In this document: in pieces, positions 1 to 64,000 of the stretch
How the letters are laid out: each line of letters begins with the position of its first letter
How positions within the stretch are numbered: the stretch's first letter is position 1
DNA from: Pseudofabraea citricarpa
Taxonomy: Eukaryota > Ascomycota > Leotiomycetes > Helotiales > Dermateaceae
Direction of reading: 5' to 3'
DNA length: 64,000 nt
Assembly: GCA_029641185.1 (NCBI GenBank)
Contig: JAPWGK010000017.1
Span: forward strand, 1,116,001 to 1,180,000
Translations under genes and position numbers: made by a program
Notes under the pieces: model-generated
Seen by the model: only the letters and a program-made list of their open reading frames with translations
Databases searched by the model: none
Told to the model about the DNA's origin: nothing

Positions 1-477
1 TGCCAATGCTGCAAGTACATACCTTTCAAGCAGGTGATATCGATAAATTGCTTTATCTCTATGCATTGGATAACAGATGTGGAAATGATAGACAAGATGA
101 TCTTTCAAGTGAGTAGTACATGGAGTTTTCTGCCTTGAAATCTCTATCGGCCCTACTTTATGATCAGGATAGAATCAATGATTGACAATTTTGGTCTGAT
201 CACCTACTATATCGCCATCAGGACAGAGATCGGAGGTAGCCCATTGCAGCTTCTAAGGGATTTCAAGTTGTTTTTAGACTATTTACCGTTCCATGGGAAG
301 GACCGAGATGAGAACCTCCGAAGTTGTCCAGCAAAATGAACAGGAACAGGTTATAAAATGATCATTCAACCCTCTGAAATTTAAAGATACCCTTTCCCTA
401 AGTACCAGCAGTCACTTTTCTGATTTGTCCCTTCTAATACTCTCTGTTGCTGAACTGCTACAAATAGAAGATCATTC
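1..477. promoter_or_regulatory. Upstream region of the BBE-type oxidoreductase gene
   Basis: No coding sequence is supported here. It precedes the plus-strand FAD oxidoreductase and carries CCTCCGAAG at 315-323 (CTTCGGAGG on the other strand), one instance of a motif shared by several cluster promoters. That it regulates anything is inference. Confidence 0.4.
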
Positions 478-2212
478 ATGATGCTCTCTTTCATTTTACG
501 AGCCATAGTGCTGCTCAGCACCATTCCAGACGCATTTGGCCACGCCATTGCTGCCCGCAACACTTTGTCTCTCAGAATAAGAGATGATGCTGGAACGTGT
601 CAGTCTGCAGTATGCATTTCTAATTTACCGTCAAGAGCTATTGTAGTACATGTCTGACTGTTACCAGTGCCAAGCGCTAGCTCTGGACTTTGGGGACAGG
701 CTTTACTACCCATCCAACGACCCCCAATTCCGAATATGGGACCAGAAACAGCAGGAAGTTGTCTACGCTTGTCGTGTAGAGCCCTCGTCAGCCGAAGAAG
801 TATCAAGAATTTTACAAATTTTGGTAGAGAAGTGGTGCAGGTTTGCAGTGAAGTGCGGCGGCCATTCCCGATTTGCTGATGACTCAAACTCAGTCGGTGG
901 TGTTACTATCGACTTAGGGCTCTTAAACTCCGTGGAGCTGGCAGCTGATAACCAGACGGCTCGTATTGGCGGAGGAACAACCTCAAATCAAGGCTTCGAA
1001 GCTCTCAACCCACTCAACCTGTCATATGTTGGAGGAAGAGTCGGAAGTGTCGGCCTCGGTGGGTTCACACTAGGTGGTGGGACTTCAGTAGTCTCTGCTG
1101 AGTATGGATGGGCTTTGGACAATGTTTTCACATACGAGGTTGGATTTGAGAGTCTATATTTGTATTTGTCCCATACTGATGTGTACAGGTTGTATTGGCA
1201 AATTCCACAATTGTGTCCGTATCTGAAGACCAGCATCCCGACTTGTACTTCGCTCTTCGAGGGGGAGGAAACAATTTTGGTGTTGTCACTTCCTTCACAG
1301 TCCGTGTCTTTGAACAAGGTGCTGTATTCACAGGCTCGCGCACCTACGGCGACAATGTAACACATCAGGTCATTGAAGCAGCAGAGAGAGTGTTCACCGT
1401 TGAGGATCATGACCCTTATGTTGGTCTCGAGTACACCTACACATATGTTCCCAGTGAAGACCGATTCACGACGTCAATCGTGCAGCGCTATTCACAGCCG
1501 CTGGTAAACTCTCCTGTATTTGACGAACTCAACCTTATCCCCTCCGAGTCAAATTCTTCCTCGATCCGTACATTGGCAGAAAGCACTAGTGTAGGCCCAG
1601 CTCTCGGGGTCACAAGGTCAGCTCAAACAAAGCAAAGACTGTATTTTCAAAAATGCTAATATATGCTAGAAATGTTTTCGATACTCTCACCCACTTCCCA
1701 TCTTTGGAGCTGAGCCAAAAAGCATTGGAGATATACAAGGAGGAAGTACAATCAGTAAAGAATGTAACTGGCATTACCCCAAGGTGGATCACATATTCGA
1801 TACCGGCCGGAGCAATTCGCAGCATGAAGCAAAGGGGAGGAAATGCTCTTGGTATCGATGTGGAGGGACATTTAATTAGTGAGTAGCAACCCACCACGCT
1901 TGTACTTGATTGGATTAAAATGCTTACTGTAACATAGTTGTTCTAATCACAGCCGGTTGGACAAACAGAGATGATGACGAAAGGGTTCTATCATTTGCTC
2001 GGACTTTCATTGAGAGATATCGGGAAGCTGCTGAAAGTCTCAATGCTTTACACCCGTTTAGGTATATCAACTACGCCAACCAGGGCGACGACATTTTTTC
2101 AGGATATGGTGAACAAAACAAGCAACGGTTGATTGAAATCCAGAAATCTATCGATCCGGCGGGCGTATTTACTTCTACTGGGCTTTGGAGAGGCTTTCAC
2201 AAGGTGCTATAG
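478..2212 (+). CDS. Secreted FAD-linked oxidoreductase, berberine-bridge-enzyme type
   Basis: Five exons (478-609, 668-1138, 1189-1616, 1670-1878, 1953-2212) keep one frame and give 499 residues, the usual family size. The start at 478 gives a hydrophobic signal peptide (MMLSFILRAIVLLS); a later ATG at 650 lies inside intron 1. The FAD_binding_4 domain shows GGHSRF, whose His is the usual 8-alpha FAD attachment site. The segment YGWALDN has Leu where bicovalent family members carry the second, Cys attachment, so single attachment is inferred. A C-terminal BBE motif (YINYANQGDD, then IDPAGVF) is intact. These enzymes oxidise alcohols or C-N bonds or close rings in secondary metabolism. Its tail faces the methyltransferase gene, and a cluster-type motif lies about 155 bases upstream. 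Membership of the PKS-NRPS cluster is inferred from position. Confidence 0.88.
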
Positions 2213-2761
2213 GGGCCTGTATCGCTTCCTGGTCCGGAATAGACAAGGACGTATCGGACTTTAGAGTTATAGCCGTGTCTCTGCGTTTCTGTCAGAGTGG
2301 CGCAACCTTGCACACATAAATATCATAGATTACACTCGTTTTAGGCAAAAGTCAAAGATCATAATCATTGGGAGCTGTTGGAATATTCAATATTTGTGCA
2401 TAGCAGTCAGAAGTGATATATGGCCTAAATATAATTTAGTATACCAGGTTCTCATAACTTTTCGAGCGATCTCGAAGACTAATATCTTGAGAATAACATA
2501 TCTAAACAGCGATAATAGTAATATAGCTACTGATGTTTCCGATAGTATAACGAACAACACCCAATTTTTGCTGTGAGTTTACTAGGATAGGTTCAAGAAG
2601 CTGGAAACTTGGATGACATTGAAAAAAGAACTACCTGATATGCCAGCTAACCAACACGATTCAAAATAAATAATGATACTTAAGCGGTAGACGGCTTCCT
2701 TCCATAAACAATATGTCTAGAAATCCGTCAGTACAGATGAATACAAGAAGATGGGTGCCAC
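2213..2761. other. Intergenic, between two convergent genes
   Basis: This 549-base stretch separates the 3' ends of the FAD oxidoreductase (+) and the methyltransferase (-). It is AT-rich with no supported gene, and presumably holds both 3' UTRs. Confidence 0.5.
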
Positions 2762-4175
2762 CTACACCGGAATGTAAGCCTTGATGTTTGGGTCCTTGAT
2801 TTCCTGTCTCAACATAGCCAAAAACACCGTCAATCTCTCAGATGACCATCCCAGGTACGACGTGAAGATTCTGGTACTGGCGCTTTCAAGTATCCCAGCA
2901 TCAACCTGTGCTTGAAACCAAGCACCCAGTAGCTTCTCCTTTTGATTTTCTGGCCACTGATTACTCGGCCATCTGTAGAGCACTTCCGTTACATCCTCAA
3001 ATCCCTTCTCGATCATCCACGTTTTGTACATCGGCACATTCTCGCCCCAGGTACGGCCAGTCTTTTTTGTCGCTTCTTGGAGGTGAGTCTGCCACTCCGA
3101 GAGCGCTGTGCCGGAAAAGCTGCTGTCGTCGCACTTTTGTAGCTCACAGTCTTGAAATTCCAAATACCCACCTGGAAGGAGTGCATCGTAAGCTTTACTG
3201 ATGATATTTGGTGTATCCTTGAAACATGTGGTGACCGCTCGAGCGTGAATGTAATCGAATTTGGTTGAAAAGATCCATTCGTCTTCTGCATCATCAATTT
3301 CAAATCGGCAATTTGGGGGGACACTGTACACAACCAATTTAGTTAAGATCCCGGTAGAGACACTCGATAAACATACTATAGAGGTTGAATCGAGGACAGA
3401 TCCGTTCCTAAAACATTGGCGGAAGGATATGCATCGGCTGATACAATCAGCGGTTTCCAAAACAAATATTCCTCGGGCAAGGTCACCAAAATCAATTGCC
3501 CAGATACCTGTTCCTGTAGCAATGTCAAGTACGTTTTGAGGTGCTGAACCAATTGGTGCAAGATGAAGTTTCTCATCTAATGTTATTGTCCACATTTTGT
3601 GCTGTATGTCTACAAATCGAAGTTAGAAGCTAGTCGCAACGTTAGGTAGCCGACTTGCCAAGTCTATTCAATTCTTTCTAGCTTTACATTAGTTAGATCT
3701 TCAATAAAAGCGACTTCTTTCTCACCTCATCGTTTGGAAGCATGTATTCTATTCCTTTCAGTTAGCAATAACCGCAAGTGGAATGGTGACCCAGCTTACT
3801 GCCATCTTTGTAGACATGGTAAGACCTCCCATTCTCTTCAACCCTCTCTTTACCGCTGGATCCGACCGTGTATGTAGAAGTACTTCTAAATCAGCATGTT
3901 ACGAAGATGAAGATAGAAATCTTACACGTAACTTCCCAGATCGCCGATTGCAGAATCTTGATCTGTACTTAAATCCTCGTCGACATTCTTGACTTAAATG
4001 AGTGACATAATCTCTGCAGCGGATATATTCCGCTTACTTCTGACTCTTGCGCTAGTCCAGGATTGCTGCGATCGCCTATGGCTATCTCGCTTTGCTTAGT
4101 ACTCTCCAATGTATGCTCCGGAGCAAGTTGAGAAGCCTCAAGCTTTTCTGGGTTGTCAGGAGTAGCCATCGTCAA
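2762..4175 (-). CDS. LaeA-like class I SAM-dependent methyltransferase
   Basis: Eight exons can be assembled in frame: 4175-4038, 3987-3926, 3885-3800, 3748-3726, 3677-3659, 3609-3487, 3437-3377 and 3323-2762. Starting at the second ATG (4169) they give 355 residues. The N-terminal part has the family signature YHVYKDGKYMLPNDE; the core has the SAM-binding motif VLDIATGTGIWAIDF and the acidic VLGTDLS, followed by PPNCRFEIDD and the late motif LLPGGYLEFQD. Intron 5 (3658-3610) begins GCAAGT and ends TAG, a GC-AG intron; the reading frame excludes a nearby GT donor. LaeA relatives are either global regulators or cluster O-/N-methyltransferases; position beside a PKS-NRPS favours a tailoring role (inference). 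The multi-exon N-terminus was built by eye and is the least certain part. Confidence 0.85.
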
Positions 4176-6358
4176 TGAAACCCTCTAGATGTTCGAACGT
4201 TAATTGTAATATATATGAATTGGATACCCCGCAAAATTCGCTTGACCCCATGATCCTCTTTACGCTGGTAACTGTATATTTGAGAACCATAAAGGTGTTG
4301 GATACACAAGTCGGGTAAATGCGGTGCTCCTTTGGCTATCGTGCATGCTCAGTGAACGCCATTCTTTGCCAGATCACATTTGCGTTGCATGGACCAGAGT
4401 TCCAGTCAACGAATCATACAATCAGAAAATTCATTCGCAGCTAGGGTAAGTGGTCTTTGTGGAAGGTGGCTTGAAATCGATACTCTGCACGTGATCTAAA
4501 GGAGGGCATCATGATTACGGTGGAGTTTATTTCACTTCGGCAACCAGTGCTAGGGGTTGGAAATGAATCCACGGGAAATGATGGGGCTTGAATGAGTAAC
4601 TTTCGTACAAGTAAATAGTCAAGGAGTTAATCAGAGAAATAAGGCAGTCTACGGACCAGATTTTTGCCTGACTAAAACCAGAAGAAAGTCCATTACAATA
4701 CCGAGATGATTTTATAAGAGTTTGTAAGTTCAAAAAATCCCCAAAATAACTTCAAAAGCATAGGTGGTCAAGTTTCGTGGGGCATGCGGGCGTGAAGAGC
4801 AGATTAATGGTTCTAGACAAATAGATGGCTTAATACTATGTACTCGCTTGAGGTCTAGAAACCATATTTAGATCTTTGTTTGAGGTCTTTCTTCCTCCTT
4901 TCCATGCGCCGACGGTTCGAGTGGAATGCAAAAACAACGAAACATGGAAGGATACATAACTAAACCATCAAACGTAGCAGGCATCGTGCTATAATTAAAC
5001 TCTATCCTCTGAGATAGGATTCGATCAGACCAGAGAATTGCTTTCATTGCATGAGCTGTAAAGAAGTTTTGTTGCTGGCTAAGGTAACCAATGCATCCGC
5101 TAAATCCAAAAAAAGCCCACCTGAGCCCACCTTATAATACGGCCGTGGAATTTGTGTCTTGTTCCAAGCTGGCCAAAATACTGAGACAGATTTCAAATAA
5201 GTATGCTGCTTTTCTACAGCTGAGCTTCCTCGACCGAAGTTTTGCCGCATCACTCTCAAGGAAGTGTCGCTGATAGAACAAAGCTAATCTGTGCCCTTGT
5301 GTCAATTCTATGATGCCGAACCCTTACTTGAACTACTCCGAGCTCATTCGATAACCACTAAGCATCAATTACGCCTCCCGTTATACAAACGACTCGTCCG
5401 CGTGTTATCATTCCGAATATAGAGAATATCGAAAGAACGAAGGGTCAAGGGTTCGTCAGGAGGGTCGTGGCTCAGATAATTTCATCTTTCTCCTTGGTAA
5501 AGATTAGCAGAACAACTTGAATGGGATGCGAAATGGAGTAACATACAAGTGTGATTTCGTCTGGATGGCTCTGGAGCGATTGTAATAGCTAAGAATTGTA
5601 AGACTCCACGCGTTACCGTTACCTGCTGGTTGGGAGAGAGTCAAAACAGAGCGCCGAACGCGTTCCCATCCTCTCCATGTTTCGCCATGATCTGTGTAGA
5701 CATAGTATTCCGCATCTTGGAGTAAGTACTCTCATAAGGACTTCAGTCTCTAGTAGTATGGCGCGAGGTTCTGGATGGTAAACATGATGTAGCAATAGTG
5801 GTTATGGTGGTGGAGGTTGTGGTTGTGCAGTGCGCGCCCGGACGTGCTCGACCTCGGAAAGTCTAAAACGCCTTTATGCCTCAATCATAAGGTCTCAAAC
5901 ATGTCCTGACGTGTGACTTGGAACCGAGAATGTAAAAGGGGGACGTTAGGCGAGATGAGAAGTAAAATACGACAAGATAACTTAGAAATAATAGCTAAGG
6001 GCTCGTTTGCTTTGGAAGAATAACTCCTTTTTCAACTTCTCTATTTGTAATAGAGCTTTGTATAATTCTAGATTTTATGATCGAAACTATTCTTAGATAT
6101 TAAATTATTTTGTGGGAGAAATCGCTCGCTTAAATTTGATTTAATATTCTTGAAAGATCCAATACTTAAGTGTGGGATAATAAATCGCCTATTCGTAGAG
6201 CTTAATCTGTATGAATCAAAATATGAAAGTAATCTATAAAATTAAAGATAGAAGAAGTGTTAACTCCAATTTTACACCAGATAAACAATAATCACTTGAG
6301 ATCGTCCGTGATTTGCAAAGTGATTTTAGTCAAAAGACCAAAAATCTACCACCTGACT
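4176..6358. other. Long intergenic stretch with no recognised gene
   Basis: About 2.2 kb between the starts of the methyltransferase and the end of the PKS-NRPS. No open frame resembles a known protein on either strand. The last 350 bases are strongly AT-rich. CTTCGGC at 4535-4541, about 360 bases upstream of the methyltransferase, resembles the shared cluster motif. The stretch may hold a decayed gene or repeat that I cannot recognise. Confidence 0.4.
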
Positions 6359-9300
6359 CTACCGTCGCGATTCGAACTTAACACTTCCATCTCCCAGGTT
6401 ACTTTCGCCCTCCTTAATAATTCCCTCGTGTGACGTGAGGAAATAATCAAAACCAAGTGCTTTAATCCGCCCAATCCATTTGACGATCGCAATTTGCTCA
6501 AAGTCGCGATCACCTCTCTGCGTTCTGATGTGAGCCTCTAACTCATCTATAGTAAGGGTGACGCGGTTCTCATAGTGGGTGAACTGGGTAGCGGCAGAGT
6601 GTTCGTTTGCAAGAAGCATGGCATCGCAAAGCCATTGAGCTACCTGCTTAGCTGGGCTCATGTCAAGCCGCCCATCCCAGCCGCTTGTGTCGGGTACGAC
6701 TTTGGTCAAGTCGACGAAGCGGATGAGTTCATGCAGGAATTCCTTCGGCGGAGGCTCGTGTCGTGTCGAGGGAAGGAAGCGGTAGATGAACGACGGTACT
6801 CCCAGCTCTTCCTGAGATCGCTCGAGGATGCGCTCACTGGCCCATCGGGTTGCGACATAGCCGTTGCTGCCGTCCGAAGGAGGAAGATGGGAAGCGGCCG
6901 AAACACCATCCGTTGTAGCCACTTCTCGGGGCAGCACCCCTATTGTCGAGATATAGTGGATGGGAATGCGCCGTTGAGCTGCTAACTTAACAAGCTCTTT
7001 GGTTGGAAGGACGTTGCTGCGCCGGAGTACATTATAGTTATCCCAGAAAGAGCGCGTGCCGCCTAAGTGTAAAATCACATCCACTTCGCTGGACAGGGTT
7101 CGGTACTCATCGTCAGAGAGCCCGAAAAGCGGCCAAGTTAAATCGCCTGGATGGTATACTATTTTGCTAGAAAGATCCAATTTTCGACCCTCTTTCTCTC
7201 GTACGGCGATACAATGGATAGTACCCACATTTTCATTGGCGACGAGCTGTGGGAGTAGATACTTCGCGAGAAAGCCTGTTCCACCAGTGACCAGCACCTT
7301 TTTGGCTTTTTGCTGATCCGCTGGAATGTCAGATACGTCCTTATCTAAACCAGGTATGAGTGGCGGGGCAGTCTCATCTTCCCAGTCGGTTGGTTTGACA
7401 ACAGAGCTTTCTTCGATCTTTTGTGCCATTTGTGCTAGCGTATTAGCACCAAGGAGCTCGAAAAGACGGACAGTAACATTGAAAGCGTGACGAATGCGTT
7501 CTTGAAGGCGAATGATCAGGAGGGAATTGCCTCCGATAAAAAAGAAGTTGGTCGAAGGATTAATGTCAAAGCCAAGTGTTTCGATGCTCTTCCCAAGGAC
7601 TTCTCGCCATACACCCTTCAACTGGGCCATCGTTTCAGTAAGCTCTGTATCTTCGTGGGCAGTTTGCTTTCTCCTTGGCAGTAGCATTTTCTTGATCGCC
7701 GTTCGATCTACCTTAGAGTGGTTGGTGAGAGGGAGTTTATCAAGAGGTATTGCTACAACAGGAACCATGTACTGAGGAACCTGCAGGTTGCTAAGAAGGC
7801 GTTCCAAGAAGATCTCCTGGTCAGCGACGGCATGGTTTGGTGTAAACACAACATGAGCGACTAGGAATTCAGGATCGCCTTCACGCAAAGTGACCACTGC
7901 CTCGTTCAATGCGCCGCCTGAAGCTGAGATAATGTTGCTTTCGATATCGCTGAGTTCGATACGAAGGCCACGTATCTTGACTTGAGTATCGCCTGCAATG
8001 CGGCTGTGAAAAACCAGCGCTCCGTCTTCGTTCAGGTGGCCAATATCGCCGGTACGATACATGCGTGTCCAACCATTAGCGATATCCTCGGGCGTCGCGA
8101 ACGGATTCGTGACGAAGGACTTATTCGTTAATTCCCTGTTCTTGAAGTATCCGAGGGACACGCCTGCACCGCCGAGACAAATTTCTCCCGGACTGCCAGC
8201 AGGTAATGGCCTCAGCTGCTCATCGACAATATAAGTGTTGTAATTGGGCAGTGAATAGCCGCACGGAATACGGCCCATATTTTCTAGCGTTTTCTTCTCG
8301 CGATAGGCAATCTCCATTTTGGTTGAAGAAATAGAAATCTCAGTAGGGCCGTACGAGTTATGGAAACGCAACCCTGGGAGACCAAGATCAGCAAGCTCTT
8401 GCGTGACCGCAGTAGTCAAGCTTTCGCCGCCGCCGAAAGCGAATCGCCACGTGGATGCGTGCCGAAGTTTGTCACCTCCATATTGCATCCAGAGCAAGTA
8501 CTCGGATGGTGTTGCCTTGGTGTAGGTGATAGAATGCTCTTGAATGATCTCGGTGATCTCAAGCGGGTTGCCACGTTTGTTCCATGGTACTATATACACG
8601 CTGCCGGCGTTGGTAAGACCGGTATATATCCTAGACGGACGAAAGTCAGTTGTTTTACTCCTTTATTAGAGTGTTGGGGATGTATGGGTGCGATTCCCAG
8701 GAGTAAGAGACATCCTAGAAGCTCAAAGGTACCACATCAGGAAGTGAAATGATTTTGAAAGTACATACTGGTCTGAGGAATGGTTGAAGGTAAAGGCACT
8801 CTGCTGCAAAGTGCGCTCTGCGCCTAGTTTCCACATCTTCGTATACCCCTCGATCTCATTCCGGAGGCCCGAGTGGGTGACAACTATGGCCTTGGGCGTG
8901 CCAGTCGAGCCGCTGGTGTACAGGATTGCAGCCGGCGATTCTGCCCGTGCAGAGTTTGCAATACGAGTCGAAGCTTCAGAACCTAGAGTAGTTACATTAA
9001 TGACGCGAGCCTCATCCACACCAAGCTGCGGCACATCGTTCAATGTGGTAGCGTCGGCGAGGATTGCTCTCGGTTCACAGTCTTTTGCAACATTCGCCAG
9101 ACGTGGAAGAGGATTCCGAAGGTCCAGTGGCACGTAGATAGCCCCAAGCCGCATAATAGCGAGCATAGAACACACCCACTCGGACGCTGCCTGCTGGAAA
9201 ACGAGCACTCGAGAGCTAGCGCCCACTCCATCATTTTTTAATGCTTCAGCAATGGCCTCAGTACGGTTGATCATGTCTGTGTAAGTAAGTACCTTGCCAA

Positions 9301-12300
9301 GGCCATCCATTAGAGCGACTTTGTCTCCATTCTCTTGAGCAACCTGGTCGATCCGATGGGGAAGTGTTGCGGGCCATTCAGAGGTGAGTTGTGGGCCGCG
9401 GCCAATCTGGACAGCCTGCGTGCGCTGCTTTTCACCATAGAGAGGAGTTTCCTTCAAGGAGAGTGAGGGATCACTAGTAAGAATATCGAGGAAGTGGACG
9501 AATGTGTCAGACAACAATTTCGTCGCTGTCAGATCGTAGAGGGTCTTTTGAGCTCGGAACATAATCAACGCATCTGTGGCGCTATCTGTCACATCCAGCG
9601 TAATGTCGTAGGCGGTTTTCCCGGTATCGATCCTTTCAATTTCGAACTGGCAGTTGCCAAAGGGATGCTTCGCTTGAGCCCCTTGGCGGTAATCGACAAA
9701 AGCTTGGAAAAAGGGGCTGTAAGATGAGGAGCGAGCCACATTCAACTCGGCTAATAGAACATCAAAGGGCAAACGCGAGTTCTCAAGCGCTGCGTAGGAT
9801 GTGTTGCGAGCTTCGACGATGGCATCGGCAAACTGTTGATCTGGCTGGCGGCGGAATCTGAGGGGAAGCAGATTAAGAAAGAATCCAATACTGCCCATCA
9901 CATCGGGGTCGTTGCGGGCCGCATCAGCAACGCCAATTGTCAAGTCTTGGGTGTCGGTAAAACTGAAGAGCATGGCTTTGAAGGCAGCTAAGTAGAGGTG
10001 AAATGGCGTAGACCGGTTTGCCTTTGCTACTGATCTGACTCGTGTCGCCAATGCAGGCTCGAGTCGAAACTCCACTTGGTGTGTATCAAATATCTTCATC
10101 GGTACTCTAGAACTAGTACGAGATATTGGCAACAGCGGCAAGATGGTCAGCTCTTCACCAGCTGGGAAAACACCCTGCCAATACTTAAGCTCCTTGCTCA
10201 TTTCCCCACTTTCATGGGCATTGCGCTGGGCTACTGAGAACTCAGGGTACTGTCGGGGAGGTGACCCGAGAGATTGGCCATTGTAAGCCTTTTCCAGATC
10301 GGCAAGGAAGACCTGCAAGCTAACGCCGTCCATAATTATGTGATGGTGGTACATCAGGAGATAGTGAGATGACGGTGAAAGCGTTAGAAGAACAAGCTTC
10401 AGCAATTCGCCGCTTGCCATATCAAAGTCGTGCGATCTCAGTTTGGTGTACTCGGCGGTAACATCGTCCACAGATTTGATCTTCTTACACTCAAGTCGTA
10501 ATAGGGAGCTGGGCATAACTTTCTGGTTAACTTCAGCTTCATTAGCCTCGTCTGCTACGAAACATGTTCGTAGTGATTCGTGTCTAGAAGAGACTATGCG
10601 AGTGGCTCTCTCTAGGTCGCTGATGTGTAGGTTACCTGTGATGTGGTAGTAATAGGCGACATTATGTGTCCTTTGGTCTTCAAGGAGATGCTGGAGGAAC
10701 CAGAAGCGGGACTGCCCTAAGGATATAGGTATACTCTTTAAGAATTTCTGCGGTTGATGTTTTATATTTGGTACTGGTGTTGGCAGTGGGTTGGCTTGCG
10801 CTTCAAAATGAGGAGGGAAGAGAGCGCTGACCTTTTTAAAGTCCGGCACGCTTTCATCGACCGTGTTAGAGCCTACGGATGACAGGGCTGTCGAAGAGCC
10901 ATTGAGACCAGGGGATGAAGATCCTGGGGTCGTATTATAATCGGATGCAGTAGGACTTGATCCCGAATTTACAGCCGGCTGGATTGGTACTTTGGGCTCT
11001 GACTTTGAAATTGCAAGGGGTTTGTGAGGTTCAACCCCCGATTTCCCAATGCTTGCAAGATATTCTTGCGGCAGCTTTTCCAACGCTCTTTGGCACAACT
11101 CAGCGGGAGAAGCCCCTCCCACGACCTTGAGAACTGGAATATCCACCTTGAGTTCTTTCAAGAACCAGGAGCGAACTTCAACAGCAACCAATGAATCGAT
11201 TCCAAGCTCGTTGAGAGGAGCATCGTTGTCAATTGCCTGATCACCCAACTGTAAAATCACTCGCAATTTCGCCGAGAAACAATCTGCGTACATGGTCAGT
11301 ATGACACGTTGGAAACTTTATTAGAGATGTGATTAGACGGCTTACCTAGTATGATGTCAAGGACTTGTTCTTTGGTAGTTGCTCGTGTGACTTGTTGGCC
11401 GACAGGAAGTGTTGTCTTCTTGGTCTGATCTCCCGAGTCTGATTCAATTTTGGGTTTCTCAATGACACAATGCGAGAAAAGAGTATTCGTGAACCAAGGC
11501 CCCTTCACGTCTTCATCCTCGCGGAAGTGCCGAATTCCAAATGTCACTACTGCTTCAGGAAGGGTCTCCTTATCTTTAGGGTCTGGGAACCCTGCTCGGA
11601 TGGTCTCTGCGAAAGCCTGGCGCAGATCCGACTCGGAGATGGGCAAAAGCCCAAGTCCAATTAGCTGATCGCGGACAATCTGGGCTGCCGATTCGACGTA
11701 CCCAATACCAACAACACGGCCAATATCAAAGGTAGAGGCTGCTAAGCCACGTCTACGTCTCTGCCTGGCCAGACCATTCAGGTAACCATTGCCGGTGGCG
11801 TAGAGGGATTGACCTGCGTTACCAAGAACGCTTGATACAGAGGAGAACATGACAAAGAAATCGAGCTTGTCGTCGTGGAACGCTTCTTCCAGATTGATCG
11901 CCCCGTCAACCTTCGGTCCAAGGATTTCTTGCATCTTGTCTGTTGACATTCTAGAAAAGAGCGAATCGTGGAGGACCATAGCCCCATGGGCCACACCTGC
12001 GACTGGAGGGCAACTCGCTCTTATTATTTTCACCGCACTTTCTACACTCCGCTTGTCAGTGACATCCATTGGAAGCACTTTGACAGTTGCGCCTGTTCCC
12101 TCGAATGAATTGATCCATCTTTGATCGATGGCAGGGCGCCTACTGGTCAAACATACGCAGCCTGCGCCGTTTGATACCATCCACTCACAGAGTGACTGGC
12201 CAATTTTCCCACTAAGACCGATGAGAAGATAAGTCTTGTTTTTAGAAAAGAAACTTGAGACGTCCAAAGGACGCACTTCTGTCTTCACCAGGCCGTCCGA

Positions 12301-15300
12301 AGGCCAATGAACGGCACTGGTTACATTATATGGAGTAGATGGATCATTGATCTGGTTGAGCTGAATGACCAAGTCTTGAAATTGTTCTGGAGCATTCGCC
12401 TCTGCAGTCACACTTGTAACTACACTTTCAAGCCGATCTACCAAACTTTGGCGACTGTACGCTAGAGGCAGCGACGACTGACGTTGGAAGAGAGTAGAGA
12501 GATCAATTCGCTTGTAACCCAACGGCAAAGCCCGAGTGATGCGTAGGCCGAGGTGGCTAGGATTATCAGGAGAATATGCAACTGTCAAATCGAGGAAGTG
12601 TGAAGGCATTGCTTGGTGAAGTAATTTCCTTATCACATGCTGAGGTGCGCGAGCACTTAGTTTGATCCACTCGGGCTCTTGTACATCTGCAGCTCCATCC
12701 GAATCATATGTAAATGTGACATGGATGTCTCTGTGAGCAGCACGCCGAGATAAGGCTGCAGCGAGAAAACGATCTTTACCAGAACAGTACACCAGTAAGT
12801 GACTTCCTGAAGACAAAGATTCGACCAGGGTCTCTGCAAGTAGTTCGCTCGCAACAGCGATCAACAACCATTCTGCAGATTTGGCATTCTTGGCAGTGGA
12901 AGAAACTGCAACGCTTGCAATTGGAGACGTCTTACAGGTGTTGGTGGTCGAAAGGAGAACTGTAGGGTTATTTGTTCCGTCGTCTTTGCTAACAGCAAGG
13001 AACAAGAAGGTATCCGAAACGACTTGGAGTGCCATCACACTTGAACTCTCAACCTTATCAAAGTTACCCGAATTGGTGAGAGGTCCTAGGTCCACCAGAG
13101 AGGGTGAAGAGTCGGCAGATGGAGGTGAAATTGAGACGTTTGTCTTGGATATGGGAACTTGCCTAGTAATAGCACGCCTCGCAGAATTAAGCCTAGCATT
13201 CTGGTCGATATTGCTCATGAGTCGAGGAATCTTCAACTTTCCGCCATCTAAGAACGCTTCAGGTTCCTTCGACCATAGAAGTTGCTGGTGTTCTTTGCTT
13301 TCCCACTCGTCCAGGGCATAGAGCTGCAGCAGATGCTCGGCGATGGCCTTGGAGATGTCGTGCCTCTGCAAATCAGCAACATCGAGGTTGTTCAAACAGA
13401 TATGTGGCGCCTCTGCGCGCAAAACACGGCTGAAGGCAATGCTTGCCATGTGATACGGCTGGTCTGCTAGAGCACCTTGAGTTATCCATAGGATGTGTTT
13501 CGCAGTATCGGACATTCGTTTGAGGCCCTCCATCTTCTCTTCTGTAATACCCTTGAAAATAGGAGAGACAACGTCCACCAGATTAATAAATGTGCTTATT
13601 GGATTCAAAATAAGTGCCTCATCCTCGGTAGGCAGGCTATCGAGGATGGTCACCTCACCGCAGAAGCGTTCAAGGTGCTCCGACACTTCCTCGGCGATAC
13701 GAGCACTCTCCAGGGTCCCATTCCCAAGGATAACAAGACTTTCGATATAGATGGAGGGCATAGAAGAAGACAATGAGAGTGGTCGTCGCAAGAATTGTAC
13801 TTGCTCGTTCACAGCTTGAGAGGCGATAATGGAAGCGGGCCAAGTTACGGCATTGACCTGAGGCGTGATAGCATCAATTCCGGCAAAGCCTGCTTTGCGG
13901 AGGGTAGAATGCCAACCAGCAGGTGTCACGGTGGGTGCCAATTTCCGACCATCATCCACGCCGAGCCACCAACCGGGAAGTACACCAAAGATGGTGTTGC
14001 TGCGAAGAACGTGGATTGGATCGGTGAGCTCCAAAAGCAGGAGATATCCTCCAGGTTTCAAGAGCTGTCTTGTGTTTGTCAATGTCTTCTGAAGCGAGGG
14101 GGTAGCATGCAGAACATTAGATGCGATAACAATGTCATACGAGTTAGGTTCAAATCCTTGGCTTGCTGGCTCCTTCTCCACGTCCAGCGTCTTGAACGTC
14201 ATCTTATCGCTATATGCCGCGAAAAGCTTTTCCGCAAGACCAAAGAAACCAACCGATATGTCAGTGTACGTGTACGAGGACATAGCAACCCCGATAGATT
14301 CAAGGACTGCTTTCGTGGCTCCACCTGTGCCGGCACCTAGTACGAGTATTAGCTAAAGCTTCCCAATAACGCAATTGACAATGCCATGGGGCCAAGATAA
14401 TTTGTGAAAAGGCTGATGAGAAGTCCCGCAAGCTGCTGAGACATTCTTCAAACGCCGTGACGACGATACAGGATTGGGGAGGTGAATTTTGTAGGAGTTG
14501 AACATATGCAGCTGACTGGTTTAGAATCTTACCTATTTCGAGGATTTTCGCGTGTGGATAGCGATGTGTGATTTGCTTCATCATATCCGCTAAGAACCCA
14601 TTGGCCACTTGGGCCCCGAGACAGTACTTATAGTGTTTATCAAGCATGTCGTCTTTGATCATGTGTTCTAGTATTGTCGTCTCGCCACGCACAGAGGCAA
14701 GCAAGTTGTCGCCCACGGATGTAATCATCTTGATATCGGTTTCCTCCGGGTACGGGCTGATGAGCGCTTTGATGGTTTCGGGAGTGTCTTCAGACCATTC
14801 TTTCTTCACGTGTGGATTTTTACCGCTAGAAACAGTGGAGAGCGCTGCAAGGAAGAAAGTTAGCATCAAACTTCCATAGGAAATCCTAAGAGTAGAGTGT
14901 CTACGGAGGGTGATATATTCTGAGAGCATGCTCGCAAAAGACACCAAGGCCGCAAAAACATGCTGATGTGGAGAAAATACGGGAGGCTTACTATGGTTCA
15001 CCCAATTTCTAAGATGCAAGAAATGCGGTGCCCCATTCTTCCAGTCGTCATCAGTGAGCTCAGAATTCCATCTGCGGACATAGTAGTAACACAATCTCTC
15101 GCAGACTATTCCCAAACTGACTTCATAGGAGGAGGGGTGGAGACCATCAGAAATGGCAGCCCCATCTGGTATGGCAAAGTCGAACTTTGTATGCGTGAAC
15201 ATGATACGGTCGTCCGCAGCCGTAGCCGGAGCGAATGGTTTGATGACCAAGTCTTCGACTTGAATCATGCCATGCTGGCCATCTTCGCTGAATAGATCAA

Positions 15301-18300
15301 TACATCCAGAGAAAGATTCCGAGTCCTCAAGTACAGAGCACACCGGCACACGGGATCCAGAAGATGGTTGCGAAGCACATACCTCTGGATTGACGCGAAT
15401 TGTCCCGATTGCTGTCGGGACGTGAAGGGACCAAAGATGCTCGTCCTGTCGCCGAGCATATCAAAGTCAGTACTGCTTCTGTAAAAAGGACCCGTGGGAC
15501 TTTTGGAGGAAGTTGGGGTTTAGATTAGAGTCCAAGACCGCATGGAATAATGTTCCACAAATTATGAAGCATCCCCAACACTGAAAGATACTGAGTGAAT
15601 TTGACTTACCGAGGGGGATGTGTACGCAAGGATTGATGCCTGAAATGCAACGTCAAGCGTGCTAGGATGAACTAAATACATCGAGGTCTCTGCGTCGGAG
15701 TACGCATAAGAGTCTATCAGACCAATGGAATGGCCGAGTCGACGCTTCGTCGACGATAATGTTCTGAATGGACCAGTGTATCCATATCCCAGCTTGGAAA
15801 GGGAGTCATAGAATTGGTCAGTATCAACTGAGTTCATGTTGTAGTCTTCTAAAGGTGTACAAGAGAGTGCATTGACGCTTGGCTCGCCGAATACGATCTT
15901 TATAGTGCCGGTAGACATCGTCTCCATCTCTTGTTTCGACCCAGTACTTGCGACGGGCACGGCGTAACACGAGAAGTCGGCAGTTGCTGTCTGATTCTGA
16001 TGGTGCTGGATTCTTGTTAACGTGACAAGAGTCTCAACGCCAGAGTTGTCTCCTTCGTCGAACGTAATGGCTCGAGGAATAGACAAGTTGTGGAGTTCAA
16101 ACGTTTCCACAGTCTTCTCAGCTGCAAGAATTTTCGATGCCTCAAGTGCCATGGCGACATAACCTGCGGCAGGAAAGACCATCTGGCCTTGTAGTTGGTG
16201 GCCATATAGCCAGCGGATCTCGGACGCCTTGAGTACATTCAACCAACGCAAGTCCTGGGCAGTAGATTCTAGTGATAGGGTTCCTAGAATCTCGTGATTG
16301 GGTCCTCTCCTGGCACGCATCTTCCGGGACCGACGCGATTCGCTCCAATGAGACCTTCCATGATTCCATTGATAGGATGGTAGACCAATCACCAACTGCG
16401 GTTGTCGTGACTTGAGACTACTCATGGCCTTTTCATATGATTGGAGATCAACACCTTGAGCACCCAGTTGTGTCCATATGAAGCCTAGAGCATCAGAGAT
16501 TGCTTCGACATCGTTTTGCCCACGACTGAGTAAACCAGAGTATGGCAGGGGGTTTGGTCGGACGTCGCTAATGCTCTGTACGGCCGGGCCTTTGAGTGCA
16601 GGGTGAGGACCGACTTCGAGAGCAAGACTTATTAAATCGTCAGAAGCGGTTGCATTCTTGACAGCAGCAGTGAAGAGGACTGCGTTTGTCATATTGTCCC
16701 TCCAGTAGCTGTCCTGTAGTTCTTCGACCGCTTCCATTGCCTTGTCGCTGCCGGTTACACTGGAGAACCAGGCGCAGCTGCTGCTTCGCTCTCGATTGAC
16801 TCGGACTCCGCACGCTTTCAGAGCTTCAACATACGGGTCACCACATGGTAACATGTGATGAGAGTGATAGGCCGTATCTACCTGCAGCAGCCTCGCAAAC
16901 TTCTTTTCCTCGTCGAAGACCTTTTTCGCGTGAACAATCGCGTCAGCGTCTCCTGACAAGGTCACACTTGCCGGAGAGTTGTGAGCAGCGATGGTAAGTC
17001 GGCCCTTGAACGCTCGTAGGCTGGTGAGATCTTGGGCATCTTCCCACGAAGTTCCAACCGCAAGCATTGCCCCCTTCTGACCGTGATTGCCGCTTGCTAG
17101 ATGGGCATATAATCCTCGGTAATAAGCGACGCGGATGGCATCGTGAGCTGAAAGAAATCCAGCTGCATAAGCTGCAGCAATTTCTCCTGATGAATGACCT
17201 ACGACAGCGGCAAAAACGATGCCGGCTGTTTTCAGAAGATCCACAAGGACGACTTGGATTGCAGTACATAGAGGCTGCGCTATGGCAGCCTCCGAAAGCC
17301 GCGAATTATCAGCTCCAGCAAGTATTTCATCTTTGAGGCTCCATTTGGGGCGATCAGAAAGTGGTAAAGAGGCCAGAGATTTCTCGAGGTCGTCTATTTT
17401 CTTACGTACAAATTCGGAGGAGTGGATTAGATGCCCTCCCATCGATGCCCACTGCGCACCTTGCCCGGTGAAAACACCTAGTATGCGAGGTTTTGCGGTT
17501 GCCAGCTTAGCATTGGTTTTGATGCCAATAGTAGAACCAGGCTTCTCCTTCACCAATGCCAGCTTGGCGTCTATTTTCGAGGCCAGTTGTTCTATATTCA
17601 GCGCCGAGAAGGCTATTTTGATAGAAAACTGACTTCTGCGCGTTTGTAGCGTCCAGGCTAGATCAGATGCACTGATATCAGTCTGTTTCTTCAGATGTTC
17701 ACAATAAGCCTGTAATTGTGCAACCAAAGAGACTTCAGACACGGCCGAAAAGACGAATGGGGTGAAGTGGGAATTATCCACAGAGGCTCCGGTCTCTGTA
17801 TGAGGTGGGGCTTCACAGAACTCTTCCAGAATTGCGTGTGCATTGCTGCCGCCAAAACCTGGTCATAGATAATAGGGTCAGTAATTTTTACCAATAGTGA
17901 GAGATTATAGATACGTACCAAAACTGTTAACGCTGACACGCCGAGGAACTCCTGCCGGCAGCTTTGGCCAGGGAATTAGTTGTGTTGGCACATGTAAACC
18001 CTTGTAAAAAGGCTCAATGGCAGGATTCAAACGATTAAATAGGAGGTTCGGCGCAATAGATCCATTCTGGATACTTGCTGACCCTTTGAGAAGACCTGCG
18101 AGACCTGCGGAGCCCTCAAGATGGCCTAATTAGAATACTGGGGTTAGCATTGGTTCTTATTTTTAAGGAAAAAAGGAAACTGTCTCTAGAACAATAGCAT
18201 TAGATTCCAGGAGATGAAATATATTCCAATGCCCGAGTCTTTGTATATAAAAAGAGGAAACTTGTTCAGCAGCTGACCACTTACCAATCACAGTCTTAAC

Positions 18301-19365
18301 GGACCCCACATACAAAGGAGTGTCGGTGGTGGCGATTTGGCGACCAAGGGACTGATGGATAGCGGCAGCTTCTTTTGGATCTCCTGCTTTTGTGCCAGTC
18401 CCGTGAGCCTCGAAAAACTGAGGCCGGTCGTTGGGATTGTTTTCAGGATCCAAGCCGGCTCTCAAATACGTCTGGCGGATGAGGGCAGCTTGCGCTTCCG
18501 TACTGGGTACTGTGATGCCGCTCGTGTGGCCGTCCTGGTTACTGCCCGTCTCGCGAATAATGCTTTCGATGTGATCTCCATCGGCAATTGCGTCGCTCAG
18601 CTTCTTCAACACAACTGCAGCAACACCCTCCCCGCGAGCGTAGCCGTCCGCATCCTCGTCCCACATGCGTGAACGACCCGTCGGCGAAAGCATGTTCAGC
18701 TTGCTCTCAATAATAAACGTCTCTGGGTTGAGAATAACTTGAGTACCACATGCCACGGCGACACGCGACTCGCCTGTACGCAGGGCTTTTACTCCCTGGT
18801 GCACGGCAATCAAACTGGATGAACAGGCCGTATCGATGGTCATGCTCGGCCCCCGCCAGTCAAAGACGTAGGAGATGCGATTCGAGATGATGGCTCGGTT
18901 TGTGCCAGTCGCGAAATAGGTTGGGATGGTGTCAAAATCCCGCACGCCTTGGTCAGTCCAGTCAACACTCATTGTGCCGGTATAAACAGCTGTGTCGGAG
19001 CCCCGTAGCCCCTCGATCGTATGGCCGCCTCTCTCCATGGCTTCGTACACCGTCTCCATGAGGAGACGCTGCTGTGGATCAATCGAATCCGCCTCATTGG
19101 GGCTGATATTGAAGAAAGCTGCGTCAAAAACGCGAACATCTTCCTCCAACAAGTACGAATGCCGAACATTGGTGGTTCCATGATGAGCGCCATCAGGGTG
19201 ATAGAAGCCGGTCGTGTCAAAGCGATCTGGTGGAATCTCAAAAGAAAGATCACGGGGATTTTCAAGAAGCGTCCACAGTTTTGAAGGGGAGTTTGCACCG
19301 CCGGGAAAACGACAGGCGCTGCCTACAATGGCGATGGGTTCTGGTTTCTGGTTTTGAGTTGCCAT
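6359..19365 (-). CDS. Hybrid highly reducing polyketide synthase - nonribosomal peptide synthetase (PKS-NRPS)
   Basis: Seven exons (19365-18285, 18125-17919, 17858-15610, 15445-14533, 14336-11346, 11283-8769, 8630-6359) keep phase throughout and give about 4,075 residues. Domains in order: KS ([23 protein letters not shown]), AT (GHSSGE), DH ([11 protein letters not shown]; Asp in [10 protein letters not shown]), cMT (EIGAGTGG), a long segment where an ER would be but without its NADPH motif, KR ([15 protein letters not shown]), ACP (GIDSL), Ser-rich linker, C (HHHIIMDG), A ([20 protein letters not shown]), PCP (GGNSL), and a reductase-like R domain (VTGGTGFLA). It would build a C-methylated, partly reduced polyketide, amidate it with one amino acid and release it. 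The start at 19365 puts the KS N-terminus (EPIAIVG) ten residues in; an in-frame upstream ATG is possible. Oddities: the R-domain YxxxK reads YVATR, and the A-domain FDxS reads FNHS. Confidence 0.95.
8632..8768 (-). other. Intron inside the adenylation domain of the PKS-NRPS
   Basis: A GTATGTAC donor at 8768 and a GTCTAG acceptor near 8632 join the A-domain segments HSSDQ and IYTGLTN in frame. Without removing it the A domain would break into two open frames, so this junction decides that 6.4-19.4 kb is one gene and not several. Confidence 0.85.
11284..11345 (-). other. Intron at the N-terminus of the ACP of the PKS-NRPS
   Basis: A GTAAGC donor at 11345 and a TACGCAG acceptor at 11284 (62 bases) join the post-KR linker to the ACP in frame. 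The splice links the PKS half to the NRPS half, which supports a true covalent hybrid. Confidence 0.85.
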
Positions 19366-20122
19366 CTTCGCGCTCCTGTGGTTGTTGTTATTGTTGCGGC
19401 ACGTGCATTCGATCATGTGACCTTGGAACCCGAGAATACGAGTGTACGACTGAACGGCAGCCACCCTTCGCCTACTTTAAGGGGCATGGCATGATACATA
19501 GGATATAAACCAAATTCCTTTTCAAAGCCGAAGATTACACTACAGCCTCAGACGGTGTTTACACAAAGCTTATTGTCGCCGACGAATAATCCCGATCTTA
19601 CGTCTCCACCGAAGAGAGAGTCTGGAAAGATGCTTATCAACACCAATTACCCATCCTAGTTTGTAGCCAAGTCACCGAACACTCAAAGTCCGCTAGATAG
19701 ATAGCTACCACCCACCTTAGATGAGCAGAAGATATCACTTCGGTTGTTAATGACGTACGCGCGGACACTTTCATGCACGAGGTGTCAGCAACCTACAGAG
19801 TCCGCTGAGAAAAAGCCCAGAGCTTTCCATCCAAGCTTTATATAAGAATGCCAATGCGGGATTACATGCCACGATATGCCCAAATAAGACTAGATGCCAG
19901 GCCAGGCTTACAGAAAAAGTCCACTTTCTCTGGGCTCGATACTATCATCCCCACCCCTCGTTTATCAGTACTGTAGCCGCGAATGGTGTGAGAAGATGTA
20001 ATTATAATATGCAGAAAATAGATTTCTACACGTCCCATCTTCCGCTCTAGTGTGACTATTTTACAATTTGTATACGATCTGGTAAGATGCACCACAGCCT
20101 CTGTGTCACCACTATGGGGCCT
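19366..20122. promoter_or_regulatory. Promoter region of the PKS-NRPS gene
   Basis: This 757-base stretch lies between the PKS-NRPS start and the 3' end of the exporter gene. CCACCGAAG at 19606-19614 (CTTCGGTGG on the gene's strand) is about 245 bases upstream of the start and matches the motif in other cluster promoters. No gene is seen. Function is inferred. Confidence 0.45.
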
Positions 20123-21898
20123 TTATGCGGCAATATGCATCGCTGCCTTCTCTTGATTACCGTGACTGGGAAGTCTCGACCAGGGACAGAGTAAGCTCAT
20201 GATAACTGCAACACCAGCCATGCCAATGGAAACGGCAAATGCAGCTTTGATGCCCCCCATATATGCAAGAATGACACCCGGAAGCTCGCTGTCGGAGAAG
20301 ACACTTCGCAGTTCTGCCGCACCCGTGCCGACCACCAACGTCGGATCGACTCCTGGAGACGTGGTGGCCAAACCCGCAACCAATTGATTGACGAAGGCTG
20401 ACTGAGCGGCTGACACGCTGAATGCACCTCCCAGAGTCTGGGAAACTATACATCAAATTAGCCGACTTGGTATGCGTTGCGGTAAGAAGATCAACTTACA
20501 CTGGACGATCGAGTTGACGCTTGCGATGTCTGCATCGTCTACGTAGGCTTGTGCAACGTTGAGACAGTTCATGTACGGGAAGGCAATGGCCGCTCCAGCC
20601 AGAATCTGATAGCCAATCCACTTTGCTGAAGGTGTATTGATATCCATGGAGTAAAACAAGCCGGCTGAGACGCACGTCAGGGTGGAGCCAGCGGCCATAA
20701 AGGGCGTTGCGTGACCGGTAGCAGCCACGGCAATACCACCTGCAAGGACGAAAATTCCCACGGCGATAACCATAGGCAAGTTATCGACGCCAGATTTGAT
20801 GGGGTCCGCTCCTAGAATACTCTGGAAATAGATGGGGATGTAGTAGAGAATCAGAAAATACGAGCCGGCAAAGAAGAATTGGAAGACTGAAGGTGCCCAG
20901 AGCGCACGCTGCTTCAATAGTCTGCGTGGCAGCATAGCATACTCGCCCTGGTAGGCTTCCCATAAACCAAGAGCAGCCATGATGAGGACAAATCCAATAA
21001 GCAAACCAATGACTTCGCTGCTCTTCCAGGGGTGGGTTGTTCCTCCATATTGAAGCGCCAGGATGAAGCAAACGATTCCTCCCATGGCCAGAACAATGCC
21101 TAAAGGATCCATCTGTAGAATGGCTTCCTTCCAGCTAGCCTTGATGACCTTAGCTGCTGTCTCGAGCCTGAAGAAGACGAGGATGATTGCCACAACGACA
21201 CCTCCAATTGGAAGATTGATGTAGAAGCACCATCGCCAGGTAACCTTGTCCGAGAAAGCACCACCAACAAGCGGTCCAGCAACGGCCGCAAAAGCATATG
21301 TCACCCCAAGAAGACCCATAAAGATCGGTCGCTTCTTGGGCGGGGCGCAGAAAGCGATGATGGTTGTTCCCCCCGTTGCAATTCCCGCGCCGCCCACGCC
21401 TGAGATAGCTCGGCCAACGATCAACGCAGTGGAATTCGGTGCGACCCCACAAATGAGACTGCCGAGCTCAAACAGAAATATGCTAAGGATAAAGGTTGGC
21501 TTCAGGGGGAAGTACTTGTAGGCTTTACCCCAGAAGGCCTGGAAGCCACCGAGCGTCAGGAAGTAGGCAGCGCCGTACCATGATACTTGCGCGAGGCCGT
21601 GAAACTCGTCCGTGATTTTGGGGATTGCCGTGCCAACAATTGTCTATCTCGCGTCAGAATCTGGGGGAGATAATGGGAGAATGCAAGCACAGTTACTCAC
21701 CTGATCTAGAGCAATCAGGAATACACTCATCATGACCGATCCAACAATGAGACCTAGTGTTAACCCTGACGGATATTCACCTGGCGTCTCATCTGAGCTT
21801 TCCAGAAGATCTCCTCCATTGCTGACTTCCTTCTCGCCAGGAGGAGATGGGATAGACGATTCTTCTTCGGAAGTTGAAGTATTGTTTGTTGTCGCCAT
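20123..21898 (-). CDS. MFS multidrug exporter, DHA14 (14-helix) type
   Basis: Three exons (21898-21701, 21643-20500, 20445-20123) give 554 residues. The soluble acidic N-terminus leads into many hydrophobic helices. Family motifs are present: LDQ then TIVGTAIP in the first helices (motif D1-like), the GRAISGVGGAGIATGG loop, and [21 protein letters not shown] (motif C and its extension). Drug:H+ antiporters of this kind sit in the plasma membrane and export toxic metabolites. Sitting between the PKS-NRPS and the dioxygenase on the same strand, it is most likely the product's efflux and self-protection pump (inference). A relative with the same layout lies at 54153-56067. Confidence 0.92.
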
Positions 21899-22430
21899 CT
21901 TGATGTAGTTGAGAAAGGGCCAATGAATGAGAGGCGGTAGGAGAAGAGCCTCAACTAAGGTAGGTTGGCGGAAGAGGCGTAGAATCTAGGGTATCTTGTC
22001 TGGGATATGATACTTGTATCGGGAGAAGGTGAGTTAGTGTAGTAGCTGGTGGTAACTTAGTTACTGTCGAAGCGAAGTTCAAGCTCGGGGGGTTGTTCAC
22101 CCTGCGTATAGGACGCTGGAATTGATCGGCGTAATTATTGAGCCGTTGCAACACTGCCAACCAACGATTATTAATGGTGATTAGGGACGGCATACAAATA
22201 GAGACCCAAGATTCGAATTCCTGGGCGTTTTTGATTGTTGGGTGGGCACACGGAGCAATGCAACTTCATCTGCTGGGAGGCTCGGGCATTAGACATTCCC
22301 GAGACTTGCTCGCTTGTTCGTCTGTTTTGTGGCACGGGCCGCATGAAAGTAAAATTCCCCCGCGCGGGAGTGGGGCTATCGCCTCCCGTACTTTACTGTG
22401 CATGCAGCCAGTACCGAAACTTTCCACATA

Positions 22431-22450
22431 CCCCCCCCCCCCCCCCCCCC
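22431..22450 (+). repeat. C20 homopolymer
   Basis: Twenty consecutive C in the exporter's upstream region. Its true length is doubtful, since homopolymers are error-prone in single-molecule reads and this assembly carries other read artefacts. Confidence 0.9.
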
Positions 22451-22687
22451 ATGCAACTTTACGCCCAGGACATCTTGATCTGCACGGAACAGTCGACGAT
22501 ATGCGTGATACAACAACTAGATACTCGCACTATATGCTTACAAACCATTCCATTATTTACAAATGATTACTGCGTAAATCATTCGGTTATTTAGGTAGTC
22601 TAACATCCGAAAATCGTTCCGTTATTCACCAGTCATTCTAGCATTGGCAAACCATATCAGTAGGCAAATCGTTCGTCAATCTTCGTT

Positions 22688-22855
22688 CAGTGATATATGA
22701 AGAAAAAATAAGTCTAGCGACGGGTCAGACGTGCAACAAAACAGCTTAGATATAGCTTCACACGTCAGTCTTCATACAGTGATATATGAAGATCAAATAA
22801 GTCTAGCGACGGGTCAGATGTGCAACAAAACGGTATAAACTTAGCTTCACACCAG
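22688..22855 (+). repeat. Two tandem copies of an 89-base repeat
   Basis: The block starting CAGTGATATATGAAGA at 22688 recurs at 22777. Both copies share AATAAGTCTAGCGACGGGTC and the following GTGCAACAAAAC, then CTTCACAC. Copies differ at a few positions and by small indels. The repeat lies between the exporter's promoter and the dioxygenase's 3' end; a role is unknown. Confidence 0.85.
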
Positions 22856-22952
22856 CATTCTAAATTCATTCTTTCGCACTACCTAGCTTACCTAGCTAAT
22901 CTTCCATAGTACTGCAGCCTGTTTCTAACCAACTTCCTATATTTCTATCCCA

Positions 22953-23974
22953 TCAGTTGGCTTCAACTTCATTGATCGTTTCCTTGTTGATGGACATCTG
23001 GTTGCGGAAGCGCTTAACTAGCAGCTGGCCCACCGTCTCCTTGTTTGGATCATTTGGGTTGAGAGGGTTGGTTGCAAAGACATCACCGTGCCAAAAGGTA
23101 GCACAAGAGAGCCTCTCAGTTGCAGCCTTGTTGATGACGCGGTGCCTGATGCTCTTGTACTTGCCTCCAGACCATTTCTGCACCATATCACCGCAGTTGA
23201 TAACATAGACATCCTCCAACGCGGGACACGCCAGCCATTCCTTCTTGTCATCGAGCCACACCTCTAGCCCGTCTTTCCCTGGCTGCTGGAGTAGGACAGT
23301 GACCCCGCCAAAGTCATTGTGAGCCCCAACGCCAAATTGGCCGACGAGAGTATTGGGTGGAGAGGGGTAGCGGATCATCTTCATCTGCACCAGAGGCCTC
23401 TTCGCGAAGGCGTCCAACATAGTCGGAGGATAGCCGAGGCCTTCCAGCAAGATCTCCCAGAGCGTCTTCCCCAGCGAAGCCGTCTTCTCGTAGTACTCCC
23501 ACACTGGCTCGCGAAACTTTTCTCCTGGAAGCGGAGGCCAGACATTGGGGCCATAAAAACCCGAAAGCTCCGTCTTTTCATCCTCTCGGCCTATGTAGTA
23601 TGCCTTGTCTCATAATTAGCTGTGGAATTACGCTGCTGCAGAAGCGAGTATCGTCAGCTTACCTCTTTTGAATCCGGCATGGCATCGCCATCCCGGAGTG
23701 ACATTCCAGATGCCTCATACCCACGGCGAGAAGGATTGTTGAGGTAGGAAAGCTTCATCTTCTCTTCTTTGGGCATACTGAAAAGAGTATCGAGGCTTTG
23801 CAGCAAGGAATGTTGCAAGCTCAGAGGTATGCCGTGGCCCTTGACCTGGAAAAATCCATATTTCTCACATGCATCGCGAACTTCTGCAATTACTTTCTCC
23901 CTATCTTGTGAAGACTTTGGATTGATGTATTCACTGAGGTCAATAAGGGGCAGCTGAAGATTGTTGGAAGGCAT
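22953..23974 (-). CDS. Fe(II)/2-oxoglutarate-dependent dioxygenase (isopenicillin N synthase-like fold)
   Basis: Two exons (23974-23663 and 23603-22953) give 320 residues, normal for the family. The N-terminal DIOX_N half opens with LPLIDLSEY and has YGFFQVKGHGI. The C-terminal half holds the iron ligands: His and Asp in GAHNDFG and the distal His in SIRHRVINK. The RLS motif (TERLSCATFW) binds 2-oxoglutarate. Such enzymes hydroxylate, desaturate, ring-expand or epoxidise late intermediates. It shares a 474-base divergent promoter with the FAD monooxygenase, so the two are probably co-expressed tailoring oxidases for the PKS-NRPS product (inference). Confidence 0.93.
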
Positions 23975-24448
23975 GTTGGTTAATTCGGAAAGGTTGTTAA
24001 TCGCAAATGAGAAAGTAGCGTAACGCTGAGTAAATCGAAGTAGGAGATAAATCTACATTGCAACTGCTAAAAGGGATCGTAGCATAATAACAATACAGGA
24101 TTCGTTAAACATTCTACGTCATATCGTACTGAATGGCTGAATTCATGCTTACTACCTTATTATTGCTTAAACGACCCGATTAGAGGATAGCTTTCGGTGG
24201 TTTTATGCATACCTTTCGGCGGTTTTCATAATATATGCAGTTCTATTGTTTACATAGACGACAACGTCTACTTAACCGAACAGTAACAGCAACCACTCGG
24301 AGACTTTTATCAAGCTACGCGTATAGCATTAGTTCCTGGGGCTCTATCTAAAGCAAAAGTCCCGAAGTTATTGGAGTAGAAGTGATGCTATTATCATTAT
24401 TCCTTCACTCCGAACCTTTATCCCTTGCACAAACATTTGATCATCGAG
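23975..24448. promoter_or_regulatory. Divergent promoter between dioxygenase and FAD monooxygenase
   Basis: CTTTCGGTGGTTTT at 24191-24204 and CTTTCGGCGGTTTT at 24213-24226 form a direct repeat spaced 22 bases (two helical turns), about 220-250 bases from both start codons. CGG-containing direct repeats are typical targets of Zn2Cys6 dimers. Assignment to the cluster's own regulator is inference. Confidence 0.6.
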
Positions 24449-25880
24449 ATGCACGTACTTATTGTTGGAGCTGGCCTTGGTGGGCTCACTCTTGCTCAGA
24501 GCCTCCGCAAACAGGGTATATCCTATGAGGTGTTTGAGCGCGACGCTGATAAAGATGCCCGCTCTCAAGGTTGGGCCATTGCTTTACACAGGTATGGCGT
24601 AGAAGAGAGTTAAAGGCGGTGTTAAGTGATATTGACAAGGTGACTAGCATTATCGACCGCCTGGTTGCATCCTTTCCAGATGATATGCCTGACTTGCGCG
24701 AAGCGACGAACCATCTAGCGCCACTGACTCTCCCGGCTCAAATCGCTATGTTTTATCCTGAAAGAAAGGACCGCCTCGGATTTCAAGTAAGGAAAAACCT
24801 ACCAATGTTTTAATATCAAAGAAAAAGTATACATTGCTCACCTCGCTTCGGGGACAGGATTCTTCGGAGACACCTCTTATCCGCGCAGAGCGCTATCGCC
24901 TCCGGGAATACCTGTCAACAAATATCAATATACAGTGGGGGAAGCGTGTCTCACGCATTGAAGACGATGATGAGGGCGTCACAGCTTACTTTGAAGATGG
25001 CACTAGCGCTACGGGGGATCTACTTGTTGGTGCAGATGGGATTAAGAGTGTCGGTGAGTTGTCGATTGTGGCTTTCGAACTGTTTGATAGTTAGGGACGG
25101 TACGTTTGCTAACAGGAAGAAGTGAGAGCACATTTGCTCAAACGACCCGCCGACGACCTTCTCAAGGTCGTTCCGCTCGCTGCCGTTGTAGGCGAGCTGA
25201 CCGTATCAGGGGAAGCCTTCAAGCGACAACTCGCTCTCGGCCACAGCGCGTACACGCTCATCAACCCCAGCCTTGGTTTCATCACCTTCGTCGGAATGCA
25301 TTACGTTCTGCCAGATCAAGACTCCGGCCGTTACTACTGGATGATAATGCGACCCGATGCCACAGTAGGTGATCCAGACCACTGGCTGCAGAAGGCTACG
25401 CAGCAGGAGAAATATGACTATGTGGCGAAGACGGTCCTCAAGCTACCGCCTAAGTTTCGAGAGATCTTCGACATGACGCCAATCGAGGGCATCCGCAAGA
25501 TTCCGCACGTTTGGCGTGATCTGGAACTTGAAAGCGTGCCTGCAAGCCGTGTTGTCATTATCGGCGATGCTGCTCATGCAATGACTCCTTTCAGAGGCGA
25601 GGGCGGATATCATACTTTCATCGATGCGATGAACCTTGCCGAAACACTGGTACGGCTGGAAACCTCTCTTCCCTTTCCTATGAGGACTCATGATACTACT
25701 ACTGTTAAGGCTGCTATCTCTGGGTTTAATGCCGAAATGCTAGAAAGAGGCTTGGACTCAGTCAGATTTTCGAGGGCTTCGTATGAAGAGGCTAAGAAGA
25801 TAGCTAAAGACAGGCAACCATTTGCTCTGCCTTTGAAGCCTCTGCATGATGCAAAAATTGTATTGGAAGTAAAGTCTTGA
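24449..25880 (+). CDS. FAD-dependent aromatic-type monooxygenase, apparent frameshift
   Basis: Exons run 24449-24786 (with a frame break inside), 24858-25053 and 25120-25880. The start at 24449 places the Rossmann motif VLIVGAGLGGLTLAQ at the N-terminus. The middle has the GD-type motif LLVGADG, and the C-terminal part has the second FAD motif VIIGDAAHAMTPFRGEGG. At about 24605-24612 the frame changes between ALHRYGVEE and LKAVLSDID, with no room for an intron; one missing T in a short T run would explain it. Either a consensus error or a young loss-of-function mutation fits. The family uses NAD(P)H and O2 to hydroxylate or epoxidise. It is divergently paired with the dioxygenase, so it is probably a tailoring enzyme. 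Confidence 0.85.
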
Positions 25881-26470
25881 TTTTGAATCGACATAGAAGA
25901 CTATTTATGCAATGCAATGAAGAAAACAATCTGCCTACTATTAACGAAATGATGTCTACATCCAAAGCTAGTTTTATTGTTAAGGATGCTGGGAGTAAAT
26001 TATGTCGTGCTCATGAATAGTAACAAGACTCTTATGGCTCCAAACATTTTGAGCGCACGTATACTCTTTTGGGAATAGAAGTAAAGACGAAGTTTTGCGG
26101 ACTCGCGGTTCTAAAGAGACTTGGAACTGTTGCTTGTTCTATCTCCAAAACATCTGCAGGAGTAGAGTAACGTAAGAATCTTGTCAAGAGGGAGTGAAAA
26201 ATAAAATGGATAGTGGGGAGACAAATAGTAAAACTCGCTACAGAGAGAAGCATGCCATACCTACTTATCACAAGACTCTCGTACATAGGTGATCAGCACT
26301 ATCCTCCTAGTACTATTCACTTTTGTACTACTTTATGATTACTGAGTTAGCTAATAGCGGGTCAAGCTGAAGATAGTCTCAATAATTTCATTGTAATCAG
26401 GCTGCCGCCAAAAGTTCTGGCTCCAAAGGCTGTATTTGCCATAGCAAAAAGTGATCTTTGTGTTCTCCAT
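25881..26470. other. Intergenic, between convergent genes
   Basis: This 590-base stretch between the 3' ends of the FAD monooxygenase and the enoyl reductase holds no supported gene or clear repeat. Confidence 0.5.
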
Positions 26471-27691
26471 TTACAAAACCGAGTAAACTAACTTGTAACC
26501 AGAGGGTGGCTGACTACGGATTATATCAACGCCACGAATTACACCTTCCCAGCCCCCAGGCATTGATTTCACAGGATGTGTGTCAATCAAGGCACGATCC
26601 AGGAGAGCCTGAACGGCGAGAAAAGCTTGCGTGGCGAAAGCACGATCTTGGGGTTTCGCTTCTCGACCATAAACACCATCCAGGGCAATTTTATTGCCAA
26701 AGATAGACGTGGCCAAAAACCACGAGGGCTCAATAGTTGAGCCACGAACTTTGACTACTGACTCACGGAAGGGCTCGAGCGTAACATAGCGGCCCCCAGC
26801 ACGACCGATAGAACCGTAGCAAAGCTGTGTGGTATCTGCTTCTGCAACACAATCAAAAGCATAGGCCAATTGATTGCCCGTATATGTGCGGATATCAGCC
26901 GCACAAGTTGGGCTGTGGTAGTCGAAGACTTTTTCTGCGCCAAAACGGAGGCATAGTTCGGACTTTGAAGGGGAACACGTTGCAATTGGACGAAGACCAG
27001 CCCTGGAAGTTGGAAGGTTATCGTCAGCAAGCGATACTTGTGATATAAATATATGATAACTAAGTACTCACATCTTTAGAAGTTGTATGGCACGCGTCCC
27101 TGTGGCTGTGCTACCACCTGCCACCAGAACAAACTCCCTCTCATCCTCGTCGACTTTGACACCACCTGCACTAAGCTGTTCAAGAGTTACTGGCACCTGC
27201 AACTCGCTGAAAATACCAAAAGTAGCAGTTGCAACCGCAAGTCCCAAGGTAGCAGCCTCTTCGAAGCCCATATTGTCGGGAATTTTCAACAATGTGTGGA
27301 CCGTTGCGCCTATATACTCGGCAAAGGCACCCACTTCCGGCTGCAACTTATTCATACCGTGGACAAGACCTGCAACACGATCGCCAACTGCAAAACGTCC
27401 TTCGGCAAGTGCTTTCGATCCAAGCGCGACAACGGTTCCCGAAAAGTCTGTGCCGTGAACGGCCCCTGGAGCTGGGCTGTAATCAAGAAACTTGGCATCG
27501 GAAGGGTTGATAGCCACCGCAACTATCTTCACAATTGCAATGTCAGGCGCCAGCGAGGGCATCGGTACATTTTGCTGGATAGCTAGCTTCCCAGGACCTT
27601 GCGCAGAGATAACTTTTCGATGCTTGGGCAACGACATTATCGCGTCCGCTGACGGCATTGCGTTGTTTTGGTTTTGAAATAACGAGACCAC
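26471..27691 (-). CDS. Trans-acting enoyl reductase (medium-chain dehydrogenase, LovC/TenC type)
   Basis: Two exons (to 27072, then 27002-26471) give 383 residues from the ATG at 27691, or 372 from the ATG at 27658; the second start suits the family better. The GroES-like half shows INPSDAKFLDY, GTDFSGTVV and VGDRVAGLVHG without the zinc-binding cysteines of alcohol dehydrogenases. The NADPH-binding half has VLVAGGSTATGTRAIQLLK. This matches the stand-alone enoyl reductases that serve PKS-NRPS and lovastatin-type synthases lacking a working ER. The PKS-NRPS here lacks a recognisable ER, so the pairing is functionally coherent. Two shared-motif copies lie about 210 bases upstream. Confidence 0.93.
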
Positions 27692-28528
27692 CTCGCAATG
27701 CCTTTTATTACTAAATATAGGTACAAGAATTATGTGCCGACAGATGTAGTAAGTCGACTTGGGCTACCTCTTTCTGTCTTTGCCGTATAACTTATATTAT
27801 AGCCAATCGAGAAAAAGGCAATGGACAAATCATAACACGTCGGCCATGTATTACATAAGGAATATCACCGAAGAGCGCCGAAAGTGTTATAATGTCCGTA
27901 TCACTCCTAGCACCCGAAATGAAGAGGTCGATTCCTTCGAGTCGCGACGTCATAGGACTGCGGACAAGGCAGACATGAATATTCGCTAATTTCCTTCTTG
28001 GATACTTTAGCCGTGTATTCTACGTTCATTTACAGCCAATTCGCAAAAAGGTTCCAATTTTCTTGTAATCAAGTGACGAGCCTAACCATAACTGGGAAGG
28101 AGGCAGCTCACAAAAGAACGGCCGAGTGATTAGCTAATTCAGAGAGGATCAGCCCTATCAAGAATTCAAATAAGAGTGTCCATTTGCGTACATAACGGAG
28201 ATATAGTGCTTTAGCAAAGCTCAAATTTCTATTCTAACAAGACTCTCTGCTCTAGTGAACCGCAAATTGTGAAGGAATGAATGTATAAGCTTCGAACGGT
28301 AAACCTCAATCTCACTCCGGAATAAACGCCTCCCGATATTTCAGTTTTCAATCTTCTCGGTCTTAAGCTTTTCCAATCTTTGCAAACGCCTCTACATTGC
28401 TTATTATAAATAGACATCAATATTACACAGCAAATTGTGACTGCAAAGAGCACTTCACTTCCCTCATCCCATGGCCAGAAATAGTCTTAACCGCTCACAT
28501 TCGTAGTCGCAACAAATTTCGTCAGGAT
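27692..28528. promoter_or_regulatory. Enoyl reductase promoter region
   Basis: CACCGAAG at 27866-27873 and CGCCGAAAG at 27876-27884 (CTTCGGTG and CTTTCGGCG on the gene's strand) lie 10 bases apart. No gene is supported in the remainder, which ends at the 3' end of the regulator gene. Confidence 0.5.
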
Positions 28529-30220
28529 TTAGATGTACAACATTTGCTGCAGATGCGCAAGTCTTTGCTGCACCTCAACGTTAAGACGTCGCATCTCCTC
28601 CCCGGTAGCAGCATCTGGATAAAGCTGGAGGCCCTGGTTAGAAGCCAGGTGCTCTTGCCATGGTGATACGACCGGAGAGCTCTGAGCAGACAAGTACATA
28701 CCAATAGCTTGATGTTGGCGGACGGTGAGATAGGAGCAGAGTTGCACGACTGATACGAGACAAATATCACCCAGCACTGTCGTGCGCGCGTGATCAATCC
28801 GATGGGCATCCTGTTCGAGTGTCTGGAGGACCGATACGTATATATTCAAGAGCATTGTATGACAGGCTATCGAGAGATGGCGAATCACGTTATTCAACGG
28901 GTGATTTTGAGGGAATGAGTATGATAATGATCCAGACCCTGTGTTCAGTGTAAATTGGGTGGATTCGATTGAGTCCACTGGCGAGGGCGTGGAATTTATT
29001 GAGTTGGAAAGGTTTGGGGTATTGGTGCCTCCAGTGTTGCCTTGGATGTGGCGTAGTATTTCTAATAGATGTTGCGACGCGGAAAAGAGATGATACAGCA
29101 CATTGTCGCTTATTTTCGTCTCAGGCGGAGGAGGAGCGTCTTGATATTGGGTAGGAAATAACACATTCCTGTTAGAGGAACCATGTATAAGCCATGCAGC
29201 GACCGACTCGATGGTGGCGTCATCAATAAGTGGTTTTTGATGGCCTTGATTGTGGTCGTTGGATAGATATGTCGAAAATGACTGGCGCAATTGAGAAAGG
29301 CGTATACTTAACTGGGAGAGCTGGGCAATGAGAACGTCGGGATCCTTGGTATTGATGTTGCCACCATGCTCATTTCCTTTGCTTCTATTGTAGTTACTTC
29401 GTTCCTCGAAATTAATAGCTTCAATGCCCTGGGCGCAGCCTTTTTCATGTAGACGATCCGAAACCGAAGCTGGGACAGTCTTGTTATATTCAGCACCAGC
29501 ATCATTATTGCTACACGAGCCACCCAGAAGAGCTGGAAATGCAGCGAGACAGGCCGTCTTGTCAGAGTAAGAGCCAGAAGTCAGTGAAGGATCCATAGTT
29601 ATGGGCCAGTGGAACGTCGGTTGGCTTGAGACTATATCACTCCAGTTGCCCGGTACTTCGGGATCCAGATCATCCCACGTCAAACCATCGAAGCATGGCC
29701 ATGGTTCGGTTAAGACATCCGGAGGCGTGTCGCTGACTTTTTGGGAAAGGATAGAATCATCACTCATAATATGATATTTTGAGTGTAAAGTCGCGTCTGC
29801 ATTAGCGTTGACATCGGCATGGCTTTCCGCAGATTCAGTTTGTGAGCCATCAGCCGTGGCAGCATTTATTGCGGGTGCGAAAGCCGCAGTTGACAGACGA
29901 CTATTTGAAGAGGTCGTATTCTCCGCGGCACCCTCCGCAATATTTCCAGTCCCAGTCCCACTCCCAGTAGATTTTTCTGTCAGGTGATACACACTAGGGC
30001 GACCCTTTGGTAAACAGAAGCTGTAAACGCATTGCACGCGTTTCGCAAAGCATCTACTGCATGCTCCTGCATTGGTATTCGTACTGGTCCGGATACAGCG
30101 CAGCTTCTGACTGTGGCAACGGTCACAAGACTGGCGCATTGGTGTCTCCCTTGCCATTTCACTGCGATGATTTGAAGGCAGCATCTGATCAGTAGTAGCC
30201 AATGGAAATTGAACTTCCAA
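28529..30220 (-). CDS. Zn2Cys6 transcription factor, AflR-like, probable cluster regulator
   Basis: A single exon of 563 residues. The binuclear zinc cluster starts near residue 30: SCDRCHSQKLRC, then CSRC and CVY, giving the six cysteines with AflR-like spacing. A low-complexity Ser/Thr/Asn linker follows, then a C-terminal region with CHTMLLNIYVSVLQTLEQD and VVQLCSYLTVRQHQAIG that resembles the aflatoxin-regulator (AflR) domain. Such nuclear proteins bind CGG-type sites and switch on their own cluster. It lies at the edge of the cluster beside the enoyl reductase, so it is the best candidate to bind the recurrent CTTYCGG motif (inference). Confidence 0.9.
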   Translation of the reverse strand: MEVQFPLATTDQMLPSNHRSEMARETPMRQSCDRCHSQKLRCIRTSTNTNAGACSRCFAKRVQCVYSFCLPKGRPSVYHLTEKSTGSGTGTGNIAEGAAENTTSSNSRLSTAAFAPAINAATADGSQTESAESHADVNANADATLHSKYHIMSDDSILSQKVSDTPPDVLTEPWPCFDGLTWDDLDPEVPGNWSDIVSSQPTFHWPITMDPSLTSGSYSDKTACLAAFPALLGGSCSNNDAGAEYNKTVPASVSDRLHEKGCAQGIEAINFEERSNYNRSKGNEHGGNINTKDPDVLIAQLSQLSIRLSQLRQSFSTYLSNDHNQGHQKPLIDDATIESVAAWLIHGSSNRNVLFPTQYQDAPPPPETKISDNVLYHLFSASQHLLEILRHIQGNTGGTNTPNLSNSINSTPSPVDSIESTQFTLNTGSGSLSYSFPQNHPLNNVIRHLSIACHTMLLNIYVSVLQTLEQDAHRIDHARTTVLGDICLVSVVQLCSYLTVRQHQAIGMYLSAQSSPVVSPWQEHLASNQGLQLYPDAATGEEMRRLNVEVQQRLAHLQQMLYI

Positions 30221-31093
30221 GAAGGGGCTTAGAGGGCTAACCTCTATAAAAATATCATATCGAAGGTAATTTAATTTATCAAAAGCCTGCCCCCGCGATC
30301 TACTAGACTCTACGTACGGTACTGTGCCTCATATAAGGGGCTTCCACTATACCTGATATAAGCTTCAACACTACGGACTCACGGAGTTACCAGCTGAAAA
30401 TAATATAACAAGAGTCTCACTCGGCCCACGATGCTAATTACATTGCATATATTGAAACCTGACATTACAGGTTACTTATATTGGGGTCTGACAGCACATA
30501 TCAAAATCTGACAATACATGTCTTGGTATCCGTGGGTAAGTGTCTTATAATCTGTTTTTTTATAACTTAATTATTTTATATAGATTCTCAATAATCAAAC
30601 TGTGAGCTTAAAACAACTCAAATAATTGAAGATTTTATGAACGGAATTTATAATGCAATAAATAATGTAAATACGAAGGTTGTTATTTGGACAATTTTAA
30701 ACGTTTTAGTGTAAAACAGAGGTGTAGCTGACATGCACGGCTATGTCGCTTATCATGTACGTTACCGTTTCTAGCTTCTGTAGATAGGCTTGGTCGGTGG
30801 TTTCTCCATGGCGTGGTTGGACGGTCGGCTATTTTTGTTCTGTAGTTGAAGATACCAATAGTATATCTAAGCCGACGGGGTTACATTCCTCCGCTCGCCA
30901 ATGGCAAGGCTTAGAGCCTTATGTTGTTTATATTAGCTACATACTCACCCGATAGCGTCTCTCTTTTGTAGCATATCATATTCGACAGTCTAAGGCACGA
31001 TCACAAGACTGCTACCACCTGAGGATTCGAAAGTATGCGTATCCCCCAAACAGCGGCAAGGACAATGTACTGATACTTACATAGCGTGACAAT
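30221..31093. promoter_or_regulatory. Divergent promoter region separating the two gene clusters
   Basis: This 873-base stretch lies between the AflR-like gene (-) and the Gfo/Idh/MocA gene (+). A strongly AT-rich part covers about 30540-30720. TCGGTGGTTTCT at about 30794 partly matches the shared motif. No gene is seen. Confidence 0.4.
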
Positions 31094-32454
31094 ATGGCCT
31101 CCACAGTTTCCCGTCTTATGACCGGGTTCAATCCTTCCACCGTTGAGAAAAACAAAGACGCTCTCAAATTTGGCATCTTAGGAGCCTCGGCATCTGCGTG
31201 AGTTTCCTGAGATATACTCTACCCACTTTTTGTAGTACAGAGTTGACGATGGATAGGCCGTTAGCCTTGGTCACTCCTGCTAAATCGCATCCAGACATAA
31301 TTGTCCAGGTCGTTGCTGCTCGAGATCGCAAAAGGGCCGAGATATACGCTAAGAAACATGGTATCCCTGAAGTCAGGGACTCCTATCAAGGTCATTGCTA
31401 CGTCCGAGTCTCACTATAAGAAACGAACTGACTCAACTGGGCGAAGTCAGCCGTCCTCGATGACCCCAGTATCGATGCTATATTGATCCCATTGCCTAAC
31501 AGTTTGCATTTTGAGTGGGCTGCTAAAGCCATCCGCGCCGGCAAGCATGTGTTGATCGAAAAGCCATCCGTGGCCAACTTGACCGAGGCCGAGATCCTTT
31601 TCAACATGCCAGAGATTTCTCAGCCCAACGGTCCGATTCTGCTTGAAGCTTTCCATAATCGCTTCCACCCTGCCTGGGCGATGTTCATGTCTTATGTTAA
31701 CCCACCCGACGTAGCTCACGTTGATACGGTTTCGATGATTCCGTGGTGGATGTTCAACAAAGATGCCATCCACTTCAATTTTAACCTAGCTGGCGGCACT
31801 ATTATGTCCATGGGGACATATGGTTTTGCTGCACTGCGTTTAGCATTTGGCGGGATGCCCGAAGAGTGTATAAAGTGTGATACACACTCATATACTGACG
31901 GAGTCCACAACGGTATTGACTTGGATTATGAGACGACGTTCAGGTTCCCGAACGGTGGAACTGGAACAGCCAAGAGTACGCTGAATGGTCCCACCTTTTG
32001 GACGCCCTCGCACGTGACAGTCACAACCAAGAAAGTCTCTGTCCCTGACACGATGCTCCCCAGGCACCATGAGAAGCTACGGACTCGCGAGGTGACGCTG
32101 AATGGTATGATCCACCCTTTCGTCTGGCACAGACTGGATCTCAAGGAAGAGTTTGAAATTCGCAGCAAGGAGGATGGCATAGTGATAAAGAAGTGGACGG
32201 AAAAGTCATCGCGTACAGCGTACAATTTCAAAGACGCTGGCGGGGAAAATGCAAATATACCCGGTGAAACCTGGTGGATGGGATATCGTTATATGATGGA
32301 AGAGTTTGTGAATCGAATCAAGGGTCGCGAGACGCGCTATTGGGTTCCTCCAGATGACTCGATTAATTGCATGAAGATGATTGACATGGCCTATATAAAG
32401 AGTGGATTAGGACCAAGACCTACAAGTACCTTCACGAAAGAATTCCAGCAGTAG
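31094..32454 (+). CDS. Gfo/Idh/MocA-family NAD(P)-dependent sugar oxidoreductase
   Basis: Three exons (31094-31197, 31257-31390, 31451-32454) give 413 residues. The N-terminal Rossmann motif is FGILGASASA, interrupted by intron 1. It is followed by the family hallmark HVLIEKPS, whose Lys is a conserved catalytic residue, and IDAILIPLPNSLH just before it. The C-terminal GFO_IDH_MocA_C half includes FNLAGGTIMSMGTYG. Relatives oxidise sugars or dihydrodiols (for example D-xylose dehydrogenase-like enzymes); the substrate here cannot be read from sequence. With a sugar-type permease and glycoside hydrolases next to it, oxidation of a released monosaccharide is likely. Confidence 0.9.
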
Positions 32455-33072
32455 TAGGTGTATCAGGAATGCAGCCGATATCCTCTGTTACTTGATTAAA
32501 TTTCCTGGTCAAGACACTTGAGAAGTAGAGCAGCAAATCAAACAGATGGTTAATTATTGTGGCCTTATGCTTGATTGGTTGATTAATTGATTTTCTCACA
32601 CAAGAATTTAGTGATTTGATACAATTGCTCCACTCATTCGACTCAATTCATTTTGGAGAATTAAAATCCTCTTTTCGATAAAAGTTGTATTTGAAGCCTT
32701 TTTTTTTTTTTTTTTCAAGCAATGACTATCCCAACATTTTTGCATTAGAATATAAGATAAGCCTTATACTGATTGACTCCTAAGTGATTCACTTTTGTCC
32801 TCGTGTTGGTTAGCGATGTACTTGGCTGTTAGTAATGCCAGAATACTTGCTAGCTAATCTTCTACCTGAGTTCGCTTCGCAGCCTCGGGGCGATATGGCC
32901 CGCTGCCCGTTGCCAACTTACCCCACGACAGCAGAGAACGAAGATGACCAGGCTAATTGCCCCGGAACCCGTTTCCCCAGACCCCACAATCCAACCGAAT
33001 CTTATTAGCTATATATGCAACTAACTTTCCTGTTTTCCTGTTGCTGGACAAGTACCTTCGTGATATTCACCA
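32455..33072. other. Intergenic with a poly-T run
   Basis: It includes T17 at 32699-32715 and the promoter of the downstream permease. No gene is supported. Confidence 0.5.
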
Positions 33073-34903
33073 TGAAGAACTCTCACTCAGTCCCTCCCGT
33101 TGTGCCTTCGGGTGAAGCACAGCAGCCTGTCGTAACAGAGGCACCAATACCAACTTCTTCGGCAGCTGGTCCAGAGCCTATCAGATCATATGGCAGCGCG
33201 TGGAAGTATATGTTTGATTGGTATCCCAAGCACTATTCTGCGTTGGAGAAAAAAACAGTCAGACGACTCGACTATTTCTTGATACCATTTTGTGGTTTGA
33301 TGTGTAAGGTGCTAAAATCTTATTTTGAAAACTTACTAACTGTGCTTTAGTTTTCCTTAAATGGTTGGATCAAGCAAACATCAACAATGCATACGTATCT
33401 GGTATGAAGGAAGATCTCAACTTGAATGGAAATCAGTAAGGAACCTTACACCCTTTTGAAAACTACGCTAAGCGAAAAGGTACTCTCTTTTTGGCACTTT
33501 TTATAATGTTGGATATCTGGTTACTCAAGTTCCATCCCTCCTCCTACTTTCGCGACCTAAGATTGCTCGATATTATCTTCCAACTTCAGAGCTATTCTGG
33601 TCAATCCTAACTTTCAGTCAATCACGATTGAATAGCGCGTCGACTATCTATGGCACGAGGTTTTTGCTGGGGGTCTTAGAAACTCCTGCAGCCTCTGGCT
33701 CGCTCTATGTTTTATCATCTTGGTACCGACCGGAAGAGCTTTTCAAAAGAGCTGGAATATGGTATATTTGCAATAATATTGGTGTCATGATTGGTGGTTA
33801 CCTCCAAGCAGCTGCATATACGAATCTTAATGGAGTTGCGGGTATGGCTGGATGGAGATGGCTGTTTATTATTGATGGTTGCATAAGTCTTCCTATTGCC
33901 ATACTTGGGTTCTTCATATTCCCAGGTGTTCCAGCCAGTGGTAAACCTTGGTGGTTATCCAACGACATGTATGCCATCGCGAAGAGAAGGATGGAAGATG
34001 CTGGGGTTGAGGATAGCGTGAAATTCAGTAAAAAAATAGTGATAGCCATGTTAAGAAGAGTTTTCACGCGCTGGCATTTTTACATTGCCGTCCTTACTTA
34101 TACTTTGTAAGACATCCCCTCACTTGGATCACCTCAGCTAACGAAGATAGCTTTCTCTCTTCTGGTTATCCAAATGGTCAGATGGGTCTCTGGTTGAAAT
34201 CAGAGGCAGCAAAAGGTGCTGGGTGGACAATTCCACAGATAAATACCATTCCGACTGGTGTTTCTGCTGTCTCTGTTGTTTTTACAATTGTTTTGACGTC
34301 ACTTTGCATGTTATATCCAATTGCTCTCATCATAAGTATCAATCAGGGGATCTTATTGTTTGCATGTATCTGCCTTCTTGTATGGGAAATACCTATTGGA
34401 TTGAAATGTAAGTTCTTGATGTTCAACACAGTCAAATACTAACTTCCCAAGTTACATGTTTCTACTTATTCGGGTTCACGGCACCAGTCACACCAATTTT
34501 GATTCCTTGGGTCAATGTCATCATGAAGGACGATTCTCAAGCTCGAGCTTTTACAACCGGAGCGATGGTACAAGTATTCTTCTATTTCGTGGGATATATA
34601 CTAAAGCTGCACAGTTGACTTTCGGCTGGGCCATCAATGCATTCTTCCCAATTCTCGTCTTTCCTGTTCTTGAAGGTAATATCATCGGTCAGCTGAGAAT
34701 ACACAGGCTAACAGTTAGTAGCTCCAAGATGGAAAAAGGGTTATGCTACTACTACGGTTTTTATCTTCATGGTCTGGTTTCTTTTCATGCTTGGGCTGTA
34801 TCTTGAGAAAAGAGATGCTAAGCGAGCTGCTCAAGATCAAGAAATCAGTAGGGATGCGACAAAGTTGGATCAAGAAGAAGTACACGTGGAGGAAAAGGTA
34901 TGA
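33073..34903 (+). CDS. MFS permease, anion:cation symporter / allantoate-permease (Dal5) type
   Basis: At least seven exons. The start at 33073 gives a soluble N-terminus, then [14 protein letters not shown] and [15 protein letters not shown], the standard opening of this family. Further hallmarks are [17 protein letters not shown] and [16 protein letters not shown] near the end, where several introns fall. The C-terminal tail is acidic and basic ([12 protein letters not shown]). Family members are 12-helix plasma-membrane proton symporters for small organic anions, amides or vitamins. Beside a GH88 hydrolase it may import uronate-bearing sugars (inference). Splice sites were placed by eye, so the exact exon borders in 34100-34740 carry some doubt. 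Confidence 0.87.
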
Positions 34904-35197
34904 TAAGATATAAATATATCGTATTATAATGATTTTAAGTAATTCAATACGATTACCTGCAAGGGTCGCCAGGTGTTGCATTTCTTGATTAATTTCACTA
35001 ACGACGCATATCTATTGAAGACTATGTCAAAATGAACATGGATACTTTTGTTCCCTTAAGAATGCCTACTAACACAAGAATTTTGTGATGATTTTAAATC
35101 ATAGCTCACTTGAGATTCTGAAAACAATTTGCATTACATTTAATACTGGCTCCGGCACAGCTGAGTCGTGAAAAAACAAACCTCTGTGTATTTATAA

Positions 35198-37350
35198 CTA
35201 TTTTGATACGCAGATTCCTGTTCCAGACTCCGGGAGGTTGTTTTCTCCGAGACATACAGTCGGCCTATCTACCCACCTCTTTAGCAATTCTGTTGTACTT
35301 GGAATTGCGTATGCACTACTCAGTGCAAAGACTCCCACCACAAGTACCAGTTCCTCCGCAGCTCCAAAATCAAGCGATTGTTGTAAGGTTGGTATGAGAG
35401 TCCTTGCACACATCAAGTTGGTATTTGAGTCTGGCTTCAAAATCATACCTTGTGCATTGCCAGGTAATAGTTGAGCGATGCCACTAATTCCTCTTACAGA
35501 ACAAATGATAGAGGATTCTGAGTCTTCAATCTGGCATTCTAGAAGACCCGTACCTTGTTGGCCTCGCAACCAGTCAGGAGTTCGAGTAGGAAGTGCAAGT
35601 CCGGATTTCTCCTCGCGTCCTGAGATTGCAAACCCACCTTCAACTAAGAGAACCTTGTTTAGTTGTGATGAAGAAGTGATGTGGTGAATTCTTACGTGCC
35701 AGTCTGGCCAGCGTTTTGAGGGTGGTATAAGTGTTGTTCGGATCGTCAATGGAGAGAATGATCCAGGCGACCATTCGCTTGTCAATGTTGTCAATTCCTC
35801 CTCTGGTAGATGGGAGACGTGGACATTGGCGAAACCCCAGCGTGGTGTCTGGCTTCTCCAACGGCATTTCCAACTTTCTCCAGCATCAAGACTTATAGCC
35901 AATGTGTTGTCTGGAGCGATCTGCTGGATCAAGCCCCCTGTAGGAATGCTAAAGCCAAATGATGAAGAGTAAGCAAATTTGCAATACTTGGCTTCGGTTG
36001 CCTTGAGTGGCCAGGGACAGAATTGACCCGATGAAAGAAGGAAATGGTGATGCATAGAGTGTACAAGGATCTGAGAAGGCTTTTTCATAATACCAATCGA
36101 GAGATGTTGGTCGGTGTTGTTTAAATTCTGAGGGTAAGGTAACTCCTCACATGTCCAAAATTGATGTTCACCAGGCAAAGAGATAGCACAGAAGGTTTTC
36201 AAACACCAGTATGGTGATTGGGGTGAGTTATAGTCCTCGCTCATGTACATGTTCGGATAGCAGAATCCAATGTTCAATGTCCCATCTGGATAGAATATTC
36301 CAGGTTGTTTAGACCACCAACGAAGGTGCCGTAGAAGGAGACCTTTAACATGACCGAGCGACAAATGTTCTGGGAGAGGAACCTCGGCGAGTGCTAAAGC
36401 TGACCAGAATCCAGCAAACGCAAATCTATATGTCAAGCTTCTCCCAAAGGGGATTGCGGCCCCTAAAAGAAGTCAGGGATTTTCTTCAAAAACTTTCTTT
36501 AAAGCATACCGTTAATATCAAAGTATCTCCAGAACTCTTTGGAAAAATCCTTTGCTCTCGATCTGAAGGTATTGCATCGATCTGGGTCTATTTCGCCTGC
36601 ATATTTGACATACAGGAGCTGGGAGAAATGAATAGCAAAACTGCCTGAATAGTAGTCGGCCTGTCTCCCATTATCAGTCCATGGACCGTCACTGGCCCAT
36701 CCCTCCCCCATGTAGAAAGTATCCAAGGTCTTGAGATCAGCATTCATCGAATCTTTCATCTCTTCATACGGCACCCCACAGGATCTTACCAATGCCAGGT
36801 TTGTCATAACACGAAACCAGAGCCAATTTGTTAATGGCATCTGTTTATTATTGATTGATCTCAGATATGAGATTATATTCTGGCGAGATTGCATATTTGC
36901 GACTTCTTCAGTGGTTGGACTTGTGATGTCTTTTGGCATTGGTGGTAGAAAGGCGTCAGGTGCCGATAAAATTGCATAGCTGACAATCTCCATCTCAACC
37001 ATCCTTTGATCCATGTCCTTAATCTCACCCCAATATTCTCCATTTGGACCATCTTCGGTTTTTGGATCCGTACCAGCAGCCAGGCCATGAATGTAAGATT
37101 TAAAATCTTCATTCGCTCCGTTGTGAGTAGCCGAGGCAAGTAGCGCTCCGACGCCCCAAAGTGGCCTTGCAAACCCTTCTAACTGAGCTGCGACTTCATC
37201 GAAATGTGTACCTGAATCAACAGGAAGTTTGATCCTTGCACCGCCGAGAGATGTGTATGGCTTCAGTGATGATAAAATGGCACGTGTTGCCCTGATGCAA
37301 TCATCACGGGTTTTAAATGCGTTGTCTGAAAATCCAGCCAAAGGCGACAT
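35198..37350 (-). CDS. DUF2264 family protein (putative glycoside hydrolase)
   Basis: Two exons (37350-36510 and 36462-35198, one 47-base intron) give 701 residues, full length for Pfam DUF2264. The N-terminal signature is [15 protein letters not shown]; the (alpha/alpha)-barrel-like half includes [13 protein letters not shown] and [22 protein letters not shown]; the second half follows [22 protein letters not shown] believe CAZy places this family in GH154, whose known members act on glucuronic-acid-containing glycans; that should be checked. No signal peptide is seen, so it probably acts inside the cell on imported oligosaccharides. Its neighbour set (permease, GH88, regulator) supports this. 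Confidence 0.86.
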
Positions 37351-37928
37351 GTTAATGGTTCAAAATATAATTGAGGAATCTTGTAGTATATATTCCAACA
37401 ATATTTGGAGTTTGTATGAACAATAGTATTCGGCTCACACATCGAATATTTCAAATCCTCCAAATAGCCCATAAAGTACTAATTAATGTACCGCTGCATC
37501 GGGCTGTCTGACGGATTGACAATACGGCTTGCTCAATACGGATACGGGCATCGGAGAAGTTGCACCCGAGGTGAAAGCATTGTTCCCGCTGCTCCCCGAA
37601 CGACTTGGAAGTGCGGGGAAAATACATACTGTACGAAAGGGACAAATCTCAGATCTCACAAGCGAGAATTGCCACACTGAGGTCATCATTGAGAGCTTAC
37701 CTTTTTCAGAGGATCAACAAAACAAACATGTCAAGCAGCCTCATCGATTGATGACCCATTCGCTACCAATCGGGGAAAGGGCAAAAAGTTGGCGCTTGAT
37801 TCTTATGCACGTGAACGATCAACGTCCATGTATGTTACGAGTAACTATACTGAGCGCGTCACCCATGCACACCACTAACGGGAAAATAGAGAAACCTTTC
37901 CCAAAGGTTCATTGAAGTTCTTTTAAGC
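37351..37928. promoter_or_regulatory. Divergent promoter between the DUF2264 gene and the Zn2Cys6 regulator
   Basis: This 578-base stretch between two divergent start codons is the natural place for sites of the adjacent regulator. I see no clear repeat and no gene. Confidence 0.4.
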
Positions 37929-40697
37929 ATGGAAAGTCATGATCATATCAATAATTACCAGGGCCAACTCTCCGAAATCGCTGTGGGAGAGTGTGAATTG
38001 CAAGCTTGTCAGTCATGCCGGAGGCGGAAGCTGAGATGTTCTCGAGAGGCCCCGATATGTTCGCAATGTTCTCGACTCAGTGAGTTCAATTATGCTGGCG
38101 GTTTATTTCAGAGCATAAGCTAATTATCTGATACCAGGCTGCGAATGTATTTATGACCGCAAGAGACAAAAGCCGGGCATAAAGAGTGGGGCAGTTGAGG
38201 GACTCTCTCGGCGGCTAGGTAAGTTATCACCGCCACAGTAGAAAGGTCACGTATTAATTGAATATTCAAATAGAACTTCTAGAGAATATCTTGCTTGACC
38301 AAAATGGTTTCCCAAAATCTCTCGTGGAGGAGAAGAATTTACAGCAATATATTATTGACAGACCCTCGTCGCCTGATAAACACAGAGGTCCAAAGTGCTG
38401 TATCCGAACTAACCACGATTACAATTCCTGCACCGATCCAGGAGGCGAACCTTTATACCATACAGAGAGCCATCATCAAGAGCCCCCTCAAAAGCGAAGA
38501 CGAACGGACGGCCGTTATGACATGCTGGAACAGGATTGGGATTATTCAGAAGGAGAAGCATTGTCAGAGTCTTTACCTTCAACCCAGGCTATGGCTGTCA
38601 TTTTAAGGACTTTTAGCGAAGTATTGCATCCTTGGATTCCATTTATTCATCTGGGCCAACTTGATGGTTTTATCAAAGATCCAAATGGTGATCACATCGA
38701 TAGTGTAATACTTCATGCCATTGTCTTTGCAAGCATCCATCACTGTAAGAACGAAGAGGTTGGAATGACTGAAATGGAAAAGTCAAACCAAGCAAGCCGA
38801 TCAAAAAACATGGTAATGCTCACAGCGACAAATTGGCTAGCACTGGAAAATATCCAGGCATTGGTGATTATCGCTTTCCATCATGTGAGTGCTTCATTTG
38901 CACCACAAACAAAACTAATATCAGCAGATGGGATCTGGAAACTTCTCAAAAGCGTGGCCTATTATTGGATCTTTAACAAGGACGGTGCAATATTTACAAT
39001 TGACTGTTGAATCTGACCATGGAGAGCAGCATTGTTTGCTCGAGCCGCTTAATTTACTTGAACGTTCACGGTCTTGGACGGAATCTGAAAATCGTAGAAG
39101 AATTCTTTGGAACGTTTTTCTTCTTGATCGGTGAGAGAATAACCAGCAGTTTATATTCCACTAGCTAACTGCAGCTATAATAATAAAGATTCTGCTCGGT
39201 AACTACTGGGTAGGTTACTTGTAATTCCTAATTTTCTCACGTCAAATTTTTAATCCAATCAACAGATGGAATACAAGTTTGACATCTGATGATGTTCACT
39301 GTAAATTGCCTTGTGACGGTGGTCATTGGCATCGGGAAGAGCCTGTAACTACACCGTTTTTTGGAATTTGGGATAAAACTGCTGCCAAGATTGGTAATTC
39401 AGTGGCGTATATACCATCCTACTATCCCAGCCCCGATGTCGAAAATCAACATCCAAGCCCGCGTGGAATTTTTGGGTCAGGAACTATCGATGTTTCAAAA
39501 TTGGGAGCATTCGCATACTGTATAGAAGCTACCGAGTCATTAAGTCAGGTTACTTCTTTCTTTTTACAACAGAAGGTCGACTTCGCGGACCGAGGAGAAG
39601 TAAACAGCTGGCTTACAAGGTTCAAAGAATTGGATTTGCGACTCGTGCAGTAAGTGCAGTTTCAAAACTTGGAATAATGCTCACGTGTTATAGCTGGAAA
39701 ATGTTCTTGCCCCAAAAGTGGAAAGACTCCAATATATCAAGAGACGGTGGGACAGTCAATATGGATCCAAATCTCACCCTTGCTCACATTACACATAACA
39801 CCTCTATGATTTTACTACATCAGCACATTGCTCACCCACCCTCCGCTTGGTCCGATCTCGTCAAACTCCCGAGCGCCTGTAGCGCTGAAACCTGTCGCTT
39901 AGCAGCCGTTGAAACTGCATCCATTACACAGAAATATCTAAGATATACCCCAGCGGGAATACTCAATCACCAGTTTTCGTTTTGCGTATTTGTTGCAGCA
40001 CGATTATTATTAGGTAAATTATACATTCTTGATATACCAGCTTGGTGGCTAATATCTGACAGCCCATACCCGCGCATTTAACGGAGAATTTCCATCTCAG
40101 TATCACACATTATTACAAAATCTCAATGAAATCTCGACCAGATGGAACGGCAATAGTGTGACCAAAGAAGGCTCTTCTTCGAAGAACGTTGCCAATTTAT
40201 ACGCAAAACAGCTCCAACATCTTGGCCAAAAATGCAACGACTCTACCCAAAAGTCTGTTGATGCTATCTTAAATAGCTCCGCATGTCCTGATCCCAGTTC
40301 ACTTGAGAAAAGGAAAGCCAAACCAAGATCATCGAAACACGCCACAATGAAAAACCAGCAATCTATAGACAGGGAGATTACAAAAGAGCCCCTACTGGGA
40401 ACCGGAGTCCAACACATAATTTCTAGCCAGCATCGCGGCAGTGAAAACTCATGCCACGAGCATTCTCAGCCTCAACTTAACACCCAGTATTCACAAGCAC
40501 GAAATCGTGTAGAGATGGAGACCGAATCTCTTGATATAGCAGCGCAGCTTTTGGAATACCAGCATGACAGACCCTATGTTCGAGATGAATTAACAGAAAT
40601 GTCAGATATTCTCTTGGGGCAACAGTTTTTAGAACTGGACCGCGTCATCACATTAAATGGGACTGACTTCTCCTTGGACTTTGAAGCATGGGAATAG
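37929..40697 (+). CDS. Zn2Cys6 transcription factor with fungal-specific TF domain
   Basis: About eight exons. Exon 1 carries [21 protein letters not shown] and is completed across the first intron (38080-38137) by [10 protein letters not shown], giving six cysteines. A coiled helix follows ([13 protein letters not shown]), then the middle-homology domain: [17 protein letters not shown] and [14 protein letters not shown] 21-base microexon encoding FCSVTTG lies in 39180-39210, just before [18 protein letters not shown]. The C-terminus is low-complexity and polar. It lies between the DUF2264 and GH88 genes and shares a divergent promoter with the former, so it probably controls this carbohydrate cluster (inference). 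Confidence 0.86.
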
Positions 40698-40793
40698 ATT
40701 TTGTGTAGGACCAGGAGTCCTATAGAGTGTCATAGACGATCTTTAATCAAACCATTCTCAAGAATAATATGTTTAAATAAGATCATCATCCAT

Positions 40794-42440
40794 TCATAGT
40801 AGCCCCATCCTCAACATTTTATTACCCGCTTCTAAAAAGTAATAATCACCATACACTAGACCATGGTTGGCATATCTCTTGTGTGCATCTTCGTTATTGT
40901 TTGCTGTGGCGTTTCTCAATATTGAGTCGAATCCATCTCCAGGGGAGTCTTCATCCACTTGAGGGTAATTCGGAAATGTCTCTGGCGATGCAAAACTAGC
41001 CTTTTCAACAGAAAGAGACAAGGAAATTGTCTCCTTTAATATTTTTAATCCAGCAGAAAGAACACTCTTCGCTTTATCAAATTGATCTACTGAGATGAGG
41101 GCCTGGTGAAGTAGAAGCAGGCCATTGGCAGTTATCATGCCCGCTGAAGTATCACGCAATGGACCATTTGAGGCTTCTGTCAGAGGAGCATCAAAATCCC
41201 ACAGTGGAACATATGGATGGGAATATTTATTCGATTCGTTTGCTTGTTCAAGGCGTGAGATGAAGTAATCTGCAAGTGAGATTGCCGCGTCAAGAAATAT
41301 TGTGTCATGCGTCCAATGATAGGTTTGGGCAAACCCGAGTACCGCCCACGCTTGACCCCTGTGACCAAAATTAGTTATTAAAAGCTCGATTTGGGTTTCA
41401 TGTCAGCTTATCGTACCTGCTCCACGTGGAAGAGTCTTTGAAGCCTTGATTTGTAAGCTGGTTTTTGATCTCTCCTGTTTTGGCATCAAAATTAATAAGG
41501 TGATAAGTTGACCAATCGTTTCGGACAATAGCTCGAAGGACTGTGTGGGCATGTGTTGTTGCGATTTTGATGAGATCTTGGTTTTTCGAGTGGTGGCCAG
41601 CATAATAAAGCAGGTCAAGATCTAGGAAAGTCAAAATTGAAAAGCTTGAATTCCAAATTGTCAACTTACTACACATACTATCGATGATGACAAGGAAGTC
41701 TTTATCTATATCAGTGAAACTATATCGATTGTTGATGGCTTGGTCCCAACTTCTAATTGCACCAACCCGAGCATCATATCGAGATGCAAGACTGTTAGCA
41801 GCTGTAAGTATAGATTGCAGGCTTTTTGGATTTCCGGTTAATTCCCAGTCCATTTTAAGGGCAGGCTGGATAATAAAACTCATGTCATGAGTATCTGTTC
41901 GAGTATCCATCGCTCGGATAGGACCTGACCAAGAATTACAGAGTTCGAGCAATTTTTCGTTGAAGTCTATGCAGTATTTGGATGGAATTGGAAAGTAACT
42001 CGGGAATTTGATAGCCCGTTCAAGTAGTACATACATACTTCCTGGGAAGAAGCCGCATGTCCAGAAGTTGGCTTCCGTCATTACGTATCTGTTCGCGTCT
42101 TCTCCAACTTCAGGAACATACTCTGGATATGAAATAGGCGGATTCTAGTCTTTTTAGTTCCAACATAGATTATTTGTCGGGACTCATTCTTGCTCACTCT
42201 TTCTCTCAGTTCACGAACTGCAACTCTCCAAATCTTGGCGATCACATTCTCAGAGAACATCTCATCTAGCTCCCTACCAAGCCAAGGATAATCTGATCTT
42301 CCCTGGCCTTGGATGTCTTTCATTACCCCATTGTAAGAGGATGAAGAGGAACTACTTCCGTCCATATTTGACAGTTTTGATTGGATGAGCTTATCTGGAG
42401 TGCCATTGACGGTGGACAAATAGGACGATTCTTGTGTCAT
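40794..42440 (-). CDS. GH88 unsaturated glucuronyl hydrolase
   Basis: Four exons: 42440-42198, 42144 to about 41678, about 41623 to the donor near 41416, and the last ending at 40794. Family motifs: EANFWTCGFFPGSMYVLLER, the THDMSFI block with its catalytic-type Asp, WSRGQAWAVLGFAQTY, and DTSAGMI near the end. GH88 enzymes hydrate the 4,5-double bond of unsaturated glucuronic or galacturonic residues left by polysaccharide lyases, releasing a keto-uronate. No signal peptide is evident, so cytosolic action after import is likely. Convergent with the upstream regulator, only 97 bases apart. Most of the N-terminal extension (first 45 residues, Ser-rich) is outside the domain. Confidence 0.88.
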
Positions 42441-43769
42441 ACCGGCTCGTAATTTTCTAATCTTCCCTTATGAACGGTTTCCAAAAATGATGATTCTGTT
42501 TTTCTGGATTGAAATGTCACTAGAAATAATTCAGTGGTAGATTTCGCATAATATTCGTCACTATATTCAGCCGGACTCTTGGCACCCGAGCAATTGCCCG
42601 CTGCCCGACGACAGATGATTAGCAGCAAAAGTGAACAACGCCGCCAAATGCCGAGAAGCTTACAAATCATAGAAAATATATAAATATGCGTTAGACAACA
42701 ACCAACATTGTTTTATTCTTGGTTCGTTACTATCATTTTTGTGATTTAGTCTATCTCTTTATCTTATGTTGAATGGAATCCGACACCTAAGAAGTTATAT
42801 AACTAGGTTTATCCTGTTTAGTAGTTCCTCAAGCTATATAAGCTCTCGCAACCTCCACAACCACGTAGAATCGTACAACTTAATTCAACCACTTTCACCC
42901 ACTTGATTGATCCCTACTCTGTGAGCACCTCTTAATATCTTACAGAAAATTTATTAAATTTTAGCTTTAAGGATATTATTTTTAGGTTTATAATATATAA
43001 TATTTCTTCTTTTTCTAGAGTCTTATTAGTAATACCAGGTGAATAATAAGATACACGTCCTTTTATATAACTTATAAGTCTTATAATCTTTTACTAAGAC
43101 TTTACTTATAACTAAAACTTAAATAATTTCTTTTCTAAAGTTTATAAATATACTTTAGGTACCTAAAAGACTCCTTAAATTTTATATATTAGAATTAATT
43201 CAAATAATTTCTCTTATATTCTTTTTTCTAAGAATTATTAGAAGATAATTTTTCTTATTTTATATCTTTAACTTTCTTTTATTTTCTTTTACTTTCTTTT
43301 ATATAATTTTATTCTTCTCTTAAGTCTTTTTATTAAATTAAATTAAAATTATTTTATAAAATATACTAATATAATTTCTTTTATAATTATAATAAAATTA
43401 TACTTAACTAAAAATATAAACATTTTATTTGAGACACGTGATAATATTATTATAAATAATTTATAATATTTTCGTTCTTAAAAGAAAATTCTAATAATTA
43501 TTCCTTCTAGAAATTTAAAGGATGGATTTAATATTTAGTATCTTTTACGAAACTACATTTTCATATGTTGATCATGTGATGAAATTTCTATAAGCTGCTG
43601 CCTAAAACATAACCTTAGCCCTGACACTACGTAAATTATTAAATTGGCTCGAATCCAGTTCCCTAATAGCTTGAGATTTTCAACCTTTATCTTTTATCTT
43701 GGAATTCCACCACGATCACGCTGTTATTCGCTTCTCGGATTTCGGTATACCATTAACAAAAGCACAAAA
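42441..43769. other. Intergenic, including an AT-rich block
   Basis: The GH88 promoter side occupies the first 500 bases, the AT-rich block the middle, and the F-box gene's leader the last 200. A non-ATG extension of the F-box frame upstream of 43770 is open but not supported. Confidence 0.5.
42930..43570. repeat. AT-rich block, possible RIP-degraded repeat
   Basis: By eye well over three quarters A+T, with many TA steps and no coding potential on any frame. Composition changes sharply on both sides. This is how repeats look after repeat-induced point mutation in ascomycetes, but no transposon homology remains visible, so the origin is inferred. Confidence 0.5.
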
Positions 43770-45017
43770 ATGCGTCTCCTCTCACCCACCACGGTTGACA
43801 CCGATAGAAACATCTCACCTGATTTAATAACTGTTCTAAATCTGCTGCCTACTATGCCGCCAGAGATTCAGGATCGAGTATTTGAATTTTGTGGCATGTC
43901 TTCTCTCGCCGTCTTATGTCAACTGAATAAGAACTGGTACGAGAAAACTATTGGTCGCCTCTGGGGAGACATTAATTTCGTTTGGGAGTCTGATGACGAA
44001 GACCAGGTTGAAAGTACACGCCGATTCTTTGCCGTTTGTGATAGTTTGATGAATGAGAAGTTGGAACGATGGGTATTTTTGGCTCCCCTTGTTCGCAAGC
44101 TGGATTTAGGAAGACTCCATGGAGTTAATATTATTCATGATGGGGAGTGGGACGACTCTGATGACTTTATCTTTTTTGACGATGGGATGGATGACAGACA
44201 AAACATCTTTGATGTTATTGCACAGTTTGTTAATTTGCATACATTATCGGTGTATGTCAAGAATTGGTGGGGCTTTGGAGGGACCAGCCTTGAAGCGAGT
44301 GGCAAGAGATTAGCTGAACGAATCACGAAGTTAAGCTCATTGAAGATTGGAGGGCAGATCTCAACAGATATTCTACTTGGGCTCTTAGCCCGGCCAGAGG
44401 GTATCAAACACCTCTCTCTCATAAACTTGATCGAGACTCCCGGTCAAAGTCATGGACCTGATGGCATTGTATTCCTTTCAGATATTCATCAACGATTCAC
44501 CCAGCTTAACACCTTACACTTGTGCAAACTGGCAGATTTGGACGGACGTTTATCAGACGAGAGTGAGGAGGACGAGAATGAGGAGCAGGAATACGAATCC
44601 GGCATGCGCTGGAGATTCCCCCGCCAATGCGAGACTTTAGTACTCGAGGAATGGGCTGGTTTGCTCCGCCACTGCTTAGGCACATTGGTAGAATTAGTTC
44701 TAGAAAATCGCTACCTTTGCAGTTCCGGCTTCAACGATGGTGGCCTTAAAATAAACCCAGGAGAATCCCATCCCGCTGAATACGGGGCGCATTCTATTCA
44801 AGAAAGTCAGAATATTCTATTCCCCGTGCTTTCTGGAACATGGCCGAAGCTGAAGAAGCTAACTTTGATCGGAATGGGCGAGATCGAAGACATTAACCGA
44901 GCTGTTCGTCATCTTGAACCTCAAGTCAAAGTCGAACAGTGCTTAGCGGGCATTCAAATAATGGGAGGTGATGCTACGCCTGATCAAATATCAACTCCTA
45001 TCGAGTTTTACGACTAA
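43770..45017 (+). CDS. F-box domain protein
   Basis: A single exon of 415 residues from the ATG at 43770. The N-terminal region (about residues 20-65) holds an F-box: LLPTMPPEIQDRVFEFCG, then LAVLCQLNKNWYEKTIGRLW. The rest has leucine-spaced segments resembling the irregular LRR backbone of fungal F-box proteins (LHTLSVYVKNW, LSSLKIGG, IKHLSLINLI, LNTLHLCKL) and an acidic stretch (ESEEDENEEQEYE). Such proteins are substrate receptors of SCF ubiquitin ligases. The target is unknown, and there is no evident link to either cluster. Confidence 0.8.
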   Translation: MRLLSPTTVDTDRNISPDLITVLNLLPTMPPEIQDRVFEFCGMSSLAVLCQLNKNWYEKTIGRLWGDINFVWESDDEDQVESTRRFFAVCDSLMNEKLERWVFLAPLVRKLDLGRLHGVNIIHDGEWDDSDDFIFFDDGMDDRQNIFDVIAQFVNLHTLSVYVKNWWGFGGTSLEASGKRLAERITKLSSLKIGGQISTDILLGLLARPEGIKHLSLINLIETPGQSHGPDGIVFLSDIHQRFTQLNTLHLCKLADLDGRLSDESEEDENEEQEYESGMRWRFPRQCETLVLEEWAGLLRHCLGTLVELVLENRYLCSSGFNDGGLKINPGESHPAEYGAHSIQESQNILFPVLSGTWPKLKKLTLIGMGEIEDINRAVRHLEPQVKVEQCLAGIQIMGGDATPDQISTPIEFYD

Positions 45018-48000
45018 TAACGATCTCGTCAACAAATGCCGTTGCAAGTAAACAAGCATACATAGGCAATTATTAGTTGCAGATTTTAGAAAGTTTCCGT
45101 CACTCACTCTGTCCCAATTATCCCACGTTTTGGCCACTTTTTGGAAGTTCCTAATCAAAACCTTGGTAAGTTACGTGATGACCCATTTCTTCGTTTGCAC
45201 GACTCAATTTCAAAATATGCTATTCTGAATAACCTCTTCTTTTTACAATTATACATGGCTGTTAATTTATAGTCTCTACTATGGTTGACCTTTGATATTT
45301 AGTGTTCTCTCTCAATATGTTATCAATCCACGAATTATAACTTTCGCAAACTCCATTGCCTTGCCATACGCTCATTCGTTCCTGGCCAACAGCGTCTAGG
45401 GATCTCGTAGCCTTGCTCTGTTTCAAAATTGTAGTTGTCTCTGACTGAAATGAGCGAATACTCAGCGCATCGGAAAGGATATTTGAAGCCGAACCCGTGA
45501 TGGTCTCTTAGACTCACCGCTTTTCATTTGGATTATTACCAAGGAAACGCGCAGTCCTGATAACAAATATTTAAACAAGCACAGCTATTTAATTGGTCCA
45601 AAATAAGAATTTCTTGATGGGCATCCTGCTTGATTTGTTGCATTTTCTTTCCTCGGATTTTAATTTGGAATCTATTTGTGCCTCCTCTCCATCGAAACAC
45701 ATTACGTACTTCCTCTTCAATTCACCTGCAATTCCATAGTATCTTCTTCAGTCATTCTCAGTGACCCCCGAACGTACAATTTATATAATCCCAAATTCAA
45801 AGGACCTGTCTACGGTCTCGTGAATATTTCTCCTCGAGTATCTGCGGCGCTCGTCAATACATCGGAGCAAGAGAAGTATTTATCATTCAAGATAATTGAA
45901 TATGTTAGGCCTCGTAGGTCGGATCGATGACCTCGATAATATTCACTAGGTTTGATTGACACGAGAACACCTGACCTTCGACTGATTCTGGCGTGTATGA
46001 AAACTGGGTACAAGCTACCTATGTAGTAGCAAATGGCTGCTATTAAGTGTCGCTGAGTTTAGGCTTTGATTCTATGTCACGCAATGACAAAGATATTAAC
46101 TTAGCAAGCTTCTATTTTAATGTTTGGGTACTTCCGGTCGAGACTCCACGGGTCGTGTGATAAATTGTCGCTCAGCGTGATAGAAAGACCTTTATCATTT
46201 CTTGAATTAATCAAATCAGCTTCTCAAGGATGAGCCTCTTAGAGTATATCAAATTGACAGAAAGTTTGAAGAGGCTGCTACGGGCCCATTCTGTGTGTTA
46301 TATAAACAGGCCACGAAATAGCTGTATTCTCTGTTTTATAAATATCTTTCCACCTGACTCGTTTTATCTACAGTCTGCGGTATTAGTCATGAATATCTTG
46401 ATTAACGTATATTTTGGCACCTGTATCGAGCTTGGTCGAGTTGGCATTATACATAGCTTAGATGTCATTGATTCTCCACTTGAAAACATACCATTTAATG
46501 TATGAGTATTGTTCCTTCTCAAATGGACGGATTGGAAAACGTCTGATGATAGTGGAAAATTGAAGAGGTTCACATTTATATTTCCTTCTGGAGGTGGGAT
46601 GTATCTCAATCGGACTGATAATATTCTTGCAAAATGGTATGTCCCGTCAATTATAGTACTGCCTCAAAGTTGAACAGAGGGGTTCGAGCTTTGAATTTAA
46701 TCGGTAAGACAGAAGGCCTTTTCATGGGAATATAACATGTGAAACGGGGGAATCCTTTGTAACAGCCTCTCTCGACTAATTTTCATATTAGAACGAGGAA
46801 ATGTGCATAGTGGAAGCATCTTGCGGGAGTACGCGATGAGCTTGTAGCATGCTTGCTAGCCATTCAGAGCACTGGGCTTGATGATAATATCTTCAATGCA
46901 GGAATCAATTCGTCAATTACTTTCAATGTTATGATACGCCTTCGTGCAGTTGTGGAGAAGGGAGTTTTGGGTTGCGACAAGATCACAAGCCTCTTGCTTT
47001 CTTTTTACTCTAATTATCGCCGGAGCAAATATTTTGCCGAATTTGTATCCCCAAGTCTTCTCGATTCCCTTCCAAGTCAGCTCGCTGGGTGTATGGAGTG
47101 TGAAGTTTTGTATTCGTCTGTTCTCAGGATAGTAAGTGTATTTGGTGTAAAAACTGGAGGGAGCGCACACAGGGAATCAAACCTCCTTGGGCACATGTAA
47201 AATAAATAAAATAGTATTGCAAATTTGATTAAACGCGAAATCATGCTCTTTAGTAAACGAGGTGGTACTGTTGTCGCAATGTCGGTCGCCTAGGTGACCC
47301 AGCCAGTCTAATCTTATCTTAGAGCTTCGCCAGCCCCCCTGACTCCCCAGCCATATATTTCCTGCTTATTAGGACGAGGTATGACAAAGTTTTCCCCTGT
47401 AATATAATTGACATTAGATAAGATTGCATTACGGGTCACGAAAAGGCTGTTTTCTTAAGATAATCTCGCTTCTTATTATAAAACCTAAGTTCCTGACTCG
47501 ATATACTTAGCACAAACTCAGAATAAACAATTGTCGTGCCTCGCTTAACGAAGCTGGCCAGTTCACCGCCAGTGGTTGCGTCATAAAGCGAATGCGATAA
47601 CGAGCGGAATCAATAAGCGACCTGGCGGCCAAGGACTTGGCAGCATAAATAAGGAGGCAGACAAGACCATTATCTTATGCCGGGTTATGAATCATTCTTC
47701 TGATTCGTATATTGCATATGCCACAAGTTACCGTCTAACATTTGCCAACCCCCTATTATAAGGTTTTCTAGGATTCATGAGCCCAAATGTTTCTGTTCTA
47801 ACAATGCCACTTTCTTGTTTTGAACTGGTCCATTAATACGAGCGATCAAGATGACCCAAGAACCAATTACCGACTGTTATGCTTATCTTACCACAATTCG
47901 TCTCCTGCTTGTAATTCATAGAAGTGCTATCATGTGCATTCATGTCATTTCAGCCCCCCTTTAAGTGCAGTCCAGTACCTTAACACATCAATATCGCTTT

Positions 48001-48150
48001 CCAATGCAACTCGACATTATAAGCTTGCGACCAACCACCGAATATAAACTTGTCAACCATTTCACTCTTTAAAACACTCTTTCCCAATTCACAAGTTACT
48101 TCGTCAGTCCTTACCTCTCTCTTTAAGGATTCCGGTCTTTAATATCCAAC
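45018..48150. other. Long gene-poor stretch
   Basis: About 3.1 kb without a recognisable gene, RNA or repeat. Open frames such as 45676-45930 (+) and 46853-47200 (+) have no family features, no intron structure and no convincing start context. The last 150 bases are the pyrimidine-rich leader of the chitin deacetylase gene. Confidence 0.45.
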
Positions 48151-49390
48151 ATGATTTCAAAATTCACCCTGTTGTCTATGGGTATACTCGCCACAGTAAT
48201 TGCCGAACCTAGCGCAAGCGAGCGCAACTTTCCGAGACTCGTTGTTGGACAAGGAATGGGAACAAATCCAGCAAGTCTAAAGTCTCGTAATGTCTTCGCA
48301 GGATCTACGTCGCTCGAAGCAAGAAAGAGGATGGATTCAGACTTTCGAAAACGTCAAGCAACCGTGGTCCCCACTGGTGCTTCTACAGCCGACATAGGAA
48401 GATCGCCAGTTGGAAATGTGGCATATGGAGTCACAATAAGGAGCTGCACTACTCCTGGCGTGGTTGCATTGACATTCGATGATGGACCCTCAAGCTATAC
48501 TAAGGATCTTCTTGACTTACTTGATTCGTACGATACGAAAGCAACGTTTTTTGTCAGTAAGTGAAATGTCAGATAGTCAACCTTGATAGAGCTGGGCTAA
48601 CATGGTATCAGCTGGCCTCAACGGACAACCCAGGGGAATAGATGATTGTACAACTGAGGACCCTGCTCTCATTAAGGTAAACCCCATTCGAAATTCTTTG
48701 TCTTGTCCAGAATCTAATTACAAACAGAGAATGTACAATTCTGGCCACCAAGTTGCCCATCATACGTGGAACCATCCAAGTTTGAATGGGCTCTCAGACA
48801 CCGACTTCAATAACGAAATGTACTGGAATGAAATGGCATTGAGAAACATTCTCGGAGTCATTCCAACATACATGCGCCCGCCTTATTTAGAATGCGATGC
48901 AACCTGCTTGGGTCGTTTGGCCGGCCTCGGCTACCATGTTATTTCAACTGATCTGGATACCCAAGATTGGCAATATCAAACACCAGAGACAGCCCAAACC
49001 TCGAAGGACATATTTTCAGCAGGAATCAATTCACGACCAAGCAGCGCAATTGTTCTTGCCCATGATATTCATTTTCAGACGGTCTACAATCTCACAAGAC
49101 ACATGCTTGACACCTCTATTGCAGCTGGCTATGGCTTTGCAACTGTGGGAACTTGTCTTGGTGATGCTCCAGAGAACTGGTACCGAGCAGCAGGATCCGC
49201 AGTAGTTTGCAACACAACGACAATACCCACAGAACCTGTTGTGAGTACTGATGGCACTTGTGGTAGTGGCATAACATGCCAGGGATCTATTTATGGAAAC
49301 TGTTGCTCACAATGGGGTTGGTGTGGTAATAGCGACGATCACTGTCTTGCTGGATGCCAAATCGGATTTGGAACTTGTGGCGGTGCTTAG
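48151..49390 (+). CDS. Secreted chitin/polysaccharide deacetylase (CE4) with C-terminal CBM18
   Basis: Three exons (48151-48556, 48612-48676, 48728-49390) give 377 residues. A signal peptide ([20 protein letters not shown]) and a dibasic-rich pro-segment ending near KRQA precede the NodB domain. CE4 motifs: TFDDGPS (metal-binding and catalytic Asp), HHTWNHPSL (metal-binding His), RPPY, DTQDWQ and VLAHDIH. The last 45 residues form a hevein-like chitin-binding module with eight cysteines (CGSGITCQG...CCSQWGWCG). It deacetylates chitin outside the cell or in the wall, making chitosan; in plant or insect associates this can blunt chitin detection. It stands alone between long intergenic stretches. 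Confidence 0.95.
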
Positions 49391-50151
49391 ACTTCTTTGT
49401 AAACATTATATGATAAACTTTTAATTAAATGCCAATTTTCAATAACCTTCTAATATAATAAAAGCCCATGAATCTTGGACCAATAAGGTTTTGATAGAGC
49501 AGACGAGTACTTGGCTGTTAGCTATAGTATCCTCAAGGCGTCTCTTATCGGTGCACAAGATCTCAAGCTGCATGCGAAACTGCCATGTTGAATTAGAAAT
49601 TAAAAAAGTCGAAAAGCCAACGTTTGAGCTTTGAAACGACTGGCACCTGTAAGGCAGGCTTCGTAAGTCGTAGTATCGAAAGTCGTCGGTAGAATATCAA
49701 TCAGAATTCCAACCTCTATGTTGTCAAGTACACTGGCACACGTGTTGTGGAGCTTTAAAAGTAGAACTATACAGCCACATCCCGGATTTGTAGTTTCTTG
49801 AAAGTTCTCATCCTGGGCTATCCGCCGACGTGGCCTGCTCTATAATAGAAATCATGGCAACGTACTATTTTACTACATCTAAGCTGTATTACACGTACTT
49901 TCATCTTTTGTATTTCAGTAGTTAAAGATTTTGCACTACGCTGGAGATACTTGTGATTAATAAAATAAGAGCAATTTCACTATTTACCCTCACCTGGGCG
50001 TTCGTTGGATTGAATACACATGGAAGCGTTGCTTTATCTTTATGTACGAAGAGAGCCTTAGAAAAATTCCCCTGCTTTGATAGACTTTGATAGACATCTA
50101 CCTGACCTGACAACGATGCTAGCCACATCTCTCTGAATTTGATTTGAAAAG
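49391..50151. other. Intergenic, between convergent genes
   Basis: The 761 bases between the chitin deacetylase and P450 3' ends hold no supported gene or repeat. Confidence 0.5.
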
Positions 50152-51914
50152 CTATAGTTCACGAGTATCTGAAACCTTTACCCACATATTCTCCTCAACG
50201 AAAACGCTGAAACTTCGTGAGTCCCATGGCTTGAGCGAGTTTACTAATTGGAAGTCGAATGCCCGTAAGAGCTAGCATGATATAAGTCAGTCAAGCGTGC
50301 TTAGCGGGATCAAAAGAAGGTGTACTTACCTCGAAAAATACTTTGTTAAGTTCCATAAGTGCGACTGGTTTGCCAGCACACATCCACCGACCATATCCGA
50401 ATGCTAGTTCAATATCACGTTCCATTGCGAGGCGTGTGGCTTTGTCAGCTTCGATAAAACGCTCTGGTCTGAATAAATCGGCATCCTCGCCGAAAAGTGT
50501 TCTTGAACACAATAGCGATGATGTATTCATGCCAATTGCTGTACCACCAGGAATGTTTTTGCCATGGATTATATCTCCCTCGGCTGGAACTCTTTTTGGA
50601 TATAGACCAGGAGCTGGAGGACGCATGCGGAGACCCTCATAAATTATGGCCTAGAATAAATGTTGGTATTACTCGGGCAAGAGCTACGAAATTTGACTTG
50701 TAGAGAGTTGCACACCTGTAAGTACGGTATATTCTTGGCTTCTTCAACGCTGATTGGACTGGATACGCCTTTCCGCACCGCATTTGCAATTTCTTCTTTT
50801 AACTTCTGGTAAACTCGTGGGATACTTATAATATGTAGCATAGTTATCCTCATTGCAGATGCCGTCGTATCTGAGCCAGCAATAACCATGAAGAGACATT
50901 CAGTCTCACACTGGCCCTGGCTAAGGCCATGACGCATAAATGATTCCTGATAATTTTGATTAAACTTGACCGACAATAGGGTAGATTATTGTGAATGGGT
51001 CTTACGAGCATATCACTGTCATTATTGACATTTTGTGCAAATCGTTTACCGACAATCTCGTTTGCAACTCTAAACATGAAGAAGTGCTTAGCAAGAAAGC
51101 TACTTCTGGCTCAAGCATTTGATTTATCAACTTACCCCATCAATTTCCCCATTCCTGTCGCATCTGTTATTCTCGGCCCAAAAAATTTCAAAAACGACGG
51201 CGAGTATAAAACAGCTCGGATCCAGGGGACGTCCACAGTGATAGCCAACTTCGGCCAGTGATCTCGGATGCCAGAAAGAAAGTCATATAAGTCAAAATCT
51301 GCGTTCAAATAACCAAACTCCTGGCCAAATCCCGCCCGAGTGATAACGTCTAATGTAAAGAAGGACGACATCTGGGCGAAATCTAGAAGTCGCAATTCGT
51401 GGGTCCCTGGTTTAGAAATATACTTGCGGCGGATAAGGGCCAGCAAGTCTTTGACTTGAATATCGACACCTGGTTCTAGAGCGGAAGCCTCACGCCCGCT
51501 GTATGCCCCTGCTGTTTTTGTTTTCACTACGTCGTGGGCAACAGGGTCCAAAGTGGTGAACATGGTGTGAAAGTAGGGGTTGAAACGGGCACCGAGGTAC
51601 CATTGATCCTTTCCATAGGAGCTTCGGACTGCTGACATTCTACGAATCACCTCAGGGTCATCTGTCGTTAACTCGTTGGGACCAACGCGAACCAGGGGAC
51701 CGTATTTATCGCATAGCTCGCGGTATATGGAATACTGTCTTCCACTGGAAGCGACGCGAGCAAGCCATAGGTATGAAAAAGATGCTAGAGAAGGACCAGG
51801 TATATGTCGCAAACGGTACCAAGACTTAAATGATGAGATTGCAAACCAGATTATAGCCACGGTGGCGGAAAGGAAGGATATCTGAGCAAGGGTTAAATCT
51901 CGAGGGGCAAACAT
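50152..51914 (-). CDS. Cytochrome P450 monooxygenase
   Basis: Five exons (51914-51136, 51069-51006, 50946-50716, 50650-50330, 50271-50152) give 504 residues. The start at 51914 gives an N-terminal membrane anchor (ISFLSATVAIIWFAI) and the Pro-rich hinge RHIPGPSLAS. The I-helix is AGSDTTAS, the ExxR motif is EGLRMRPP, the PERF-type motif is FRPERF, and the heme loop is FGYGRWMCAGKP with the axial Cys. It belongs to the fungal microsomal P450s (pisatin demethylase/benzoate hydroxylase-like) that oxidise aromatic or secondary metabolites at the ER. It is too far from the PKS-NRPS to assign to it with confidence. Confidence 0.94.
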
Positions 51915-52678
51915 CTTAGACAAGTGGTTGATAGTTAAATAACAGGAAAGTTTCCTGAGAACTGATGGGTGCACCAGCTTAAAATATGAAAAGTTGTGCT
52001 GACAGATTACATGTGACCCCAGTCTTGAAGGTGCATACACAGCATTTCGCAATGGTCGAGGAGAAGCGGGGTATTGTAGATCTTTTACTCTTTAAATACA
52101 GCGTGCTCGCTATCTGCAGCTACGTGTGCCCACTCAGGCATTGCAGGCTCTACTGCGATGCGACGATCTCCTTAATAAAATTGACTGACCTCATGCCTTA
52201 AATGCCTGGTATGGGCACACTTGACTTTAAAGCGAGAAATCTAGTCTCAAGAAAGAAATAATAAAAGCGTTCAATGATAGACAAGGAAGTTATCGACGAG
52301 CCAAAGTCTTGGTGTAAGATACGGCATTTCGAGCTAACCTTCGAATGCGTGGATTTGCTCATATCTACCCCGAGTTCTTGACGATAAAATACCGGCATAA
52401 GACTGCACCCTTGATTTGGCCAGGTCTCACCCCAACATCGTTATACCTTTTTAAGACAAGAATTAGATCAGTTTTATAGACCCGTGCTGGATATAAACCC
52501 ATGGTAAAAGTTAATTCAGGTTAGTTATATCAACTTATAAAATAGCTTTCTACATCAAACATAGCAGTTAGGTATTTGTAAAATAAGCACTCAATTCAAA
52601 CGATTTGTCTTTTTTGATAAACTCGTAAGCGAGCTTTAAAGTCTATTGTGTCATTGAAATCCAGTGGCCCAAGCGTGA
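51915..52678. other. Intergenic
   Basis: This 764-base stretch holds the P450 promoter side and the 3' flank of the DJ-1-like gene. No gene or repeat is recognised. Confidence 0.5.
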
Positions 52679-53369
52679 CTACGAATCAACTATAAGAGCT
52701 TCTATTCTCCGTTCTTGATATTCTAGGACGTCAGCCATGTCTATAGCAATGCCATCGCCAACTCTGAGCCTAATCAAATGAAGCGTGGCATCGAGACCTA
52801 CAGAGACTCCACCAGCGGTGATAATCCTTGTCCAATTTTCCGTAAGACCTGCATCGACAAATCTTCTTCGCACTATTATGGTCTCTTCATGTTTCTGACA
52901 GACTTCAGCCAGTTCACCAAAGGAGAAGTGATGAGTGGTAGCTGTCATTCCTTTCAGAAATTCAGCCAACCCGAGGAATAACGCACCATTACAGATAGAC
53001 ATGATGGTTCTCTCAGACCTTTCTTCAGCCCCAAGCTCTGCAAATTGCTTAATAAATACTGACTTCTCATGGTTCTCCGAGCCAAGACTAACTATCATTT
53101 GAGACTGACCTCTAGATGATTAGAACATCCCTTCGCTTCAAGTGAAGCAGTGCATCACTGATAGAAATGTCTCGTTTGACATTCAGACCTTGTGAAGTCC
53201 TGATTATCTTATCCTTGGTGTTAATGTTGCACTCAAATAGCTTGGATTCTTTGATGAGAGGATAATTGTTGGCATTGATAAGGGTTTCAAGAGGTCCCGT
53301 GAAGTCCAGGGTATCAACTCCATATTTCAAAACAAGTATGAGAACATGTGTTAGTGTTGAGTAAGACAT
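52679..53369 (-). pseudogene. DJ-1/PfpI family protein, frameshifted
   Basis: The N-terminal part (53369 to about 53112) reads LILVLKYGVDTLDFTGPLE and ends at RDVLII, just before the strand-loop expected in this fold. The C-terminal part (53098-52679) holds the nucleophile elbow SICNGALFLG with the conserved Cys and a THHF His, then GGVSVGLDATLHLI. The two lie in different frames separated by about a dozen bases around 53099-53113, too short for an intron. Together they would make the usual size of about 230 residues. Either a consensus indel or a disabling mutation fits. Intact members are glyoxalase-, protease- or isonitrile-hydratase-like. Confidence 0.75.
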
Positions 53370-54152
53370 ATTTGTGAAAGCTATTTAGTATAAAAGCTTC
53401 AAACGATCAGGGACAATCGCTCCGCTAGATGTACTTTAGTGCTGAGGATATTCAAGAAAGTGAAGTGAATATTTTAATAACCAATGCTGTTCATAGATTT
53501 TATGTGGATTCTGCCTACGACTTTTGAACACCTCGGATAGATTCTCGCACAATTTTCCCCAAACACGAAAAGTATAGCCCGAAAACGGAGCAAGCTACTG
53601 GCATATGCTTGGAAATATCTAACACCTCGGCTTACATCAAACTTACTTGCCAACAGCCGCTGGACCTCAGAACAAGATTCAGCATAAATTCATGTAAGAC
53701 CCCTTTGGAGAACCCCCAAAAGCTTAATATTGATATTCAAAAACAACAGTCTGGTACAACATTTATTGCCAAGTATTTAACTATCATCTTCTGCTATATT
53801 CTTTCCCCGTATATAAGAAATTCCATTCGATCACTTTCCGTTTGTCTTTTTGAATCAAGACCACTCAAATTGACAAAAGCACTTTTTTGAAAGACAAATA
53901 GAAAAACCATAACAATGTTAATGGGCACTATTAAACGACAAAGATCCTGTGCTATGGTCTAGAATCTACGGTCTATCATTACCATACTTCTACCTTGGAT
54001 AAGAATTATAAGTATATAATACAACAGATGAGTGGCGATTTGGCAGTAATGATGCTAGAAAGGAAACATTTTGACATGTTGTAGAACGAAAGATGTTGTC
54101 TACAAATCCGAAAGATTGCGCTCTTTATATCCATAGATCAAGGAGAGTCTTT
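53370..54152. other. Intergenic
   Basis: The 783 bases hold no supported gene. An open frame at 53609-53890 (+) shows no family features. Confidence 0.45.
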
Positions 54153-56067
54153 TTACTTCTTGATTTCCATCGGCTTCCAACCACTGAGAAGAGCGGCTCC
54201 AACTGCAGACCCAGCAAACGCAACACAAATGGCGAAAACTGCCTGTAGCCCATATAAGTATGCCTCTTCAATACCTGGTATAGTATCCGGAGGAAACGAT
54301 GAACGAAACTCGGCAGCACCGGCAGTGATGACGCTGGTCGGATCAATAGATAGGACTGTGGCAGCCAGTCGTTTCAAAATGATGTTATCAAACACGGATT
54401 GGCCAATTGAGATAGCACTGGCGATGCCAATATTTGCAGCAACTGATGAAGTCGTTAGTATAGCTACATGCATCTGTGAGAATTACTCACAAAGAACCAT
54501 TGCTGTGGTAGGACCCAACTCCTGGGGCTGCGCTGCAGCATGACTCGCAATGATAGCAAGCGGAAGACCCAAACCGTATCCAAAACCTGCTAGAACTTGA
54601 TAGCCTATCCAATGTGAGGCAGGGGAATTTGCATCTAGCGTGAAAAACAACCCCGATCCAACGCAACCACATGCGCTGCCCAGCAACATGAGCGGCATAT
54701 AGTAACGAAATCTTGACACAAGCCACCCAGATAAGATTGAACTAACCCCACAGCTTAATAATAGTGGTAAATTTCGTAACCCAGCAGCTTCTGGTGAAAG
54801 ATTGCTAACGGCTTGGAAGTAGATGGGAAGGTAGTATAATACAAGAAAAAAGCTCCCTTCATGAAAAAAACCGTAAGCCATTCCAGAAATAACCACCCTC
54901 CTCCTTAGCAAGCTTGCACCAAGCATCGCTCGATCTTGAAGCCACCATTGCGATACTAGGAATATAAAAGACAAAACAGCGAAGAAAACTAGTAAAACGA
55001 TAACTTCTGTTGACTTCCAGGGCTTCGTGATACCAGCAACTTGCAGTGCTCGAATCAAACAACATAATGAGCTCAACGTTAAGAACGCTCCAATTGGATC
55101 CAACTGAGAAACTTTCTTCTTCAGCGCAATATTAGGGGGCTTGATACTGTCGGGCATTTTGAAAAACAGTAGAATAACCAAGGCAGATGCACCACCAATA
55201 GTGAGGTTGATATAAAAGCACCATCGCCAAGTGGTATTTTCTGCAATCACGCCGCCTAGTATAGGGCCAAGTAGGTTTGCCAAACTATACGTGGTGGTCA
55301 CTAATCCTGTAAAGATAGGTCGGAGATACGGCTCTACTATGACACTCAAGATAGCGTAGCCACCGGCGGCAACACCTGCTCCGCCTATGCCTGAAATAGC
55401 ACGACCAATAATCAAGACAGTACTAGTCGGAGCAATTCCTAAAACAAATAATAGTCAACGCCTGTTCTACACAAATTGTACTTGCGGTCTGCTTGTTCTG
55501 GCGCAAGAGGTAGATGTTGACGTGCCTGAGATAAAAGAGCCAAGCTCAAATATAAAGATAGTAAGTAGAAAAGAGTACTTCATTGAGAAGTTTTGATAAG
55601 CTTTACCCCTAAGATGATTATATTAGAAGGGCAGGGCAAGAAGTGAATCAAAAATTAAGATACCAGACAGGCTGAGACGCAGCGAGCGTGACGAAAAAGG
55701 CAGACCCATACCAGCCTACCAAATCGATGCCACTGAATTCATTAGTAATTCGAGGTATTGCAGTTGCGACGATTGTCTGGTATAAGTCAGTTTGCTAGCA
55801 TCATAATAAATTATATTTAGCACTTACCATGTCTAGACCGAACTTGAATTGCACCTGTGAGTTAGCACTTCTAAAGATTGTTTAATACCAGCATACCAGA
55901 AAGAGACTCAAAGCAACGCCAAGCAGTATACAGCTTCTCACGAAGATGTTTGGATAGTCATTAAGAATACCATTATCGTTTAGAACGATTTGGTCGTCGA
56001 TTACTGCTTGCGCTTTTTCACCTGTTGTTTGGATTACAGCTGCATTGTCGGGTTGAGATTGATGCAT
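54153..56067 (-). CDS. MFS multidrug exporter, DHA14 type (second copy)
   Basis: About seven exons. The start at 56067 gives a soluble N-terminus, then the first helix [12 protein letters not shown], which is joined to a 27-base exon near 55850 (VQFKFGLDM) and then [14 protein letters not shown]. Later segments are [37 protein letters not shown] and [20 protein letters not shown]. The intron between SFIS and GIAPTS starts GCACGT (a GC donor) and ends TTTAG; the frame requires it. The last exon (54440-54153) ends in GWKPMEIKK. It is a relative, not a duplicate, of the exporter at 20123-21898. No intact biosynthetic core lies beside it. Confidence 0.87.
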
Positions 56068-57254
56068 GTCGGGAGATGTGACTCGATAAGAATAAAATAA
56101 GAAGGATTATTTTGATGGTGTTGTTATTCTGGTTCGAGGTCCTAGTAGAAGAGAAGACGACAAGAGACCATGTACAATCTTTTCCCCCCTCATACGCTAG
56201 GAGCAGCCCTGCTATTAACACGAGATTATGTGAACGCTGCCAAGCCAGGGAAGAAGCTGTTGGAGAGGTTTTGTAACCTTGTCTTATAGCCCCATAAAAT
56301 CCCGATTGGAGCGGTACGGTGAGTACATTGAATATCGGTGTAAAATCTGAAGTAATCTCTAAGCAGCCTGTTGATAATAGTGTTCCCTCGCAACGCGGTT
56401 CAAAGGTTATGGAGCGAATTTTTCGGGTTTTGTTTGTTTCAAGGTGTTTTACCCAACTCATATAACCTTCACGATAATCACAGCTTGATATATTTTCCAC
56501 AATGAATTACCTATATAGCATTCTTACATACCCAAAAGCTTTGACAGATCTTCAAACAAAGCTCGAGATGACCGAATTTCCTGTCGAAATACGTGCTTGT
56601 AAAGGCTCTGAAAAGAAACACGCCAGGAAACTAATACAGGCCCTCGGATACAAGCCGCGGCGGCCGGCCCGCCAAAGCTGCAAATCGAGAGCGGTAACCC
56701 AGGATAACCATTTTCGTCCTAGCAGCTTGGCGGAACGGCCGCCCCCGGGCCTTAACTTATTTTACAGGCTTAAAATGGCTTAAAATGGCGAGATGCTTCT
56801 TACTAGGAATAGAATCCCTCAAGATACCAACTGCATTTCTAGTAGAGATTATTTCGTCCGAAGGCCGGAATGAGATGTCGGTCAATTTGAGGGTCCGCTT
56901 TAAGGCGAGAATATCTACAAGCCGTATCGGATCAACAAGTATCGGCTTCGGATCTAACTCCCATGTGATTATTTGTATACTCCGATCATTCGTCCCTGGC
57001 TATGTTAATAACCTCATTTAGTTAATATTACGCGCGGAGCTTTAAATTACTAACGGCAGAGTGATTTCTTCGAGATACGCACCCTTCGGAGTGATTTCCA
57101 GAGCGAAGCCCGTTCTGTGGGTTTGGGCGAACCTGTGTAAGTTATAGATGGAATTGTCCAAGTTTACTATGTAATTACTTGATATCTCAATCAAAAAGAC
57201 GAATAAAAATTTGCTTTTCAAGCAAGGTCCGTTTTTATCAAACAATCTACAGCC
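56068..57254. other. Intergenic with a GC-rich inverted repeat
   Basis: No gene supported. An open frame at 56502-56783 (+) spans the inverted repeat and has no family features. TTAAAATGGC occurs twice in tandem at about 56768-56787. Confidence 0.45.
56652..56754. repeat. Imperfect GC-rich inverted repeat (hairpin)
   Basis: The left arm (about 56652-56680, AAGCCGCGGCGGCCGGCCCG...) and the right arm (about 56723-56754, ...GGCGGAACGGCCGCCCCCGG...) are near reverse complements over about 30 bases, with a loop of some 42 bases. Surroundings are AT-richer. It could be the end pair of a small non-autonomous transposon or a structured element; no target-site duplication was identified with confidence. 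Confidence 0.55.
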
Positions 57255-57699
57255 ATGACATTCCCCTTACAACCAGTTGAAACCATTGGTAAGCCTCACA
57301 CACTCATATCAAGTACTTGTTAACCCAGGTCTCTAGACTGGAATGACATCGGGTTCAATTTTCGCCCAACAAATGGATATGTTGAGTCTCGTTGGAGCAT
57401 CAAATCAGGCAAATGGTCTTTGCCCGTGTTCGTCAAAAATCCCGTGCTACAAATTCATGTCATGTCGACAACATTGCACTACGGACAACAAGTCTATGAG
57501 GGAATCAAGGCATTTCGAACCGCCAAGAACGAAGTCAAGATTTTTCGTGCTTCTGAAAATGCTGTCCGCTTACAGCACTCATCCTCCTTTGTTAGCATAC
57601 CTACTATCCCCGAGGATCATTTCGTTGAGTGTATTCATACGGCAGTATCCTTGAACTCTGACTATGTACCTCCTTACGAGAGTCGTGCGACGTTATATA
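57255..57699 (+). pseudogene. Branched-chain aminotransferase (class IV), 3'-truncated
   Basis: Exons 57255-57288 and 57337 to about 57699 give roughly 135 residues against the usual 370-400. Matching segments are DWNDIGFNFRPTNGYVES, TTLHYGQQVYEGIKAFR and VSLNSDYVPPYES, the N-terminal third of fungal BCAT-like enzymes (including secondary-metabolite ToxF-type relatives). Similarity stops after ATLYI, and a few unrelated residues precede a stop. The catalytic PLP lysine lies in the lost part, so no activity is expected. It meets a gene on the other strand at the same point. Confidence 0.85.
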
Positions 57700-59358
57700 T
57701 AACTCATCTGGGGTTCATTTCGATAGCGACATGAATCCATGAGCATGGGTCAAGTAAAGAGGAGATCCGCCGAGCTCCTTGGAAATCTCACCAGCAATCT
57801 CTCTTGTGGGATCGTTTGCGTCCAGATTGGCCAGGTGCATCTGATCGAGGAGAAACTCAGACCCCTCTTTTGCATCGAAAGGTTCCAAATCCAGCTGATG
57901 ATTCGTCCCGGGAGTAGATAGTTGTAAAGTCACAATGATAGCGCTTGCCTTCCTAAACTTCGATGGCCAGAATCGTGCGATATTCTTCCACTCAACGACA
58001 TTATCAAAAATCGATAACCAACGCAGATCTACAGACCCGAGTCTAGACCCGACAGTCTGTAAACAGGACCCTGAAGAAGAGGAGATAGACCAACCTTCGG
58101 TCTGAACCTATTCAAGCATAATCTCTATATGCGGCTGCACAATAACATCTGTATCAAAAAGCCCTAACCGCCTGCCAATATTGCCAAAAGTTCTCAAGGT
58201 CTCGGTTTCTTCTTCAGGGTCCGCACTTACCTAGAATACTGCATCAAAGGCCTTCTTGTATTTGTATAAGAACTTTAACGCAGTTTCCGTTTTCCCAATC
58301 CCGCCAATTCCATGGATAGCACAGGATAGTGGCCTGGGTTCCTTGTGTGATAGGATCAATATGCTATGCAGCTTGTTGAGTTCGGCATCTCGCCTACTGA
58401 AGTCCGAATTCTCGGCAATAAAGACGGATTCAACAGGGAATTGAATGTTAGCATTATTCCTCTGTCGTGTCCCATTAGTCTGTGTAGTAAGAATTATCAA
58501 CTGGCCTTGTATTCTCTCGTCGGCTGTTATCACACAGGAAGGTTCCGCAGTTTTGACTACTCTGTCGAAGTCAGAGACATCACCTTTGAGTTTTGTCTTC
58601 ACCGAGTTAAGATTCTGGCGTAGAGAAGAAGACCAGATGTTACGAAGGAATCCGACGATATTTGCATCAGATTAGCTGCAGAAGAAAGAGCGAGGGGTAG
58701 TACGTACGCAAAGGATTTAACATTGTCTGCAAGCTGTATTCTATTGCTTCGCTTTTCGGATAAAGACTCATGTCCTTTTGGAAATATGGAAGGAGTTTTT
58801 TAAGATCTGCCAACTTGGAAAGGATACCCTCGATGTTTTTAGCGAATATGCAACCGCACTGAAGTCATTTGATTGGTCTCTGTTTCGTTCTTAGGGCTTC
58901 GTCCAACATTCCTGAATAACAATGAACAGCAGACCCCATACCAAGGAGCCCGTTGGCTCATAATGCACTGTCGAAGCAATCCCATTACTGAAAAAACAAA
59001 CATGGTCCAAAATAGGGTACAAGTACTTTGTGAACAAAGTCGGAACTCGTTTGCTGGCGAATTGCCGAGCAAGTGCTTGCACAGCGACGTGGAACGAGTT
59101 TACGTCTTTGTGGGAAAAAGCTTTGTCGAGGGTAGCAGGTTTAGGAGCTTGAATGCCTTTCTTCCGTTGTTTGAGCTCTAGGCGATTTAGCAACGTTCCA
59201 AAGTCTCCGCCCAGACACGTTCGGACGACATCGCTGCTCACCGTGTACTCGGTGTTTCCGTCTTTGTGTTTCTCTCGGACTGATGGTATATAACACAAGG
59301 CGATTATGAATAGATACATGGTCTGAACTTTGAAAACATAGTTGCAGCAGCGGAACAA
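57697..59358 (-). pseudogene. Fungal NLR-like (STAND/NB-ARC) protein, truncated and with in-frame stops
   Basis: The N-terminal exon (about 59358-58900) resembles the DUF7708-type domain of fungal NLR-like proteins (SLVWGLLFIVIQ, ILDHVCFFSNGI). After introns comes IEYSLQTM, then the P-loop IHGIGGIGKTETALKFLY (58300-58345) and AVF followed by a stop where families have Trp. The frame continues through RWLSIFDNV (Walker B-like), STPGTN and LGGSPLYLTHAHGF. In-frame stops stand at 58231-58233 (TAG), 58108-58110 (TAG) and 57715-57717 (TGA), all in one frame. Winged-helix and repeat regions are missing. Intact relatives act in non-self recognition and cell death. Confidence 0.85.
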
Positions 59359-59761
59359 GCCCCTGCTTCATGCATATACTATAACACAGGACAAAGGCGG
59401 AAACGCCTTACGAGGAAGGAAAACCAAGTTTCAAATCAAGAGAAAACGCCTGACATAGGAGCCAGCCAGCCATTTGGGGGCTGAACAAGGAGGCCTCACG
59501 TCCACACCTGTGGAGGTCTGTTGTGTTACTTGTCTTCAATCCCGTCCGCAGCATACACCACATCAGCAGCTCTTCGCAGCAACGCTAATACTAGTGGCTA
59601 CTTGCAGCTCAGTCCCCAAATTCGCCCAGGATTTGTTGTTCATTACTCATGCTCTACCTTGTGACTTTCCCAACTTCATCCCTTAACCTGTGGCAATATC
59701 AGCCCACTATATCTTACTGCCGCTCCACCATTTGAATCATCTACACTCATCATTATTTTGC
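59359..59761. other. Intergenic, divergent promoter of NLR-like pseudogene and beta-lactamase-like gene
   Basis: About 400 bases without a supported gene. The stretch is repeated in reverse complement at 63515-63917 because of the assembly artefact. Confidence 0.5.
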
Positions 59762-61492
59762 ATGCTTCTGCGTATGTGTTCGTTGTTGCGCCATTCCATC
59801 GCTGCCTTCGTTTTTGTCGTCGCGACCACTCTTTTGTCACGAGAGTTCATAGGCGTCCGAGGTCTATTTTCCTCCTACCCGCTGTCCTGCAGACGTAAGT
59901 CTTGAGAGTCCTGCTTTTTCTGATGCTTCCAATGCGGAGGATAGGATCTCTGCTGATTTGTTTACTCAGCCAAGAAAATGGGGGACCTCCCTGCTCGACT
60001 TGACGCTTTGCGGCCTACAATCGAGAAGATAATGGCCATAGGAGGAACACCTGGAGCTTCATTTGGCTTCTTGCATCGAGGCAAACAGATCTACTATGCC
60101 GCTTATGGCTTTCGCGATGTCGAGAAGAAGCTGCCAGTCACCCAAGATACGATTTTCCCCGTTTGCTCTTTGACAAAAGCCGTTACAGCAGCTGCTATGG
60201 GAATACTGGTGGATGAGAAGAAAGCAGAGTGGAACACATTAGTCAAGGACGCGCTACCAGGCTTTCATCCGCAAGACGATACCTTGGCGAATTGCGCAAC
60301 CATAACCGATCTCCTGTGTCATCGAACCGGCATGGCTTGGGGCGACAATCTCTTCATCGGCACGGAAAATAACGTGCTCATCAGTTCTGACGATGCCATG
60401 AAGTATATTAATAGCCAGACTCGCCTCCTTCCATTTCGATACCAGTTCTCGTACAACAATATTGGCATTGACGTTGCCGGGAAAGTCATCGAAGCTTTGA
60501 GCGGTGAATCTTACTTCGATTTCGTACACAAACGCATCATCAAGAATCTAGGGATGGACCGCACCACCCTTAAGACCCCTTCTTCTGACACAGACAACGT
60601 TGCAATTTGTTACAATGCTCTCGACGATGGAACTTCAGCGCCTGTTCCTTGTCTCAAATTGGGTGACGATTGGTGGGGAGTAGCAGGAACGGGAATGCGT
60701 ACATCTATACGGGACCTCATGAAGCTCTACAAAGCATGGCTCATGAGCTTCAACGATCAGTTCGCCACTGGCAAGACGTCCACGGGAGGCTCGCCACTCA
60801 GGCAGGTGACCGAATTGATGTCTTCAAAAATTCCAAACGACCAGCCATCACAGCATGAAATCTCTTATGCCATGGGCTGGCAGCGAGTTCAGCTTCCAGG
60901 ACGAATGGGTCAAATTGGAATCAACCCTGGCCTGCTACCCGATGGCATGCCCATCGTCGGCAAGGGGATTTCTTCTCAACTGGTCTTATTCCACCAAGGA
61001 AGTGGAGCTGGTGCTCTCTCTATCGTGATACTTCACCCACAAACTGAAAGTGCCATCGTAGTCCAGACTAATGCACTTGCTCTCAATGATGTACCCGACT
61101 GGATTGGGCAACTTGTATTGGAGGAATTCCTTGAAGTTCCAACTTCAGAGAGAAATGACTATGTCAAACTTGCCCAGGCATCGGCCGCCGAGAATTTGAA
61201 ATGGCACCCCGATCTCATCAAGGAGCTGAAAGAGGCTCAAAAGGTCGGTACATCCCCGAAGCTATTGAGTGACTACCTTGGAACATACTGGGACAAAGAG
61301 AAAATATTCAAGATTCTGGTGACACTCGAGGGAGATACGTTGTCTTGGGCGCTCCAAGGATTGGACTCTGAAAAGTTCACGCTCACTTATTATGAGAATG
61401 ACACTTTCATCTGGCTTCAGCCTCGAAATGAACTGTCGAGACGTGGTCGGTGGGTTGGTGCTGACCAGGGACCTGACTTCTGGAAGGGTTAG
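59762..61492 (+). pseudogene. Beta-lactamase-like serine hydrolase (AmpC/class C fold), 3' end cut by the telomere
   Basis: Exons 59762-59894 and 59970-61492 give 551 residues. Exon 1 supplies an N-terminal membrane segment (IAAFVFVVATTLLS); a start at 59978 in exon 2 would omit it. Catalytic motifs: SLTK (SxxK) in PVCSLTKAVTAAA, YNN in FSYNNIGID, and HQGSGAG near residue 390. A C-terminal lipocalin-like tail begins at LLSDYLGTYWD. The last codons (after GPDFW) and the stop TAG lie at the junction with TTAGGG repeats, so the original 3' end is lost and the telomere supplies the stop. The core hydrolase may still be active. The family includes esterases, peptidases and statin-cluster acyltransferases; the substrate is unknown. 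Confidence 0.85.
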
Positions 61493-61495
61493 GGT

Positions 61496-61530
<35 letters not shown>

Positions 61531-61590
61531 GGTTAGGGTTAGGGTTAGGGTTAGGGTTAGGGTTAGGGTTAGGGTTAGGGTTAGGGTTAG
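61486..61590 (+). repeat. Telomere repeat tract (TTAGGG)n, right chromosome end
   Basis: About 17 TTAGGG units, with two TTTAGGG variants near the start, oriented with the G-rich strand running 5' to 3' toward the chromosome end. This is the standard ascomycete telomere. It begins directly at the end of the hydrolase reading frame and is the true end of the natural sequence in this window. Confidence 0.95.
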
Positions 61591-61671
61591 CTATACATGA
61601 CTCTGCATCTCTCTCATTCACAACAACAACGGAGAGATGAAAAGAGAGATGCTAGCAGAGTCATGGTATAG
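61591..61671. other. Residual PacBio SMRTbell adapter with flanking barcodes (technical artefact)
   Basis: CTATACATGACTCTGC at 61591-61606 is a 16-base barcode-like tag; GCAGAGTCATGGTATAG at about 61655-61671 is its reverse complement with one extra G. Between them 61607-61650 begins ATCTCTCTC, has CAACAACAAC followed by GGAG, and ends AAAAGAGAGAT, matching the 45-base SMRTbell hairpin adapter apart from several read errors. I recall the tag as one of the PacBio barcode set but could not check. It is synthetic, not fungal. Confidence 0.93.
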
Positions 61672-61796
61672 CCCTAACCCTAACCTCCAAACCCTAACCC
61701 TAACCCTAACCTAACCCTAACCCTAACCCTGACCCTAACCCTAACCCTAACCCTACCCTAACCCTATACCCTAACCCTAAACCCTAACCCTTCCAG
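61672..61796 (-). repeat. Mirror copy of the telomere tract (artefact)
   Basis: CCCTAA repeats with irregular units (CCTGACCC, CCTCCAAACCC, CTATACCC) that look like uncorrected read errors. It is the same telomere read back along the opposite strand after the adapter, not a second chromosome end. Confidence 0.9.
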
Positions 61797-63514
61797 AAGT
61801 CAGGTCCCTGGTCAGCACCAACCCACCGACCACGTCTCGACAGTTCATTTCGAGGCTGAAGCCAGATGAAAGTGTCATTCTCATAATAAGTGAGCGTGAA
61901 CTTTTCAGAGTCCAATCCTTGGAGCGCCCAAGACAACGTATCTCCCTCGAGTGTCACCAGAATCTTGAATATTTTCTCTTTGTCCCAGTATGTTCCAAGG
62001 TAGTCACTCAATAGCTTCGGGGATGTACCGACCTTTTGAGCCTCTTTCAGCTCCTTGATGAGATCGGGGTGCCATTTCAAATTCTCGGCGGCCGATGCCT
62101 GGGCAAGTTTGACATAGTCATTTCTCTCTGAAGTTGGAACTTCAAGGAATTCCTCCAATACAAGTTGCCCAATCCAGTCGGGTACATCATTGAGAGCAAG
62201 TGCATTAGTCTGGACTACGATGGCACTTTCAGTTTGTGGGTGAAGTATCACGATAGAGAGAGCACCAGCTCCACTTCCTTGGTGGAATAAGACCAGTTGA
62301 GAAGAAATCCCCTTGCCGACGATGGGCATGCCATCGGGTAGCAGGCCAGGGTTGATTCCAATTTGACCCATTCGTCCTGGAAGCTGAACTCGCTGCCAGC
62401 CCATGGCATAAGAGATTTCATGCTGTGATGGCTGGTCGTTTGGAATTTTTGAAGACATCAATTCGGTCACCTGCCTGAGTGGCGAGCCTCCCGTGGACGT
62501 CTTGCCAGTGGCGAACTGATCGTTGAAGCTCATGAGCCATGCTTTGTAGAGCTTCATGAGGTCCCGTATAGATGTACGCATTCCCGTTCCTGCTACTCCC
62601 CACCAATCGTCACCCAATTTGAGACAAGGAACAGGCGCTGAAGTTCCATCGTCGAGAGCATTGTAACAAATTGCAACGTTGTCTGTGTCAGAAGAAGGGG
62701 TCTTAAGGGTGGTGCGGTCCATCCCTAGATTCTTGATGATGCGTTTGTGTACGAAATCGAAGTAAGATTCACCGCTCAAAGCTTCGATGACTTTCCCGGC
62801 AACGTCAATGCCAATATTGTTGTACGAGAACTGGTATCGAAATGGAAGGAGGCGAGTCTGGCTATTAATATACTTCATGGCATCGTCAGAACTGATGAGC
62901 ACGTTATTTTCCGTGCCGATGAAGAGATTGTCGCCCCAAGCCATGCCGGTTCGATGACACAGGAGATCGGTTATGGTTGCGCAATTCGCCAAGGTATCGT
63001 CTTGCGGATGAAAGCCTGGTAGCGCGTCCTTGACTAATGTGTTCCACTCTGCTTTCTTCTCATCCACCAGTATTCCCATAGCAGCTGCTGTAACGGCTTT
63101 TGTCAAAGAGCAAACGGGGAAAATCGTATCTTGGGTGACTGGCAGCTTCTTCTCGACATCGCGAAAGCCATAAGCGGCATAGTAGATCTGTTTGCCTCGA
63201 TGCAAGAAGCCAAATGAAGCTCCAGGTGTTCCTCCTATGGCCATTATCTTCTCGATTGTAGGCCGCAAAGCGTCAAGTCGAGCAGGGAGGTCCCCCATTT
63301 TCTTGGCTGAGTAAACAAATCAGCAGAGATCCTATCCTCCGCATTGGAAGCATCAGAAAAAGCAGGACTCTCAAGACTTACGTCTGCAGGACAGCGGGTA
63401 GGAGGAAAATAGACCTCGGACGCCTATGAACTCTCGTGACAAAAGAGTGGTCGCGACGACAAAAACGAAGGCAGCGATGGAATGGCGCAACAACGAACAC
63501 ATACGCAGAAGCAT
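61784..63514 (-). other. Mirror copy of the beta-lactamase-like gene (artefact)
   Basis: Every base pair from 59762-61492 recurs here in reverse complement: exon 2 at 63306-61784, exon 1 at 63514-63382, with identical predicted protein and no indels (positions sum to 123,276). It is a fold-back read artefact and should not be annotated as a second gene. Confidence 0.92.
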
Positions 63515-64000
63515 GCAAAATAATGATGAGTGTAGATGATTCAAATGGTGGAGCGGCAGTAAGATATAGTGGGCTGATATTGCCACAGGTTAAGGGATGA
63601 AGTTGGGAAAGTCACAAGGTAGAGCATGAGTAATGAACAACAAATCCTGGGCGAATTTGGGGACTGAGCTGCAAGTAGCCACTAGTATTAGCGTTGCTGC
63701 GAAGAGCTGCTGATGTGGTGTATGCTGCGGACGGGATTGAAGACAAGTAACACAACAGACCTCCACAGGTGTGGACGTGAGGCCTCCTTGTTCAGCCCCC
63801 AAATGGCTGGCTGGCTCCTATGTCAGGCGTTTTCTCTTGATTTGAAACTTGGTTTTCCTTCCTCGTAAGGCGTTTCCGCCTTTGTCCTGTGTTATAGTAT
63901 ATGCATGAAGCAGGGGCTTGTTCCGCTGCTGCAACTATGTTTTCAAAGTTCAGACCATGTATCTATTCATAATCGCCTTGTGTTATATACCATCAGTCCG
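63515..64000 (-). other. Mirror copy of the flank and NLR-like 5' end (artefact)
   Basis: Reverse complement of 59276-59761; the final bases CATCAGTCCG mirror CGGACTGATG at 59276. The mirror arm runs off the window edge, so the artefact continues beyond it. Confidence 0.9.

Follow-up and report, generated by a model that had tools for sequence, protein, structure and literature searches.

Palindromic reads have been traced to missed SMRTbell adapters (Pacasus, PMC6218980), and the artefact class that concerns us here is already in print, as those missed adapters (PMC6218980) and as type D of HiFiAdapterFilt (PMC8864876). Fold-back reads more generally are flagged by Breakinator; mirror-image reads can tangle assemblies or yield false structural variants, and under half of those that the program flags carry searchable sequence between their segments (PMC12870357). 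The SMRTbell adapter sequence itself is printed in both directions in one paper (PMC12745853) and in one direction in another (PMC8864876). In the open-licence literature, searched with a few wordings, we noticed no report of adapter fold-backs specifically at telomeres.

The locus described here lies in a 64-kb window, by which we mean the whole stretch of DNA analysed (C9:1116001-1180000), on contig C9 (1,191,798 bases) of an assembly of 43 contigs and 43,985,132 bases (44.0 Mb). Judged from its sequence, the head-to-head telomere structure on C9 is almost certainly a fold-back through an unremoved barcoded SMRTbell adapter, lying over an open chromosome end. A first-pass annotation had already proposed an adapter fold-back at this place; beyond it, we find that the mirror is 3 kb longer, that four other telomeres are tagged, and that the first of the two hydrolase ORFs appears to be cut.

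Layout of the mirrored end

Read rightward, the C9 junction consists of a telomere, a barcode, an adapter, the reverse complement of the barcode, a noisy reverse telomere and a reverse-complemented arm. The genuine chromosome-end arm (window positions 56234..61521, forward strand; C9:1172234-1177521) has its reverse complement, with one mismatch, at C9:1177755-1183042. The window edge clips the arms to 59276-61521 and 61755-64000, 2246 nt each with 233 nt between them. On the contig, C9:1172234 pairs with 1183042 and no second mismatch occurs, so that the mirror extends 3 kb beyond the window before it gives way to junk. The false arm, on the reverse strand, begins at 61755, leaves the window at 64000 and continues to C9:1183042, with 8.76 kb of junk from there to the contig end. 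The first-pass annotation had described a perfect inverted duplication with a coordinate sum of 123,276; the arms and the sum hold, but "perfect" does not, as one mismatch lies at C9:1177509 (window 61509), within the telomere tract, and "100% complementary" is a rounded figure.

TTAGGG and CCCTAA tracts meet at the centre of the mirror, as had been noted, the second of them noisy. The first tract (61486..61590, forward strand) looks genuine, with 105 bp of TTAGGG repeat including two TTTAGGG. It is followed by an exact 16-base PacBio barcode, CTATACATGACTCTGC (61591..61606, forward strand), which was located by genome search and stands as 'Barcode 2' in the primer list of a PacBio RS II workflow (PMC9096486), the only one among the papers searched to contain the 16-mer or its reverse complement. 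Next comes an error-bearing SMRTbell hairpin adapter of 44 bases (61607..61650, forward strand), recognised by alignment to the published sequences (PMC12745853, PMC8864876), and then, from our reading and alignment of the junction, a reverse-complemented copy of the barcode containing one inserted base (61655..61671, reverse strand). The second telomere (61672..61790, reverse strand) is false, being the same tract taken from the other strand with its errors uncorrected.

The annotation had placed an error-bearing adapter between a 16-base tag and its reverse complement, and had suggested aligning the junction to PacBio adapter and barcode sequences. Both do match the printed sequences: the published adapter together with the barcodes aligns to the C9 junction with a score of 118, where shuffled sequences (n=500) reach at most 31, and the adapter alone scores 62 against at most 32 (n=500), the alignment to the published adapter requiring several indels. 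C9 has a central adapter, a barcode before it and the reverse-complemented barcode after it, and reverse-complemented sequence beyond; its telomere tracts are separated by foreign DNA rather than joined to each other directly, as they would be in a telomere-telomere fusion.

The genuine arm carries a serine hydrolase ORF of 504 aa (59978..61492, forward strand), with a Beta-lactamase domain (PF00144) and a partial DUF3471 domain (PF11954). The second ORF (61784..63298, reverse strand) is a false copy, in the mirrored arm, of this truncated gene. The earlier claim that neither the second telomere nor the second hydrolase ORF is real is thus upheld, both being copies of the first.

Fold-backs at other telomeres and the junk beyond them

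Screening the rest of the assembly for the same adapter, another check that had been suggested, showed that C2 and C35 match the adapter, that C12 has a fold-back and that C39 ends on the barcode. The sequence (TTAGGG)3 occurs at 107 places in the assembly, 13 of them on C39, and nine telomeres are assembled: both ends of C1, and one end each of C2, C9, C12, C23, C24, C35 and C39. In this count mirrored tracts are taken once and an exact 18-mer is required, so noisier telomeres would escape. The barcode is present at five of the nine, exactly on C9 and C39, with one mismatch on C35, and with indels on C12 and C2. These last two were read by eye and then scored by alignment of the barcode-plus-adapter construct, which gave 47 for C12 (shuffle maximum 30) and 83 for C2 (maximum 31). 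At one mismatch or fewer the barcode occurs at three places in 44.0 Mb, all three at telomeres; the 25 two-mismatch places are near what chance would give (28 places in total versus 22 for a reversed control pattern).

Fold-backs are found at four of the tagged ends, C9, C2, C35 and C12, with a significant adapter match in the first three. The adapter alone scores 44 on C2 and 39 on C35, versus shuffle maxima of 25 and 27, and 0 of 500 shuffles reach either value. On C12 the fold-back has a barcode on each side of a spacer of about 100 nt (about C12:58874-59025), which is strongly palindromic (128 versus a shuffle maximum of 33, n=300) and gives no significant match to the adapter (26 in the better orientation, reached by 3 of 500 shuffles). 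The C12 mirror has 99.7% identity at 44897-72999, both arms being in the alignment, and positions 1-3000 pair with 114896-117895 at 100%. The mirror on C2 has 90% identity, again with both arms in the alignment, and the false arm of C35 is 79-80% identical to the true one. A glycosyltransferase copy in the false arm of C2 has six stops and 47% identity, as is expected of a raw read. C39 stops exactly on the last base of the barcode, which is joined to the telomere. Of the five tagged ends, C2 has a tract of about 80 bp, and the tracts of the other four measure 105 to 125 bp.

Ungapped patterns were of limited sensitivity. A genome search for the adapter core at three mismatches or fewer, from which adapters with indels escape, found no place. 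A second piece of the adapter, searched in the same way, found C35 and one three-mismatch place on C7, apparently a chance match; C9 and C2 escape these patterns because of their indels. A pattern built with the adapter errors of the window itself found C9 only, the other adapters with indels again escaping.

Added together, the false sequence comes to about 86 kb, provided that the C12 mirror, compared around its centre and at its outer ends, is continuous: C12 contributes about 58.9 kb, C9 14.2 kb, C2 8.5 kb and C35 4.6 kb. As the annotation had predicted, gene counts, telomere counts and claims of chromosome fusion are affected, and those taken from this assembly would err at four contigs.

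Beyond the mirrors, the sequence changes character. On C9 the last part of the contig (C9:1183043-1191798, 8.76 kb) includes a stretch with 25 C in 7777 bases (C9:1184022-1191798), and C2:1-7236 contains one C in 7236 bases, C returning at base 7237, which adjoins the outer limit of the mirror at 7241. Just two ORFs of at least 80 codons overlap C9:1182800-1190000, both on the mirrored arm and neither extending past 1183180, and 3 kb of the C9 tail used as a genome-search query matched only itself. One candidate for the C-poor ends of C9 and C2 was a noisy or C-masked fold-back arm in which C had been dropped or called as T, A or G. We compared 4000 bases starting at C9:1184022, and the last 4000 of the first 7000 of C2, each with 9 kb of expected continuation and with five unrelated stretches. 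Under the four modes the C9 tail scored 201 to 832 and the five controls 132 to 852. The tail fell within the control range in three modes and exceeded all five controls in the C-to-A mode (201, the highest control being 163). Without alteration the tail scored 45 and the controls 32 to 46. For the C2 head, the C-to-G mode alone gave a score above the control range (1013, the highest control being 993). Arms simulated at 20-30% error, for C9 alone, scored 3468 to 5668, far above the C9 tail, and this candidate was rejected for C9. The 979 bp that separate the C9 mirror from the C-poor stretch likewise failed to match the expected continuation, scoring 39, with controls at 36-42 and positive controls at 965 and 1369.

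The 8.76 kb tail of C9 does not look like a continuation of the arm, which counts against the completeness of the fold-back account. In the forward direction of the contigs, the polarity of the adapter is identical in C9, C2 and C35, so that, in the direction of reading, the two C-poor stretches are deficient in one and the same base, and they fit a failure of base calling in unpolished reads. Long runs of G are also seen: the adapter on C35 contains one, and contig C43 (C43:1-600) opens with at least 600 consecutive G, probably read junk.

The fold-back would arise as follows. A barcoded SMRTbell hairpin would be ligated to a natural chromosome end, and the polymerase would read outward on one strand, round the adapter and return along the other strand. 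If the adapter is then missed, as it probably was here because of its errors, and the read is left unsplit, the two passes would stay one read. In a chromosome interior, normal reads would outvote such a read; past a natural end there are none, and for this reason the assembler may extend the contig with the fold-back read, after which reads from the real arm would polish the false one. The various states of the false arms (79-80% on C35, 90% on C2, 99.7% on C12 and one mismatch on C9) fit raw reads before and after polishing. The annotated view that the polymerase passed the adapter and read the other strand agrees with what is directly visible, namely an adapter with barcodes at the centre of a mirror, a second telomere that is noisy, and similar structures with the same barcode at other telomeres.

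Two telomere tracts that meet, and arms that agree over 5.3 kb with one mismatch, would also follow from a true head-to-head fusion of telomeres or an isochromosome-like duplication in which a chance misassembly had placed the adapter. However, neither adapter nor barcode is expected between fused tracts, and the presence of both at the centre refutes a fusion for practical purposes. The C9 mirror also ends after 5.4 kb and passes into junk, similar structures in varied stages of polishing stand at three other telomeres, and C39 stops on the barcode, all of which make a fusion extremely improbable. We give still less credence to the idea that the chromosome ends in a covalently closed hairpin, which was read through its turn. 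This would produce the mirror structure in itself, but without any need for an adapter, and ligation of one to a closed end would be impossible, whereas an adapter is present, and the C39 end is open, its barcode joined to the telomere.

Genes at the telomere junctions

Beneath the artefact there appears to lie a chromosome end that is open and at which the telomere starts within the 3' end of the hydrolase gene. The first C9 telomere looks real, as the tract, the barcode and the bare end of C39 point to this as the place where the DNA ended. The C-terminus encoded by the hydrolase ORF is ...GPDFWKG, and the stop is the TAG of GGTTAG, which comes from the telomere repeat; the repeat directly abuts the coding sequence. 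Homologues numbered 254 among 7993 candidates scored, and the comparison was made on the 120 listed. Of these, 99 extend at least 20 residues beyond the end of the hydrolase, the median of all 120 being 29 residues, and the closest listed homologue, 89% identical, is 29 residues longer. The assembly holds no close full copy: outside the mirrored pair there are six matches, all at most 36% identical. On this comparison of sequences, the telomere appears to cut the hydrolase gene, with about 29 C-terminal residues missing.

Alternatively, the hydrolase may be a naturally short variant with the telomere lying just beyond the gene. Nineteen of the 120 listed homologues extend five residues or fewer, but 17 of them end before the query, inside the aligned region, so that two end within five residues of the query end; a further two extend by only 13-14 residues. 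Set against the 99 that go on for at least 20 residues, among them the closest by 29, and against a stop codon that consists of telomere repeat, these few short homologues leave a naturally short hydrolase improbable.

A second gene ends in a similar way. An OCH1-like glycosyltransferase ORF of 253 residues (PF04488; L013:8577-9338 on C2, reverse strand), seemingly cut by the telomere, ends in ...NLNMGA, with its TAG stop supplied by GCTTAGGG where the repeat abuts the coding sequence. In a comparison of 120 listed homologues out of 400 found, 118 extend at least 20 residues past its end and one extends five residues or fewer, with a median of 56; the protein is about 56 to 60 residues shorter than its relatives. 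Its best named matches are from Bisporella and Phialocephala, which are helotialean fungi, a hint that the DNA comes from a leotiomycete, and the next-nearest match in the assembly, on C3, is 57% identical.

These two junctions suggest that the telomere repeats of C9 and C2 were seeded inside genes. At least two of the nine telomeres begin inside coding sequence. Both cut genes are in the frame in which TTAGGG gives a stop, for which the chance in two cases is about 1 in 9. On C23 a candidate frame of 62 residues also meets TAG at the telomere, C39 and an end of C1 have candidate frames of 90 to 101 codons across the junction, and C24 and C35 have no frame of at least 80 codons across it. We lean towards the view that at least two of the nine chromosome ends were made by seeding of repeats in the 3' ends of genes, in the frame that gives TAG, and that, instead of maintaining repeat-rich subtelomeres, the fungus may renew its ends by breakage and healing. 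If so, terminal genes would be shortened yet cleanly terminated. Separately, two serine-rich frames that look alike by eye, L017:937-1254 (C23) and one at the end of L020 (C1 end), lie within about 1.3 kb of telomeres and are perhaps a shared subtelomeric repeat.

Comparison with known systems

With the artefact set aside, what merits attention biologically is the cut genes. The barcode marks the last ligated base of the DNA, giving tract lengths and exact junctions, two of them in genes. Natural chromosome ends may be worth screening first where adapters go unremoved, as there nothing would outvote a fold-back. Chromosome healing by de novo telomere addition is a known phenomenon, which the C9 and C2 ends resemble in that the repeats are joined straight to coding sequence. 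They differ in being known from the end product alone, and telomerase or recombination could have placed the repeats.

Among the described artefacts, the palindromic reads of Pacasus share both cause and read structure with the present cases; that account, in the sections available to us, concerns reads and leaves telomeres unmentioned (PMC6218980). Breakinator likewise deals with mirror-image reads, but its fold-backs are described chiefly from Nanopore data, and the three PacBio samples are without systemic fold-backs (PMC12870357). The nearest relative of the C9 structure is type D of HiFiAdapterFilt, in which an unremoved SMRTbell adapter likewise leaves a false inverted duplicate on one side (PMC8864876). 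Unlike that type, the raw parts here resemble error-rich continuous long reads rather than HiFi reads, to judge from arms at 79-80% identity, and the present cases stand at natural chromosome ends, with a barcode.
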